Shown: piece by piece, positions 1 to 54,936 of the stretch
Layout of the letters: every line of letters begins with the position of its first letter
Numbering within the stretch: the stretch's first letter is position 1
NCBI GenBank assembly: GCA_028286915.1
Contig: JAQBQQ010000001.1
Location: forward strand, 1-54,936
Source: Candidatus Peribacteria bacterium
Lineage (GTDB): Bacteria; Patescibacteriota; Gracilibacteria; Peribacterales; Peribacteraceae
Length of the DNA: 54,936 nucleotides
Direction of reading: 5' to 3'
Program-made: the position numbers and the translations under genes
The notes under the pieces: model-generated
Databases searched by the model: none
What the model was told of the DNA's origin: nothing
What the model saw: only the letters and a program-made list of their open reading frames with translations

Positions 1-613
1 ATGACAATGCTTCGGTGAATCGCTTTGTAACCTCTTCCCAATTAATAATATTCCAAAAAGCTTTGATGTAATCCGGGCGCTTGTTCTGGTAGTTCAAGTA
101 ATAGGCATGTTCCCAGACATCCAGGCCGAGAATAGGCGTTTTGCCATCCATAAGCGGAGAATCCTGGTTCGGTGATGAGAGGATTTCCAGCTTTTTCTCT
201 TTGGTTACCACCAGCCATGCCCAGCCGGAACCAAACTGGTTCGCAGCTGTTTCGGAAAATTTCTTCGTAAATTCTTCAAATGAGCCAAATGTTTCATTCA
301 TAGCCGCCAATAAATCGCCTGTCGGCTGGCCGCCGCCCTCAGGACTGAGAATCGTCCAGAATAAGCTGTGATTCGCATGGCCACCGGCATGGTTCCTAAG
401 AACTTTTTTCTTGGCTTCATCGGGGAATTCATTCAATTTTTTAAGCACTTCCTCCACCGGCCAGCTTGCCCATTCGGTTCCCTCCAGTGCGGCGTTGGCT
501 TTATCAATATACGTCTGATGATGCTTCGTATGGTGAATTTCCATGGTTCTGGCATCAATGTGCGGTTCCAAGGCATCGTACGCGTAAGGGAGGGCAGGTA
601 AGGTGAATGGCAT
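1..613 (-). CDS. sodA: Superoxide dismutase, Mn type (3' end cut by window edge)
   Basis: Converts superoxide to peroxide and oxygen in the cytoplasm. The minus-strand frame opens at ATG 613-611 ([20 protein letters not shown]) and stays open to base 1, giving 204 residues of a family usually about 200 long, so only a few C-terminal residues should be missing. The metal ligands fall where expected: His27, His82 (in NHSLFW), Asp165 and His169 (in DVWEHAYY). The GGGQPTG segment and Gln150 in the NQD segment resemble Mn enzymes more than Fe enzymes, though metal choice cannot be settled from sequence. No Shine-Dalgarno is visible before the ATG. The gene is divergent from the femX-like gene. Confidence 0.95.
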
Positions 614-640
614 ACTACTATGGGGGAAAATTTCACATTA

Positions 641-668
641 ATAATACCTTGATGACGACCGTGCGCAA
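641..668 (-). promoter_or_regulatory. Candidate sodA promoter
   Basis: On the minus strand TTGCGC (663-668) and TATTAT (641-646) are separated by 16 bp. The predicted start would leave about 20 nt of leader before the sodA ATG. Seen by eye only. Confidence 0.35.
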
Positions 669-680
669 TGAAGGTTACAA

Positions 681-770
681 AGAGAGGGAAGGAAGGTTTA
701 CGAGGGCAGGAAGGGAAGGAAGGTCTATGCGTTCTTGCCATTTCTGCCTTTTCTGCCCTTCCTGCCTTCC
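681..770. repeat. Low-complexity imperfect inverted repeat
   Basis: A purine-rich arm (AGAGGGAAGGAAGG-like words, 681-724) faces a pyrimidine-rich arm (742-770). An exact 11-bp pair, GGCAGGAAGGG at 705-715 with its complement at 756-766, can form a stem. It fills the space between the divergent sodA and femX-like genes. An open frame runs through it into femX, but the homologous protein begins after it. Confidence 0.6.
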
Positions 771-784
771 GCATACTGTACATA

Positions 785-1771
785 ATGACGATACGCCACA
801 TCACTTCGGCGGAAGACCTGACGGCTTACGACACATGGATCAAAAGCCATCCGCAGGGAACGCTCTGGCAGTCTCTCGAGTGGAGAAGCTACCAGGAAGT
901 TCTGGGGCGTAAGACACGCGTCTACATAGCAGAAGATGACAGGAGACATATTCTGGCATCGGCACTGGTGGTTATTGACCGGACATCTATGAATATAAGT
1001 ACCTGGGATATTCCGCGCGGACCAGTTATAGCTATGGGCTATGAGCTGTCAGCTATAAGTCTCGTAGAAAAAATACGTGATGATGCAAAAAAAGAAAAAT
1101 GCCTCAGCCTGTTTCTCTCTCCTGCTTATCCACTCAAAGCTCACAGCTTAAAGCTCACAGCTTCGTTCCGTCACCAGCAACCCGACGCCACTATTCACAT
1201 ACATCTCACACAGACCGAAGATGAACTTTTGGCTCACATGCACCAGAAGGGGAGATATAATATTCGGCTCGCGGCAAAGAATGGCGTAACCGTGGAGCAA
1301 TCCGCAGATGTCTATTCTTTTTATCAACTGGTCAAAGAAACAGCACAGCGTGACGGCTTTACGCCGCCGCCCATGAAAACGTATGAAGTGTTTTTGCGCC
1401 ATCTGCCGGGCAGTTTTCTTATGCTGGCTTACGCGCCCGGCATACAGCAGGCTGTGGCCGGACTTATGGGCGTGCTGTGGAACGGAACGGGGATTTACTA
1501 TTATGGCGCATCTTCCCATGAGCACCGGGCGCTTATGGCACCGTCGCTTCTACAATGGGAAACCATGAAATTCTGCAAAACCCAACAGTGTCACACCTAT
1601 GATTTGTTCGGTATTGCACCGCCAGATTCCGTGCAACACCCATGGGCAGGTGTCACAGACTTCAAACGTAAATTCGGCGGCGAAACGATTGTTTACCCGC
1701 CCGAACAACAGATTACTTTGCGGCCTCTTACAGCTGCGGCACTAAAGCTAAAGAGGAGAGTGATGGGGTAA
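785..1771 (+). CDS. FemAB/FemX-like peptidyltransferase
   Basis: Probable aminoacyltransferase that adds amino acids from aminoacyl-tRNA to a peptidoglycan precursor, acting at the cytoplasmic membrane (family knowledge). The 328-residue protein has the GNAT-like FemAB layout: an N-terminal TLWQSLEW segment typical of FemX proteins, a central GRYNIRLAAKNGV segment, and the C-terminal YDLFGI...GVTDFKRKFGG signature. I chose ATG 785 (MTIRHITSAEDL) because the upstream in-frame extension to 668 is translated low-complexity repeat. No Shine-Dalgarno is visible. The reading frame contains two short repeat-like tracts (about 1025-1060 and 1136-1162) resembling an intergenic repeat at 53.6 kb. The amino acid added cannot be told. 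Confidence 0.85.
   Translation: MTIRHITSAEDLTAYDTWIKSHPQGTLWQSLEWRSYQEVLGRKTRVYIAEDDRRHILASALVVIDRTSMNISTWDIPRGPVIAMGYELSAISLVEKIRDDAKKEKCLSLFLSPAYPLKAHSLKLTASFRHQQPDATIHIHLTQTEDELLAHMHQKGRYNIRLAAKNGVTVEQSADVYSFYQLVKETAQRDGFTPPPMKTYEVFLRHLPGSFLMLAYAPGIQQAVAGLMGVLWNGTGIYYYGASSHEHRALMAPSLLQWETMKFCKTQQCHTYDLFGIAPPDSVQHPWAGVTDFKRKFGGETIVYPPEQQITLRPLTAAALKLKRRVMG
1136..1162. repeat. AGCTCACAGCTTAA-type repeat inside the femX-like gene
   Basis: The unit AAGCTCACAGCTT occurs twice back to back and is read in frame as KAHSLKLTA. A close relative in the opposite orientation lies in intergenic DNA at about 53631-53658, and a more degenerate copy (AGCTATGAGCTGTCAGCTATA-like) lies at about 1025-1060 in the same gene. 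Confidence 0.6.
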
Positions 1772-1795
1772 TCCCAAGTTGCCCCCGATCCCCAA

Positions 1796-1829
1796 CCCCT
1801 TTCCCCCATCTGCGGGGGAAAGGGGCTTT
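1796..1829 (+). terminator. Terminator-like hairpin after the femX-like gene
   Basis: Perfect 12-bp arms CCCCTTTCCCCC (1796-1807) and GGGGGAAAGGGG (1814-1825) around a 6-nt loop, followed by CTTTT. A second G/C-rich hairpin follows at about 1838-1883 (CCCTCCCCG pairing with CGGGGAGGG). Confidence 0.5.
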
Positions 1830-1891
1830 TAAAAATTCCCTCCCCGCAGACGGGGAGTGGTGGCTCCGCAGAGCCGGGGAGGGGCACAAAA

Positions 1892-1920
1892 CAAAAAGCC
1901 CCCCGCTTTCGCGGAGGGCT
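1892..1920 (-). terminator. Intrinsic terminator of the S-layer gene
   Basis: On the minus strand a 10-bp stem AGCCCTCCGC / GCGGGGGGCT closes a GAAA tetraloop and is followed by TTTTTG. It sits about 26 bp past the stop codon of the 1412-residue SLH protein. Confidence 0.75.
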
Positions 1921-1946
1921 TTCTGTCGAAGTAAATCTCCAAACTA

Positions 1947-4900
1947 CTAGTTGTTGCTGTAGTTCGTCGACTTGACTGTCGTTTCTGGATACTCAACCCA
2001 GAGGAAGCTTGCAGTAGTTGCAGAAGCATTGTCCTGATCAACCCATACGAAGTGACTCTGTGTTGTTCCTGGTCCAAACGTAGTGTTGGCAGAGGAATCG
2101 AAGTTCTTCAGTTCCACGTTTACAGCTGACGTGGTGCTTGTGGCACCAATGTTAGCCTCGAGTGCAAACTGAGCGTCGGTACCCTGGTCAATACCTGTGC
2201 TGACTTTCTGGTCGGCAGCAAGCGTTGTTACAAGGAAGCTGTCACACCTTACAAGGAAGGAACCGGAAGCAGTGACAATAGTGGTACCGGCTGCATTTAC
2301 TGCAGTACAGTCCCTCTTGAAACTGGAGGTTGCCTTATTGTAGAACTTGAAGCTTGAAAGCGTTACGTTCGTAGCGTTAACGTTAAAGATAACACCGGAA
2401 AGAGTAACCTTGTTCAAACCGTTCTTGCTGTTGCTGTTTGGAGCAGCGGCAATCTTGTAGCGAGCGATATCAGAAGTACCGGATGATACGTCTGTACCAT
2501 TGGCATCTGGGCTTGCATTCGTGATTGACGTGATCTTGGACAGAACAGTCTTGTTAAGGTTGCCAGCAATTTTCGTATTTACGCCGGCAGATGTAGCTCC
2601 AATAAATACTTCCCCTGCTGCGGTGGCATCACCGTTATTACCAGTAAGGTTATTGGAAGACTGATCACCACGACCGCGGATAGAACCGGTTCCAGTATTG
2701 TTACTGGAAGCTGTTTCTTTACTGATGAAGAACTGGAGAGTTTCCTGTACTGCACCTTCTACGTCTGTCTTCAGACGTGGGCGGACAAGAACGTCCAGAT
2801 CCTGACCCTTTGGCACAATTAACTGACGGCTTTCCATCTGAGCACAGAAAGTCTGTACTGTAGCATTGCCGCTGTGAACTGTGTCATCGTTTCCACAAGC
2901 ACCAACCGTAGCTGTTGCAAATGGAGTAGCAGCACCAACCTTGTAGAGCTCAAGACGGTCAACAGACGTAGCTGTGGAACCGGAAGAGTTGATCTGCAAG
3001 TCGGTTACATCGATATCTTCGTTTTCTGCATGGAAGTTCAAACGGAGAACTTCATCACACAGAGCGCCACCAAGACACTGGCGATTGCGAAGAGGCGTAG
3101 TGTCAAGAGAGACAAACAAGTCACCCTGGCTTACGAGCAGGTAATTTTCAGTTGCGACCGTCGTCACTGTGATATCACAGTTAGACGTACAACCCTGTGT
3201 GTTCGTCTTGATTCCAGAAAGGCTGGAGCCAGTATCGAGTTCCTGAGCTTCGATGTATGAATCTGTAGTGCTAGGCGTACCTACGTTGAAGCCAATCGAC
3301 AAGTCGTCACCGGTAATGGTGGAGGCAATGTCTGAGTGTACTTCAAAGAGAACTGTCTGCTCCTTAGGAATGACGAATCCGCCATTCTTGATGTCGGAGA
3401 AAGATACGACGCCACCCTGTGGAGACTGACCGGATTCAAGCACGGTATCAACCTTGCTGTCACCGTCCGTGTCTGCCCAAAGTGCGTAGTTTGTTCCGTT
3501 GTTCAGGGAACCGGAAGCGGACTTGAAGGAAGCGTGCGTAAACAGCACATCCTTAGCCTCGCCTGCGCGGCCTTCAAAACGCATAAGAGTTACGTTCTTG
3601 CTGTTCTTTACAGCCGTATCGGTTGATGCAGTGGACTTCACGGCAACCGTGAGTGTTGCAGAAGCAATACGCTGGAAGTTACCGGAAATGTTGCCACCTG
3701 GGCGAACGTCACCGATAGGATCACCAGTGGAGAGACCTTCGATTTCCATCTGGTAAGCCGATGATGCAGTGATCAAACCACCAAACGTACACATGTTTGA
3801 GTTGGTCTGAAGAACGCCGGCTGTCGTGGTGCTGTTCTGGGCTTCGCCACAGATGTGCACCTTGAACTGGTCACCACCCTTAGGTGAATTACCAGCACCG
3901 TTATTGATGAAGTTAGCGCGGATTGCGTAGTTATTGTCCGTAGCCTTCACAATAAGATCGTCAATGCGGTAGATCTGATATGTACCGACACCGGCAGTCT
4001 GACCATATGTGCCATTGTCCGTAAGACGTGTGGCAGAAATGGACTTACCGGTCTTGGTGTTACGGATACCAACGTTATCCAGTACTTCGTGGATATTGTC
4101 GTAAGACGAGGTGTTATTTGCTGAAAGAGCTGCGCCTGTAGACGTCTCACCTTCAATGGCGAAGAACAACTTCTTGATGTCGACGTCGTCACCCTTACCG
4201 GACGTAAAGCTTACGTTGGCAAGAACAACATCGCGAGCATCGCGTGTGTAGGAAGACTGTACTGGTCCATTGATACCAATGGTGAATTCACCAGCCTTAA
4301 TGGTTACCGTGGAAACAGTACCGGAAAGGGATACCTGGGAACCGTACAATTGACCGTTTACACCGTACCCGTAGAGGGAACCAACAGCGAAGATATCGCC
4401 TGTCTCCTCAAAGTCGAGCTTGGCAGTCTTACCTGCGCCACCGAGGATATCACCAACGATATCAAAGGTGAGCTTGTCACCCTGCTTTACCGTAAGTGGT
4501 GGATCGAAGACGAAAGTTGCGCTGTCAGATACGAATGCAGGAACAATGTTCGATACAACCGTACCGTCGCTGCGGCGAATTTTAAGACTGCCTACATCAC
4601 CGTCTGACGTGGAGCCGTTCTGGCGTACCGTCATAGAGTAGATGGTCTGATCTTCGATGGAGTTGGCAGAAGCCTCAAAGCGACCGAGAACGCGGTCCTT
4701 TTCTCCAACGGAAACCTGGCTTGGGTTCACGCTGCGGTAGGTCACCGTGATCGTACCACTTGTGATGGCGGCGATCTTGAAGGTGTTACCACGGAGCGGG
4801 AAGTTACCCGTTACCTGCTTGGCATTCGAAGACACATCAGATGGGAGCTCAACAACGAGGTTGTGCTCGGACGATGTTACTGCCGTCGAGTTAAAGTCGG

Positions 4901-6185
4901 CAACGATATCGAGGGTAACAGTCGTACCCTTCTTGATAACCAACGGAGTGCGGAAGCGCAGATCAGCCGTCTGGTTGTCAGAATCGATAGAACGCTTGCG
5001 GGACAAACGTGCGCCATCTACGGAAGCGTAGATACCGCTGATGTCACCTGAGTCACCAAAACCTTCGTGAAGGACGGTGAGGTTGTCGATTGTGACATCC
5101 TCTTCCTTGGAAGCGGTAACATCCATGGACATCATGGTTACACCGTTAGCAGCCTTAGGAACCGTGTCGGAGACAGGGTTCGTGGAAGCTACAGCGAGTT
5201 CGAGTGAACCATTGCTTGGAGCAACGTCACTGAAACCCTTGAAAGTTGCGCTACCGGAAATGGTGTCACCCTTTGCAGACAACACATTGCTCACGGACAC
5301 GGTGTAGCTGGTATCAGGAGTGAGATCCGTCTTTACGGTAAGCTGAACAACCTTAGGCTCAACGAGCTTGGCTGCAGTTACAGCAACTGCGACGCCGCCG
5401 TCCGTCTTTACCGTGAAGTTAGCTATGTCCTCAGCGCTGGTCTGATCCAGAGCTGCGTTGAACAACACTTCAACAGTTGTCGTGCTGGTAGCCGTAGCGC
5501 TTGAAACGCCGGCCTTTTCTGGAACCGTAGAACCAGACTGACAGTCAACACCGTAGGTGAGACCCTGGTCTACACGGTGAAGCATGACTACCATTTCTGC
5601 ACGGTTCATGTTGTCCGAAGGACGAACACGGCCCGTGGATCCGTCACCCTGGAGAACACAGGCGTCGGCTGCTGTTTGAATAGCATCCGTATACCACTGT
5701 CCACTTGGGTTATCGACGAACTGAGGAGCGTCGCCTGTTGCCGTAAGGGCGAAGGCGCGAACGATAAGAGCTGCTGCTTCAGCGCGATTGATATTAGCGG
5801 CTGGGCGAGCGTAGCAAGGATGGGAACCAACACAGTTGTTGTCACCCATGACCCACTTCTCTTTGGCTGCTTCCTCCATGTAACCGTAGTACCAGGCAGA
5901 AGCTTTGACATCGTCAAAGGTAGCTGCGGCTGGCGGAGTGGAGAGGATTCCACCATTGAGCTCAACGATGAGCTTAACGAACTCAGCGCGGTTGGCGGTT
6001 TCATTACCGCGGAACCGTGTCTGGTTGGCATCGAGATAGCCAGCGTCTGTGAAAGACTGCACGGCCTCTGCGTACCAAACCCCCGATGGAACATCCGAAT
6101 AAGCTGCAAACACGCTACCAATAGAGGACAGCGAAATTGCAACGGCGGATGCGCCGGCGAGGACTTTCTTAAAAGAAACGTCCAT
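1947..6185 (-). CDS. Giant SLH-domain S-layer protein
   Basis: Probable major surface-layer protein. Residues 1-27 form a signal peptide (MDVSFKKVLAGASAVAISLS...ASVFA type). Three SLH domains follow at about 28-80, 88-145 and 155-210; the NRAEFVKL, NRAEAAAL and NRAEMVVM helices are clear. SLH domains normally bind pyruvylated secondary wall polymer. Next comes an Ig-like segment (about 225-315, VEVLFNAALDQ...TPDTSYTVSV), then about 1,100 residues of Thr/Ser/Asn-rich beta-strand sequence that I cannot assign to named domains. Four cysteines (CTSNC and CLGGALC) lie near the C-terminal third. At 1412 residues it is long for an S-layer protein. No Shine-Dalgarno precedes the ATG. It is a single-gene unit with its own terminator and a long, structured upstream region. 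Confidence 0.9.
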   Translation of the reverse strand: MDVSFKKVLAGASAVAISLSSIGSVFAAYSDVPSGVWYAEAVQSFTDAGYLDANQTRFRGNETANRAEFVKLIVELNGGILSTPPAAATFDDVKASAWYYGYMEEAAKEKWVMGDNNCVGSHPCYARPAANINRAEAAALIVRAFALTATGDAPQFVDNPSGQWYTDAIQTAADACVLQGDGSTGRVRPSDNMNRAEMVVMLHRVDQGLTYGVDCQSGSTVPEKAGVSSATATSTTTVEVLFNAALDQTSAEDIANFTVKTDGGVAVAVTAAKLVEPKVVQLTVKTDLTPDTSYTVSVSNVLSAKGDTISGSATFKGFSDVAPSNGSLELAVASTNPVSDTVPKAANGVTMMSMDVTASKEEDVTIDNLTVLHEGFGDSGDISGIYASVDGARLSRKRSIDSDNQTADLRFRTPLVIKKGTTVTLDIVADFNSTAVTSSEHNLVVELPSDVSSNAKQVTGNFPLRGNTFKIAAITSGTITVTYRSVNPSQVSVGEKDRVLGRFEASANSIEDQTIYSMTVRQNGSTSDGDVGSLKIRRSDGTVVSNIVPAFVSDSATFVFDPPLTVKQGDKLTFDIVGDILGGAGKTAKLDFEETGDIFAVGSLYGYGVNGQLYGSQVSLSGTVSTVTIKAGEFTIGINGPVQSSYTRDARDVVLANVSFTSGKGDDVDIKKLFFAIEGETSTGAALSANNTSSYDNIHEVLDNVGIRNTKTGKSISATRLTDNGTYGQTAGVGTYQIYRIDDLIVKATDNNYAIRANFINNGAGNSPKGGDQFKVHICGEAQNSTTTAGVLQTNSNMCTFGGLITASSAYQMEIEGLSTGDPIGDVRPGGNISGNFQRIASATLTVAVKSTASTDTAVKNSKNVTLMRFEGRAGEAKDVLFTHASFKSASGSLNNGTNYALWADTDGDSKVDTVLESGQSPQGGVVSFSDIKNGGFVIPKEQTVLFEVHSDIASTITGDDLSIGFNVGTPSTTDSYIEAQELDTGSSLSGIKTNTQGCTSNCDITVTTVATENYLLVSQGDLFVSLDTTPLRNRQCLGGALCDEVLRLNFHAENEDIDVTDLQINSSGSTATSVDRLELYKVGAATPFATATVGACGNDDTVHSGNATVQTFCAQMESRQLIVPKGQDLDVLVRPRLKTDVEGAVQETLQFFISKETASSNNTGTGSIRGRGDQSSNNLTGNNGDATAAGEVFIGATSAGVNTKIAGNLNKTVLSKITSITNASPDANGTDVSSGTSDIARYKIAAAPNSNSKNGLNKVTLSGVIFNVNATNVTLSSFKFYNKATSSFKRDCTAVNAAGTTIVTASGSFLVRCDSFLVTTLAADQKVSTGIDQGTDAQFALEANIGATSTTSAVNVELKNFDSSANTTFGPGTTQSHFVWVDQDNASATTASFLWVEYPETTVKSTNYSNN

Positions 6186-6315
6186 AAGAAATAAGAGAAA
6201 AAAGAAATAAAGAAGGAATGATTGACGATAGAAAAATGAATGAATGATTCAAGACAATGCAGACTCATACTGATCGCTCCCTCGTGTCATCAAGAGTGAG
6301 CTTGTCCAGGAGATT

Positions 6316-6336
6316 CCCTTTCGGGTCCCGAGGGAC
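6316..6336 (-). promoter_or_regulatory. Structured leader elements of the S-layer mRNA
   Basis: On the minus strand GTCC-CTCG-GGAC is followed directly by CCC-GAAA-GGG, two compact hairpins with stable tetraloops, flanked by GGAG and CTCC that could close them into a multiway junction. It lies about 130-150 nt before the S-layer start codon. Long structured leaders that stabilise mRNA are common for S-layer genes; no known riboswitch consensus is recognised. Confidence 0.35.
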
Positions 6337-6546
6337 TGCTCGCCTCCTTAAATATAAAGAGTACACACAAGAGTTTGATACCTTATATATATACCCAAAC
6401 ACACGGGTGGTGTGACGGGCTGAGTAACGCATTGAGAAGTGCACGATCTGCTGCCAAAAAGGCGGAGATGTGAGAACTGTCACTCGGACTGGGGTCACAA
6501 AGTGGCAGGTGCCGGAATTTCAAGGGACAAAGACCACGCCCTCCTT

Positions 6547-6579
6547 CTTTTCGGGCGGATCCTGAGGATCCTACCGAAG
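6547..6579. other. Two-part inverted repeat
   Basis: CTTTTCGG and CCGAAG flank an inner GGATCC-TGA-GGATCC pair, separated by a 2x2 internal loop. It could be a terminator remnant or an RNA element; direction is not evident. Confidence 0.35.
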
Positions 6580-6926
6580 GCCAGTTACACGAAGCAAGCT
6601 GGATACGTAGGCGTAGCATTCACATTAACGAGGCGGAATGCATTCTGTTACGGAGGATTCAGAGTCAATTTCTAGGCATTTAACAGCGTTCATTTAGCAA
6701 TTTGAGCCACTTTACGTGGATGAATCCCATGGTTGGATGATAAAAATCACTAAAAGTGAAGCAAAAAATACAGTTGCTAAAGTAGTCTGTTCCTGACGTA
6801 AAGCATGATATCTGACAAATTTTTTATACAGCGGGTACACTATTGTTCACAATTTTGATTCACTCCCACTGTAACACGTACAGTATGTATTACATTTAGG
6901 CTTCATAGAATGTCATAAGAGCCGTT

Positions 6927-8468
6927 TTACGAACTTTTCCGCACTATCTGTCCTTCGGAGGTGTCTTTCACCGTATAGCCGTGTTTTTCTATCTCACCCC
7001 TCAACCGGTCGGATTCAGTAAAGTTTTTATCCGCTCTCGCCCGGCTCCGGGCATCCACAAATAGCTGTACTTCCGACGGCAATTCTTCTTCAACTTTTGA
7101 TGCATCAAAACAACCGAATGTGTATTGAATTTTTTCGATAAATGCCACCAGTGATTCCTCGGTATTTTTTACATCTTCCGTACGCGTCAGAGACATCATG
7201 CTGAAGATAGCTGCAATGGCTGCGGACGTGTTCAGGTCGTTGTTCATCGCCGCATCAAATGCGGTGGAAATGTTTTCAATTTTTATCGCCGTTTCCAATA
7301 GTGCATCGGGTGAAATATTTTTTCCCGAAGCGGACACGGCATCGCGCATTTTTACGGCTGATTGCCGATTGTTTTCTTCGTTCTTTTTCGGTGCGATACA
7401 TTCTGAAATCCATTCTACAATTTTTCTCCGCGCCTTGCGTGCGTCATCCAGACCTTTCCAGGAAAATTTTAAGTTCGTCCGGTAGTGAACCGAGAGTAAG
7501 TAGTACCGAACATCCATAGGATCGTAGCCACGTTCAATAAAGTCCGGAATAGTTAGCACGTTGCCAAGACTTTTTGACATTTTCAGGCTTTCTTCGCCAT
7601 CCAGAGCGATTTCTATGCGCCGCTTATGTAACCAATACCTTACAAAAGGTGCCGGCCCGGAGCACTCGCTCTGCGCAATTTCACACTCGTGATGCGGAAA
7701 AATATTATCTTCACCGCCGGTGTGAATATCTATCTGTTCGCCAAGAAATTTTTTACTCATGGCACTGCATTCTATGTGCCAGCCGGGGAACCCGGACGCT
7801 GCATCATCACCGGTGGTGGAAGACCTCTCGCCGTTGGAAAAATTCCACCGCAAAAGATGGTGCGAATTTTCACCGACTGTTTTCTTCCACAGCGCAAAAT
7901 CCGCCGGGTGTTTTTTTTCTTCTTTTACGTCCACTCTTGCACCTGCATTCAGGTCGGAAATTTTATTGCCAGACAGCTTGCCGTACTCCGGAAAAGTTTC
8001 GACGGAAAAGTAGATGCCGTCACCGGTTTCATAGGCATGTCCGCGCTCCAAAAGCACGCCGATTATTTGGATCATTTCTTTGATGGTTTCGGTCGCCCTG
8101 GGGCGGGCAAACGGCTCCAGTAAATTCAGCATTTTTTCATCCGCTATATACAAGTCCGTGTATTTTTTTGCGATGGTTAACGGGTCCGCTTTTTCTTCCC
8201 GTGCCTGCTTCTCAATTTTATCCTCACCCGTATCCTGATCCGCCACCAGGTGTCCGACATCGGTAATATTTTTGGCATGTTTTACCGCGTAGCCGCTTAC
8301 CTCCAGCCACCGGCGAAGCAAATCAGCCATAAGGAAGGCTGAATAATTGCCAATGTGCTGTTGTCCGTAGACGGTAGGCCCGCAGGTATACATGGTGACA
8401 TGGCCGGGTTCCCGCGGCTCAAACGGCTCTTCGCGTTTGGTGAGGGAATTGTAGAGAATAAGGCTCAT
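6927..8468 (-). CDS. cysS: Cysteinyl-tRNA synthetase
   Basis: Charges tRNA-Cys with cysteine in the cytoplasm. It is a class I synthetase of 513 residues. The N-terminus carries the zinc-binding CGPTVY segment (Cys29) and the HIGN form of the HIGH motif near residue 37; KMSKS lies near residue 295. The internal segment GWHIECSAMSKKFLG and the HHECEIAQSEC stretch supply the remaining zinc and substrate residues. The C-terminal region has the usual helical DALR-type domain. Start at ATG 8468 with a weak AGAGGT 11 nt upstream. Transcribed away from the structured region upstream of csrA. Confidence 0.97.
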   Translation of the reverse strand: MSLILYNSLTKREEPFEPREPGHVTMYTCGPTVYGQQHIGNYSAFLMADLLRRWLEVSGYAVKHAKNITDVGHLVADQDTGEDKIEKQAREEKADPLTIAKKYTDLYIADEKMLNLLEPFARPRATETIKEMIQIIGVLLERGHAYETGDGIYFSVETFPEYGKLSGNKISDLNAGARVDVKEEKKHPADFALWKKTVGENSHHLLRWNFSNGERSSTTGDDAASGFPGWHIECSAMSKKFLGEQIDIHTGGEDNIFPHHECEIAQSECSGPAPFVRYWLHKRRIEIALDGEESLKMSKSLGNVLTIPDFIERGYDPMDVRYYLLSVHYRTNLKFSWKGLDDARKARRKIVEWISECIAPKKNEENNRQSAVKMRDAVSASGKNISPDALLETAIKIENISTAFDAAMNNDLNTSAAIAAIFSMMSLTRTEDVKNTEESLVAFIEKIQYTFGCFDASKVEEELPSEVQLFVDARSRARADKNFTESDRLRGEIEKHGYTVKDTSEGQIVRKSS

Positions 8469-8533
8469 GCACGGATGCTACCTCTTCGCCACAGCCTGAA
8501 TAGCGAAAAAATGTGCTCAAGCACACAAAGAAA

Positions 8534-8565
8534 GATACTGCCGTTTTTTAAAAAACGGCAGTATC
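8534..8565. repeat. Perfect 32-bp palindrome
   Basis: GATACTGCCGTTTTTT is followed immediately by its exact reverse complement, with no spacer. It lies 66 bp upstream of the cysS start. It could be a bidirectional terminator, a protein-binding site, or the end of the candidate RNA at 8566-8700. On the minus strand it is followed by TTTCTTTG. Confidence 0.8.
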
Positions 8566-8700
8566 CGAGGTGTGTACCTCTCTAAGGAGGGCCCGGTACA
8601 GAGAGGCGGGATGTGTGGGGAACAGAGAAATGTTCCCGCGGGGTTTTCTGCCCGGCTCTAGAATTCCTCTTGCGAGGGGGCGCCGGGGGCCAGGCAGATC
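8566..8700 (-). ncRNA. Candidate structured RNA between csrA and cysS
   Basis: This G/C-rich 135-bp stretch has no coding frame of note but several pairings: a 9-bp arm pair (8648-8656 with 8689-8697), an inner CCTC-GCAA-GAGG hairpin (8666-8677), GGGAACA/TGTTCCC (8618-8637), and two mutually exclusive hairpins sharing 8577-8580. The minus strand is favoured because the 9-bp arm then contains a G-U pair where the plus strand would have an A-C mismatch, and the inner loop becomes a GNRA tetraloop. No known RNA family (6S, SRP, RNase P, tmRNA, 5S) matched from memory. Confidence 0.35.
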
Positions 8701-8762
8701 AAAAACAGAATGTCATATAACCGTAGACATTTCTACTATAATCATCGTTATATAATTGTTAT

Positions 8763-8797
8763 AGAAAAGAAGCCGATTCACTGGTGTGAATCGGCTT
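8763..8797 (-). terminator. Intrinsic terminator of the first csrA gene
   Basis: Perfect 12-bp arms AAGCCGATTCAC (8770-8781) and its complement (8786-8797) around a 4-nt loop, followed on the minus strand by CTTTTCT. It lies 62 bp past the csrA stop. Confidence 0.7.
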
Positions 8798-8858
8798 TGC
8801 TAGCATTCTGCCAGCATGGACTCAGGCGCATCTTCTCGCCTGTACGGTTTCTGAACCA

Positions 8859-9149
8859 TTAGATCTTTGATCCTCTGGCCCGTCTTCTGTTGCGCGGGTT
8901 GCGCGGGTTGCCACGCTTGCGCCGGGCAACCGTTGCGTCCGTGTCTTTGACACCTTCTGCCGCGGTGGCAGGCGGTGCCTGTGCGGGCGTGCTGTCCTGA
9001 ACGGGGAGGATTTCCTCCCGGTACACCGGGATCTCTCCGGGGGCATCGATGCCGATGCGCACATGGTTGCCGTCGATCCTGACGATCGAGACCACGATGT
9101 TCCCGTTGATCACGATCTTCTCGTTCAGCTTCCGTGATAGGACAAGCAT
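8859..9149 (-). CDS. csrA: CsrA-family RNA-binding regulator, extended C-terminus
   Basis: Post-transcriptional regulator that binds GGA motifs in mRNA leaders. Residues 1-48 are a full CsrA fold, opening [14 protein letters not shown] and continuing through [17 protein letters not shown], with the RNA-contacting Leu4/Arg6 region and the VYREE strand intact. Residues 49-96 are an unusual tail: an Ala/Pro/Thr linker followed by a very basic [18 protein letters not shown] segment, absent from ordinary 60-70-residue CsrA and likely to add RNA affinity. A good Shine-Dalgarno (TAGGAGA, 8 nt before ATG) and a strong promoter precede it. A paralogue lies just upstream on the same strand. Confidence 0.92.
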
Positions 9150-9185
9150 CGTGCCTGTCTCCTATAATGAGAGCCCGACAGCTCC

Positions 9186-9203
9186 ACCGGTGTCCTCACC
9201 GAT
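9186..9203 (-). promoter_or_regulatory. Hairpin with AGGA loop in csrA leader, likely CsrA site
   Basis: In the predicted mRNA leader ATCGGTG-AGGA-CACCGGT forms a 7-bp stem (one U-G pair) presenting AGGA in the loop, the classical CsrA recognition geometry. Other GGA motifs lie just upstream (CCAGGAAA) and in the Shine-Dalgarno itself (TAGGAGA, 9158-9164). Together these suggest autoregulation; the binding is inferred. Confidence 0.5.
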
Positions 9204-9219
9204 TTCCTGGAGCCTCTAC

Positions 9220-9248
9220 AGTATAAAATAGTATTATACTAATATCAA
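9220..9248 (-). promoter_or_regulatory. Promoter of the first csrA gene
   Basis: Minus strand TTGATA (9243-9248), 17-bp spacer, TATACT (9220-9225). The predicted start gives a leader of roughly 60 nt containing the GGA sites described above. Confidence 0.6.
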
Positions 9249-9282
9249 GACATACTTTATTCTAATGTCAAAATTAGCGATC

Positions 9283-9310
9283 AAAAAAACCGGTCTGCAG
9301 GAGACCGGTT
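9283..9310 (-). terminator. Intrinsic terminator of the second csrA gene
   Basis: Arms AACCGGTCT and AGACCGGTT (9 bp) around a 5-nt loop, followed on the minus strand by a T run. It separates the two csrA genes into independent units. Confidence 0.8.
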
Positions 9311-9348
9311 GGTGGCTGATGCATTGTTTCATCAGCCGGATGAACATT

Positions 9349-9558
9349 TTACGCTTCCACTTGGCCTGAAGAGTCGTGCCTGGCCACACCAGCGTTTTCA
9401 CGCTGAATCGCCTCGTACACTTCCTGGCGATGCACGCTGACCTCGATGGGAGCCGCAATGCCCAGGCGGACTTTGTCGCCGCGGATGTCCACCACGGTAA
9501 TGACGATGTCATCACCAATGACGATGCTTTCATCCCGGTGACGGGAAAGAACCAGCAT
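9349..9558 (-). CDS. csrA: CsrA-family RNA-binding regulator, short paralogue
   Basis: A 69-residue CsrA of normal length, opening [18 protein letters not shown] and keeping [22 protein letters not shown]. The start at ATG 9558 is fixed by alignment with the family and by a Shine-Dalgarno (GAAAGGA, 8 nt upstream); the in-frame extension to 9711 has no family counterpart. It differs from its neighbour in many core positions and lacks the basic tail, so the pair is not a recent duplication. Each copy has its own promoter and terminator. Target mRNAs cannot be read here. Confidence 0.9.
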
Positions 9559-9639
9559 GTTTAAAGTCCTTTCAATGATGTCACTCAAGGAGCAACGAGC
9601 AACCGCCTGTGCAGCCCAAAGAGCCGACAGGACAGGCAA

Positions 9640-9667
9640 ACTGTACATCAAAACATATATTGAGCAA
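9640..9667 (-). promoter_or_regulatory. Candidate promoter of the short csrA gene
   Basis: Minus strand TTGCTC (9662-9667), 16-bp spacer, TACAGT (9640-9645), about 80 bp upstream of the ATG. Weaker than the promoter of the other copy. Confidence 0.3.
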
Positions 9668-9756
9668 GACAACCGGGTATTCCTGCGCCGGAAAGGCATC
9701 TGGTACAGCACATAGGAGAAATGGTATGCTCAGAGGGAATTTCCTTCTCTATTGTT

Positions 9757-10827
9757 ATGAATTACAACGACATTAAGGCTCTGCTGGGTGAAAAAGCCGA
9801 TATGCTGCTGAACCATGAGTCTTCCACCATCCGTCACGATCAGCTCATACTGCCCGGTCCAAAAACCGCTGAGCAGGTATTTAAGGATTCCGACCGCTCC
9901 AAAGAAGTACAGGAGAATATAAAAGCACTGTATGGCCACGGGCGGCTGGGTGGCACCGGTTACCTGTCTATTTTGCCGGTGGACCAGGGCATTGAGCATT
10001 CGGCCGGTGCATCGTTTGCCAAAAACCCGGAATACTTTGACCCGGAAAACATTGTAAAGCTCGCCATAGAAGGCGGCTGCAATGCAGTGGCGTCTACCAT
10101 TGGCGGGCTGGGAATCGTGGCCAAAAAATATGCCGATAAAATTCCGTTCATCGTAAAGCTCAACCACAACGAACTTCTTACATATCCGAATAAGTCTGAT
10201 CAGATTCTGTTCGGCAGGGCTGAGCAGGCAAAAAATATGGGAGCGCTCGGCGTGGGTGCCACCGTGTATTTCGGCTCACCCGAAAGCGGCCGGCAGATAC
10301 AGGAAGTAACGCGTGAATTCGCCCGCGCCCACGAGCTGGGTCTTTTTACCGTTTTGTGGTGCTACCTGCGGAATCCGGCGTTTAAAACTGATGATGTGGA
10401 TTACCACCTGGCTGCGGATTTAACCGGCCAGGCAAACCACCTGGGCGTCTCTATGGGTGCGGATATCATCAAGCAAAAGCTGCCGGAAAATAATGGCGGC
10501 TTTACCTTTCTTAACACGGAAGAAAGCCCGTACGGCAAACTGGACAAGCGCATGTACTCGGATCTGTCGACGGATCACCCGATTGATCTGACTCGCTACC
10601 AGGTGGCCAACTGTTACATGGGCCGCATTTCTCTTATATCCAGTGGCGGAGCCAGCGGCGAAAACGATTTGCAGCAGGCAGTCATGACTGCCGTTATCAA
10701 CAAGCGTGCCGGCGGTGCCGGCCTTATCTCCGGCCGCAAAGCCTTCCAAAAGCCGCGCGACCAGGGCGTGGAAATTCTGCACGCCATTCAGGATGTATAT
10801 GTATGCAAAGAAGTGACAATAGCCTAA
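9757..10827 (+). CDS. fbaB: Class I fructose-bisphosphate aldolase (FbaB/DhnA type)
   Basis: Splits fructose-1,6-bisphosphate to triose phosphates in glycolysis, or runs in reverse. The 356-residue protein follows E. coli FbaB closely along its length: [26 protein letters not shown], [20 protein letters not shown], and [11 protein letters not shown] leading to the Schiff-base lysine in ADIIKQK, then [17 protein letters not shown] and [17 protein letters not shown] near the end. ATG 9757 ([11 protein letters not shown]) matches the family start; an ATG at 9721 would add 12 unrelated residues. No good Shine-Dalgarno. Convergent with the pyrophosphatase gene across a 24-bp inverted repeat. Confidence 0.95.
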
Positions 10828-10832
10828 CTATT

Positions 10833-10915
10833 AAATTCCAAGCACTAAATTCCAAACAATATCAGGCTTTCAAGGCCGATAACATTTGGAATTTGGAATT
10901 TAGTGCTTGGAATTT
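10833..10915. repeat. 24-bp perfect inverted repeat between convergent genes
   Basis: The left arm at 10833-10856 (AAATTCCAAGCACTAAATTC and four more bases) is the exact complement of 10892-10915; an extra TTTGGAA unit precedes the right arm. The right arm abuts the stop codon of the pyrophosphatase gene. Its position between converging stops fits a bidirectional terminator, but it is A/T-rich and has a 35-nt spacer, so it may be a dispersed repeat serving that role. Confidence 0.75.
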
Positions 10916-11437
10916 TTATTTTTTGCCTGCTTCCACTGCTGCCATGATCGCCTTGGATGCATCTTCGCGGCCGAGGATATTTTTGATTTTCACCCACTTG
11001 CCATCTTCCAGCGTTTTGTAGTTGGAGAAAAAGTGTTTGATTTTCCTCTGAGTGGCTTCATCCAGGTCGGCAAGTTCTTCTATGTGTGCGTACATGGGGT
11101 CCACTTTTTTATGCGGTACTGCCAGGATCTTGGTATCCAGACCGCTCTCATCTTCCATTTCCAGCATGCCGATGGGGCGGGCCAGAATAACGCAGCCGGG
11201 AACTACCGGCTTTTCCGAAATAAGCATGACATCCAGCGGGTCGCCGTCATCGGACATGGTGTGCGGAATAAAGCCGTAATTGAACGGAAAGAACATGGCC
11301 GTATGTACGAAGCGATCAACAAAAATGAGACCGGTTTCTTTATGAAGTTCATATTTAATGGAAGAACCTTCCGGGATCTCTATAACAACGTGTATTTCGT
11401 CGGGTGGCGTGCCGATGGAAAGTTTGTCCAGATTCAT
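10916..11437 (-). CDS. ppa: Inorganic pyrophosphatase (family I)
   Basis: Hydrolyses pyrophosphate to phosphate, pulling biosynthetic reactions forward. 173 residues, the normal length for soluble family I enzymes. The signature DDGDPLDVM (catalytic Asp triad) follows the conserved FPFNYGFIPHT segment, and substrate-binding residues appear in KYELHKETG near the start and in HFFSNYKTLEDGKWVKI near the end. Start at ATG 11437; no Shine-Dalgarno visible. Divergent from the large prepilin-like gene that follows. Confidence 0.96.
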   Translation of the reverse strand: MNLDKLSIGTPPDEIHVVIEIPEGSSIKYELHKETGLIFVDRFVHTAMFFPFNYGFIPHTMSDDGDPLDVMLISEKPVVPGCVILARPIGMLEMEDESGLDTKILAVPHKKVDPMYAHIEELADLDEATQRKIKHFFSNYKTLEDGKWVKIKNILGREDASKAIMAAVEAGKK

Positions 11438-11535
11438 AGGACGGGCACTGTAGCCTATAGGAGCTCTGATTTCCAGCCTGTTTTACCCGGACTTGAGACT
11501 AAAATCCTCATACGGTGCCTATTTGGAAGAGTGTC

Positions 11536-11564
11536 TGGTCATTAGGCGGCTTTTTTGCTATAAT
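11536..11564 (+). promoter_or_regulatory. Promoter of the FN3/LamG prepilin-like gene
   Basis: TGGTCA, 17-bp spacer, perfect TATAAT (11559-11564). The ATG starts 14 bp after the -10 box, so the leader would be about 8 nt. T6G, TATAATAAG and AGA around the box recur almost unchanged upstream of the Calx-beta prepilin-like gene. Confidence 0.55.
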
Positions 11565-11578
11565 AAGGAGAAAACATT

Positions 11579-14500
11579 ATGTCAGGTCATACCAACATTT
11601 CTTTCTGGCAACGCCTCACGATGCAAAAAGGATTCACACTTCTCGAGCTGCTGGTTTCGGTGGGCATTATCGGCGCACTGGCCAGCATCACCGTTGTTGC
11701 CATTGGTCCGCGCAAGATTCTCCTCGCCGCTCACGACCGTGAGCGGAGCCATCAGGCACTGGAACTGTCCAAAGCTCGCACGCAAAAACAGATTGATGCG
11801 AGCGACTGGGTGGACACTCCGCCGTTGCCGGATGGCCATGCCAATGCGGTACCAATTTGCGAGCCGGGCATGACACGCGACTCCAGCTGCATCAATTTGG
11901 ATTATTTGATTCCGGACTATCTGGCTGCGTTCAAAAAGGACAACGTGGAACCGTGCGGCTATCTTGGCTACGAAATTTTTAAGGAAAGCGGAAAAATTAT
12001 GATACTGCCGAAGTACCTGGGGAAAATGGCAGGCGATTCGGCAACGCGCACCTGTATAACAGATACGATTGCGCCGGAAATTACGAATGTTGTATCCGAT
12101 GCTGAAAATTTTGGTAATCCAAAAATTACCTGGGACACAGATGAACCCTCCACAACTCAAGTGGAATACGGGCTCACAACTTCTTACGGCAATGTGACGA
12201 CTCTTAAGGATTACGGCGATAATCTTGTTTCTGCTCATGAGGCAACGCTCGAAGGACTGCTTGGCTATACCCAATATCATTATCGGGTGAAATCACGGGA
12301 TAACGCCGGTAATTTGGGCCACTCCATAGATTATACTTTTACAACCACTGATACGACTCCTCCGGTTATAACAGCAGTTGTCTCAAATTCTATCACCGAT
12401 GGCGGCGCCACATTCACGTGGACAACGGATGAACCTTCCCGTTCCCAGGTTGAATACTGGGTTGAGTTTTTCCCTCACGATTATTTTCCATCGAGCCCCA
12501 CTCAGATTCTGACAATAGACCATACGGTAACTGTTACGGGGCTTTTACCGGATACCGCGTATTCATTTAACGTGGGTTCACGTGATGCAAAATCAAACTT
12601 CAGCAAATCAGCTGATTTTCCTTTCCGCACGTTGCCGGATATTACGCCACCTTCCATCTCTGCCATTACGACATCCAATATTACCTCTTCGGATGTCACC
12701 GTTTCGTGGAAGACAAATGAAGCTTCCACCACGCGCATTGAGTACGGCACCACTACTGCCTATGATACCCCTACCACATTGAGCGGCGCCAAAGTTACCA
12801 CGCACAGCCAGGTGATAACCGGCCTGCAGGCGGAAACACTGTACCACTACCGCGTAAAATCCATGGACGCATCCGGCAATGAGGCGGTATCCGACGACCA
12901 GACCGTCTACGTTCACGATGTCACTACGCCGACTTTGAGCCCGATTGCCATCAATAATAATACCGGTACCAGCGCCCTCCTTACCTGGACGACCGGCGAA
13001 AACAGCAACACGCAGCTGGAATACGGCACTACCACCAGCTACGGAACCACCACCACACTGGTATCCACACCGACTCTAAACCACAGCGTGCAGCTGACAA
13101 ATTTAACCCAGAACACGCTGTACTATATTCGCGCCAAATCGTATGACGCTGCCAGCAATATGGGGACCATGACCGGCAGCTTTACCAGTACGAATTTGAG
13201 CCCGGTGCTCTCCGGCATAAGCGTGACACCTACGGCCTATAATAGCGCATTCACCTGGACGACCAATAAATTTGCCGATACACAGCTGGAATACGGCACC
13301 ACGACAAGTTATGGAACGATTCCAGGGAATCTTTCCACGCTGGTTAAAACGCCACACAGTATTACCGCTCCAAGCCTGAGTGCCAATACGCTGTATTACT
13401 ACAAAATTTCATCCAAAGATGCCAATAACTATACCGGCATCTCTACCGGTACTTTTACAACATCCCCGGCACCGGCCCAAAGTCTGGTGGCTCAATGGAC
13501 ATTTGATGAAGCGACCGGCACCACGGCAGCCGATGGAACTGGTAATGGTAATACAGCCACACATACCAGCGGGCCGACGAGCTCAGCGGTGGTTGCACCT
13601 ATTGGCGCAACGAACACGAACAGCCGATTATATAATGGCAGTAACTATACAACGACGCCTAACCTTCGTAAGTACTTTGCCGATGAATCGGTAACTATTT
13701 CGGCCTGGTTTTACCCGACTGCCGGCGGCGTGATTATTTCTGAAACAGGCGACAATACCGCCGGCAGCAATGTCTGGCATAACAGCCAGATAGAAGTGCT
13801 TGGCACCGGACAGGTAAAAGTGAGTGTCTATGCATTGACGGCCATTTCTGTTGGCAACGTCAGCTTTAACACCTGGAACCATGTAGCAGTGCGCTACCTT
13901 AAGACGGGAGCCACTACCGGACAGCTCTCGGGCTTCCTGAATGGCGTGAAGGCAACAACTGTCATAAGTGGTGACCGCCAGGCGCCATGGGAAAGTAATA
14001 ATACACTATACTACGGAATTGGCCGGGCAGACGGTACCCATATGGGAGACGGCACCGGCTTTAACGGGAATATTGATGAAGTGCACATTTTTAACTACGC
14101 CCGGTCGGATGCCGAAATACAGGCCGAGGCGGCAAATGCAACCTTTGATACAACTCCGCCAACGCTTTCCAATGTGCGGCTGTTAAATAATTATGGTACC
14201 AGTATTTCTCTTGTCTGGGATGCCAGCGAACCGGTAACAACGCAGCGCATTGCGTATGGCATTGGTAATTACAATACGTTTACCACGACAGGAACAACGC
14301 TCAATACCCTCGGCCTCAGCCAGACAATCTCCAACCCTGCCCTTACACCCGGCACAGTCTACCAATACAGACTGGAATCCAAAGACGGCGCCAAGAATCT
14401 GGGAACCCTTATCGGAACATTCACTACCGCCGCGGATACGTTCGGCGCTACATTTACCGGCCCAAGCGGCGCTCCAACGGCATCTGGAGGTATTCTTACC

Positions 14501-16927
14501 TGGACGACCAACGAACCTGCCAACACTCAGGTGGAGTACGGTACTTCAACGCTCTACGGTACATCATCGCCTCTTATAAATACTCTTACATATTCACACA
14601 CAGTGGTATTACAGGGGCTCAACCCCGGAACTCAATACAATTTTCGCGTAAAAGCAATGGATGCCAACGGTAATCCCAGCGTATCCGGTAACGCCGTCTT
14701 TACACCCGACAATACGCCGCCGGTCATCACCAATGTGGTGCCCACCATGATTAACAGTACCACTGCAAATATTTCCTGGACTACAACCGGCGATACATCC
14801 AACAGTATTGTGGACTACGGCACCACTGTCTCCTATGGCTCATCACCAAGTAATGCTGCCAATGTCACAAACCACAGTCTGAATATTACGGTTGTAACAA
14901 ACCAGACGTATCATTTCCGCGTACGATCCAGAGATATTGCCGGCAACACGGGAACATCTTCTGACTATTCCTTTATAGCGGATTTTACGGCGCCCACTCT
15001 TACAGCCGGGCCAACCGTCACATCCACCGACGGTGTCCACGCAACTATAACCTGGACCACCAATGAAGTATCCGACACTCAAATGGATTACGGTGCGACG
15101 ACAGGCTATGGAACACCTTCCACGCTGAATACCACCATGGTGACATCGCACAGCGTGGTACTCTCCAGCCTGAGTGCCAATACCCTGTATCACTTCCGCG
15201 TAAAGTCGCGTGACCCGACTGGGAACCTGTTTACCTCCGGCGACTATACGTTTACCACCGTGGATACAACGCCGCCGATTCTCTCGGCGCGTACCGCTAC
15301 CGTAACCAGTGATACCAGCGCCACTATTTCGTGGACGACACAGGAAGATTCCACGACTCAGGTAGAGTATGGACCAACGTCTGCATACGGGAACCAGACA
15401 AGCCTGGACACGACGCTTGCACCAAACCATAGCCAAAACCTTACCGGGCTGATGCCGAATACCACCTACCATTTTCATGTAAAATCACGCGATGCCGCCG
15501 GAAATACGTCTACGTCTCCCGATGAAACATTCACCACGACAGATACCACCGGCCCGACGATTTCCAATATGACAGCCCATACCATTACCGATGTCCGTGC
15601 CACCATTTCCTGGACGACATCCGAGGCGGCAGGCACGGTTGTGGATTACGGTACCTCTACAAGTTACGGCCTCACGGCCAGCACCACAGAAAGCGCGACG
15701 TCACACTCACAGCTCCTCACAGGGCTTGCGCCAAACAACACCTACTATTACCGCGTTCGAAGTACCGACAGCGCAGGCAATGAAACCATTGCGCCCGGTG
15801 ATTCCTTCAGCACACTTCTGGATGTGACGCCGCCGGTTATTTCGGGCGTGGCTTCCTCTGCCATTACCGAAAGCAGCGCCGTTATTTCCTGGACCACCAA
15901 CGAAGGGGCGGACGGGCAGATCGATTACGGCACCACTACAAGCTATGGCAGCCAGACGACACTCAGCGGCGCCATGACATTGTCGCATCAACAGTCTTTG
16001 GGCGGGCTCAGCGTGAATACGCTCTACCACTACCGTGTCCGTTCACGCGATTCACATAACAATCTTTCCGTCTCTGCGGATGCCACTATTACCACTGTCG
16101 ATACCACTGCCCCGGTTATTAGTGCCGTGGCTTCCGCTGTGCCAAACGACACAACCGCCACCATTACCTGGACGACCAATGAAGTAAGCAACAGCCAGGT
16201 TGAGTACGGTACCACAACCAGCTACGGAACGTATGGCACCATCAATGCCAGTATGGTGACGAACCACAACCAGAGCCTTACGGGTCTTGCGCCCAATACC
16301 AAATATTACTACAACGTGAAATCACGCGACCCGGCCGGTTTCCTTACGACATCGGCAGGCTTTCTCTTTATTACCGACGTCACGCCGCCGGTTTTAATAA
16401 ACATCGCATCCGGCACCCTTACCACAAACAGCGCCACTATTACCTGGTCTACCGATGAGCCGGCCGACAGCGTGGTGGAATACGGTACCAGCGCCGGCAG
16501 CTACCCCAACACTTCCACGCCTAACAGCACGTTGTCTATTACCAAGACTCACCTGCTGTCCGGCCTGGCAAACAACACCACGTATTACTACCGCGTGAAA
16601 TCCCATGATGAAGCCGGCAACCTGGCTACGTCCGCGGAAAAAACCTTCTCCACAGATGTCACGCCGCCGACAATCTCGGCCGCCAGTGCAACCCCCGATT
16701 CCGCAACCGCCACTATTACGTGGACCACCAATGAAGTTGCCGGTACCAGTGTGGATTACGGCACGGCCGGCTATACGCAAAATGCCGCCACCGCCGGCAA
16801 CAGTACACTGCACACGCAAACTCTTAGCGGTCTTACGCCTGCCACCCCGTACATGTACAGAATAACGACCACGGACCCGGCCGGAAATACGTCGACCTCC
16901 ACCGGAACATTTACGACGAATCCGTAA
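11579..16927 (+). CDS. Giant prepilin-like surface protein with FN3 repeats and a LamG domain
   Basis: Probable cell-surface adhesin assembled or anchored through a type IV pilin-like stem. Residues 1-18 form a prepilin leader ending in Gly, then FTLLELLVSVGIIGALASI with Glu at mature position 5. A globular module with four cysteines (about 93-167; PIC, CINLD, CGYLGY, RTC) is shared with two other proteins in this window. Fifteen fibronectin-III-like repeats follow, each with a WTTNE...VEYGTTTSYG signature: five before and ten after a LamG/concanavalin-like domain at about 634-855 (WTFDEATG, VTISAWFYP, WNHVAVRY, NIDEVHIFNYA). ATG 11579 gives an 18-residue leader; ATG 11621 is an alternative. 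The AAGGAG before the ATG may lie upstream of the transcript start. Confidence 0.9.
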   Translation: MSGHTNISFWQRLTMQKGFTLLELLVSVGIIGALASITVVAIGPRKILLAAHDRERSHQALELSKARTQKQIDASDWVDTPPLPDGHANAVPICEPGMTRDSSCINLDYLIPDYLAAFKKDNVEPCGYLGYEIFKESGKIMILPKYLGKMAGDSATRTCITDTIAPEITNVVSDAENFGNPKITWDTDEPSTTQVEYGLTTSYGNVTTLKDYGDNLVSAHEATLEGLLGYTQYHYRVKSRDNAGNLGHSIDYTFTTTDTTPPVITAVVSNSITDGGATFTWTTDEPSRSQVEYWVEFFPHDYFPSSPTQILTIDHTVTVTGLLPDTAYSFNVGSRDAKSNFSKSADFPFRTLPDITPPSISAITTSNITSSDVTVSWKTNEASTTRIEYGTTTAYDTPTTLSGAKVTTHSQVITGLQAETLYHYRVKSMDASGNEAVSDDQTVYVHDVTTPTLSPIAINNNTGTSALLTWTTGENSNTQLEYGTTTSYGTTTTLVSTPTLNHSVQLTNLTQNTLYYIRAKSYDAASNMGTMTGSFTSTNLSPVLSGISVTPTAYNSAFTWTTNKFADTQLEYGTTTSYGTIPGNLSTLVKTPHSITAPSLSANTLYYYKISSKDANNYTGISTGTFTTSPAPAQSLVAQWTFDEATGTTAADGTGNGNTATHTSGPTSSAVVAPIGATNTNSRLYNGSNYTTTPNLRKYFADESVTISAWFYPTAGGVIISETGDNTAGSNVWHNSQIEVLGTGQVKVSVYALTAISVGNVSFNTWNHVAVRYLKTGATTGQLSGFLNGVKATTVISGDRQAPWESNNTLYYGIGRADGTHMGDGTGFNGNIDEVHIFNYARSDAEIQAEAANATFDTTPPTLSNVRLLNNYGTSISLVWDASEPVTTQRIAYGIGNYNTFTTTGTTLNTLGLSQTISNPALTPGTVYQYRLESKDGAKNLGTLIGTFTTAADTFGATFTGPSGAPTASGGILTWTTNEPANTQVEYGTSTLYGTSSPLINTLTYSHTVVLQGLNPGTQYNFRVKAMDANGNPSVSGNAVFTPDNTPPVITNVVPTMINSTTANISWTTTGDTSNSIVDYGTTVSYGSSPSNAANVTNHSLNITVVTNQTYHFRVRSRDIAGNTGTSSDYSFIADFTAPTLTAGPTVTSTDGVHATITWTTNEVSDTQMDYGATTGYGTPSTLNTTMVTSHSVVLSSLSANTLYHFRVKSRDPTGNLFTSGDYTFTTVDTTPPILSARTATVTSDTSATISWTTQEDSTTQVEYGPTSAYGNQTSLDTTLAPNHSQNLTGLMPNTTYHFHVKSRDAAGNTSTSPDETFTTTDTTGPTISNMTAHTITDVRATISWTTSEAAGTVVDYGTSTSYGLTASTTESATSHSQLLTGLAPNNTYYYRVRSTDSAGNETIAPGDSFSTLLDVTPPVISGVASSAITESSAVISWTTNEGADGQIDYGTTTSYGSQTTLSGAMTLSHQQSLGGLSVNTLYHYRVRSRDSHNNLSVSADATITTVDTTAPVISAVASAVPNDTTATITWTTNEVSNSQVEYGTTTSYGTYGTINASMVTNHNQSLTGLAPNTKYYYNVKSRDPAGFLTTSAGFLFITDVTPPVLINIASGTLTTNSATITWSTDEPADSVVEYGTSAGSYPNTSTPNSTLSITKTHLLSGLANNTTYYYRVKSHDEAGNLATSAEKTFSTDVTPPTISAASATPDSATATITWTTNEVAGTSVDYGTAGYTQNAATAGNSTLHTQTLSGLTPATPYMYRITTTDPAGNTSTSTGTFTTNP

Positions 16928-16967
16928 AAAGCCAAGGCGTGAAGCACTGCCGGTTTGCCTGATGATT

Positions 16968-17372
16968 CTATTCGCCGGCTGCTTTTTGCCTTAGCTGCTT
17001 TACGTCACTACGCTGCTTTTTATCGGCCAGTACTTTTTGTTTTGACCGCCGGGAACGACGCTGCTTCTGCCTGGCGACTTTAAAATCACGCTTGGCCAAT
17101 TCCGATTGCGCACCCAGTTTTCGCTCCTCCGCGCGGAGAATCAGCAGCTTGTACGCACCCAGACGATTCCGGTACTGCTCACGGTGTTTCTGATACCGGA
17201 TATCTATTTCCAGCGGCGGATATACAAGCTGCACGCAGCTGGCCGTCTTATTGATTTTCTGGCCGCCATGCCCGCTGCCGCGAATAAAACGTTCCTCAAT
17301 CCGGGCAGGATCCATATCCAATGCAAGCGCACGTTTTACCAGTGCCGGCGACAAATCGGGAGGAAATGGCAT
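16968..17372 (-). CDS. Small GGQ-domain release-factor-like protein
   Basis: A 134-residue protein with only the peptidyl-tRNA hydrolysis domain of class I release factors: RGSGHGGQKINKTASCV at about 31-47 holds the catalytic GGQ, and the C-terminus is a long basic helix rich in Lys/Arg (KQRRSRRSKQK). It lacks stop-codon recognition domains, so it resembles ribosome-rescue factors of the ArfB/YaeJ and C12orf65 type; a basic tail is used by those proteins to enter the empty mRNA channel. Function in rescue is inferred. The ATG lies 6 nt past a TATAAT box, so the mRNA is probably leaderless. Divergent from zwf. Confidence 0.85.
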   Translation of the reverse strand: MPFPPDLSPALVKRALALDMDPARIEERFIRGSGHGGQKINKTASCVQLVYPPLEIDIRYQKHREQYRNRLGAYKLLILRAEERKLGAQSELAKRDFKVARQKQRRSRRSKQKVLADKKQRSDVKQLRQKAAGE

Positions 17373-17378
17373 TCATAT

Positions 17379-17384
17379 ATTATA
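17379..17384 (-). promoter_or_regulatory. -10 box giving a leaderless transcript
   Basis: Perfect TATAAT on the minus strand with only 6 bp between it and the ATG at 17372. No clear -35 was found. Confidence 0.45.
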
Positions 17385-17470
17385 CTGTATGTACGGATAC
17401 TTTACTATATGTCCACCTGCTCAGGTGAGCCCTACCAATCCGGTAGTACCGGGTCTACAATTACGTGCGT

Positions 17471-18913
17471 ATGCTCTCTGCCTCGAAACCATTTACGCTC
17501 ATTCTGTTCGGCGCCTCCGGCCATCTGGCGCAGCTGAAAATTTACCCCGCCCTGTACACTCTGGCGCTCAAAAAAAGACTGCCGGATGCGTATACAATTA
17601 TCGGCTTTGCGCGCACGGCCATGACGGATGACGCCTTTAAAAATCTGGTATCGGAATCCGTCCGCCGCGACATGGGAACGGTGAATGAAGAGGTTCTTGC
17701 GGAGTTTGTGAGCCACATGTCCTACCACGCCGGCCAGTACGACGCGGTCGATGATTTTGCCACACTGGAGAAAAAGATTTCCGGGCACGAAAAGAACTGG
17801 CAGAACCCGGTGCGCCTTGCCTATTTATCCACGCCGCCGGAAGTGTTTACCAGCGTGTTGCATAACCTGTGCGACAGCAATATTCACGTAAGCGGCAAAG
17901 AGTTCCGCGTCATTGTGGAGAAGCCTGTGGGGCATGATCTGGAAAGCTACCATGTGGTGCGCGACGAGCTGAAAAAATGTTTTGAAGAACATGAGGTGTA
18001 CCTGCTGGATCACTACCTGGGCAAGGAAGCCGTGCGCAATATTTATTATCTGCGCTACGCCAACCCGGTAGTGGAACGACTGTTTAAAAACACGCTCATT
18101 CATCATGTCGAAATTTCCGCCCTGGAAAATGCCGGTATAGAAAACCGGGCCGGCTATTTTGAGCCATCCGGTACGTTCCGCGATATGTTCCAAAGCCATT
18201 TATTGATGATGGGCTGCCTGCTAACCATGCGGCTTCGCGACTCGGATGAGTTTATTCGCGAAAGCCGTCTGGAAGCCCTGAAACAGTTCTATCTGCCTCC
18301 GGCCAAAAGCCTGGATGATATAGCTCTGCAGGCGCAGTACTCGCCGGGAATGATGGGCGAGGAACCGGTTGCCGGCTACCTGCAGGAAAAAGGTGTGGCT
18401 CCGGACTCGCGGCAGAATACCTACGCCGCGCTGGCTCTTTCCACGCGCGCTTCCCGCTGGGAGGGCGTACCGTTTTTCCTGCGCTCCGGCAAGCGGCTCC
18501 AGAAAAAAGAGACACGCATTACCATTGAGTTCAACGAGCCGCGTGTGGCCGGCAAAAATACCGAACCGAACCGGCTGGATATTATTCTGCAGGGTGAAGC
18601 CGGCATGCGGCTGCACTTACAAACGAAAGTGGGCGGAACCGAACCGCAATTCCGGCCGCTGGTACTGGAAGACCCGCTCGTCTGTTACGGCGACTGCTTA
18701 CCCGAACATGCCCTGCTTCTTTTAGAAGCCATTGCCGGTAACCAAACCTGGTTTCTGTCTTTTGAGGAAGTGAATACCGCCTGGCGCCTTATAGACCCTG
18801 TCCAGGCCCACCTGCAGAAAGAATCAACGCCGCTCCATACATACCCGGCCGGTTCCACCGGGCCGGCGGCGGCCGACGCGTGGATTCAGAAAAATGGGAT
18901 GAAGTGGCTTTGA
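17471..18913 (+). CDS. zwf: Glucose-6-phosphate 1-dehydrogenase
   Basis: Oxidises glucose-6-phosphate to 6-phosphogluconolactone with NADP, entering the oxidative pentose phosphate pathway. 480 residues, normal for the family. The nucleotide-binding loop reads GASGHLAQLKIYPALY (residues about 14-29; more often GASGDLAKRKL) and the substrate and catalytic motif is LDHYLGKEAVRN near residue 180. Later conserved pieces include SHLLMMGCLLTM, FFLRSGKRL and the C-terminal TYPAGSTGP. ATG 17471 is preferred; a GTG two codons earlier is possible. The stop is TGA, evidence for the standard code. pgl, the next pathway enzyme, lies 550 bp downstream, separated by one opposing gene. Confidence 0.95.
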   Translation: MLSASKPFTLILFGASGHLAQLKIYPALYTLALKKRLPDAYTIIGFARTAMTDDAFKNLVSESVRRDMGTVNEEVLAEFVSHMSYHAGQYDAVDDFATLEKKISGHEKNWQNPVRLAYLSTPPEVFTSVLHNLCDSNIHVSGKEFRVIVEKPVGHDLESYHVVRDELKKCFEEHEVYLLDHYLGKEAVRNIYYLRYANPVVERLFKNTLIHHVEISALENAGIENRAGYFEPSGTFRDMFQSHLLMMGCLLTMRLRDSDEFIRESRLEALKQFYLPPAKSLDDIALQAQYSPGMMGEEPVAGYLQEKGVAPDSRQNTYAALALSTRASRWEGVPFFLRSGKRLQKKETRITIEFNEPRVAGKNTEPNRLDIILQGEAGMRLHLQTKVGGTEPQFRPLVLEDPLVCYGDCLPEHALLLLEAIAGNQTWFLSFEEVNTAWRLIDPVQAHLQKESTPLHTYPAGSTGPAAADAWIQKNGMKWL

Positions 18914-19095
18914 TGGGAAGAGTAAGAGGAAATAGACGAACCAGCAGCACCAATTCTCTTGTCGGCCGTAGTCCGCCGAGGTGGACGAAGGCTGATGGGT
19001 GCGGGTTTTTGGAAAAATCAGGGTACAGCATCAAACTGTATCTCATGTCATCTTGAGCCGGATCAGAAGATGCAGAATGCTGCGGTTTAACAGAA
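18914..19095. other. Repeat-like intergenic spacer
   Basis: Holds a GTCCGCC/GGTGGAC hairpin (about 18971-18987) and a GGTTTTTGG stretch. A 47-codon frame opens at 18912 but its Arg/Ser-rich product looks like translated repeat. No terminator with a clear T tail was found for zwf. Confidence 0.4.
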
Positions 19096-19374
19096 TTATG
19101 CCGTTTGCCTTAGCTCTTCAAATTCTATTTCGAGCATGCCTTTCATGGCATCGCGTTGTGCTTCAATTTCCATTTTTAGATGTCTGTCCGCTTTCAGTTT
19201 TTGATTGAGCCGACGGTCAATGACAGCTTTTCCTTCTTCCAAAGCCTTGGGGTCACCAGGACTAAATAAGAGCAGCTGCGTTCGCGCTTCATCTTGGATA
19301 TCAGTCACAAATTCGTCTTCTTTCAAATCCAAATCAATATCATCAAAGCCGTCAAAAATTTTGAGATCCGTCAT
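19096..19374 (-). CDS. Small acidic coiled-coil protein, unknown
   Basis: Not recognised. 92 residues with an acidic N-terminal half (FDGFDDIDLDLKEDEF) and a Lys/Glu-rich C-terminal half likely to be helical or coiled coil (LNQKLKADRHLKMEIEAQRD). No signal peptide, membrane segment or cysteine. It lies on the opposite strand between zwf and pgl, with a 57-87-bp divergent spacer before pgl. The codon pattern and clean start and stop suggest a real gene, but no function can be proposed. Confidence 0.6.
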   Translation of the reverse strand: MTDLKIFDGFDDIDLDLKEDEFVTDIQDEARTQLLLFSPGDPKALEEGKAVIDRRLNQKLKADRHLKMEIEAQRDAMKGMLEIEFEELRQTA

Positions 19375-19461
19375 AGAATATATGTGTGTAATGTAAAACT
19401 AGTATAGCGGAAAACGGCAAAAAAATGAAGAATGATCGTACTCATTATTCTCCCGCCTGGT

Positions 19462-20145
19462 ATGCAAACAGTAATCACCGAATCCGACGCAGATTTTATT
19501 GCGCAATCAGCGCATATTCTGGAAGAGACCATTCAACGGTGCATTGCCGCCAAAGACCGCTGCGTGCTGGGCTTATCCGGCGGCTCCACACCGCGCGCCA
19601 CCTACGAACAACTGGGGAAATCAGAAACAATTGATTGGACGAAAGTGTTTGTCTTTCTGGCGGATGAGCGGTATGTGCATGACCTGCATGAAGAGAGCAA
19701 CAAGTCGATGGTCTACGAAACGCTACTGCTGCACGCAAACATTCCGGAGGAAAACATGGTGTTTCCGGACACAAGCCTGCAACTGGATGAATGCCTGCTC
19801 CAGTACGAGATGGAACTAAAAAAGATCTTGCAGCATGGCTCGCCGGATATTCTGGTGCTCGGCATGGGCGAGGACGGGCACATTGCCTCACTCTTTCCGC
19901 CGGTGGCGGACGAGGCTTTCGGCAATCATCTGGTCATACACACGCAGACGGATACCTTTGCCATCCGCGACAGAATCTCCATTACCATGCAAGTCCTCCG
20001 GCAGGCGGATGCATGCGTATTCCTCCTGAAAGGCAACAAGAAAAAACACGTCTGGGAGAAAATGCTGGCAAGCAGTGAAGATGAAAAGAGATGGCCGGCA
20101 AAGGCTGTGCTAAAGGAGAATACGGTGGTGGTGGGCCAGTGGTAA
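19462..20145 (+). CDS. pgl: 6-phosphogluconolactonase
   Basis: Hydrolyses 6-phosphogluconolactone, the product of Zwf. Motifs: LGLSGGSTPR (phosphate-binding loop, about residues 37-46), FLADERYV, and LGMGEDGHIASLFP with the catalytic-site histidine; the C-terminal FLLKGNKKKHVWEKML segment matches the SugP/NagB-like fold of the family. I prefer ATG 19462 (MQTVITESDADF, 227 residues); ATG 19432 would add ten hydrophobic residues with no family counterpart. No Shine-Dalgarno before either. Ends convergently with yraN across a long inverted repeat. Confidence 0.92.
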   Translation: MQTVITESDADFIAQSAHILEETIQRCIAAKDRCVLGLSGGSTPRATYEQLGKSETIDWTKVFVFLADERYVHDLHEESNKSMVYETLLLHANIPEENMVFPDTSLQLDECLLQYEMELKKILQHGSPDILVLGMGEDGHIASLFPPVADEAFGNHLVIHTQTDTFAIRDRISITMQVLRQADACVFLLKGNKKKHVWEKMLASSEDEKRWPAKAVLKENTVVVGQW

Positions 20146-20168
20146 CGGAAAGGGTACAAGCGAAGCAA

Positions 20169-20240
20169 GGGGTACAGGAGAAACAGGGGATTTAAGGGAA
20201 TCAAAGTAATCCCCTGTTTCCCTTGTTTCCCCTGTACCCC
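20169..20240. repeat. Nested inverted repeat of GTACAGG/AAACAGGGG words
   Basis: AAACAGGGGAT (20181-20191) pairs exactly with 20209-20219, and a 16-bp arm (20169-20184) pairs with 20225-20240 with one mismatch; further CCCCTGTACC-type units continue to about 20262. It lies between the convergent pgl and yraN stops, where it could terminate both. Confidence 0.65.
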
Positions 20241-20259
20241 CTGTACCCCTTATACCCCT

Positions 20260-20637
20260 TTATTCCCAAGCCAACTCCTTCACATGTTCCGTCACTTTCC
20301 CTTCCACGACACATACCAAATCCAGCCGGTAGCCGCCATCATACGCATGGTCCGCTACCCATCTTCTGGCTGACCGGCGCAGCTTGACGCATTTTTTCCA
20401 ATCGGCATTCAGTTCTGGCCGGTAGTCCTCATGATACGTACTGCGCGTCTTCACTTCGGCAAAAACCAGCACATTATCCACCGGATCAAACGCCAGAATA
20501 TCAATTTCATCTCTGCTGATGCGGATATTGCGGCCGCGTATTTCATAGCCGAGTCTCAGTAAAAAATTGGCAGCAATCATTTCACCTTGCGTGCCGACTA
20601 TCATATGAGCAGCCTTCGATTTGGCGGAGGAATCCAT
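20260..20637 (-). CDS. yraN: YraN/UPF0102 family nuclease-like protein
   Basis: A 125-residue protein with the UPF0102 pattern: GTQGEMIAANFLLRLGYEI, RNIRISRDEIDILAFD and VFAEVKTR. The E...EID...EVK residues are those of a PD-(D/E)XK restriction-like nuclease fold. Biological role is poorly defined in all bacteria; a link to DNA processing or uptake is often suggested because of its frequent proximity to comM/dprA-type genes, and here the divergent neighbour is indeed a ComM-like gene. Start at ATG 20637; an ATG 11 codons in is possible. No Shine-Dalgarno. Confidence 0.9.
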   Translation of the reverse strand: MDSSAKSKAAHMIVGTQGEMIAANFLLRLGYEIRGRNIRISRDEIDILAFDPVDNVLVFAEVKTRSTYHEDYRPELNADWKKCVKLRRSARRWVADHAYDGGYRLDLVCVVEGKVTEHVKELAWE

Positions 20638-20759
20638 ACTACATACTACTTAATACGTAATCCGCTTTTTTGTCCACACACCATCATTGCTTCCCCGAGG
20701 TGTACAATAGTACACTCTGCAATATCTTCATCTTGTGCTCCCACCTTCCCCTTCCTGTC

Positions 20760-22265
20760 ATGGTTCTCACGCAACTCACCTCATTTGCCAATATCGGGCT
20801 TAAATCCGAACGTATAACCGTGGAAGTCGGCTCCACTATGGGCGAGGCAAATATGTATATTGTGGGACTTGGTGATGCCGCCGTGCAGGAAAGCAAGCAG
20901 CGCGTGCGCATGGCACTCCGAACGAGCGGATTCAAATTCCCGACCGGCCGCGTTATTACCGTCAACCTTGCGCCGGCGGATATTAAAAAGGTCGGGCCAC
21001 GTTACGACTTGCCCATTGCCATCGGCATTCTGGCGGCACACGATTTAATAGATGTGCCGCATGAATTGCTGCGCGACACGGCGTTTTTAGGAGAACTGGC
21101 GTTGGACGGTTCACTGCGCCATGTGTCGGGTGTTCTTCCTGCTGCTATCGCCTGCGCCAAGCTCGGCATTAAGCGTTTGGTAGTTCCGGCCAGTAACGGT
21201 CCGGAAGCAGCGCTTATTCCGGGTGTGGAAATTATTGCGCCCGAGAACATCATCGACCTTATCCAGATTCTTCAGGGAGAACGATCCGCCGATGTCATTG
21301 CGCCACCGGCTGCCGCCGAAAATCTGTGGCAGGCCAGTATTGTGGATTTTGCCGATGTCCGCGGACAGGAACACGCCAAGCGCGCACTGGAAATTGCCGC
21401 CGCCGGCGGACACAATGTTCTGCTCAGCGGCGCACCCGGTTCCGGAAAAACACTGCTGGCCCGCGCATTCCGCGGTATTCTGCCGCCGCTCAGTAACGAA
21501 GAAGCCATAGAAGTAACGCAGGTGTATTCCGTGGCCAACTTATTGCCCAAAAATGCGCCGCTTATACAGGAGCGGCCGTTCCGCCTGGTGCACCACACGG
21601 CCAGTGGCGTGAGCATTGTAGGCGGCGGGCAGGTGCCGGGGCCCGGTGAAATAAGTCTGGCCCATAAGGGAGTTCTGTTTCTGGATGAACTGGCGGAATT
21701 TCCCGCGCAGGTACTGGAAGTATTGCGCCAGCCGCTGGAAGACCGGCAGATTACCATTACGCGGGCGCAGGGCAGTGTTACCTTTCCGGCGGATTTTATT
21801 ATGGTGGCGGCCATGAACCCGCCGCAGTACAGCGCCGGTGACGGCAAGCGCATCGGCCGTCGTATTTCCGCCCCGCTGCTGGACCGTATCGATCTTACAA
21901 TTGATGTCCAGCCGGTGCCCATTGGAGATTTACAGAAAAAACCCGGGCAGGACGCCGAGACGTCCGCCGTCATTCGTGCACGTATTCAGGGTGCCCGCGA
22001 GCGGCAGGCCAAGCGTTTTGCCCATCTGCCTATTTCCACCAATAAAGAAATGGGCGTAAAGCAGATTGATGCCCTCTGCCCGCTGGACAGCAAATCCGCC
22101 CAGCTTCTATTGCAAGCAGTGCAACGGCTGGGTCTCTCCGCCCGCAGTTACCACCGGACTATCAAAGTGGCCCGGACCATCGCGGATCTGGCGGCATCAG
22201 ACAATATTCTGGCACAACATGTGGCAGAAGCACTGCAGTACCGGCAGAGCATAGGCGTGCATTAA
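20760..22265 (+). CDS. comM: ComM/YifB family Mg-chelatase-like AAA+ ATPase
   Basis: Hexameric helicase that in other bacteria promotes branch migration during integration of transformed DNA. 501 residues from ATG 20760 (MVLTQLTSFANIGL). An N-terminal ChlI/Lon-like domain (VEVGSTMGEANMYIVGLGDAAVQESKQRVRMAL in outline) is followed by the ATPase core with Walker A GAPGSGKT at about 225 and Walker B LFLDELAEF at about 302, sensor MAAMNP, arginine-rich segment and C-terminal lid (LSARSYHRTIKVARTIADL). A TACAAT box lies at 20703-20708. No Shine-Dalgarno. Its stop overlaps the stop of the opposing gene by 3 bases. Confidence 0.93.
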   Translation: MVLTQLTSFANIGLKSERITVEVGSTMGEANMYIVGLGDAAVQESKQRVRMALRTSGFKFPTGRVITVNLAPADIKKVGPRYDLPIAIGILAAHDLIDVPHELLRDTAFLGELALDGSLRHVSGVLPAAIACAKLGIKRLVVPASNGPEAALIPGVEIIAPENIIDLIQILQGERSADVIAPPAAAENLWQASIVDFADVRGQEHAKRALEIAAAGGHNVLLSGAPGSGKTLLARAFRGILPPLSNEEAIEVTQVYSVANLLPKNAPLIQERPFRLVHHTASGVSIVGGGQVPGPGEISLAHKGVLFLDELAEFPAQVLEVLRQPLEDRQITITRAQGSVTFPADFIMVAAMNPPQYSAGDGKRIGRRISAPLLDRIDLTIDVQPVPIGDLQKKPGQDAETSAVIRARIQGARERQAKRFAHLPISTNKEMGVKQIDALCPLDSKSAQLLLQAVQRLGLSARSYHRTIKVARTIADLAASDNILAQHVAEALQYRQSIGVH

Positions 22266-22867
22266 ATGGCAAGAAGCGGCTGCTCCGGCATTTGCAATCG
22301 GCGTCCAAGTTCAGACGTACAATCGGGAATCTGGCGAATAATGTCCTGAACAATACGAGCGCGATTCGCATCTATATTCCGATCTGCGGCAGTCGACAGC
22401 AGTTTTTCTCTGTATAGCGTATCAATAATACTCTGCTCTATAAAAGCAAAACCTATTGTTACAGGCAAAATATTCCGATCCTCACATGATACGCCTATTT
22501 CCTTCTGTACCGACACGTATAACTTTTTCATCATTGCGTGCAGCGTATCTGGCAAAATTTGCACATAGCGTCCGTGCTCTTCCAGAATTATTTTAAAAAG
22601 TTTTCGCTCGGCAACTAAAACCGGCTCCGGTGGAAATACATCGGCGTACTCTGTGCCATAACTCCAATGCTGCATAAGGAGTGATGTTGCTTTACGGTTC
22701 TGCAAGTGCTTAACAACTTCCGGAGCGCACAAACGAAAAATCGGCACACTCGTATTTTGCTGCATGTCTACAATAACATTCTTGATGATTTGATTTTTAT
22801 ACGCCTTAAGAGCATCCGTCGAATTCCCAAGAGTTTTAGCTACAATGGTTTCCGTATGAAGTTTCAT
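22262..22867 (-). CDS. Hypothetical protein, 201 residues
   Basis: Not recognised. No signal peptide or membrane segment; mostly helical in appearance with a central hydrophobic helix (LPVTIGFAFIEQSIIDTLY). Three cysteines, not in a zinc pattern. The stop codon TAA overlaps the TAA of the convergent comM-like gene at TTAA (22262-22265). ATG 22867 is the first in frame. Divergent from the secreted protein gene that follows. Clearly a gene by length and clean boundaries; no function proposed. Confidence 0.7.
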   Translation of the reverse strand: MKLHTETIVAKTLGNSTDALKAYKNQIIKNVIVDMQQNTSVPIFRLCAPEVVKHLQNRKATSLLMQHWSYGTEYADVFPPEPVLVAERKLFKIILEEHGRYVQILPDTLHAMMKKLYVSVQKEIGVSCEDRNILPVTIGFAFIEQSIIDTLYREKLLSTAADRNIDANRARIVQDIIRQIPDCTSELGRRLQMPEQPLLAI

Positions 22868-22911
22868 ATCTATACATATACCATAGAATTACGGTGTGGC
22901 TAATACATTTC

Positions 22912-22939
22912 TTGTAAAACAACCACACTGCTTTAGAAT
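22912..22939 (+). promoter_or_regulatory. Candidate promoter of the exported protein gene
   Basis: TTGTAA, 16-bp spacer, TAGAAT (22934-22939); predicted leader about 25 nt before ATG 22971. Confidence 0.4.
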
Positions 22940-22970
22940 AAAGAAACATTCTCACATATCCCATAATCGC

Positions 22971-23957
22971 ATGCGCCTTCCTGCACTTATTGCCGCCATT
23001 ACCACTGTCACGCTGGTTCCCCTGGCAGCTCTGGCCGCCACATACTATGTGCCCAGTGAAGTGTTTGCCCTCATTCAACAATCTTCGCAGCCCATGGATA
23101 CCACCGTGGAAATGCACATGCATACCGAAAATACATTCTATGCATCGTTATGGATGACGGGCGAATCCCAGAATGGCAACAAGCCGGACGGCAGACAGAA
23201 TATGAAAGCCACACTGGATTTATCCGATGGCAAAGAAACGCTGCGCATTCATGCCACTGCCCGCATTGCAGGTGCCAAGGCCTACGCAATCATTGATAGT
23301 GTGGAAGGTAATTACGATGAAGAGCTCGCAACTATGGCCGCGGCGCTAAAAGACAAAAAATGGATTGAGTTCGATATTCCACAGGAAGCTTTTACTTCCT
23401 CCTCCGCCAGCGTGTCTGCCAATGCAGCCTTCTCCGACATGGTGAATGCCCTGCTGTCACTGCAGGCAACCAACACCCAAAAAGGTTCGTCGTACTCACT
23501 GTCATTCCGCTCACCCGCGGAACTGGATAAAGTTCTGCAACGCACTACTGCTCCCAGCCAGACAGAGTACCTGTCAGTTATTCTGCAAATGCTCAAAGAT
23601 GCCACTGTGCATATGAAAGTGGATACAGCAAAAGACGGCAGTCTGCAGTCGGTCAAATTTTACGTGGCACAGGCAGCCAATGGCGTGGATGTTGTCGTGC
23701 AATCTGTCTCTACTGTCCGCACCCGGCCGGTGACAGTAACCATACCAACGGATACCGTGCCTTTTGCAGCAGTGGCCCCTATGCTAGGCCGTGCATTCGC
23801 ACTGCCATCTGTTTTACAGCCAACGGCTGATGAAGTGCCGCCGCCGGTACTGAATGAAGTGCCTTCAGCCACCAGTGAACAAACCTGCACAGGCACAACC
23901 GCCAAAGACATCGCGCGCATTCGCCGCGGTGAATGCAGTTCTTTACGCTACCGTTAA
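22971..23957 (+). CDS. Exported hypothetical protein
   Basis: 328 residues with a clear signal peptide (MRLPALIAAITTVTLVPLAALAA, cleavage after ALAA). The mature part alternates short beta-type segments with helices and mentions no known catalytic motif; its overall pattern (DTTVEMHMHTEN, DGKETLRIHATARI, KWIEFDIPQEAF, DGSLQSVKFYV) recalls LppX/LolA-like lipid-binding lipoprotein folds, but there is no lipobox and this is only an impression. Two cysteines occur near the C-terminus (TCTGTT and GECSS). The in-frame ATG at 22896 would place 25 polar residues before the signal peptide and is unlikely. pyrF follows after 17 bp, so the two are probably cotranscribed. Confidence 0.8.
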   Translation: MRLPALIAAITTVTLVPLAALAATYYVPSEVFALIQQSSQPMDTTVEMHMHTENTFYASLWMTGESQNGNKPDGRQNMKATLDLSDGKETLRIHATARIAGAKAYAIIDSVEGNYDEELATMAAALKDKKWIEFDIPQEAFTSSSASVSANAAFSDMVNALLSLQATNTQKGSSYSLSFRSPAELDKVLQRTTAPSQTEYLSVILQMLKDATVHMKVDTAKDGSLQSVKFYVAQAANGVDVVVQSVSTVRTRPVTVTIPTDTVPFAAVAPMLGRAFALPSVLQPTADEVPPPVLNEVPSATSEQTCTGTTAKDIARIRRGECSSLRYR

Positions 23958-23974
23958 TCTTTTCCTCTTTCTTC

Positions 23975-24820
23975 ATGAATTTTGCTGATTCCCTTACCGC
24001 ACGTACCAAAGAAAAATCCCCCGTCTGCGTGGGGTTTGATCCGGACCTGGCCAAACTGCCCGAAGGTATTACCAAAGATGCCGATGGCGTGCTGGAATTC
24101 GGCAAGGGGATTATAGATGCCGTTGCGGGCACGGCCGCCGTGTTCAAGCCTCAGCTGGCATTTTTTGAGGTGTTGCGCTGGGAAGGCATCAAAGTATTCT
24201 GGGATCTGTGTACCTACGCCAAAGAAAAAGGTTTGCTGGTCATTGCCGATGGCAAGCGCGGCGACATTGGTTCCACCTGCGAAGCCTACGCCGAAGCGTA
24301 CTTGTATGAGGGCAGCCCCATTGATGCGCTTACCGTAAACCCGTACCTGGGCATAGACGGCGTCCGCCCGTTTATTGAACGGGCAGTAAAATATGACAAA
24401 GGATTATTCGTGCTGGTAAAAACCAGTAACCCCAGCTCGGGCGACCTGCAGGATTTACCCATTGGCGACGAAGTGGTGCACGAGTATCTGGCGCAAATGG
24501 TGGAAGGCTGGGGCACGCAATGCCTGGGCCCGGTTTCCAATTTTTCCTCTATTGGAGCGGTGGTAGGCGCCACCTACCCGGAGGAGATGACGTACCTGCG
24601 CACACTCATGCCACACATTCCCTTTCTTATCCCCGGCTACGGCGCGCAAGGCGGCACGGCGGCAGACAGTGCCCGCGGCTTTATTCCGGACGGCACAGGT
24701 GCCGTTGTAAGCGCCACGCGCAGTATTATTTATGCATCCTACGGCGCGGACTGGCGAGAGGCGGCCGGAAAAGCAACTCTGGAAATGGCGGAGGAATTAA
24801 AAAGGGCTTTGAATCTGTAG
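23975..24820 (+). CDS. pyrF: Orotidine 5'-phosphate decarboxylase (type 2)
   Basis: Final step of UMP synthesis: decarboxylates orotidine monophosphate. 281 residues, typical of the longer actinobacterial/type 2 group. Motifs: VCVGFDPDLAKLP near the start, FKPQLAFFE, catalytic LVIADGKRGDIGSTCEAYA (the Lys-Asp pair), and phosphate-binding IPGYGAQGGTAAD near the C-terminus followed by SATRSIIYAS. ATG 23975 (MNFADSLTARTKEKS) matches the family start. It follows the exported protein gene by 17 bp on the same strand. Confidence 0.95.
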   Translation: MNFADSLTARTKEKSPVCVGFDPDLAKLPEGITKDADGVLEFGKGIIDAVAGTAAVFKPQLAFFEVLRWEGIKVFWDLCTYAKEKGLLVIADGKRGDIGSTCEAYAEAYLYEGSPIDALTVNPYLGIDGVRPFIERAVKYDKGLFVLVKTSNPSSGDLQDLPIGDEVVHEYLAQMVEGWGTQCLGPVSNFSSIGAVVGATYPEEMTYLRTLMPHIPFLIPGYGAQGGTAADSARGFIPDGTGAVVSATRSIIYASYGADWREAAGKATLEMAEELKRALNL

Positions 24821-24840
24821 GACTTCCCTCCTCCGGCCTC

Positions 24841-25614
24841 TTACCCCCACCGAAACAATCCTTTCAGCTTTTGCAAGGCTCGCGTCACAACGCCGGCTTC
24901 GGGTAGAGCCGCAGCCTGTTCCATCTGTTCTACGGGAGGCAATATGACAAAGCGCGGCACATTCGCTGATGCCGCTATTCCATCCAGATCATCTTCATTT
25001 GTATCATCTGATTGTTCCATCAGACGTCTAAGTGAAAAATTCTCATACTGCAATACGTCATCAATCGCCTGCGGCTTTATATGGACAGATGGCGGCATTG
25101 GCTGCTCTTCTTTGTCGGGTGCCGGCTGGTCAATCAGTTTCATGTCGTTGGCATCCGGGCCAAGACTGTCTGTCGGCTCTGCAGCTGCGGCCTTCTGTGA
25201 CAAGTCCTGCTTAGGCAGAACCGGGTTTTTGTAATCCATGGTCGGCAAAAGGCTGTGCAACATGCTTTTATACTTCAACTCCAGACCGTTCGACCGCACG
25301 AGTGGCCGGGCAACTGCCCTGTTTCGCAATGGAATAGTTACCTGCACAGGCGTGGCAGACTCTGCCGGAGGCTGCTGATGCACTTCCGGCGAACTGAAGG
25401 TACTGCGCTCTGGAACAAAAGCTGCGGCAGGCGCGGCTATCATCTGCGTCACGCGCTCAGCAGTGTCTGCAGATTGCCGGCTTACCTCCATAGCAATATG
25501 CGGCTGCACATAAGCAGCGGCAGAAAAAGCGGCAACAGTGCCTAGTGATACCGTGCTCAGCAGTGAACGATCCTCGAGAGCATCAAAATGTAATTCCCGT
25601 TTTCTGGATGCCAT
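24841..25614 (-). CDS. Hypothetical surface protein with LEDR-x-LL N-terminal motif
   Basis: 257 residues of unknown function. The N-terminus (MASRKRELHFDALEDRSLLS) is a basic stretch followed by L-E-D-R-x-L-L-S, then an Ala-rich hydrophobic segment (VSLGTVAAFSAAAYV). This resembles the LEPR-x-LL motif found at the start of planctomycete and related extracellular proteins; the resemblance is by eye. The rest is low-complexity Pro/Ala/Gln/Asp-rich sequence with no domain. I chose ATG 25614 so that the motif sits at the N-terminus; an upstream frame to 25686 exists. No Shine-Dalgarno. Confidence 0.65.
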   Translation of the reverse strand: MASRKRELHFDALEDRSLLSTVSLGTVAAFSAAAYVQPHIAMEVSRQSADTAERVTQMIAAPAAAFVPERSTFSSPEVHQQPPAESATPVQVTIPLRNRAVARPLVRSNGLELKYKSMLHSLLPTMDYKNPVLPKQDLSQKAAAAEPTDSLGPDANDMKLIDQPAPDKEEQPMPPSVHIKPQAIDDVLQYENFSLRRLMEQSDDTNEDDLDGIAASANVPRFVILPPVEQMEQAAALPEAGVVTRALQKLKGLFRWG

Positions 25615-25686
25615 AGAACAAAATGAAAGAATATATTTTTCCATAATAATATCTCGTACACAGGTGTCAATTTTTTTATCAGCCAC

Positions 25687-25724
25687 AAAATGACAGACGA
25701 ACTTTCAATTTCGTCTGTCATTTT
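25687..25724 (-). terminator. Terminator of the second SLH protein gene
   Basis: Perfect 15-bp arms AAAATGACAGACGAA and complement around an 8-nt loop, with T runs at both ends, 28 bp past the stop of the SLH gene. Confidence 0.7.
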
Positions 25725-25751
25725 TCATATCATCTTTTGCGTCGCAAATTT

Positions 25752-27542
25752 CTATTTCCAATTCGTACTTCTGGCCAGCGGCTGATCCAATTCCACCCAA
25801 TTGTAGTGACCGGTTCCGTCTGTCCAGCGAACAGCGCCGTTTGAGCCAATGGCTCCGGGTTCATTCAGGCTGATCTGAAGGAACGGGTTCTGCATATTGG
25901 CAACGAGCCCTACGGTGGCATACAGGCGCAGGGTGCGTTTGCCATCCTGGAGAGTGCCAATGCCAACAGAAATATTCGGGCAGCTAATGACACTGTCCGT
26001 TACGGAGCAGCTGACACGCTCTTCGGTGTCCTGCGCGCCCAGCTGAACACTACTAAGCGTCATGCCCTCCGGCTTACTGGCTGCAAACACCAGTTCTTCC
26101 AGCTGCACCTTTGTTGGAGCAATGGATACACCCGTAAACGTAAATCCAGCCACAAGTTGATTGGAGCCGACCGGCAGCGTGCCCGTTGCATCCAGCGCAT
26201 TTGCAACAGATGTAATACGCCCCTGCACGCTCTGGTGCCTGGGGAATGTAAACGTCGGGGATGCGGAATCCGATGTCTGCTCGCTCCAGACGCCTTGCAT
26301 GGAAAGATTCAACGTGTCCACTTGTATAAGTTGATCCACAGTGCCTCCGCCATTGCGCTCCTTTAAGCGGACTTCCACGCCCAGCGTGCGCGTACCGGCC
26401 TTGGGAATTTCATAGTACGGTGACGCAAATGTTCCTCTCCAGGTTTTGTTGGTTGTATCACTACCATCCAGATACAACTGGCCCAGCAGACTGCCCGATG
26501 TATCCACCATATACATGGCATCAATGGAATCAATGCCGGTTGTTAGTTTTACTCTGGCACCACGCACCAGAACAGGTTCTAAATTGGCGAAAAACTGCGC
26601 GCTGGCAATAGGTTCACTGCGCGCGCCCAGCATGAGGAAACGGCTGCGGGCCGGAAAGTCCGGCCGTGTCACAGGCGTGGAAGACGCGCTGCCAGAAGAA
26701 AGAGAAGATGATGACACAGAAGAGCTGGACGATGCCGCCGGCACACACATGCCGCCGCAATCCGCGCCGCCGTTGGCAGGGTTACAGGAGTCATTCGGGT
26801 TATCTATACACGTATACCCGGCACCGCACTGGAAGCCTGCAATACCGCCGCAGAAGGCTGCCGACGAAGTGGATGATGAAGACGAGCTGACGGCAACACC
26901 CTTTTCGGCCTGCCTATAGAGAGCCAGCTCATTTTGTGAATTGGCATGGAAAGCCGCAGCCAGCCGTGCCATTTGCCCGCGCGTGAGGGAAGTGCCGGGC
27001 TGCATACCAGACAGCTGTACATTGGCAGCCGTAGCGGCACGGACATACTGCTCATACCATTCTTCCATTCCCACGGTATGGGTAAGCGGCAATGTGTAAA
27101 TGCCCGTTAGTATTTTGAGCGCTTCCACATAATTTACCGGACGGCCCGGGTGAAATGATCCGTCGAGATCACCGGTGACAATACCGAGTTTTTTTGCCCG
27201 GCAGATATCCGAACCGAACCACTGGGTTAAGGAGACATCCGGGAAACAGTTTTTTACTGCCAGACCGGTGGTATCCGGCTTGGTTGCAGGAGAGACCAGA
27301 GCTTGTAACTGCATGGCAATCTTCATAAATTCCGCGCGGTTCAGTGTGCGGCCTGCCTCAAAGCGGCCGTTGGGGTTTCCCTGTACCACATTCAGGCTTG
27401 TGAGCAGGCTGATGCCGGCTTTTTCGGACGCTGTAAAACTGGCAGCATCTTTGTATGTGCCGGTGTGATTACTGTAGTCCAGCGCAAAAGCGATAACCGG
27501 AAACAGAACGCCGATGGAGAGAGTAAGAAGGTATTTTTTCAT
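25752..27542 (-). CDS. SLH-domain protein with cysteine-rich module
   Basis: Probable surface protein of 596 residues bound to the wall through SLH domains. Signal peptide MKKYLLTLSIGVLFPVIAFA, then three SLH-like domains at about 28-80, 100-150 and 155-205 (NRAEFMKI, NYVEALKI, TRGQMARL helices). Next a compact cysteine-rich module (CGG...CGAGYTC...CGGMCVP, about 233-270), a serine-rich linker (about 271-295), and a C-terminal beta-rich region of about 300 residues with no recognised domain. ATG 27542 gives the signal peptide; an upstream frame begins at 27587. No Shine-Dalgarno. Followed by its own terminator. Confidence 0.88.
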   Translation of the reverse strand: MKKYLLTLSIGVLFPVIAFALDYSNHTGTYKDAASFTASEKAGISLLTSLNVVQGNPNGRFEAGRTLNRAEFMKIAMQLQALVSPATKPDTTGLAVKNCFPDVSLTQWFGSDICRAKKLGIVTGDLDGSFHPGRPVNYVEALKILTGIYTLPLTHTVGMEEWYEQYVRAATAANVQLSGMQPGTSLTRGQMARLAAAFHANSQNELALYRQAEKGVAVSSSSSSTSSAAFCGGIAGFQCGAGYTCIDNPNDSCNPANGGADCGGMCVPAASSSSSVSSSSLSSGSASSTPVTRPDFPARSRFLMLGARSEPIASAQFFANLEPVLVRGARVKLTTGIDSIDAMYMVDTSGSLLGQLYLDGSDTTNKTWRGTFASPYYEIPKAGTRTLGVEVRLKERNGGGTVDQLIQVDTLNLSMQGVWSEQTSDSASPTFTFPRHQSVQGRITSVANALDATGTLPVGSNQLVAGFTFTGVSIAPTKVQLEELVFAASKPEGMTLSSVQLGAQDTEERVSCSVTDSVISCPNISVGIGTLQDGKRTLRLYATVGLVANMQNPFLQISLNEPGAIGSNGAVRWTDGTGHYNWVELDQPLARSTNWK

Positions 27543-27629
27543 AGAAAGATATTCTATGCGTTCCCGCCAAAAAAAACACTTGCGCATATGACTGGCATTT
27601 TATGATGAACTGTTGCGTACAGAAGCTGG

Positions 27630-28127
27630 CTACGAACGCACCAGTGTCATGGTGATTCTATCGCGGCTGAGCACATGATTTTGTGTCGCGTCGTATATCA
27701 ATTTTACATTCATATAACCCGCATCCCACGACGCATGCGGAATCTGCGCCGTGCCGCTGGCATCCGCCTGTGCGACACCCAACGTGTTCCCGCCCTGCTG
27801 CACCAGAAAACGCGCACCGGCAACGCCACCCATAATAACAACGCCTCCTTCGCCGGCCTCCACAGAGAAAGACCGTACGGGCAATGCTTTATTCAGCCCG
27901 CCCATAATGCCAATAGCCGGCTGTGGATGTGGTTGCGTATGTGAAGCAGCATGCTTACCCGAATGATGCGGCATAACCGCCGTAGCAACATGCCTGTGAA
28001 TTCCCCGGTTCATATGGCCAACACGGGCAAATACCGACTCACTAAGTACCGACTGCAAATCCCTGCTTTCCAAGGTGGAGGAGGAAGCTATGTCTTCCGG
28101 CACGTATGCATGTGAAGTAATACCCAT
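27630..28127 (-). CDS. Hypothetical His-rich protein
   Basis: 165 residues, not recognised. The first part contains a cluster of histidines (MNRGIHRHVATAVMPHHSGKH, then HTQPHPQP in outline). The second half looks like a beta-sandwich with Gly-rich turns (GGVVIMGGVAGARFLVQ). No signal peptide. ATG 28127 (MGITSHAY) is preferred because the longer frame begins inside the -35 element of a good promoter; with this start the mRNA is nearly leaderless. Lies between two surface protein genes on the same strand. Confidence 0.6.
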   Translation of the reverse strand: MGITSHAYVPEDIASSSTLESRDLQSVLSESVFARVGHMNRGIHRHVATAVMPHHSGKHAASHTQPHPQPAIGIMGGLNKALPVRSFSVEAGEGGVVIMGGVAGARFLVQQGGNTLGVAQADASGTAQIPHASWDAGYMNVKLIYDATQNHVLSRDRITMTLVRS

Positions 28128-28135
28128 AGCTTCAT

Positions 28136-28163
28136 ATTGTAAGCAATCCTTTAAATGAGTCAA
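28136..28163 (-). promoter_or_regulatory. Promoter of the His-rich protein gene
   Basis: Minus strand TTGACT (28158-28163), 16-bp spacer, TACAAT (28136-28141). The ATG begins 8 bp beyond the -10 box, so translation would start at or next to the transcript 5' end. Confidence 0.5.
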
Positions 28164-28226
28164 TGAATTGGCGCATAATATAAAAATATATGCCAGCCGT
28201 GACAGGTAAATAGCATATTAAAGAGG

Positions 28227-28268
28227 CCCCCTCTCCTGCAACACGCGATGTGTTACGGGAGATGGGGG
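28227..28268 (-). terminator. Terminator of the 188-residue protein gene
   Basis: Long imperfect hairpin (CCCCCTCTCC...ACAC with GTGT...GGGAGATGGGGG) followed on the minus strand by CCTCTTTAAT, about 45 bp past the stop. Confidence 0.65.
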
Positions 28269-28312
28269 TGGGAAGCTTGGACGTTAATGGGACGTACTCC
28301 GTTCAAAGGTGT

Positions 28313-28879
28313 TTACGCATAGTTCAGGACGTGGAGCACCCTACCTTCTTGGTAGGTGATTTTGTCTAGAAGGACGTTGGTTGCCTGGTCACGCTCATGG
28401 CCATCAGCGATGCCAGCCCCGCCAACAACATGAATGACGAGGTTGGGGCTGGTGGGAACTCCATGGATGACAAACTTCCCATCGGGCGCAATGACGGCAT
28501 CATAGTTGCGCCCATTTGCGGCCACATAAATGCGGCTCACAAACAGGGAGTTTGGCAACGCTGAATTGTAGTGCCCCTGATCGTAATTCGGGTAAACCCT
28601 CCCCTCAACTTCAGCCACCTTGCCTGCGGGCAAGTTAGGAGCAGTCAAATAAGAGACATCCTTGAATCCATTCAAGAGCTGGCTCTGACCCCCCTCGTAA
28701 TTGCGGGGCGAGGTCACGACCATCGTCGGCGTCACATTCTTGGCATGAACCTTCTTGAGAGCCGGCTTGTGGCGTTTCATGACGTGAACGGAAACATTGC
28801 TGCAGAGCAGCTTCACTTCCAGTTCGATGTCTGAAGAACCAGGCAAACCAGGCCGAAAGGCCCGATTTCGGCGTTGCAT
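28313..28879 (-). CDS. Hypothetical protein, 188 residues
   Basis: Not recognised. A basic N-terminal part (MQRRNRAFRPGLPG, VMKRHKPALKKVHAKN) precedes a Gly/Asn/Val-rich probable beta domain (SLFVSRIYVAANGRNYDAVI, FVIHGVPTSPNLVIHVVGG). No signal peptide or membrane helix. Unlike most neighbours it has a Shine-Dalgarno-like AAGGGGG 4 nt before the ATG, a near-consensus promoter and a strong terminator, so it is a monocistronic, probably well-expressed gene. Its leader is about 80 nt. Confidence 0.75.
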   Translation of the reverse strand: MQRRNRAFRPGLPGSSDIELEVKLLCSNVSVHVMKRHKPALKKVHAKNVTPTMVVTSPRNYEGGQSQLLNGFKDVSYLTAPNLPAGKVAEVEGRVYPNYDQGHYNSALPNSLFVSRIYVAANGRNYDAVIAPDGKFVIHGVPTSPNLVIHVVGGAGIADGHERDQATNVLLDKITYQEGRVLHVLNYA

Positions 28880-28968
28880 CGTACCCCCTTCAACGAAGGT
28901 GATTGTACAAATCCATTAATTTCAAGGATCAGCGGATGCTCATCTCTTGTTGCATCCAAGCTTTTTCT

Positions 28969-28996
28969 ATTGTAAAGAATATTTGACAAATGTCAA
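28969..28996 (-). promoter_or_regulatory. Near-consensus promoter with palindromic -35 region
   Basis: Minus strand TTGACA (28991-28996), 16-bp spacer, TACAAT (28969-28974). The -35 element is part of an inverted repeat TTGACA-TT-TGTCAA, which could be a repressor site. Confidence 0.6.
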
Positions 28997-29032
28997 GGAC
29001 AGTATACGAAAAGTATTGTGTACTTATAAACC

Positions 29033-29055
29033 AAAGAGGGCGAGAAGCCCTCTTT
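29033..29055 (-). terminator. Terminator of the Calx-beta giant gene
   Basis: Arms AAAGAGGGC and GCCCTCTTT around a 5-nt loop, 34 bp past the stop; T-rich on both sides. Confidence 0.7.
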
Positions 29056-29088
29056 ATCCTTCGTGTTAATAATAATTACATGAATTGC

Positions 29089-32000
29089 TTAAGGAGTCCT
29101 TTCGGTCAAGGAAGCTTTGCATGTTCCAGTATTATCGCTATATGCAGTATCGGGAAAGCTTACAACAAGTTTTGTAGCACCTGCAGGAACATGTATTTGA
29201 GGTCCGTCATACCAATCTTTTAATCTTATTGCTTGATGTTTTCCAGGAGTAGAAAGATTAAGAGTTGATAAAATATCAATTACATTTCCATTAGCATCTA
29301 AAAATTGTGCAATAGCTATGAGTTTTGGATATGTATTACTCGGGTTAGATCCATTCTGGCAGGAAACAGGGTTTGGGTCACCGTTACTATTGCCACCCCA
29401 ATTAATACTTCCCTTTACGTAGGAGAGCTCAATAACATTGTTCGGTGTAACAGGATTGGTAAACACGTTCTTAGGGCCGGATGTACTGCCGCCGCCAGCC
29501 GGGTAACCCCACTCGGAGAATTTACACTTGGGACAGGCATATGAAGGCCGTGTCTGGCCAGAGAAAGTTACAATCGCTGTTTGGACTACCTTTGGACTTG
29601 TATCTACATCATCATCGCCAACGGTAATGGACATGGGCGGTATGCCGGACATCACATTGTAATTAGGGTCCGTACTTGTTGTCTCATGGGCAATGGTAAT
29701 GGTTTTCTGGGGCTCTACCACGGAGTCATTCACTGCTCCTATGACAACGAAATGATCCTGGTTCCAGGTAGCCGGAGTAATGGTTATCATGGCAGCCGGG
29801 AAAATTACCTGACCGGCTGCGGCACCCGCTCTATCAATATACACGTTCACATCGTCTGTTGGCTGTGTCTGCAGCCGGATGCTGTAGGCATCTTTTACCT
29901 CGTTGGCTGCATCACCTTCCACAACGTAGTTACTGCCATCCGGGCCGCCGCCGATTTGGAATGGAGTAAGGACCACGCCTGGAAAATCGTTATCAAAAAT
30001 AGATACGAGAACCGTGGGCATGGTGCCAAGGTTGGCGGACGTATAGTTGGGGTCCGTACTGGCAATGCCATGGTACATAGTATCCGTATACGGACTGACA
30101 GCCTCTTTAACGGCGTTGTCTATAACCGTTACTGTCACACGCTGTGGCACATTCCAGTTTTGCGACGTGAATGTGAGCAATGACGGACTAAAATTCACCT
30201 TGCCGTACTGCGATGCAATAGAGAACTGCACATCGGCCGTTGGCTGGCTCGAAAGAGTGACATTATAGAAATCAACTCCGCCCGGGCCGGATGGATTGGA
30301 ATAGAACGTACCACCGCCTTCGTAAAGCTGCGTAATGCCATCGCTCTGGTCTATAAGAACACCGGGGACATCGTTATCACCAATACCTACGGACACACCC
30401 GCGGGCGTGAGACTGCCGTACTTAGCATCGGTTGTGGTGACAGTATGAATAATGGCGCTGTAGTGGTTCCCCTCGGCAATATCATCGTCTTTGGCGTTGA
30501 CGCAGAACGAAGTAGTGGGGCCGTTTATGGCGTTCCAGTTGGTGGCGTCCAGCGTAATGGACGTGCGGGAGAAGTTCAGTTTGGCCGTAGGGTTACTGGT
30601 TGTTACCGTTACCGGCTGATCCGGCACGGTGTTGAGCGTAATACTGTAGCAGTCTGTACCCTGCACGCTGGCGCCCTGGGTGAGCTTGGAAATATCGCCG
30701 CCTTCCAGGACCGTTGTGCTGCCGTCGCTCTGCGTAAGAGTGAAGCCGGCAACGTCGTTATCCGTAATGCTGACATTCACGTTAGCCGCAGTCTGCGTAC
30801 TGTAAACGGGATCAGTTGTTGTGACGCTGTGAATAATGTTAGCCGTGTGCACACCTTCATCCTTAAAGTCATTGATGGCACTGGCGCACACGTAATGAGC
30901 GGCGCTTTGGGCGCTCCAGTCGGTTGAGGTAAGCGTGACGGATGACTTGGAAAAGTTTAAATGCGAATCCGGGTTGGATACGTTCACGGTGACATCCTTC
31001 GTTGGAGCCGTATTCAGCGTGACATAGTAACAATCCGAACCCTGCAGAGTAGCTCCTGCCGTGAACTTGGTAATATCGCCGCCTTCCTGCACTTTGGTGG
31101 TACCTTCCGTCTCGGTCATAATAATACCCGGCGTGGGCGTAACGGTACCGGTGACGGTGAAATCAAACGGACTGCGCGGCGCGTCATTACTGGTAATGTG
31201 CACCGGACCGCTAAAGCTGCCAATAGCGGCTGCGGTAAGGCGGATGACAAAACCGGTAGACGCACCCGGAGCAAGGTTTACGGTAGCCGACCACGGGCTC
31301 ACTATCTGGTAGCCGTTCGGTACGGAAATATTCTGGTTTAAGGCAAGCGTATCATCGCCCAGGTTTTTGACTGTGAACGTATGCGTTTTCGGCACGCCAA
31401 TACTGGTGGTGCCAAAGTTCACCGTGCTGCTGCCGCCTGTGAGCACGGTTGTGGACGTATCATCCGTTACCTGTATAAGCGGAGCGGCCGAGTTTCCCGT
31501 AATGTTAAAACTGCATGGCGATTCGTTGGCGTCATTGTTGCCTATAATAATGCGGTCTGTCCGGTCTGTGCCGTTGGCGCTAAAACGGGCGATGAATTGC
31601 TTTACGTCACCCGGCTGCATAACCGCGTTGCCAAATGCAGAGGAGAACGAAAAGTCTGTACCGCTAAGGAAACCAAGCGTGCTGAGACGCAAGGCGTAGA
31701 CGCCCGAGTTCTTAATGAAGAACGTGTGGTCGACGGCATTGCCAATCGGCGTGGGGCCAAAGTCCACTGCCGGGCTGACACCTGCCGTACAGCTGAGCAG
31801 ATTACCCGCAATAACCGAGTCTTTATAGACATCTATTTCCGGAGCTTTTGCTGGGTCGCTGGATGCCTGGATGATAAAGTTGTACGGGTTTTTGGCGCCT
31901 GGCACATTGGTAGTGAACCGCAGCGGACCGGACTGGAAATTTGGAGAAGAGGCATTCCAGCGAATGATAAATGTTGCCGGAGGATCTCCTGCGAGGATAG

Positions 32001-35000
32001 ACGTGGGAGTAATAGGTTGGACTATGGAAAAACCGACAGGGACGGTAAGACTGCTGATGTCCAGCTTTGCCTGTCCGGTATTTACAATGGTAAACGTACG
32101 GGTAATGGTAACGCCCGCATTGGAGTAACCGAAATCATAGGGGAGCACACTGCCATCGGGAATTGCCGGTACGCCATCAATGGGGTCGCCGTACACTTCT
32201 ATGTCCGGTGCCGGTGCCGGTGTCACTGCCCCCTTCACGGTAAAGTCGTACGGGTTTTTACTGCTGACATTCGTACTAAAGCTGAGCTTGCCGTTATACG
32301 TGCCGGCTGTAACGGAATCCATTTTTATAACCAGCGTCGTGGATGTTCCCGGTACAAGACCGCTTGTCGTCGCTGCTGCACTAAAGCCTGTGACCACGCT
32401 AAAGCCGGCCGGCAACGTTGGCGTTCCCAGAATAAGATTACCGGAACCGACGTTCTTAACGGTGATAGTACGCTGCGGCGGTGTAGCCGTACCGGCCGTG
32501 ACGGAACCGAAATCAATGGAACCTGTCTGCATGGGTATGTCCGTACCTCCAATTGAAACGGCAACATCCGGATCATTATCCATAATTTTTACACTGATAG
32601 ACGGCACAACGATGCCGGTATAATTGGCATCCGATGTTGTGAGATCATAGGCAATGGCGCCGTAGTTCGTGCCTTCAAAAATGCTGTCATCGGTGGCCGT
32701 AATAGTAACAACCTGCGGTGCGGACCAGTTGGCCGGCGTAAAGGTAAGCACATTCTGAGACAGCGAGAACTGGCTGGCCGGCGTGCGCGTGGGCGTAAGC
32801 ACTACGTTGGAAGCGGGTTTGGCGTTAAGGCTTATGGAATAGGTCGTATATGCCGTGGGTGTACCGGCTTCGTATGCCGTCCGTGACGTGGTATTCACTA
32901 AAACACCGGCCGTATCGTTGTCGGCAATGGTAACGGTAACGGTTGGCGCAATGAGTATGCTGTACTTAAAATCACTGCTGCCGATGGCGTGAATAATATG
33001 TTCCGTCTGCGTGCCTTCTATATTCTGATCATCAATCGCCGTTACGGTAACTGTCTGCGGCGTGTTCCAGTTGGCACTTGTAAATGTAAGTGCTGCCGGC
33101 GACACGCTGGTCTGGCCTTCCGGCGTCGGTGTTACTGTTACCGGCGATGCGGGGAACGGCTGCGAATTTAATTTTACCGTGTACGTTTTTGTCGTGCCGC
33201 CTTCGGACATGGAAAGCGTGACAGGCGTAATGGCAAGACCGGCCGTATCATTATCATGGATATCCACGGCAATATTGCCGGTCGGAACACCGTTGTAGTT
33301 CGTATCGGTACTGCTGAGCGTATGAGCAATGCGGTCGGTAACAGGATCAATGTCATCGGTACTGTTATCACGTGCCACAATGCTGACTGTCTGCGGCGTA
33401 TTCCAGTTGGCCGGCGTAAACGTATGCACGGACGTGAGCGTGGGGTCCACGCAGTTTTTGCCGTCCACCTGCATGGCCAGGGTATTGCAGTCCAGCCGTA
33501 CATCCACATTGGCAGTCGGCGGCGTGCGCAGAACAATGGTGTAAGAATCCGGAGCGCCGCCTTCGGTCACATTGGCCGTCGCCTTATTCAGCGTAATGCC
33601 GTATGAATCATTATCCGTAATAGTCGCCGTCACATTCGCTGCCGGAACCAGGCTAAAGAACGGATCGGCGCTGGTAACGGTGTGCGTAAGTGTGGCCGAA
33701 TGCACGCCTTCCACCAGCAAGTCATCCACGGCACTTACGTTCACAATCTGCGGAATATTCCAGCCCGCTGCCGGGAATGTTAATGTCTGCACGTCTGTAT
33801 TCAGCTGGGTGGATGACCCGATGGTCACGGTGACAGGCGCGGAAGGGCGGCTGCCAAGCTGCACGGTGTAGGCGTCTTTGGTACCGCTTTCAGTTACGCT
33901 CACCGTCGTCTTATCAAACAGCAGGCCGGCAAAATCGTTATCGGTAATATTGGCAATAACATTGCTGTCGACAACGCCGTTCCAAAGCGTGTCACCACTG
34001 CCGTATGAATGGCGGATAATACCGGCATGGTTTCCTTCCACGCTATCGTCATCCACGGCCGTGACGGTAATAGTCTTATTGGCGGACCAAATATTGGCAC
34101 CCGATGGGCTAAACGTAATCTGGGAAGGGTTCACCGTTGTCTGTCCGTCCGGCGTGCGGATATTAAAGGTAACAGTCCCGACGGGCGCCTCGGACAGACG
34201 CACCTGGTACGTGTCGCTGGTGGCATTCTGCTCAGCCACATTCACGGGTACATTTGTGAAAATCAGTCCCTTGTCATTATCCGTCACGCTCACGCTTACC
34301 GGTGGAATGACTTTATTCTGGTAGTGCGCATCCGTGCTGGTAGCGGCAAAACGGATATAGTCGGTCATGGGTCCTTCTGCCACGGTATCATCAACGGCAG
34401 TGACAGTGACGATCTGATACGTACTCCACATGTCTGCTCCTGACGGATTGAATGTCAGCGTAGCCGGCGAGAAGGAAAGACGGCTACCCGAAGAAGCCAT
34501 GGCAATAGTCACCGGACCGGTCGGCTCGGAATTCAATTTAAGCTGTATCCTGTCTGTTGTGCCACCCTCGGTTACAGCCGTAACGCCATCAATGGTGGCA
34601 TTACCCGCCGCCGCAATCTCCTGGACGCTCACGCCGGCTACGTCATCATCGTTAATAGTCATAACATATGAACCGCTCAAGGTAAGATACTTCGGGTCCG
34701 CCGTGGCAGTTACCACGTTACGCATTACGCCGGGGTACTGATCCGGCTTGTCTATAAAATCGGCTACGGCACGCAGCTGGACTGTCTGATCGCTTTGCCA
34801 GTTTGCAGTACTGAATGTGAGTGTTCCGCCTGCAGGCGCACTGCGTACCAGCTGGCTGTCCGGCGTGACCGTGAGGGTAACCGGCGCAACCGGCTGGGAA
34901 CGAAGATGCACGGTATAGGATGTATCGCCATCAGCTTCATTGCGCGTTGAACTCGTGGGAGCCAGCACCAGGCCGGCCGTGTCGTTATCCGTAATGTTTG

Positions 35001-37569
35001 CCGTAACACCGGCAATGCCCGTAAGTGTCTTGTAGGCCGCATCAGCGGTACTGGCACTGTTGATAGAATGCGCAATAACAGACGTATGCTGATCCGCTTC
35101 ATCCACTGCATCATCTACCACTGTAACAGTTACTGTTTGCGACGCATTCCAGTTGGAATTGGAAAATGTAAGAGTAGCCGGGGAGACAGTCACGCCGGTT
35201 GCCGTATTCAACGATTGCACATTGACCACAACCGTTCCGGTAGGACGGCTGTTTAATGCGAGAGTGTAGGTCTTTTGCACGGCAGGCGTTGCCTCGGACA
35301 GAGCAACTGCGGACGTACTGACATTTACGCCGATGGCATCGTTATCAGTAATACTGGCGGTCACCAGGGGGGCGTCTGTCCAGCTCTTAGGCCCGCTTGC
35401 CTCTATGGCAGTAATCGTACTTGTGTGTGTGGGTGCCTCCGTATAGCTATCATCAATAGCGCGGACATTCACTGTTTGCGGGTTATTCCAGTTAGATGAG
35501 TTAAAAACCAATTGTCGGGTAAAAATATTCTGCAACGCAGAATCCAGCGAAAGCTGCTGTCCCAACGGCCCGGATGCATCAACTGCCACATCCACTTTTA
35601 CATTTCCCGTCGGCTGCCTGGACAACTTGAGCCCGTAAGAATCTGTTACTGTTCCGTCTTCCGACGCGGTAAGAGCTGTGCCGGATGCAACAATGCCATA
35701 CTCATCATCAATAATATTCACCGTGACAGGGTTTATCACCAGACCGGCGCTTGTTTGATAGTACAAATCCGCGCTTGTCGCCGTATGTGTGATGGTTCCG
35801 GTACGGCTTCCGTCCACCACGGTGTTATTGACGGCTGCCACCGTGACTGTCTGCGGTATGTTCCAGTTTGCCGCGGTGAACACCAGTGGCAACGGCGGCG
35901 TGGCCGCTACCGTCAACTGCGCATCCGGCGTGACCGTTACCGTTACAGCTGCACGCGGCTGGGTATTTAAGACAACGGTATAGGTGTCTGTGGCACCGCC
36001 CTCCGTTACAGTGGTAGCACCACCGCTTTCAACAATGGTGGTACCGGCAACATCGTTATCGGTCATGCTGGAATTCACAGGCAGCGTTACCCCTACGAAT
36101 TGCACGTCACTGCTCGGAGAAACACTCAAGGTCGTTACTCCGATATGCGGTGAACCTTCGGCAATCTGGTCATCCACAGCTGTAACAATAACCGGCTGAG
36201 GAACATTCCAGTTAAGAGACGTAAACACTAATGATACTTTATCGGTTGTCACCTGTGGATCATTGGCGATAGCAACGTAAACCGGCAATGCGGGCTTCCC
36301 CTGCAGGGCAACATTCATTGTCCAGCTGTGGTTTCCACCCGCTGCTTCCGTAATGGTATTCGGCCCGCCGGTGACGACGAATTGAGCCGCATCATTATCG
36401 GTAATATGCACATTCACAGCCGGTCCGGTGACACCCAAAAATTGCGTGTCTGCCGTGGTAACGGCATGTGTTACGGGCTTTGTTTGTGTCCCTTCTATAT
36501 TCACATCATCCACCGCCGTCACTGTGACCGTCTGCGGAATATTCCACGTATTATAATCAAATACCAGTGGCGTGACACCAGAAGACAGTGTTAATTGAGT
36601 AATATCCGTAGCAGGAGTAACACTAACCGGTAACTTTGGCCGGCCGCCAAGCTGCACCGCATATGTGTCGGTAGTGCCGCCTTCCGTCACGTCCGTTGAG
36701 TTATTTGATTCCTTTATGACAATAGTAGCGGAATCGTTATCTGTAATGGCAACGGCTGTAGCTGTTACTGCCTTGCCGTTATAACTTGCGTCCGAGCTTG
36801 TGACCGCATACGCAATAGAACTGGTGTGCGGCCCTTCAATGTCCGGGTCATCAATAGCGGTTACCGTTATTGTCTGGAAAATACCCCAGTTCTGCGGTGT
36901 GAATGTAAGCTTCGGCTTGTCGGTAATAATCTGGCTGCTTGGAACACTGGCCGGTGTAACCGTAATAGTAACAGGCGATGCAGGAGCCTTGGCGAGCCGG
37001 AACAGAATGGTATCCGTAACACCGCCTTCGGTTACCTGCGTGTTGCCGCCGCTCTGCGATACATCCACGCCCTGCACTGCAACATAGCCGCACTTTGGGT
37101 CCGAAGGCGCGGGGCTCAGCCTGCCAAGATGCGTGGGAAAAACATCGGCAACAGTAGGGCTGATAAGATACACGCTGTACCCCATCCATTGCGGACAGCT
37201 TTCGTACGGATCTTTTCCGGTACCACCGAAACGCTTGGAATCAATATCGACCGGAATACAATAATCATCACTCTGTCCCTTTACGCAAATTGGTAATGCG
37301 TTTTCTTTCCCCGTGTTCAACCGCTCTTGTCCGTACAATGTCCGCGTTTCATTGAAGTGTTCCGTAAATGTGTTTCTCAAAAAGTCCGCGTTATTCTTGC
37401 GGACGGCATCATATGTATTCTTATATTGCAGACTTGGGTTAATGGCCACAATTGTCATGGCGGCAATGACACTAATAGCAGCCATAACCGTGACCATTTC
37501 AATACTGGTAAAACCGTGCCGCCAGGCGGTGTGTGTGTTCTTCATACGAAGTGGGGTATAGGTGTGCAT
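29089..37569 (-). CDS. Giant prepilin-like surface protein with Calx-beta repeats
   Basis: At 2826 residues the largest gene here. Residues 1-19 are a prepilin leader ending in Gly; mature FTSIEMVTVMAAISVIAAMTIV follows with Glu at position 5. The shared four-cysteine module (PIC, CIPVD, CPQWMGYSVY, KC) spans about 93-162. About 17 Calx-beta-like repeats follow, each with VTEGG...NWN.PQTVTVTAVDD...EG and an ITDND-type end; family members bind calcium. The repeats are interrupted at about 1665-2145 by four ASH/choice-of-anchor-like domains (FGSVTAG, FGYSNAG, FGPTPIG, FGTTSIG). The C-terminal about 170 residues (VPAGATKLVVSFPDTAYSDN) resemble galactose-binding or PA-IL-like lectin domains. ATG 37569 lies 11 bp after a TATAAT box. 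Confidence 0.9.
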   Translation of the reverse strand: MHTYTPLRMKNTHTAWRHGFTSIEMVTVMAAISVIAAMTIVAINPSLQYKNTYDAVRKNNADFLRNTFTEHFNETRTLYGQERLNTGKENALPICVKGQSDDYCIPVDIDSKRFGGTGKDPYESCPQWMGYSVYLISPTVADVFPTHLGRLSPAPSDPKCGYVAVQGVDVSQSGGNTQVTEGGVTDTILFRLAKAPASPVTITVTPASVPSSQIITDKPKLTFTPQNWGIFQTITVTAIDDPDIEGPHTSSIAYAVTSSDASYNGKAVTATAVAITDNDSATIVIKESNNSTDVTEGGTTDTYAVQLGGRPKLPVSVTPATDITQLTLSSGVTPLVFDYNTWNIPQTVTVTAVDDVNIEGTQTKPVTHAVTTADTQFLGVTGPAVNVHITDNDAAQFVVTGGPNTITEAAGGNHSWTMNVALQGKPALPVYVAIANDPQVTTDKVSLVFTSLNWNVPQPVIVTAVDDQIAEGSPHIGVTTLSVSPSSDVQFVGVTLPVNSSMTDNDVAGTTIVESGGATTVTEGGATDTYTVVLNTQPRAAVTVTVTPDAQLTVAATPPLPLVFTAANWNIPQTVTVAAVNNTVVDGSRTGTITHTATSADLYYQTSAGLVINPVTVNIIDDEYGIVASGTALTASEDGTVTDSYGLKLSRQPTGNVKVDVAVDASGPLGQQLSLDSALQNIFTRQLVFNSSNWNNPQTVNVRAIDDSYTEAPTHTSTITAIEASGPKSWTDAPLVTASITDNDAIGVNVSTSAVALSEATPAVQKTYTLALNSRPTGTVVVNVQSLNTATGVTVSPATLTFSNSNWNASQTVTVTVVDDAVDEADQHTSVIAHSINSASTADAAYKTLTGIAGVTANITDNDTAGLVLAPTSSTRNEADGDTSYTVHLRSQPVAPVTLTVTPDSQLVRSAPAGGTLTFSTANWQSDQTVQLRAVADFIDKPDQYPGVMRNVVTATADPKYLTLSGSYVMTINDDDVAGVSVQEIAAAGNATIDGVTAVTEGGTTDRIQLKLNSEPTGPVTIAMASSGSRLSFSPATLTFNPSGADMWSTYQIVTVTAVDDTVAEGPMTDYIRFAATSTDAHYQNKVIPPVSVSVTDNDKGLIFTNVPVNVAEQNATSDTYQVRLSEAPVGTVTFNIRTPDGQTTVNPSQITFSPSGANIWSANKTITVTAVDDDSVEGNHAGIIRHSYGSGDTLWNGVVDSNVIANITDNDFAGLLFDKTTVSVTESGTKDAYTVQLGSRPSAPVTVTIGSSTQLNTDVQTLTFPAAGWNIPQIVNVSAVDDLLVEGVHSATLTHTVTSADPFFSLVPAANVTATITDNDSYGITLNKATANVTEGGAPDSYTIVLRTPPTANVDVRLDCNTLAMQVDGKNCVDPTLTSVHTFTPANWNTPQTVSIVARDNSTDDIDPVTDRIAHTLSSTDTNYNGVPTGNIAVDIHDNDTAGLAITPVTLSMSEGGTTKTYTVKLNSQPFPASPVTVTPTPEGQTSVSPAALTFTSANWNTPQTVTVTAIDDQNIEGTQTEHIIHAIGSSDFKYSILIAPTVTVTIADNDTAGVLVNTTSRTAYEAGTPTAYTTYSISLNAKPASNVVLTPTRTPASQFSLSQNVLTFTPANWSAPQVVTITATDDSIFEGTNYGAIAYDLTTSDANYTGIVVPSISVKIMDNDPDVAVSIGGTDIPMQTGSIDFGSVTAGTATPPQRTITVKNVGSGNLILGTPTLPAGFSVVTGFSAAATTSGLVPGTSTTLVIKMDSVTAGTYNGKLSFSTNVSSKNPYDFTVKGAVTPAPAPDIEVYGDPIDGVPAIPDGSVLPYDFGYSNAGVTITRTFTIVNTGQAKLDISSLTVPVGFSIVQPITPTSILAGDPPATFIIRWNASSPNFQSGPLRFTTNVPGAKNPYNFIIQASSDPAKAPEIDVYKDSVIAGNLLSCTAGVSPAVDFGPTPIGNAVDHTFFIKNSGVYALRLSTLGFLSGTDFSFSSAFGNAVMQPGDVKQFIARFSANGTDRTDRIIIGNNDANESPCSFNITGNSAAPLIQVTDDTSTTVLTGGSSTVNFGTTSIGVPKTHTFTVKNLGDDTLALNQNISVPNGYQIVSPWSATVNLAPGASTGFVIRLTAAAIGSFSGPVHITSNDAPRSPFDFTVTGTVTPTPGIIMTETEGTTKVQEGGDITKFTAGATLQGSDCYYVTLNTAPTKDVTVNVSNPDSHLNFSKSSVTLTSTDWSAQSAAHYVCASAINDFKDEGVHTANIIHSVTTTDPVYSTQTAANVNVSITDNDVAGFTLTQSDGSTTVLEGGDISKLTQGASVQGTDCYSITLNTVPDQPVTVTTSNPTAKLNFSRTSITLDATNWNAINGPTTSFCVNAKDDDIAEGNHYSAIIHTVTTTDAKYGSLTPAGVSVGIGDNDVPGVLIDQSDGITQLYEGGGTFYSNPSGPGGVDFYNVTLSSQPTADVQFSIASQYGKVNFSPSLLTFTSQNWNVPQRVTVTVIDNAVKEAVSPYTDTMYHGIASTDPNYTSANLGTMPTVLVSIFDNDFPGVVLTPFQIGGGPDGSNYVVEGDAANEVKDAYSIRLQTQPTDDVNVYIDRAGAAAGQVIFPAAMITITPATWNQDHFVVIGAVNDSVVEPQKTITIAHETTSTDPNYNVMSGIPPMSITVGDDDVDTSPKVVQTAIVTFSGQTRPSYACPKCKFSEWGYPAGGGSTSGPKNVFTNPVTPNNVIELSYVKGSINWGGNSNGDPNPVSCQNGSNPSNTYPKLIAIAQFLDANGNVIDILSTLNLSTPGKHQAIRLKDWYDGPQIHVPAGATKLVVSFPDTAYSDNTGTCKASLTERTP

Positions 37570-37580
37570 AAAATCTGCTT

Positions 37581-37586
37581 ATTATA
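37581..37586 (-). promoter_or_regulatory. -10 box of the Calx-beta prepilin-like gene
   Basis: Perfect TATAAT on the minus strand. The 21 bp at 37574-37594 match 11551-11571 (upstream of the FN3/LamG gene) at 19 positions. Confidence 0.55.
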
Positions 37587-37630
37587 CCAAAAAAGGCAGA
37601 AGTAGGGAAGCTTTTATTCTACAGGAAAAT

Positions 37631-37662
37631 CCCCATAGAGCGTATTGACGCTTGCTATGGGG
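37631..37662 (-). terminator. Terminator of the PEP-CTERM gene
   Basis: Arms CCCCATAG and CTATGGGG with inner AGCG/CGCT pairing, followed on the minus strand by ATTTTCC. Confidence 0.6.
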
Positions 37663-37691
37663 AATGTTCAGGCAATCAGGGTTCATGCTGT

Positions 37692-38330
37692 TTACCGTTT
37701 CTTGCGCCGGCAAAAGAAAGTGGCTCCGCCAAGGCCGAGGACGATGAGACCAAAGCTGGATGGTTCGGGGACGGAACGGGGTGTAACGCCTTCCCGGTGC
37801 TCCATCGCATCGTTGATACTTGTCGCCCCGATGGCAACAGCTCCGTAGATATCTGTTGTCGGGTTACCAAACGCCGCCTTGGGAATTGTCAGCGTGACGC
37901 TGTGCAATGCCAGGTCAAAGGCGATCTTGACCTGAATACTGCTGAAATCGCGGGTATCAAACAGTGTAACCGTATCATCAGCGGTGATGCCAAAGATGGC
38001 GGCCATAAAATCGCTTCCGAATCTCTCGGCAAGCGGATGGCCAATGGTGTTTTGATGCGGGCTGTAACCCGTATCGGGGTTGTTGTCGGTGTCGAACTCG
38101 AACAGGCCGCCAATGCGTTGCGGGTCCGCCAGATCGAGCGGGCTAGCGAACGCATTGGCCGTGACAATTGTTGCGTAGTAATTGGTGTCATCTTCGGTAA
38201 GGCTGTACTGGATGAGATCGATCTTATAGCCGCTGCCGAAGGTGTCTCCCAGCGGATCAAAACCCGCTTTTGCAGCCGAGCTCATGCCGAGCACGCCGCC
38301 AACGAGGAGCAGGAAAGCAAACCGCTTCAT
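37692..38330 (-). CDS. PEP-CTERM sorting-domain protein
   Basis: 212 residues, exported. Signal peptide MKRFAFLLLVGGVLGMSSAAKA, a beta-rich body of about 160 residues, and a textbook PEP-CTERM tail: VPEPSSFGLIVLGLGG, hydrophobic helix, then CRRKKR. In other bacteria exosortase recognises this tail and the protein goes to the outer surface or exopolysaccharide. The body (LIQYSLTEDDTNYYATIVTAN, FEFDTDNNPDTGY) has no named domain. A strong Shine-Dalgarno (AAGGAG, 6 nt spacing), a leader with two hairpins and a terminator make it a self-contained unit. No exosortase gene is in the window. Confidence 0.85.
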   Translation of the reverse strand: MKRFAFLLLVGGVLGMSSAAKAGFDPLGDTFGSGYKIDLIQYSLTEDDTNYYATIVTANAFASPLDLADPQRIGGLFEFDTDNNPDTGYSPHQNTIGHPLAERFGSDFMAAIFGITADDTVTLFDTRDFSSIQVKIAFDLALHSVTLTIPKAAFGNPTTDIYGAVAIGATSINDAMEHREGVTPRSVPEPSSFGLIVLGLGGATFFCRRKKR

Positions 38331-38384
38331 GTGATACTCCTTGGGATGTCCGTCCGTATCATCCCTGATTGCCCGTGCTGAAAA

Positions 38385-38423
38385 AGATCATTCTTGATCT
38401 CCAGACACTTTCAAAAGAAAGTG
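38385..38423 (-). promoter_or_regulatory. Two hairpins in the leader of the PEP-CTERM gene
   Basis: AGATCA-TTCT-TGATCT (38385-38400) and CACTTTC-AAAA-GAAAGTG (38406-38423), both perfect. Upstream a TATAGT box (about 38435) could be the -10. Function unknown. Confidence 0.4.
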
Positions 38424-38536
38424 ATGCGTAAAACATACTATACATTTGACCAAACGCAAAGAAAACGTAGTACGTATTATGGAGTGCGCATTATTTCCGG
38501 ATGATCCGAGTTTTTGCTTTCCCTGCTTTCACTCTC

Positions 38537-41305
38537 CTATGGCGCCGTTGTCTGCATGAAATACTGCTTGGGGCTGGATAACACTGTCGTAAAGTTTCCA
38601 CCGGCGTATATATTCAGCGTATCGGTATCCAGCGCCAGTACGCTGCCGTTTAGTTGCGGGTTCCAGGTAAAGGCAATGCCAGCACTGTCAAAGCCGACAA
38701 TGTAGGGGTGAGCAAGACTGGATACGGTCGCAAAGTCGCCGCCGGCCAGAATTTTGATGCCATTGGCCACCAGCGTACGTACCGGGCCGGACACGTTGGG
38801 ATTCCAGGCACGCAGACTGTTATTCGTCAGATCAAACGATGCCAGCCTATTGCGTACCACACCGCCTGCCTGGGTAAAATCACCACCCGCATATAAAATC
38901 TGATTCGTCACCGAAAGCGCCTGTACGCTGTTATTCATGTTGGGGTTCCAGGCCGTGGACGTACCGTTTACCAGGTCCAGTGCTGCCAGGCGATTGCGCG
39001 CGCTGCCACCGGCATGGAGGAAGCTGCCACCCATATAGGCAGTACCCGTATCAAACGCAAACGCACTCACCGTGTCGTCTGCATTCGGGTTCCAGCTGGT
39101 AAGCGTTCCGGCCGGCAGCTGGAAAGATGCGGCAAAGTTACGGGTGTTTTCCCCGATACGGCTAAAGTCTCCGCCGGCGTACAGGCGGTTGGCATTCAGA
39201 GCAAGAACCCGCACGGGCCAGTTCGGCTCAGGGTTCCAGCTGGAAAGGGTAATGGAGTCGGCCGTATTTACCGCGGCCAGGTATTCGCGTGTCACACCAC
39301 GGACACGATCAAACTCACCGGCCATATAGACTGTTGAACCGTTTACCAGTAACGACCGGACCAGACTGTTTGCATTGGGATCCCACGGCAAAAGCTGGCC
39401 GGTGATGGAGTCCAGCGCCGCTGCATTATTGCGGTTGTCACCGCCAATACTGTTAAACGTTCCGCCGATATACACACTGTTGCCATGCACGGCTACCACA
39501 TAGACCGGGTTACTGGCACTCGGATTCCAGCTTTTCAGCTCACCATTGCCGGCATCGATAGCGGCGACATAGTTCCGGGGCTGTCCGCCAATGTAGGAGA
39601 AGTCACCACCTACATAGACTGTGTCTCCCTCCACAAAAAGAGTGCGCACGGTTCCATCCACGTTTGTACTCATGCTGGTAGGATTTCCAATGGCATTAGG
39701 ATCTTCTGAGTTCGAGTCGTCTTCATTAAAATCGCCGCGCGAGTTGGGGTCCCAGGATGACACGCTGCCGGTATTGCCATCAAAAGATGCCAGATAGCGC
39801 CGCGTCTGTCCGCCAACGGTTAAAAAATCACCACTCGCAAACACGTCATTGCCATGAATGGCGAGGGCATACACCGGCGCATCGGAACTGGGTTTCCAGC
39901 TGGTGGAAATAGCTCCATTGCTTGTCTTAAATGCCGCCAGACGATTGCGGGTTACACCCGAAACCTGTGTGAAAGCGCCACCGGCATATACGCTGGATCC
40001 ATGCACGGCCAGGCTGTACACAGTGCCGTTGGCATTCGGGTTCCAGGTGGTGAGAATATTACTGGCAAACGAGGCAAGACGATTACGGGCAGTACTGCCA
40101 ACCAGAGTAAAATCCCCGCCCACATAGAGAGTGCTGCCGTTCACCGCCAGAGTATGCACCGTGCCATTTAAGTTCGGGTTCCATGTACTGGCCGTACTGC
40201 TCAAGGCGCCAAATGCCGCCAGGCGATTCCGTGTGAGTGAGCCGACCTGTGTAAAATCACCTCCTATATACATATCGGCTCCTTTGCGGATAATGGCTCG
40301 CACGCGGCCGTTTACATTGGGATTCCAAGCCGTGTCCACCGTGCCATCGGCATTAATATGCGCAAGGTTATTCCGTGCCACGCCGCCTACCTGGGTGAAT
40401 TCGCCACCAATATACCAACCATCGCTGTCATCAATAACCGCGTATACCGGTCCGTTGACGTACGGAAAGGCACTTTCCGGCGCACCGGTATCATCACGAT
40501 TCACCGGTACGCCATAACCGGTATTTGGCCCCACAATGGTGAACAAACCGCCAATATAAGTGGTTCTGCCTGCATGTTCCACGGTATACACGGGACCGTT
40601 GGGCACCCATGGACTGCTCGTCGCCAATGTAGGAGGCGCCGAACTGCTGGACACCGCTGCACTGGAGATGGAAGAACTTGCCGCGAGACTACTGCTCAGC
40701 GAGCTGGATGCGACGGAAGAAGAGAGTGGCGCAGAGCTGATACTTGAGCTGGAACCAATAAGACTGCTGCTCGAACTGCCGGCCGAAGCAAGCGACGAAG
40801 ATGACGTTACTGCAACCTGCGTGCCGCAATTCGGGCTGATGGCTCCTTTGGTCGTGGCCGTACGACCGCGGTCCATGGCAATAACCAGCGGCTCCGTCTG
40901 AGACTGCAAATACACGCCGTACCCTAGCCAGTTGGGACATGCCTCCGCTTCATCCTGCGGCGGCGGCGGAATATATCCTTTTGCCACCAGCGTATCCAGA
41001 TTTACACAGTAAGTATCCGCATTTCCATACGCACACACCGGCCGCAGGTTCGTAAAGCCCTGCTGAAATTTTGTCTGGTCCGGAAAAGCACGCTCATCCG
41101 TGAAGTATTGAACCAGGGCATGCTGAATTTCTTTGGCATGGTACTGCCGCTGAATATCCATGGCGTTATTGGTATTCCGCTTGCTGTTGGTTGCCGTAAT
41201 AATCACTCCGGCCAGAATGCCAACAAGACCGGCTGTTACAAGCATTTCCATAAGAGATGCAAACCCTCTGTGCTGTAATGGTCTTTGTGAAAAAAATGCG
41301 TTCAT
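38537..41305 (-). CDS. Prepilin-like surface protein with double beta-propeller
   Basis: 922 residues from ATG 41305 (MNAFFSQRPLQHRG leader of 14, then FASLMEMLVTAGLVGILAGVI); a GTG at 41347 would give a 28-residue leader. The conserved Glu sits at mature position 6, not 5. The shared four-cysteine module (PVC, CVNLD, CPNWLGYGVY, NC) spans about 80-155. A serine-rich linker (about 165-225) leads to 14 repeats of about 45 residues of the type VYVGGDFTQVGG..RNRLAAFD...SWNPN, like the DUF5122/delta-60 repeats; 14 would fit two seven-bladed propellers. No Shine-Dalgarno. It follows the amidase-SpoIID gene on the same strand after 105 bp and may be cotranscribed. Confidence 0.87.
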   Translation of the reverse strand: MNAFFSQRPLQHRGFASLMEMLVTAGLVGILAGVIITATNSKRNTNNAMDIQRQYHAKEIQHALVQYFTDERAFPDQTKFQQGFTNLRPVCAYGNADTYCVNLDTLVAKGYIPPPPQDEAEACPNWLGYGVYLQSQTEPLVIAMDRGRTATTKGAISPNCGTQVAVTSSSSLASAGSSSSSLIGSSSSISSAPLSSSVASSSLSSSLAASSSISSAAVSSSSAPPTLATSSPWVPNGPVYTVEHAGRTTYIGGLFTIVGPNTGYGVPVNRDDTGAPESAFPYVNGPVYAVIDDSDGWYIGGEFTQVGGVARNNLAHINADGTVDTAWNPNVNGRVRAIIRKGADMYIGGDFTQVGSLTRNRLAAFGALSSTASTWNPNLNGTVHTLAVNGSTLYVGGDFTLVGSTARNRLASFASNILTTWNPNANGTVYSLAVHGSSVYAGGAFTQVSGVTRNRLAAFKTSNGAISTSWKPSSDAPVYALAIHGNDVFASGDFLTVGGQTRRYLASFDGNTGSVSSWDPNSRGDFNEDDSNSEDPNAIGNPTSMSTNVDGTVRTLFVEGDTVYVGGDFSYIGGQPRNYVAAIDAGNGELKSWNPSASNPVYVVAVHGNSVYIGGTFNSIGGDNRNNAAALDSITGQLLPWDPNANSLVRSLLVNGSTVYMAGEFDRVRGVTREYLAAVNTADSITLSSWNPEPNWPVRVLALNANRLYAGGDFSRIGENTRNFAASFQLPAGTLTSWNPNADDTVSAFAFDTGTAYMGGSFLHAGGSARNRLAALDLVNGTSTAWNPNMNNSVQALSVTNQILYAGGDFTQAGGVVRNRLASFDLTNNSLRAWNPNVSGPVRTLVANGIKILAGGDFATVSSLAHPYIVGFDSAGIAFTWNPQLNGSVLALDTDTLNIYAGGNFTTVLSSPKQYFMQTTAP

Positions 41306-41409
41306 GGCCCAGGGAAGCGATTTCTGTATTGTAGCGATCTTTGCCACATTAAAAAGATCATCACCTGACTATGAAGGCATATCGTCCAGAGATTATACAT
41401 GCAGTATTT

Positions 41410-43971
41410 CTATTCCTTGGAAATGGTCGTTCCCGGGTAATAGTACTGCAGAATCTCTTCGGCCTTCTTGCCGTCATTGGCCTGGCCTTTGGCACCGCAG
41501 CCGCTCATGCCCACGCCGTGGCCGCGCTGTTGCATGCCTTCGCACCATGGGTCCGGCTTGGAAACAAATATGTCGGCGAACGGAAACTTCTTCCAGCCGG
41601 CTTCTTCCGGCGACAACGTACGGCCGTTACTGGAAGAAAAGTATGGCGGCTTAATAATCTGGCCGTCTTTTTTTAGCACCTGCCCGGCTGTTGTATGTAC
41701 GGCATCGAGCCAGTGCGGATTATTGTTCTCGAACAAATAACCGCTGTACTTCTGGAACTCGGCCGGGCTATCGGACCCATCGTAGGGCTTGCCGGCAAAT
41801 TTACGATTCCTAGCATCCATATACCATTCGGCATACGTACGGGCAGCAATGGCAAACGCGCGCTGCTTCTCGTATGGCTCCGTATCCGGCTCCTCGGCCA
41901 GGCCCTGCATGTACCAGTCGATGGGCAGCTCATCAATAAGAACCAGCTCGCCATTCACCACCCGGCATTCCAGAATACCGCGGAACTGGTTCAGGCTTTT
42001 TTTCCAGTCATTGAGTGTCAGAATACCGTTTTTCGGGTCGATACGAATGACGCCGCTTCCAAGAACGCCGCTATCGCCGGATGCCTTGCAATCATTGCCC
42101 TCTTTAGTGAGGAAAATATTACCGGAAATATCATTGGCATCGTTTACCTGCACACTGGAGGATGTATGAATAACCGTGTCCGTCGGTGAGGCAACGTCAC
42201 TCAAAAGACGGATACGGATACGCGGCGCGGAGGCATCCGCCGTTATGGTATTCACCACGGGCTGGCTGGTTTTTACGGCAACGGTATTCAGGTATGAACG
42301 CCTGGCGAGCGGCGCACTCAGCAGACGTTGCACGCGGCGCGCGCCTACTTTCGTGACTGTCCGCACGCGGCGGCCATCAGCCTTAAGCACGTAATCCAGA
42401 TCCCCTACGCTTAACTGGTAGTTACCCGCGTCCGGCGGCAACTGCACGCGGAAGGTAAACGTTGTTGATTCTCCTTTGCGCAAAAACAGCATGAGCAAAA
42501 GGTTATTCCGCAGCCGCATGGATTCCTGCTCATCCACCACCCAGACATTCATGCGCTCATCCGAACGGGCGATAGTGGCAATGGATGTGCGCTGGGCCAG
42601 CGGCTTGCTGCCGGCCTGGAACCGCAGCGTAAACGATACTTCGCCGCCCGGGCGGCCTACCAGATCGGCATCCTGGTAAAAGAAAGTTCCCTTGGTACCA
42701 ATGACCACATTGGGAATGAGCTTGGTTGGTTTTATAGCAATAGCCGACGGACCGGGCGGGAACTTGATGGCCGTATCCACCTCGCCGCGCGCCACATTGC
42801 GGCGAACCTGATCCAGCACTGCGTAGGCGTAGTAACCGGGACACTCGGTAGATACCAGCTGACGGTGACCGACAATGGCCGGCAATATGTCACCATGTGT
42901 CTTGACGTTGCCGTCCAGATTGATGCTGTACTTGGTGCTCAAGTCTGATAATAACCACTGCAATGCCTTCATTTGTCCCTGCGTCGGCTGCTCCACTTCA
43001 AAGTTTCCCATAAGAGAAATACCAATGGTGCCGGTGTTGTGGCAGTAGGCATGTCCGCCAATAACGGAGTCGCCGCCGGCGCGGCCTTCGTAAATCTGGC
43101 CCGTATCATCTATAACATAATTATAACCGATATCTCCCCAGCCTCTGCTTTTGGCATGATACTGGTACAGCGCCCGCATGCGCTCGGGGCCGGACCGCGT
43201 CTCGCCGGTTGCCGCCACAGCCGTGTGGTGCACGACGAGCATTTTTACTTTGGGCGAGTATTCCTGCGGCCACAACAACTTTTTACCATCAAGCTCCGTT
43301 ACCACTTTGCCGTTGCGGCGGAATTCTTCCGGGTACTTGATCTGCGCATCCATGCAATCCAGCGCCCGCTGGCTAGTGCCGGTTATTTTTGTATCGGATG
43401 ACGGCCCGTCTGTCGCTTCATCGGCAGGCGTGGAAGCCGACGATGCCGTCCCGGCAATGCGCAATGTTTCATCGGCCCCCCATTCCTTGCGCGACAAAAT
43501 ATGCGGCGGGGCAACCGTGCCGAGTGCCGCCGTATCATACGACGCCGGAGCACTGCTTACCCGCAGCGGGTGCACGGCGTACACGGCTGATGTTCCGCGG
43601 AAACGCACCGCGTGCACGGCGGCCGGAAACATAACCATGTTGGATTCCAGCAAATCCGGATCCTGCTCATTCTCCACTTCCAGCTTCTGCCATGCAGACC
43701 ATACGCTGCCATTGAACGCCTGCACTTCCAGCTGTGCTCTCTCCTGCGTGCCCTTCACCGTAAACCGCACGCTGAGTCCGTCAATAGCCTCTGTAAATTC
43801 CCTGGTAAATGTATCTGATACGACTGCCGCTTCGGCAGCGTGTGCCACTGGTACGGAATCCAAAAGAGCGGAAATATCCTGCTGGCCGGCGGACAGAAGA
43901 ATGGACGCGGCAAAAAAAGCAGCGGACCATCTGACGAACGTTCGATCCACTTTCTTTGACACAGAAAACAT
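41410..43971 (-). CDS. Secreted PGRP-type amidase fused to SpoIID-type lytic domain
   Basis: 853 residues with a signal anchor (MFSVSKKVDRTFVRWSAAFF...). The first enzymatic domain (about 240-390) is an N-acetylmuramoyl-L-alanine amidase/PGRP fold with zinc ligands His (HHTAV, about 248), His (GHRQ, about 367) and Cys (ECPG, about 376) plus Tyr in GYNYVI. A middle region of about 250 residues is unassigned and may bind wall polymer. The C-terminal domain (about 650-853) is SpoIID/LytB-like: AIAARTYAEWYM, YFSSSNGRT and QRGHGVGMSGCGAKGQA. SpoIID proteins cleave glycan strands lacking stem peptides, exactly the product of the amidase, so the fusion could strip peptides and then cut. Start ATG 43971; 44004 also possible. 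Confidence 0.9.
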   Translation of the reverse strand: MFSVSKKVDRTFVRWSAAFFAASILLSAGQQDISALLDSVPVAHAAEAAVVSDTFTREFTEAIDGLSVRFTVKGTQERAQLEVQAFNGSVWSAWQKLEVENEQDPDLLESNMVMFPAAVHAVRFRGTSAVYAVHPLRVSSAPASYDTAALGTVAPPHILSRKEWGADETLRIAGTASSASTPADEATDGPSSDTKITGTSQRALDCMDAQIKYPEEFRRNGKVVTELDGKKLLWPQEYSPKVKMLVVHHTAVAATGETRSGPERMRALYQYHAKSRGWGDIGYNYVIDDTGQIYEGRAGGDSVIGGHAYCHNTGTIGISLMGNFEVEQPTQGQMKALQWLLSDLSTKYSINLDGNVKTHGDILPAIVGHRQLVSTECPGYYAYAVLDQVRRNVARGEVDTAIKFPPGPSAIAIKPTKLIPNVVIGTKGTFFYQDADLVGRPGGEVSFTLRFQAGSKPLAQRTSIATIARSDERMNVWVVDEQESMRLRNNLLLMLFLRKGESTTFTFRVQLPPDAGNYQLSVGDLDYVLKADGRRVRTVTKVGARRVQRLLSAPLARRSYLNTVAVKTSQPVVNTITADASAPRIRIRLLSDVASPTDTVIHTSSSVQVNDANDISGNIFLTKEGNDCKASGDSGVLGSGVIRIDPKNGILTLNDWKKSLNQFRGILECRVVNGELVLIDELPIDWYMQGLAEEPDTEPYEKQRAFAIAARTYAEWYMDARNRKFAGKPYDGSDSPAEFQKYSGYLFENNNPHWLDAVHTTAGQVLKKDGQIIKPPYFSSSNGRTLSPEEAGWKKFPFADIFVSKPDPWCEGMQQRGHGVGMSGCGAKGQANDGKKAEEILQYYYPGTTISKE

Positions 43972-44095
43972 GATGAATGACAGAAGGAAATACGACGCAA
44001 TCATTCCGGCTTAAAAAACGCCGAACTTGAAAACAGAGTATACATACATCAAAAAAATTTCGACTGTTTTTCTGTATCTTTTCTATGTATTTGCA

Positions 44096-45214
44096 TTAAT
44101 TCTGCATCAGTTTTTCATACGCATCTACCATGCTGCCAACGGAGAATATGGCGAGGGCTGTCTCCTTTCCATGTCTGCCCAACTCCTCCCGCACTTGTGG
44201 CGCTTTCATTTGTGAAATGGCTTCGGACAGGGCTGGAACTGAATTCGCCGGAACAATGAGCGCATCGGTACCCGGTGTTAGATAGCTGGCAATTCCGCAC
44301 TGGTCCGTGACAATAACGGGAACACCCGCACTCATAGCTTCCGCTACTACCAGACCGAATGGATCGTGGTCGCGCGAAGGCAAAACGAGCGCATCAACAG
44401 ACCGATAGAATGCCGAAGGATTTCCAACTGATGGCAGAAAACGGATGCGCGGTACGGACTCGCCATTGTGCATGCGCTCTGCCATTGCTTTTAGCAGTTT
44501 CTCCTGGCGTCCCCGGCCGACAATATCCAGTGTCACGTCGGGCATATCCGCAATAGCGTTCAATAGAATATCGATTCCTTTTTCTTCACTCAGCCTGGCA
44601 ATGCAGCCCAAATGCAGCGTGCCCGCGACCGGCCGGCGAATAGTGTCATCTGTATGGGCGGCAGCGGAAACCCGTGCCGGATCAATACCGTTGGGAATTG
44701 CCGTCGTACGCTCGGGCGGCCAGCCCAGTTCCAGGTAGATCTTGCGGCTGAGCTCGGATACCGTCACGGTAGAAGCTTTTGCACTTGCCGTTTTCAATTG
44801 GTTCAGCCATGGATTATGCCGCAGCCAGCGGCCGACGCGGTCATGCTCAATCCATACCACGTTCATCTTCTGCGCGTCCGCCCAATCTGTAAGGAGCAGC
44901 TTTTCGGTTACGCTCAACATGCATACAGTGTCCACGGCAGGAAGCGCACGCATGGCGGCAATCAGCTTTTGTTTTGCCCCGCTTCTCCATAAAGGGAGCG
45001 TAAGCGAACGCATAATTGTTACCGGCGGCGGGCCGATATCCAGCGGAACCGTTTGCATATTCCGCTTGCCGCACTCTGCCAAAAGCACCGGGCAACTGCC
45101 GATAAATGTAAGCGTATGGCCGCGGCTCATGAGCCCGTCCATAAGACTGAGTGTCTGTATTTCCGCTCCGCCGAAAGCCGATTCCAGCGGAAAGCGGGTG
45201 AAGACGATATGCAT
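44096..45214 (-). CDS. GT4-family glycosyltransferase
   Basis: Retaining glycosyltransferase with GT-B fold, 372 residues, probably adding a sugar to an envelope glycan. N-terminal RFPLESAFGGAEIQTLSLM is the acceptor-side glycine-rich loop; AIPNGIDPARV and GCIARLSEEKGIDILLNAI begin the donor domain; the nucleotide-sugar signature DPFGLVVAEAMSAGVPVI (E-x7-E type) lies at about 275-292. Substrates cannot be predicted. Start ATG 45214. It lies 65 bp downstream of serS on the same strand and 124 bp upstream of the amidase-SpoIID gene. Confidence 0.9.
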   Translation of the reverse strand: MHIVFTRFPLESAFGGAEIQTLSLMDGLMSRGHTLTFIGSCPVLLAECGKRNMQTVPLDIGPPPVTIMRSLTLPLWRSGAKQKLIAAMRALPAVDTVCMLSVTEKLLLTDWADAQKMNVVWIEHDRVGRWLRHNPWLNQLKTASAKASTVTVSELSRKIYLELGWPPERTTAIPNGIDPARVSAAAHTDDTIRRPVAGTLHLGCIARLSEEKGIDILLNAIADMPDVTLDIVGRGRQEKLLKAMAERMHNGESVPRIRFLPSVGNPSAFYRSVDALVLPSRDHDPFGLVVAEAMSAGVPVIVTDQCGIASYLTPGTDALIVPANSVPALSEAISQMKAPQVREELGRHGKETALAIFSVGSMVDAYEKLMQN

Positions 45215-45279
45215 GGCTAAAGAAGAGGGCAGGGAAACAGTATACTATAGCATCGTCATCATCTTCGTTCTCGCCGTCC

Positions 45280-46581
45280 TCATGCTCTTGTAATCTTCTC
45301 CTGCCCGCCCATGTACGGGCGCAACACTTCCGGAACAGTCACGGTGCCATCGGCATTTTGATACATTTCCAGAATAGGAATTAAAATACGCGGCGAAGCG
45401 ATGCAGGTGTTATTGAGCGTATGAACAAACTTTTTAGACCCGTCGCGGTCCACGTATTTAATATTCAAACGGCGGGATTGGAATTCATGGAACGTGGAAC
45501 AACTGTGCGTTTCGCCGTAGCCGTTTCGGCTGGGCATCCACGTTTCAATATCGTTTTTATAAATCTGTCCTTGTCCCATATCACCGGTACACACATCCAC
45601 CACCCGGTAGGGGAGCTGCAGCACCTGCAACACTTCTTCGGCATTGCCGAGTATTTCTTCATGCATCTTTGCGCTTACTTCCGGACTGTTTTCGCACAGA
45701 ATCACCTGCTCCACTTTCTGAATCTGATGCACGCGGTACAAACCGCGCGTATCTTTGCCATAGGTTCCGGCCTCTCCGCGGAAGCCGTTGCTATAACCGG
45801 CGTAACGCCTGGGCAAGTCCGCAATATCCAACAATTCTCCGGCGTGATAACTGGTCACCGGCACTTCGGCTGTTCCTATGAGATACAAATTAGCAGGCTC
45901 AATCTCTCCGGATTTTTCCCGCCGCACACCCACCGCATACGCCGACTCCTCGCCGCCCGGAAAGTAACTGGTTCCCATCATCATGTCCCAGTTGGATAAA
46001 ACCGGCGGGTTCAATTGCGTGAACCCTTTCCTGTGCAACATGTCCAGTGTGAACTGCATAATTGCCTGCTCCAGCCGTGCGCCATCACCTTTCAGAAAAT
46101 AAAAGCGTGTGCCGGATACCTTTACCCCGCGCGGAATATCTATGATATCCAGCTCTTCACCCAGTGTGACGTGATCCTTCAATTCAAAATCAAATGACGG
46201 CACCGTACCCCATGTGCGTACTTCCGCATTCTCTGAATCATCTTTGCCAACGGGGACATTGGGCAAGGGAATACCCGGAATCCGCAACTGCATCATCTGC
46301 CATTCCGCCTCCAGCTGCGTCAGTTCTTCCTCATCTTTTTTCAATGTCTCGCCCAATTCTTTCATATCTTTAATGGCCGCATCTTTCTCATCGCCTTTGA
46401 GTGTGGGCACGTCTTTGCTTACCTTATTCTTCCGGGCGCGCATTTCTTCCACGCGCTGAAGCAGCGTTTTTCGCTTTTCATCAATCGTCAGAAAATCCGC
46501 AATGCTGATACGAATGCGTTTGTCATCGGCAGCTTTCTGGTATGTCTCTGGCCGGGCACGAAGGTCCTGGAGATCGATCAT
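45280..46581 (-). CDS. serS: Seryl-tRNA synthetase
   Basis: Charges tRNA-Ser; class II synthetase of 433 residues, normal length. The N-terminal long coiled-coil arm (MIDLQDLRARPETYQKAADDK through LKKDEEELTQLEAEW) grips the long variable arm of the tRNA. Motif 2 appears as GYSNGFRGEAGTYGKDTRGLYRVHQ (in outline, residues about 255-280) and motif 3 as CIASPRILIPILEMYQ near the C-terminus. Start ATG 46581, no Shine-Dalgarno. Upstream 80 bp are AT-rich and probably hold the promoter. Confidence 0.96.
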   Translation of the reverse strand: MIDLQDLRARPETYQKAADDKRIRISIADFLTIDEKRKTLLQRVEEMRARKNKVSKDVPTLKGDEKDAAIKDMKELGETLKKDEEELTQLEAEWQMMQLRIPGIPLPNVPVGKDDSENAEVRTWGTVPSFDFELKDHVTLGEELDIIDIPRGVKVSGTRFYFLKGDGARLEQAIMQFTLDMLHRKGFTQLNPPVLSNWDMMMGTSYFPGGEESAYAVGVRREKSGEIEPANLYLIGTAEVPVTSYHAGELLDIADLPRRYAGYSNGFRGEAGTYGKDTRGLYRVHQIQKVEQVILCENSPEVSAKMHEEILGNAEEVLQVLQLPYRVVDVCTGDMGQGQIYKNDIETWMPSRNGYGETHSCSTFHEFQSRRLNIKYVDRDGSKKFVHTLNNTCIASPRILIPILEMYQNADGTVTVPEVLRPYMGGQEKITRA

Positions 46582-46663
46582 GCGGAGAGTGTAAGGGAAA
46601 AAGCTTCTTTATGTATTTTACAAATTTATTTTATATTTCATAGTATAAATAGCGGCGTTTCAT

Positions 46664-46909
46664 TCACTCTTTTGCGGCAAAAAGTGCGTTCAGTCTTCTG
46701 CGCAACTGCCGGCGGTCGCGCAGAAAAGAAGTAATGGCACGCCCGTATGTCTTGAAAAGAGCGGCCTCATGCGTATCCATAGGCCGGCATTGCCAGTACG
46801 CCTCTTTGGAACGCAAGTCCTCCACTATCGCATCAATGGCTTCCAGCCGTTGCTCGAACCACGCGACTGTGGATATGAACTGGCCGCTGCTGTCCCTTGG
46901 CTTCTGCAC
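46664..46909 (-). CDS. Small helical protein, unknown
   Basis: 81 residues, not recognised. Appears all-helical, basic at the C-terminus (SFLRDRRQLRRRLNALFAAKE), with an aromatic-rich helix WFEQRLEAIDAIVEDLRS. No signal peptide. Ends in TGA. Divergent from uvrB across about 90 bp. Could be a small DNA- or ribosome-associated protein, but nothing supports a specific role. Confidence 0.55.
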   Translation of the reverse strand: MQKPRDSSGQFISTVAWFEQRLEAIDAIVEDLRSKEAYWQCRPMDTHEAALFKTYGRAITSFLRDRRQLRRRLNALFAAKE

Positions 46910-46983
46910 CAGTGTAGTTTGGGGAAAAGAGAGAAACTGTCAAAAAAATCGGTCTTCCCCCTATTACATCAGGCGTTTTTGTG

Positions 46984-46989
46984 TACAAT
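46984..46989 (+). promoter_or_regulatory. -10 box of uvrB, near-leaderless transcript
   Basis: GTGTACAAT, with the ATG of uvrB 9 bp beyond the TACAAT box; the same GTGTACAAT word precedes the comM-like gene at 20700. The -35 is weak. Confidence 0.4.
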
Positions 46990-46998
46990 GCCCGTTCT

Positions 46999-48999
46999 AT
47001 GTCTCAAGCACCACTTGGTATCGGCAAGAACCGGCCCTTTCAGCTCGCGGCTCCATACGCGCCCGCAGGCGATCAGCCAAAAGCCATTGAAAAGCTCGTA
47101 AAAGGGCTTGAATCCAACCAGAAGCATCAAACTTTACTGGGCGCTACCGGCACGGGAAAGACATTTACCATGGCGAATATTGTCCAGCAGGTACAGCGGC
47201 CCACTCTGGTGCTGGCCCACAACAAAACACTGGCCGCCCAGCTGTGCAGCGAGTTCCAAGGCTTTTTTCCGGACAATGCCGTGTCGTACTTCGTCTCGTA
47301 CTACGATTACTATCAGCCGGAGGCGTATGTGCCAACCAGCGATACGTATATAGAGAAAGATGCCAGCATTAATGAAGAAATCGAGAAGTACCGCCATGCC
47401 GCCACGTATAACCTGCTCACGCGCCGCGATGTACTTATTGTGGCGTCTGTTTCGTGTATTTACGGTCTGGGCCGGGTGGAGGATTACGAGGCGCTGGCTG
47501 TGCGCGTGGAGCGCGGCATGCCCATTAAACGTGACCAGCTGCTGCGCAAGTTAACCGATATTCAGTACCGCCGTTCGGGTACGGACTTTAAGCAGGGAAT
47601 GTACCACGTGCTCGGTGACACGGTGGAAGTGTTCCCGCCCAGCGGCGACACGGTTATTCGCATTGAACTGCCGTTCGATGAGATTGATGTCATTCAGGAG
47701 GTGGACAGCTTTACCGGTGAAGTGTTGCAGGAGCTGCAGGAGGTAAACATTTTCCCGGCATCGCACAACGTAACGAGCCAGGAGAAAATTGATAGCGCCA
47801 TTGAGCATATTAAAGTTGATTTAAACGCCCGCGAGAAAGAGTTTCTGCTGAATAACGAACTGGTCAAAGCCGAGCGCATCCGCCAGCGGACGGAATACGA
47901 CATCGAAATGCTCAAGGAAACCGGCTACACCACGGGTATAGAAAACTACACGCGGTACTTTACCGATACTCCGCCCGGCTCACCGCCATCCACGTTACTG
48001 GATTACTTCCCGGATGATTTTTTGCTATTGGTGGACGAATCGCACATTTCCATTCCACAGATCGGCGGCATGCACGAGGGGAACTACAGCCGCAAACAGA
48101 CGCTGGTGGATTACGGTTTCCGTCTGCCAAGCGCGCACGATAACCGGCCGCTCAAGTTCTCCGAGTTCGAAGAGCGCGTCGGCCAGCGTATTTACGTCTC
48201 GGCCACGCCTGCCAAGTACGAATATGCCAATACACCCAAAGACCAGATCGTAGAGCAGATCATCCGTCCTACCGGTCTTCTGGACCCGATTGTTACGGTA
48301 AAGCCCAGCAAGAACCAGATCGATGACATTACGGAGGAAATACAGAAGGCGATTGCCGCCGGCGAGCGCGCGCTCATTACGACTATTACCAAAAAGATGG
48401 CGGAAGACCTTACGCAGTACCTGCTGGATGCCGGGCATAAGGTGCGCTACCTGCATAGCGATGTAGTCACCCTGGAGCGCATAGAAATTCTACGCCAGCT
48501 GCGCATTGGCGAGATCGACATTGTGGTGGGTATCAACCTGCTGCGCGAAGGTCTGGACTTGCCGGAAGTACGGTTCATCGCCATTTTGGATGCCGATAAG
48601 CAGGGCTTCCTCCGCAGCCGCGATGCGCTCATACAAACCATCGGCCGCGCCGCGCGTAACCTGCACGGCCACGTCACGCTGTACGCCGATAAAATGACCG
48701 ATGCCATGAAAGCGGCCCTGGAAGAAACGGAACGCCGCCGGGCCATACAGGAAGCTCACAACAAGAAGCACGGCATTACGCCCAAGGGAATCGAAAAGGC
48801 AGTGCACGATATTTCGGAAGACAGCCGCAAGTTAGAACTGCGCCGCCCCCGTTATGACCATACGAAAATTCCGAAAGACGAGAAGAAGCGGCTTCTGGAA
48901 GAACTGGAAAACCAGATGATACTGGCTTCCGAAAACCTGGAATTTGAGAAGGCTGCCGATCTACGGGATGAAGTTGAATTACTCAAAAGAGAACTATAA
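46999..48999 (+). CDS. uvrB: Excinuclease ABC subunit B
   Basis: Damage-verifying helicase-like subunit of nucleotide excision repair; works with UvrA and UvrC, neither of which is in the window. 666 residues, normal. Walker A GATGTGKT at about 51; the beta-hairpin that probes the DNA is in FVSYYDYYQPEAYVP; DESH-type Walker B (LLLVDESHISIPQ); helicase motifs VGINLLREGLDLPEV and QTIGRAARN; C-terminal UVR domain (LENQMILASENLEFEKAADLRDE in outline) that binds UvrC. ATG 46999 (MSQAPLG) is preferred over a GTG at 46981 that lies inside the promoter. Confidence 0.97.
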   Translation: MSQAPLGIGKNRPFQLAAPYAPAGDQPKAIEKLVKGLESNQKHQTLLGATGTGKTFTMANIVQQVQRPTLVLAHNKTLAAQLCSEFQGFFPDNAVSYFVSYYDYYQPEAYVPTSDTYIEKDASINEEIEKYRHAATYNLLTRRDVLIVASVSCIYGLGRVEDYEALAVRVERGMPIKRDQLLRKLTDIQYRRSGTDFKQGMYHVLGDTVEVFPPSGDTVIRIELPFDEIDVIQEVDSFTGEVLQELQEVNIFPASHNVTSQEKIDSAIEHIKVDLNAREKEFLLNNELVKAERIRQRTEYDIEMLKETGYTTGIENYTRYFTDTPPGSPPSTLLDYFPDDFLLLVDESHISIPQIGGMHEGNYSRKQTLVDYGFRLPSAHDNRPLKFSEFEERVGQRIYVSATPAKYEYANTPKDQIVEQIIRPTGLLDPIVTVKPSKNQIDDITEEIQKAIAAGERALITTITKKMAEDLTQYLLDAGHKVRYLHSDVVTLERIEILRQLRIGEIDIVVGINLLREGLDLPEVRFIAILDADKQGFLRSRDALIQTIGRAARNLHGHVTLYADKMTDAMKAALEETERRRAIQEAHNKKHGITPKGIEKAVHDISEDSRKLELRRPRYDHTKIPKDEKKRLLEELENQMILASENLEFEKAADLRDEVELLKREL

Positions 49000-49095
49000 T
49001 GATAATGCCAAAAGGCAGTCTTGAGCCAAGTCGAAAGGCAGGTCGAAAGGTAGTGAAGCTGCATATAAAAGCCTAAGATGCCATATAGCATGTCA

Positions 49096-49123
49096 TTGAC
49101 TAATGTTATATATAAATTATAAT
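49096..49123 (+). promoter_or_regulatory. Strong promoter of the 78-residue protein gene
   Basis: TTGACT (49096-49101), 16-bp spacer, TATAAT (49118-49123). Predicted leader about 36 nt carrying a good Shine-Dalgarno. Confidence 0.6.
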
Positions 49124-49165
49124 GAGTATTGTTTCGTTTGTTCAACCATTGCCCAAGGAGAAGCT

Positions 49166-49402
49166 ATGAGCACCGAAAAGCATCGCAAGCTGATAAGCGT
49201 ACCTTACTTGCGGCTGCTACCACTTCGGAGCATCAAGCCCAAAGCTGTGGAACACCTGACCGCAGCGGGGATGATCCGGATCGAAATTCCGGAAACCGGT
49301 CTCAACAGAGCAACGTTCATCGGCTTGGCCGAAGGTGCAGGGGCCACCCACGACGAGGCCGAGCAATTAGCCATCATCGATCACGAGCTCCTCGGGCTAT
49401 AG
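49166..49402 (+). CDS. Small protein, unknown, strongly expressed by context
   Basis: 78 residues, not recognised. Basic N-terminal half (MSTEKHRKLISVPYLRLLPL, SIKPKAVEHL) and acidic C-terminal half (GATHDEAEQLAIIDHELLGL). No membrane segment, no cysteine. The start is fixed by AAGGAG five nt before the ATG. It has a near-consensus promoter upstream and a GGGGGAG/CTCCCCC hairpin just after the stop, so it is a complete single-gene unit. Could be a small regulator or a toxin/antitoxin part, but no partner gene is adjacent. Confidence 0.75.
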   Translation: MSTEKHRKLISVPYLRLLPLRSIKPKAVEHLTAAGMIRIEIPETGLNRATFIGLAEGAGATHDEAEQLAIIDHELLGL

Positions 49403-49420
49403 GAGAACACCTGAAGCACC

Positions 49421-49438
49421 GGGGGAGGTAACTCCCCC
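49421..49438 (+). terminator. Hairpin after the 78-residue protein gene
   Basis: GGGGGAG-GTAA-CTCCCCC, perfect 7-bp stem; the T tail is weak (TAACTTT). Confidence 0.5.
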
Positions 49439-49456
49439 TAACTTTCGACTATCTCT

Positions 49457-50194
49457 TTACATCCCCCGCTCACTCATCAATTTCTTTGCCTCTGCTTCAG
49501 CCTTCTTCATTTGATCAGGCGTAAGAATTTGTTTTATGATTCCGAGCGGCTTGGAGGCATTGGCATCGCCGCCAGCTTCTGCCAGCGCAAACCATGCGTA
49601 GGCTTCCACGGGATCACGGGTTACACCGTCACCTTTATAGTACATAACACCCAGGTTGAAGTACGCGTTTTTTTCACCGGCATTCGCGGCGGCCACAAAT
49701 AAGCTATACGCCTTTTTAAGGTCCTGCGGAATACCTTCGCCGCGATAATACATGGCACCCAAATTAAACAATGCCCGCGGCTCGCTCTTGTCCGCTGCCC
49801 TTGCAAAGTAAAGAGCGGCATTGCGCAGATTCTTATCACCCGCTTCGCCGTTGTATTCCATCAGACCAAAATTTACCATTGCCTTGTCATTACCATTATC
49901 AGCTGATTTCTTAAACCACTCTCTGGCTTTGGCCGGATCTTTTGCCACGCCGTCGCCATCGTGATACATGGCACCCAATTCAAACTGGGCAATGGCGTTG
50001 CCGTTGGTTGCGTCTTTTTGCACCCGGGCAAATGTCGGCCTGGATGAAGAAGAAGATGAGGCGGTTGAACCGGATAATGACGACACGGAAACCGATGACA
50101 CCGAACCGGAACCAGTGGTTGCAACGGGAGTGTGCGTGCCGCTGCAGGCAGACAGCGCAAAGGTGATAGCAAGAGTAAAAAGAAGGCGATTCAT
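49457..50194 (-). CDS. Sel1-repeat lipoprotein
   Basis: 245 residues. Lipoprotein signal MNRLLFTLAITFALSACSG with lipobox LSAC, so anchored by a lipidated Cys17 on the outer face of the membrane. A serine-rich linker (about 29-51) precedes four to five Sel1-like tetratricopeptide repeats (AQFELGAMYHDGDGVAKD, KAMVNFGLMEYNGEAGDK, ALFNLGAMYYRGEGIPQD, AYFNLGVMYYKGDGVTRD) that usually mediate protein-protein contacts. C-terminal helix is Lys/Glu-rich. No enzymatic motif. Divergent from doxX across 109 bp. Confidence 0.9.
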   Translation of the reverse strand: MNRLLFTLAITFALSACSGTHTPVATTGSGSVSSVSVSSLSGSTASSSSSSRPTFARVQKDATNGNAIAQFELGAMYHDGDGVAKDPAKAREWFKKSADNGNDKAMVNFGLMEYNGEAGDKNLRNAALYFARAADKSEPRALFNLGAMYYRGEGIPQDLKKAYSLFVAAANAGEKNAYFNLGVMYYKGDGVTRDPVEAYAWFALAEAGGDANASKPLGIIKQILTPDQMKKAEAEAKKLMSERGM

Positions 50195-50265
50195 GTACCT
50201 ATGGTAGACGCTACACCATCAAAACACCACCAAACAAGCGGCTTCGTTCGGACCTATTTCATCGG

Positions 50266-50274
50266 TGCTATACT
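50266..50274 (+). promoter_or_regulatory. Extended -10 promoter of the DoxX gene
   Basis: TGC-TATACT, an extended -10 element, about 30 bp before ATG 50304; no clear -35. Confidence 0.35.
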
Positions 50275-50303
50275 GGCGCCACTTTTCTTTTTCCCCTTTT
50301 TTC

Positions 50304-50753
50304 ATGATCAGTTCCGATAAAAAAGCCGCGCTGGGGCTTTTGGCTCTGCGCCTCAGCATTGCCACCACCTTTTTGTACCACGGCTGGACCAAGCTTATGT
50401 TCTGGACGGCTGCACCGGCCGGCGCACCTGCCTGGATGGTATGGCTCATGCGCTTTCTGTTCGTCATCGAAATAATCGGCGGCATAGCACTCGTAGTCGG
50501 CTTCCTTACGCGCTGGGCCGCTCTCGGCTTCTCGCTCATTATGCTTGGTGCCATTTATTTCAAAATAGCCGGCCTGTTTGGCGCGGTTGTTCCCTACTCC
50601 TCCGGCAATACGACGGGCTGGGAATTTGATCTGGTCATTCTGGGCGGCTGTCTGGCACTCGCCGGTGTCGGTGCCGGTTGTCTGGCGCTGGACTGCAAAT
50701 TATGTCGCGGTAAGATGACCGGCAAAACCGGTTCCATCAAGCCGGCACTGTAA
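50304..50753 (+). CDS. DoxX-family membrane protein
   Basis: 149 residues with four predicted membrane helices: LLALRLSIATTFLYHGWTKL, WLMRFLFVIEIIGGIALVVG, GFSLIMLGAIYFKIAGLFG and the segment around LGGCLALAGVGAGCLAL. The first helix ending in HGWTKL and the GG(I/V)ALVVGFLTRWAA loop are typical of DoxX/DoxD. DoxX proteins are linked to redox balance and thiol or quinone chemistry, but the activity is not well defined. ATG 50304 (MISSDKK) is preferred over 50265 because a promoter lies between them. Two cysteines at the C-terminus (DCKLC) form a CxxC motif. Confidence 0.88.
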   Translation: MISSDKKAALGLLALRLSIATTFLYHGWTKLMFWTAAPAGAPAWMVWLMRFLFVIEIIGGIALVVGFLTRWAALGFSLIMLGAIYFKIAGLFGAVVPYSSGNTTGWEFDLVILGGCLALAGVGAGCLALDCKLCRGKMTGKTGSIKPAL

Positions 50754-50771
50754 GTAATGAGTTCTTCAGGA

Positions 50772-50812
50772 ACAAAAAAAACGCCCTGATTATATCGAGG
50801 GCGTTTTTTATT
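50772..50812. terminator. Bidirectional intrinsic terminator
   Basis: AACGCCCT (50780-50787) pairs with AGGGCGTT (50798-50805); followed by T6 on the plus strand (after doxX) and T8 on the minus strand (after the 45-residue protein gene). Confidence 0.8.
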
Positions 50813-50836
50813 TGAAACTTCAGCTGAAGGTCCAAA

Positions 50837-50974
50837 TTAACCAATCAACATTGCCCGGAGCTCATCTGTATGAGCGATCATAACCTGTGCATACGACAGG
50901 GCCAGGAAGGCGAACGTTCCAGCCAAAAGCTTGAGGCGGGAACTGGGATTGGCATATGGATTGTGTGTTCCCAT
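50837..50974 (-). CDS. 45-residue single-span membrane protein
   Basis: A short gene with ATG at 50974 and TAA at 50837-50839. The product opens MGTHNPYANPSSRLK, has one hydrophobic helix (LLAGTFAFLALSYAQVMIA) and ends HTDELRAMLIG. The gene is credible because it has a good promoter (TTGCTA, 17 bp, TATAAT) and a strong terminator exactly matched to it. No Shine-Dalgarno. Function unknown; small membrane proteins of this sort often modulate larger membrane complexes. Confidence 0.6.
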   Translation of the reverse strand: MGTHNPYANPSSRLKLLAGTFAFLALSYAQVMIAHTDELRAMLIG

Positions 50975-51005
50975 ATGTGTGTGTTGGAAAGAAGTAATTG
51001 ACTAT

Positions 51006-51034
51006 ATTATACTATAATTTTGATAAATTAGCAA
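51006..51034 (-). promoter_or_regulatory. Promoter of the 45-residue membrane protein gene
   Basis: Minus strand TTGCTA (51029-51034), 17-bp spacer, TATAAT (51006-51011); ATG about 31 bp downstream. Confidence 0.5.
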
Positions 51035-51197
51035 ATACAGTTTCTATTAATATTCATAAATCCTACCAATGGATAAACTATACGCATAGAATACGGCGAT
51101 TCTCTCTATTTTTATTTCCTGTTCCAAGAAACCAGTAAACCAGTCAATCAACCGGTTTTCAGATAAAAGCCGAGAGAACTATGTTTAGAATTCATAC

Positions 51198-52028
51198 TTA
51201 TCCCAAAACCTGTACTGCCTCTTTATATCCTTCCGGCGTGCCGGTATCCAGACGGTGCCCCTCGAATACATATCCATAGACATGCATAGTACCAAGCTCC
51301 GCAATGAGCGCATCAATCAGGCGCACTTCACCGCCATGAGAACCTTTTTCCAGCGTCTGGAGTATGCGGAAAAGATTGCGCGGAATAATATACTTGCCCA
51401 CGATGCCAAACGTACTGGGCGCATGTTCGGGCTTTGGCTTTTCCACCATTCCCTTTATTTTCTTTAACCGCTCATGGTGCTGTGGATGATCAAAATCTAT
51501 ATCCACAATTCCATACTTGCTGACAGCTTCCCTGGGTACGTCCTGCAGACAAAGCATGGCCGGCTTTTCACCTTCCGGCAGATGATCGTAGGCCGCCACG
51601 AGTTGCTGCAAACCGTTCTGTTTACCATGAATAAGGTCATCGCCAAACAGTACCGCTACCATATCGCTCTTAATCCAGTCTGCGGCATGCAATAACGCAT
51701 GGCCATCGCCCTTCATCTCTTGCTGGTACACCACATGAAACTTCACGTTATCGTAACGCTTTAAATCCTCCAGCATATGCAGCTTGCCCCGGCTGTCCAG
51801 CTCCGCCTCCAGCTCCGGCATTTCATAGAAGTACTGGGGAATAGCTTCCTTGCCGCGACTAATGACGAAGCAGATATCATCAATACCCACCGACAGACAC
51901 TCATCCACCAGAAGCCCGATGATGGGCTTGTTTCCAATGGGCAATAGTTCCTTCGGTACAACCTTGGTCCACGGCAGGAACCGCGTGCCCAGACCGGCAA
52001 CGGGCAAAATGGCTTGAGTAACTTTCAT
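51198..52028 (-). CDS. galU: UTP-glucose-1-phosphate uridylyltransferase
   Basis: Makes UDP-glucose for envelope glycans. 276 residues. Nucleotide-binding N-terminus AGLGTRFLPWTKVVPKELLP (residues about 11-30), NKPIIGLLVDECL, FVISRGKEAIPQYF, the metal-binding Asp in VLFGDDLI, and the VEKP segment typical of GalU. C-terminal RLIDALIAEL and the GTPEGYKEAV ending are also conserved. Start ATG 52028 just after an AT-rich stretch (TATAAAATATTTT); no Shine-Dalgarno. Likely supplies the glycosyltransferase and wall polymer pathways implied by the SLH proteins. Confidence 0.95.
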   Translation of the reverse strand: MKVTQAILPVAGLGTRFLPWTKVVPKELLPIGNKPIIGLLVDECLSVGIDDICFVISRGKEAIPQYFYEMPELEAELDSRGKLHMLEDLKRYDNVKFHVVYQQEMKGDGHALLHAADWIKSDMVAVLFGDDLIHGKQNGLQQLVAAYDHLPEGEKPAMLCLQDVPREAVSKYGIVDIDFDHPQHHERLKKIKGMVEKPKPEHAPSTFGIVGKYIIPRNLFRILQTLEKGSHGGEVRLIDALIAELGTMHVYGYVFEGHRLDTGTPEGYKEAVQVLG

Positions 52029-52363
52029 AAAATTGGGAATAGGAAAATATTTTATACTAGTTTGTGATAAAAAGAACAGATATCAACCGCGTCGCATACT
52101 TCCTCCTCTCGTGCGCCGTAGCAGGATCGTCGCTATAGAGTATGGGATACTACATAACAGATACATTGATAGGAGATCGCGAAGGCGTATTAGCGATCAA
52201 AATGTAAATGTCACCTTATAGTAGACGGAAATGGCAGGGAATCTTACAAAACAGGGACGCGTTAGCTCGTTGGTTTGTTGGTTCGTTTATGGTTATTCGT
52301 TTCTACTATTTCTCCTGACAAAAATTAGATACTATCTTCAATGCATACTTTCCCCTTGTAATC
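52029..52363. other. 335-bp spacer with repeat copy A
   Basis: Holds the galU promoter region, a GATCGC/GCGATC pair (about 52176-52199) and the left copy of a 65-bp direct repeat. No frame over 25 codons looks real. Confidence 0.5.
52238..52302 (+). repeat. 65-bp direct repeat, copy A
   Basis: Runs from GGGAATCTTACAAAACAGGG to GGTTATTCGTTT. It matches copy B at 62 of 65 positions by hand count. Copy B starts exactly 710 bp later, so the two copies bracket the lipoprotein gene. Confidence 0.85.
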
Positions 52364-52915
52364 ATGAGTGCGCAGCGCTTGTCCATACTTAGCATCTCTT
52401 TACTATTATTTACCGCCTGCAGCTCATCTAACACCGTACCGACAGCTTCCACTACAGAACCAGCCGTAAAAACAGTAGCTAAAAATACGCCGCAGCAGAT
52501 ACAAGATTGCGGAAAAGCAGAATATGGTGGGTCACCCAGCAGTCTTACAGCAAAGGACAATCAGGCCATTGCATGTCTCTCCGAAGCCTTTAAGTCCTGT
52601 ACGCCCGCAGTGCTGGAGTACAAGCAGTACCATCCCATGTCTTACAAAGTCTTGGGGGCAAAGGATGGGGATTGCCTGCTATCGCTTCACCTGCCCGAAG
52701 AGACTAGAAGTCAACCACGTTACCAGAACAAGCCTGCCGACCAGACCTGTGCCATCAGTCAATCAAAGATCGACAAGCTTGTCCACGATTCCAATTTCGC
52801 ATCGCTCTCTCAAAAAGGACAAGATTTTACACTGTTCTTTCTGATCGCTACAGCTTTGGAGTTCCCTGGCTCAAGCACGCAGTCCAGCTCCCAATTCGAC
52901 TGTAGGCCTGTATAA
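52364..52915 (+). CDS. Lipoprotein, unknown, between direct repeats
   Basis: 183 residues. Lipoprotein signal MSAQRLSILSISLLLFTACS with lipobox FTAC (Cys19). A Thr/Ser/Ala-rich stretch precedes a body with five further cysteines (DCGKA, IACLS, KSCTP, GDCLL, QTCAI) and a final one in FDCRPV, suggesting disulphides. No known domain recognised. It sits inside a 65-bp direct repeat pair, so it may be a mobile or duplicated cassette. Confidence 0.8.
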   Translation: MSAQRLSILSISLLLFTACSSSNTVPTASTTEPAVKTVAKNTPQQIQDCGKAEYGGSPSSLTAKDNQAIACLSEAFKSCTPAVLEYKQYHPMSYKVLGAKDGDCLLSLHLPEETRSQPRYQNKPADQTCAISQSKIDKLVHDSNFASLSQKGQDFTLFFLIATALEFPGSSTQSSSQFDCRPV

Positions 52916-52947
52916 ACAACGCAAATGATCTAACCGGCCGGTTAAGG

Positions 52948-53012
52948 GGAATTTTACAAAACAGGGACGCGTTAGCTCGTTGCTTTGTTGGTTCGTTTAT
53001 GGTTAGTCGTTT
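52948..53012 (+). repeat. 65-bp direct repeat, copy B
   Basis: Second copy of the repeat at 52238-52302, same orientation, three mismatches. A looser relative (GTTTGTTCGTTTATGGTT) occurs at about 54869-54886. Confidence 0.85.
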
Positions 53013-53068
53013 TCTAATCAAACAAGCCTGATCGATACACGAACAAACTAATAAGGATAAATGTACTG

Positions 53069-53551
53069 TTACCCTTCCTGGATTCTGACTATCTTTATCT
53101 TCTCTTCTTTGGGGACAAGAATTTTGAGGACGCAATCTTTATTAAAAGTAGCTTTCACTTTGCGCGGATCTATACTGCAGGGGAGCGTGACGCTGCGGCT
53201 GAATGAACCCCAATAACATTCGCGGAGGTAATAGCTGTTTTCCGGAATAGTATCTGCCTGTTTTCGCGTTCCGCGGATAGTGAGAACGTTGTCGTTCACT
53301 TCTATGTCCAGGTCCGAAAGACGGACACCGGCAATAGGCGCCTTGATAATGTAGTAATCATCCTGCTCGTAAATATCCACCGCTACGCGACCGGGCGTTG
53401 CATTGGCATTCGTGGAAGGCACCTGGCTTTGTGGCTCCATAGATGCAGGGGGAGTGTTGGCAGCAGGCGTTTCATCGAACGAAAAAATAGGTTTCCCTTC
53501 CTCGTGATCACGAAGAGATGAAAAGATGCCGTGGAAAGGGGAAGCACTCAT
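53069..53551 (-). CDS. Small heat-shock protein (Hsp20/alpha-crystallin)
   Basis: ATP-independent holdase chaperone, 160 residues. A Pro/Ser/Ala-rich N-terminal arm (1-55) precedes the alpha-crystallin domain: VAVDIYEQDDYYIIKAPIAGV, DLDIEVNDNVLTIRG, YLRECYWGSFSRSVTLP and the A-x-x-x-(N/G)-G-like AT-FNKDCVLKILVPK segment near the end. The C-terminus KIKIVRIQEG contains the I-x-I type motif for oligomer contacts. Start ATG 53551. Single gene. Confidence 0.93.
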   Translation of the reverse strand: MSASPFHGIFSSLRDHEEGKPIFSFDETPAANTPPASMEPQSQVPSTNANATPGRVAVDIYEQDDYYIIKAPIAGVRLSDLDIEVNDNVLTIRGTRKQADTIPENSYYLRECYWGSFSRSVTLPCSIDPRKVKATFNKDCVLKILVPKEEKIKIVRIQEG

Positions 53552-53625
53552 TCATTCCATCTTACCAAATGGCTACCGCGAGCAGCAAAAATGCTGAGTA
53601 GTCAGTGAATGGGTTGTAGGTTATA

Positions 53626-53760
53626 GCAGACATGAGCTGTGAGCTTAAAGCTGTAAGCACTGACAATTGTTTTTGAAAGAAAAACCTGATCCTTTGTGGA
53701 AAAGACTCAAGACTCAAGACTCAAGACTAATTATCAATTATCAATTTTCAATTCAGTAAA
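53626..53760. repeat. Cluster of simple repeats upstream of dedA
   Basis: Contains GAGCTGTGAGCTTAAAGC (about 53635-53652; related to the tract in the femX-like gene), GACTCAA repeated three times plus a partial copy (53704-53728), and ATTATCAATTATCAATTTTC (about 53730-53749). Confidence 0.7.
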
Positions 53761-53783
53761 ATAGTCGTATCCTTTATTCTATC

Positions 53784-54428
53784 ATGCTATTCATCCAGAC
53801 ACTTTTTGTACATCTGCAACAACTTCTGGAACCCGATACGGTGGTTTTGTGGGTACGGCAATACGGGAATATTCTGGTGTTCCTGTTTGCCATTGCGGAA
53901 GTGGTGCCACCTATCAGCTTTCTGTCGCCGGGCGGGCTGGCCATTATAACGGCAGGAGCGCTCATTGCATCTGTTCCCATGGCCATCGGTTTTTTCCTGT
54001 CGGCATGGGCGGGCTTTTTTCTGGGCAATACATTCTTTTTTATTCTGGGCAGGCATTACGGCCGCACCATTGCACGTCATCTGTTTCTTACGGAAAAACG
54101 GCTGCAGGCCGTAGACGAATTCATGACACGTTACGGACGCGTGAGCGTATTTCTTGGTCAGTTCGTGGGTGCTGTACGTCCCTTTATTGCATTTATTGCG
54201 GGCACCACACACCGGCCGGCGCCGGAATTCTTCGGCTGGATGATCGCCGGCACCGCCGCCTGGGCCGGACTGCTGATTTCCATCGGCTTCTTCTTGCGCG
54301 CGCATCTTAAGATTGTCTTATCAACGCTGGGCAGCATTGGGATACTGCTCTTTCTGTGCTCCATTCTGTTTGTCATTGCCGCAGAAAAGAAAATCAAGCA
54401 CGAAAAAAATACGACAAAACCCGGATAA
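53784..54428 (+). CDS. DedA/VTT-family membrane protein
   Basis: 214 residues with about five membrane or re-entrant helices. The VTT signature is present: EVVPPISFLSPGGLAII, then FMTRYGRVSVFLGQFVGAVRPFIAFIAGTTH with the conserved Arg-Pro after Gly-Ala. Family members move undecaprenyl phosphate or phospholipids across the membrane; this one could recycle the lipid carrier used for the envelope polymers made here (inference). Ends with a Lys-rich cytoplasmic tail. The start ATG 53784 follows the simple-repeat cluster; no Shine-Dalgarno. Confidence 0.9.
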   Translation: MLFIQTLFVHLQQLLEPDTVVLWVRQYGNILVFLFAIAEVVPPISFLSPGGLAIITAGALIASVPMAIGFFLSAWAGFFLGNTFFFILGRHYGRTIARHLFLTEKRLQAVDEFMTRYGRVSVFLGQFVGAVRPFIAFIAGTTHRPAPEFFGWMIAGTAAWAGLLISIGFFLRAHLKIVLSTLGSIGILLFLCSILFVIAAEKKIKHEKNTTKPG

Positions 54429-54597
54429 CCGTGCCGACTCATAAAAGATAGCAGTGCAAATTTTGCGATTCACTCAAGAAAATAATTATCTCTTCACTTG
54501 CAGTGTCGATACATGTGAGTACAATGCCCGAGCTTCATTTTTTAAAAAGTTTTTCATAGATTTTTCGGTCATCTTCACGCATACTTTTCATTACATT

Positions 54598-54822
54598 ATG
54601 TCTTCTATCGAATTAAAAAATAGTATCCGGCGCTTACGCTTCGAGCGAAACATGACGCAGGAAGAACTTGCGCTGCGCACGGGCGTTTCCAGACAGACCA
54701 TTATGAGCATTGAACGCGGCCGCACCAACCCATCCATTCTCCTCGCCTACAAAATTGCATCCGCTCTGTCGGCTGACGTGACGGAAGTGTTTGCGATGGA
54801 AGGAAAGCTGGCACCGGTTTAG
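54598..54822 (+). CDS. XRE-family helix-turn-helix regulator
   Basis: 74 residues, the compact Cro/C1 type. One HTH domain fills the protein: IRRLRFERNMTQEELALRTG, then recognition helix SRQTIMSIERGRTNPSILLA and LAYKIASAL. Small proteins like this usually repress nearby membrane protein genes or themselves; no operator was identified. ATG 54598 is chosen by family alignment; the upstream frame to 54454 crosses a TACAAT box at about 54523-54528 that is probably its promoter, giving a leader of about 65 nt. Confidence 0.92.
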   Translation: MSSIELKNSIRRLRFERNMTQEELALRTGVSRQTIMSIERGRTNPSILLAYKIASALSADVTEVFAMEGKLAPV

Positions 54823-54936
54823 TAGGTAGGTATTAGTGTCTGATTGTGGATTTCGTTTATTAGTTTATCGTTTGTTCGTTTATGGTTCAGTCGCTGAACC
54901 TGACAATTGATAAGTACCCATTTTTATGATTGGTTC

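Follow-up and report, generated by a model that had tools for sequence, protein, structure and literature searches.

A spacer repeat, probably copied locally, on both sides of a predicted orphan lipoprotein gene at the galU–hsp20 position of a Candidatus Peribacteria genome

Two 66-bp direct repeats (R1 and R2) that enclose a predicted lipoprotein gene in a Candidatus Peribacteria genome are probably local copies of a mostly ordinary spacer repeat that now flank an orphan gene gained at this position, i.e., by-products of its history rather than the machinery of a mobile cassette. The window, meaning the whole stretch of DNA that was analysed, has a length of 54,936 nt. It belongs to a genome (G000) of 1.43 Mb in 48 contigs. 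The features relevant to the repeats are as follows.

51198–52028, minus strand: galU-like nucleotidyl transferase, left neighbour (PF00483, E 5e-24)
52237–52302, plus strand: R1, spacer of the divergent galU and lipoprotein genes, 63/66 identical to R2
52237–52256, plus strand: private part of R1, found elsewhere in the genome at R2 only (BLAST sensitivity)
52257–52302, plus strand: dispersed part of R1, overlapping a genome-wide GTTN/GTTTAT word family
52364–52915, plus strand: predicted orphan lipoprotein gene, 183 aa, 7 Cys, no family, in 1 of 353 class genomes
52947–53012, plus strand: R2, spacer of the convergent lipoprotein and hsp20 genes, 63/66 identical to R1
53069–53551, minus strand: hsp20, small heat shock protein, right neighbour (PF00011, E 1.5e-17)
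54870–54936, plus strand: further GTT-word stretch, continuous with a dispersed core element of 64 nt and truncated at the contig end

The starts of R1 and R2 are 710 bp apart. The sequence-only reading had given them as 65-bp direct repeats at this distance, and in that frame they do match at 62 of 65 positions; extended to 66 nt, three mismatches are present, and a gapped alignment lengthens the match merely by a one-base gap plus 'CTA'. A search of the genome with the repeat returned the pair with E values of 7e-29 and 1e-24, the next-best place scoring 8e-8. Alignment of the flanks outside R1 and R2 found no likeness. No exact 23-mer match to the private part was detected in the genome_contigs or viral_contigs collections, from which the genome's own records were possibly left out.

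The single gene enclosed by the repeats is that at 52364–52915. Tandem duplication of gene and repeat was rejected: the sequence left of R1 contains no vestige of a second lipoprotein gene and is unlike that left of R2, scoring below the shuffled mean. Consistent with the earlier reading, a Pfam scan revealed no transposase among 32 of the 33 window ORFs of at least 110 aa, a 2827-aa ORF at 29089–37569 having been left out. A repeat length of 66 bp far exceeds that of the usual target duplications and, together with the lack of a transposase among the scanned ORFs, sets this arrangement apart from transposons and insertion sequences.

With R1 as the query, 54 matches were found in the genome by BLAST. 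None of the 52 other than R1 and R2 starts before query position 21. The first 20 bases are thus exclusive to the pair, and each repeat copy is a composite of these 20 bases and, in its 3′ two thirds, dispersed GTTN/GTTTAT words. A check proposed with the sequence-only reading, whether the repeat also flanks other genes, placed the private part at R1 and R2 only, and at BLAST sensitivity it stands beside no other gene of the genome. Gene context was inspected for 34 of the 54 matches, R1 and R2 included, the other 20 being repeats of listed places or belonging to an array at the end of contig C30. Among the 32 places besides R1 and R2, 24 are gene spacers (16 between tandem, 4 between divergent and 4 between convergent genes), while seven lie inside an ORF, as called by a crude caller, and one is at a contig edge. 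The 3′ part is thus present at spacers regardless of any cassette structure, an outcome that had been named as contrary to a cassette, but this does not extend to the first 20 bases.

The dispersed GTT-word family occupies many spacers of G000 and is missing from most relatives. GTTYGTTTATNGTT has 34 occurrences in G000, where its reversed control has none, and a combined total of 3 in 29 other genomes. Five GTTs in a row at four-base steps are found in six of the 74 order genomes; in G000 the reversed control of this pattern matches 55 times too, and GTTG arrays, which are the same read backwards, likely lie behind these matches. In the parts available of the literature on spacer repeats in Peregrinibacteria or Patescibacteria, on heptamer repeats, on flanked cassettes, and on word dialects and palindromes, no description of the repeat element was found.

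A conserved core of about 64 nt around CCTGACAATTGATAGTTGGCCATTTTTATGATC is present at window positions 54885–54936 and at eight other places in G000 (among loci L117–L125), and at several of these it has arrays of GTT and AAC words beside it. Arrays consisting purely of GTTG or of GTTC/GTTG occur in G000 at the start of contig C30 and in contig C17 (at its start and at 34190–34240); these are probably where the assembly broke.

Many GTT-word places are accompanied by an AAC-rich partner arm (at least five AAC in 40 nt, within 120 nt), seen at 20 of the 34 places and in none of 2000 random window pieces. R1 and R2, unlike many of the others, are not good hairpins themselves. The partner-arm search counted no AAC words for R1, which has no arm downstream, and three for R2, which has a weak one, and the whole-spacer folds gave z scores of 0.58 (R1) and 0.13 (R2), the latter value giving no support to R2 as a terminator hairpin. 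Nor was insertion into a former GTT hairpin, composed of R1 and the R2 right flank, supported: when the R1 arm and that flank are joined to reconstruct the hypothetical empty site, the product folds barely better than shuffled sequence (z −1.15).

The enclosed gene had been described as encoding a cysteine-rich lipoprotein. Its predicted 183-aa product has seven cysteines and a lipobox-like LFTAC, part of LLLFTAC at residues 13–19 (read by eye from the translation). Searches of Pfam, NCBIfam and PDB sequences gave no family at the cut-off. At E 0.001, its own was the only one of the 353 class genomes in which the protein was detected. At E 0.01, two of the 74 genomes of the order had matches, its own and G066 (E 0.0097), the latter rejected as a homologue because the matching sequence carries five stops. 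Seven further weak matches (E 0.01–0.2) to the central part of the protein were not accepted as relatives. No paralogue was detected in its own genome, and no relatives in genome_contigs, viral contigs, plasmids or phages. A single-sequence AlphaFold2 model (mean pLDDT 68.5, pTM 0.58) was compared with the PDB and viral fold libraries and matched nothing at E ≤0.001. These searches show the predicted lipoprotein to be an orphan at the sensitivity used, and it may alternatively be a fast-evolving relative that was missed by them. Its codon score (0.00) is below those of all 28 window training ORFs (lowest 0.053, in-sample), although its frame has the top codon score of the six; low expression could also explain the low score.

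The two flanking genes, the left of which we take to be galU, neighbour each other in many genomes of the same family too, and the content of the galU–hsp20 slot was compared across the order (74 genomes, in which G000 is the sole member of its genus). This slot comparison is new in this analysis. In relatives, the resident gene of the slot is small (about 84–137 aa), is encoded on the strand opposite to galU and hsp20, and specifies a protein in which a YMGGEDVL motif recurs and the tail is often basic; its alignment (A1) matched no Pfam family. A nine-row profile detected the resident gene in 50 of the 74 genomes, including weak matches in G003 (E 0.002) and G041 (E 2e-4), and gave no match in G000. 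Survival of the resident gene elsewhere in G000 and homology of the lipoprotein to it were both rejected on this result. In the fetched loci, hsp20 adjoins the resident gene in 30 of 30, and galU is within the fetched stretch in 24 of 30.

What these gene contents show is a replacement, with the lipoprotein gene standing where most relatives keep an unrelated small gene. Given a resident gene that 50 of the 74 genomes have and G000 lacks, and a lipoprotein detected in only 1 of 353, one gene appears to have been gained and another lost. In G073, 18 bp are all that lies at the slot, with no gene, so the resident gene can go without any replacement. Other genes, identified with a crude ORF caller, are in or beside the slot in G056, G038, G069, G052, G053 and G003. 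Among the direct repeats of at least 24 nt found in these six loci and that of G014, none brackets the inserted genes. Judged from these sequence comparisons, gain of the orphan gene and loss of the resident one at the slot are well supported.

In the most probable course of events, an orphan lipoprotein gene would have taken the galU–hsp20 position and the resident small gene would have been lost. One 66-bp spacer sequence would have been copied locally, and would now stand in both spacers of the new gene. The copying could date from the insertion of the gene, with recombination or repair having duplicated one end, or could be a later duplication or conversion that involved the two adjacent spacers. 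The outside origin of the gene, the succession of events and the way in which the spacer was copied are what we infer. The 20 private bases common to R1 and R2 show that one repeat derives from the other, and local duplication, repair at insertion and single-crossover insertion could each be sufficient for this.

It is doubtful, if conceivable, that the gene forms a repeat-bounded cassette, in which a linear or circular piece with the lipoprotein gene plus one repeat would have integrated at a resident copy through a single crossover, and could be excised again by recombination between the copies. The repeat–gene–repeat geometry, the presence of the private 20 nt in both copies and the position of an orphan gene at a conserved slot are all as expected of such an element, but no mobile relative was seen among viral contigs, plasmids and phages, the slot genes of relatives are without bracketing repeats, and the joined R1 arm and R2 right flank restore no convincing element. 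The earlier proposal of a cassette gained or lost by recombination between the repeats holds for gain or loss at the slot, given the distributions of the resident and lipoprotein genes, but not for the repeats as its cause: a repeat-driven role is not supported because the 3′ motif is dispersed without a cassette, the relatives are unbracketed, and the private part is at no other gene. The private 20 nt do show a copying event between both sites, which keeps the cassette idea alive, and repeat-mediated insertion is possible.

A second account, which we regard as quite unlikely, is that two independent members of the GTT-word family flank one gene by chance and were made alike by gene conversion. 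It draws on the 54 matches in the genome, on the 24 of 32 other places that are gene spacers, and on the low-complexity elements in the same spacers of relatives. The first 20 bases, however, occur in no other member, and conversion would have to span the whole repeat length. The private 20 nt speak for a single, specific copying event involving exactly these two sites, for which a purely dispersed motif does not account. An assembly artefact is extremely improbable: contigs C30 and C17 of G000 end in GTT arrays, but R1 and R2 differ at three positions and lie at least 1.9 kb from the contig end, and galU and hsp20 are also neighbours in relatives. Local copying of a spacer repeat around an acquired gene is the preferred reading.

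Non-homologous gene displacement at a conserved slot is a known concept, and the present case resembles it in having an unrelated gene at a conserved position but differs in the duplicated spacer on both sides. REP/REPIN sequences often occur as inverted pairs. The uptake words of Neisseriaceae are often paired as hairpins at gene ends and are fixed and very numerous, whereas the words of G000 are degenerate and few. The two share a restriction to particular lineages, the DNA uptake sequence dialects of Neisseriaceae being described as lineage-specific words in PMC3630211. According to PMC3116915, REP/REPIN sequences are short, intergenic and present in many copies per genome, as is the GTT-word family. 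The latter has degenerate 4- and 6-base words in place of a fixed palindrome. Heptamer spacer repeats of the TAACTGA type, reported from Cyanobacteria, Beggiatoaceae and Bacteroidetes in PMC4679880, are likewise short words placed head to tail in the spacers of some lineages only; those of G000 differ in being tetramer-based and of another word, with an inverse-complement arm at 20 of the 34 places.

The slot spacers of relatives also carry word-built elements. Among the 30 loci (L063–L092), 29 allowed the resident gene's end to be located, L092 being the exception. In 13 of these, the spacer before hsp20 was shorter than 25 nt and was left unfolded, and of the 16 spacers of at least 25 nt, 15 fold at a z score of −2 or lower (the exception, L083, has −0.6). 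The hairpin arms in these spacers consist of low-complexity short words that differ among genomes. AAGATRCAAGATRCAA was found in 15 of the 74 order genomes, G000 not among them; G038 and G039 match the control as well. These look like genome-specific vocabularies for spacer elements. It is very unlikely, though worth stating, that the hairpins and word stretches in gene-end spacers of this bacterial family, built from genome-specific words (GTTN here, CAAGATA in others), serve as homology for recombination by which entire genes enter and leave conserved slots, in which case R1 and R2 would be a fresh trace of one.

Repeats of other kinds were also observed. Locus L093 (contig C19) has a pair of 181-nt direct repeats (2404–2584 and 5232–5412, 83% alike, 2828 apart) that brackets two unlike genes (596 and 195 aa). 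In the window, a 44-nt inverted repeat of another word type (CCCCTGTA/CCCTTGTTT; 20149–20251, 75% complementary) lies between a 6-phosphogluconolactonase-like gene and a UPF0102 gene. Two very long window genes have internal repeats, at 11579–16927, with many fibronectin-like domains, and at 29089–37569.

At the galU–hsp20 locus, a bacterial lineage with small genomes appears to have exchanged one gene for another where gene content is otherwise conserved, and the locus offers a site for testing what part private spacer repeats have in gene turnover. The genome-specific, word-built hairpins at one orthologous gene boundary are maybe the better question, as they raise that of how one genome writes like spacer elements everywhere in its own vocabulary.
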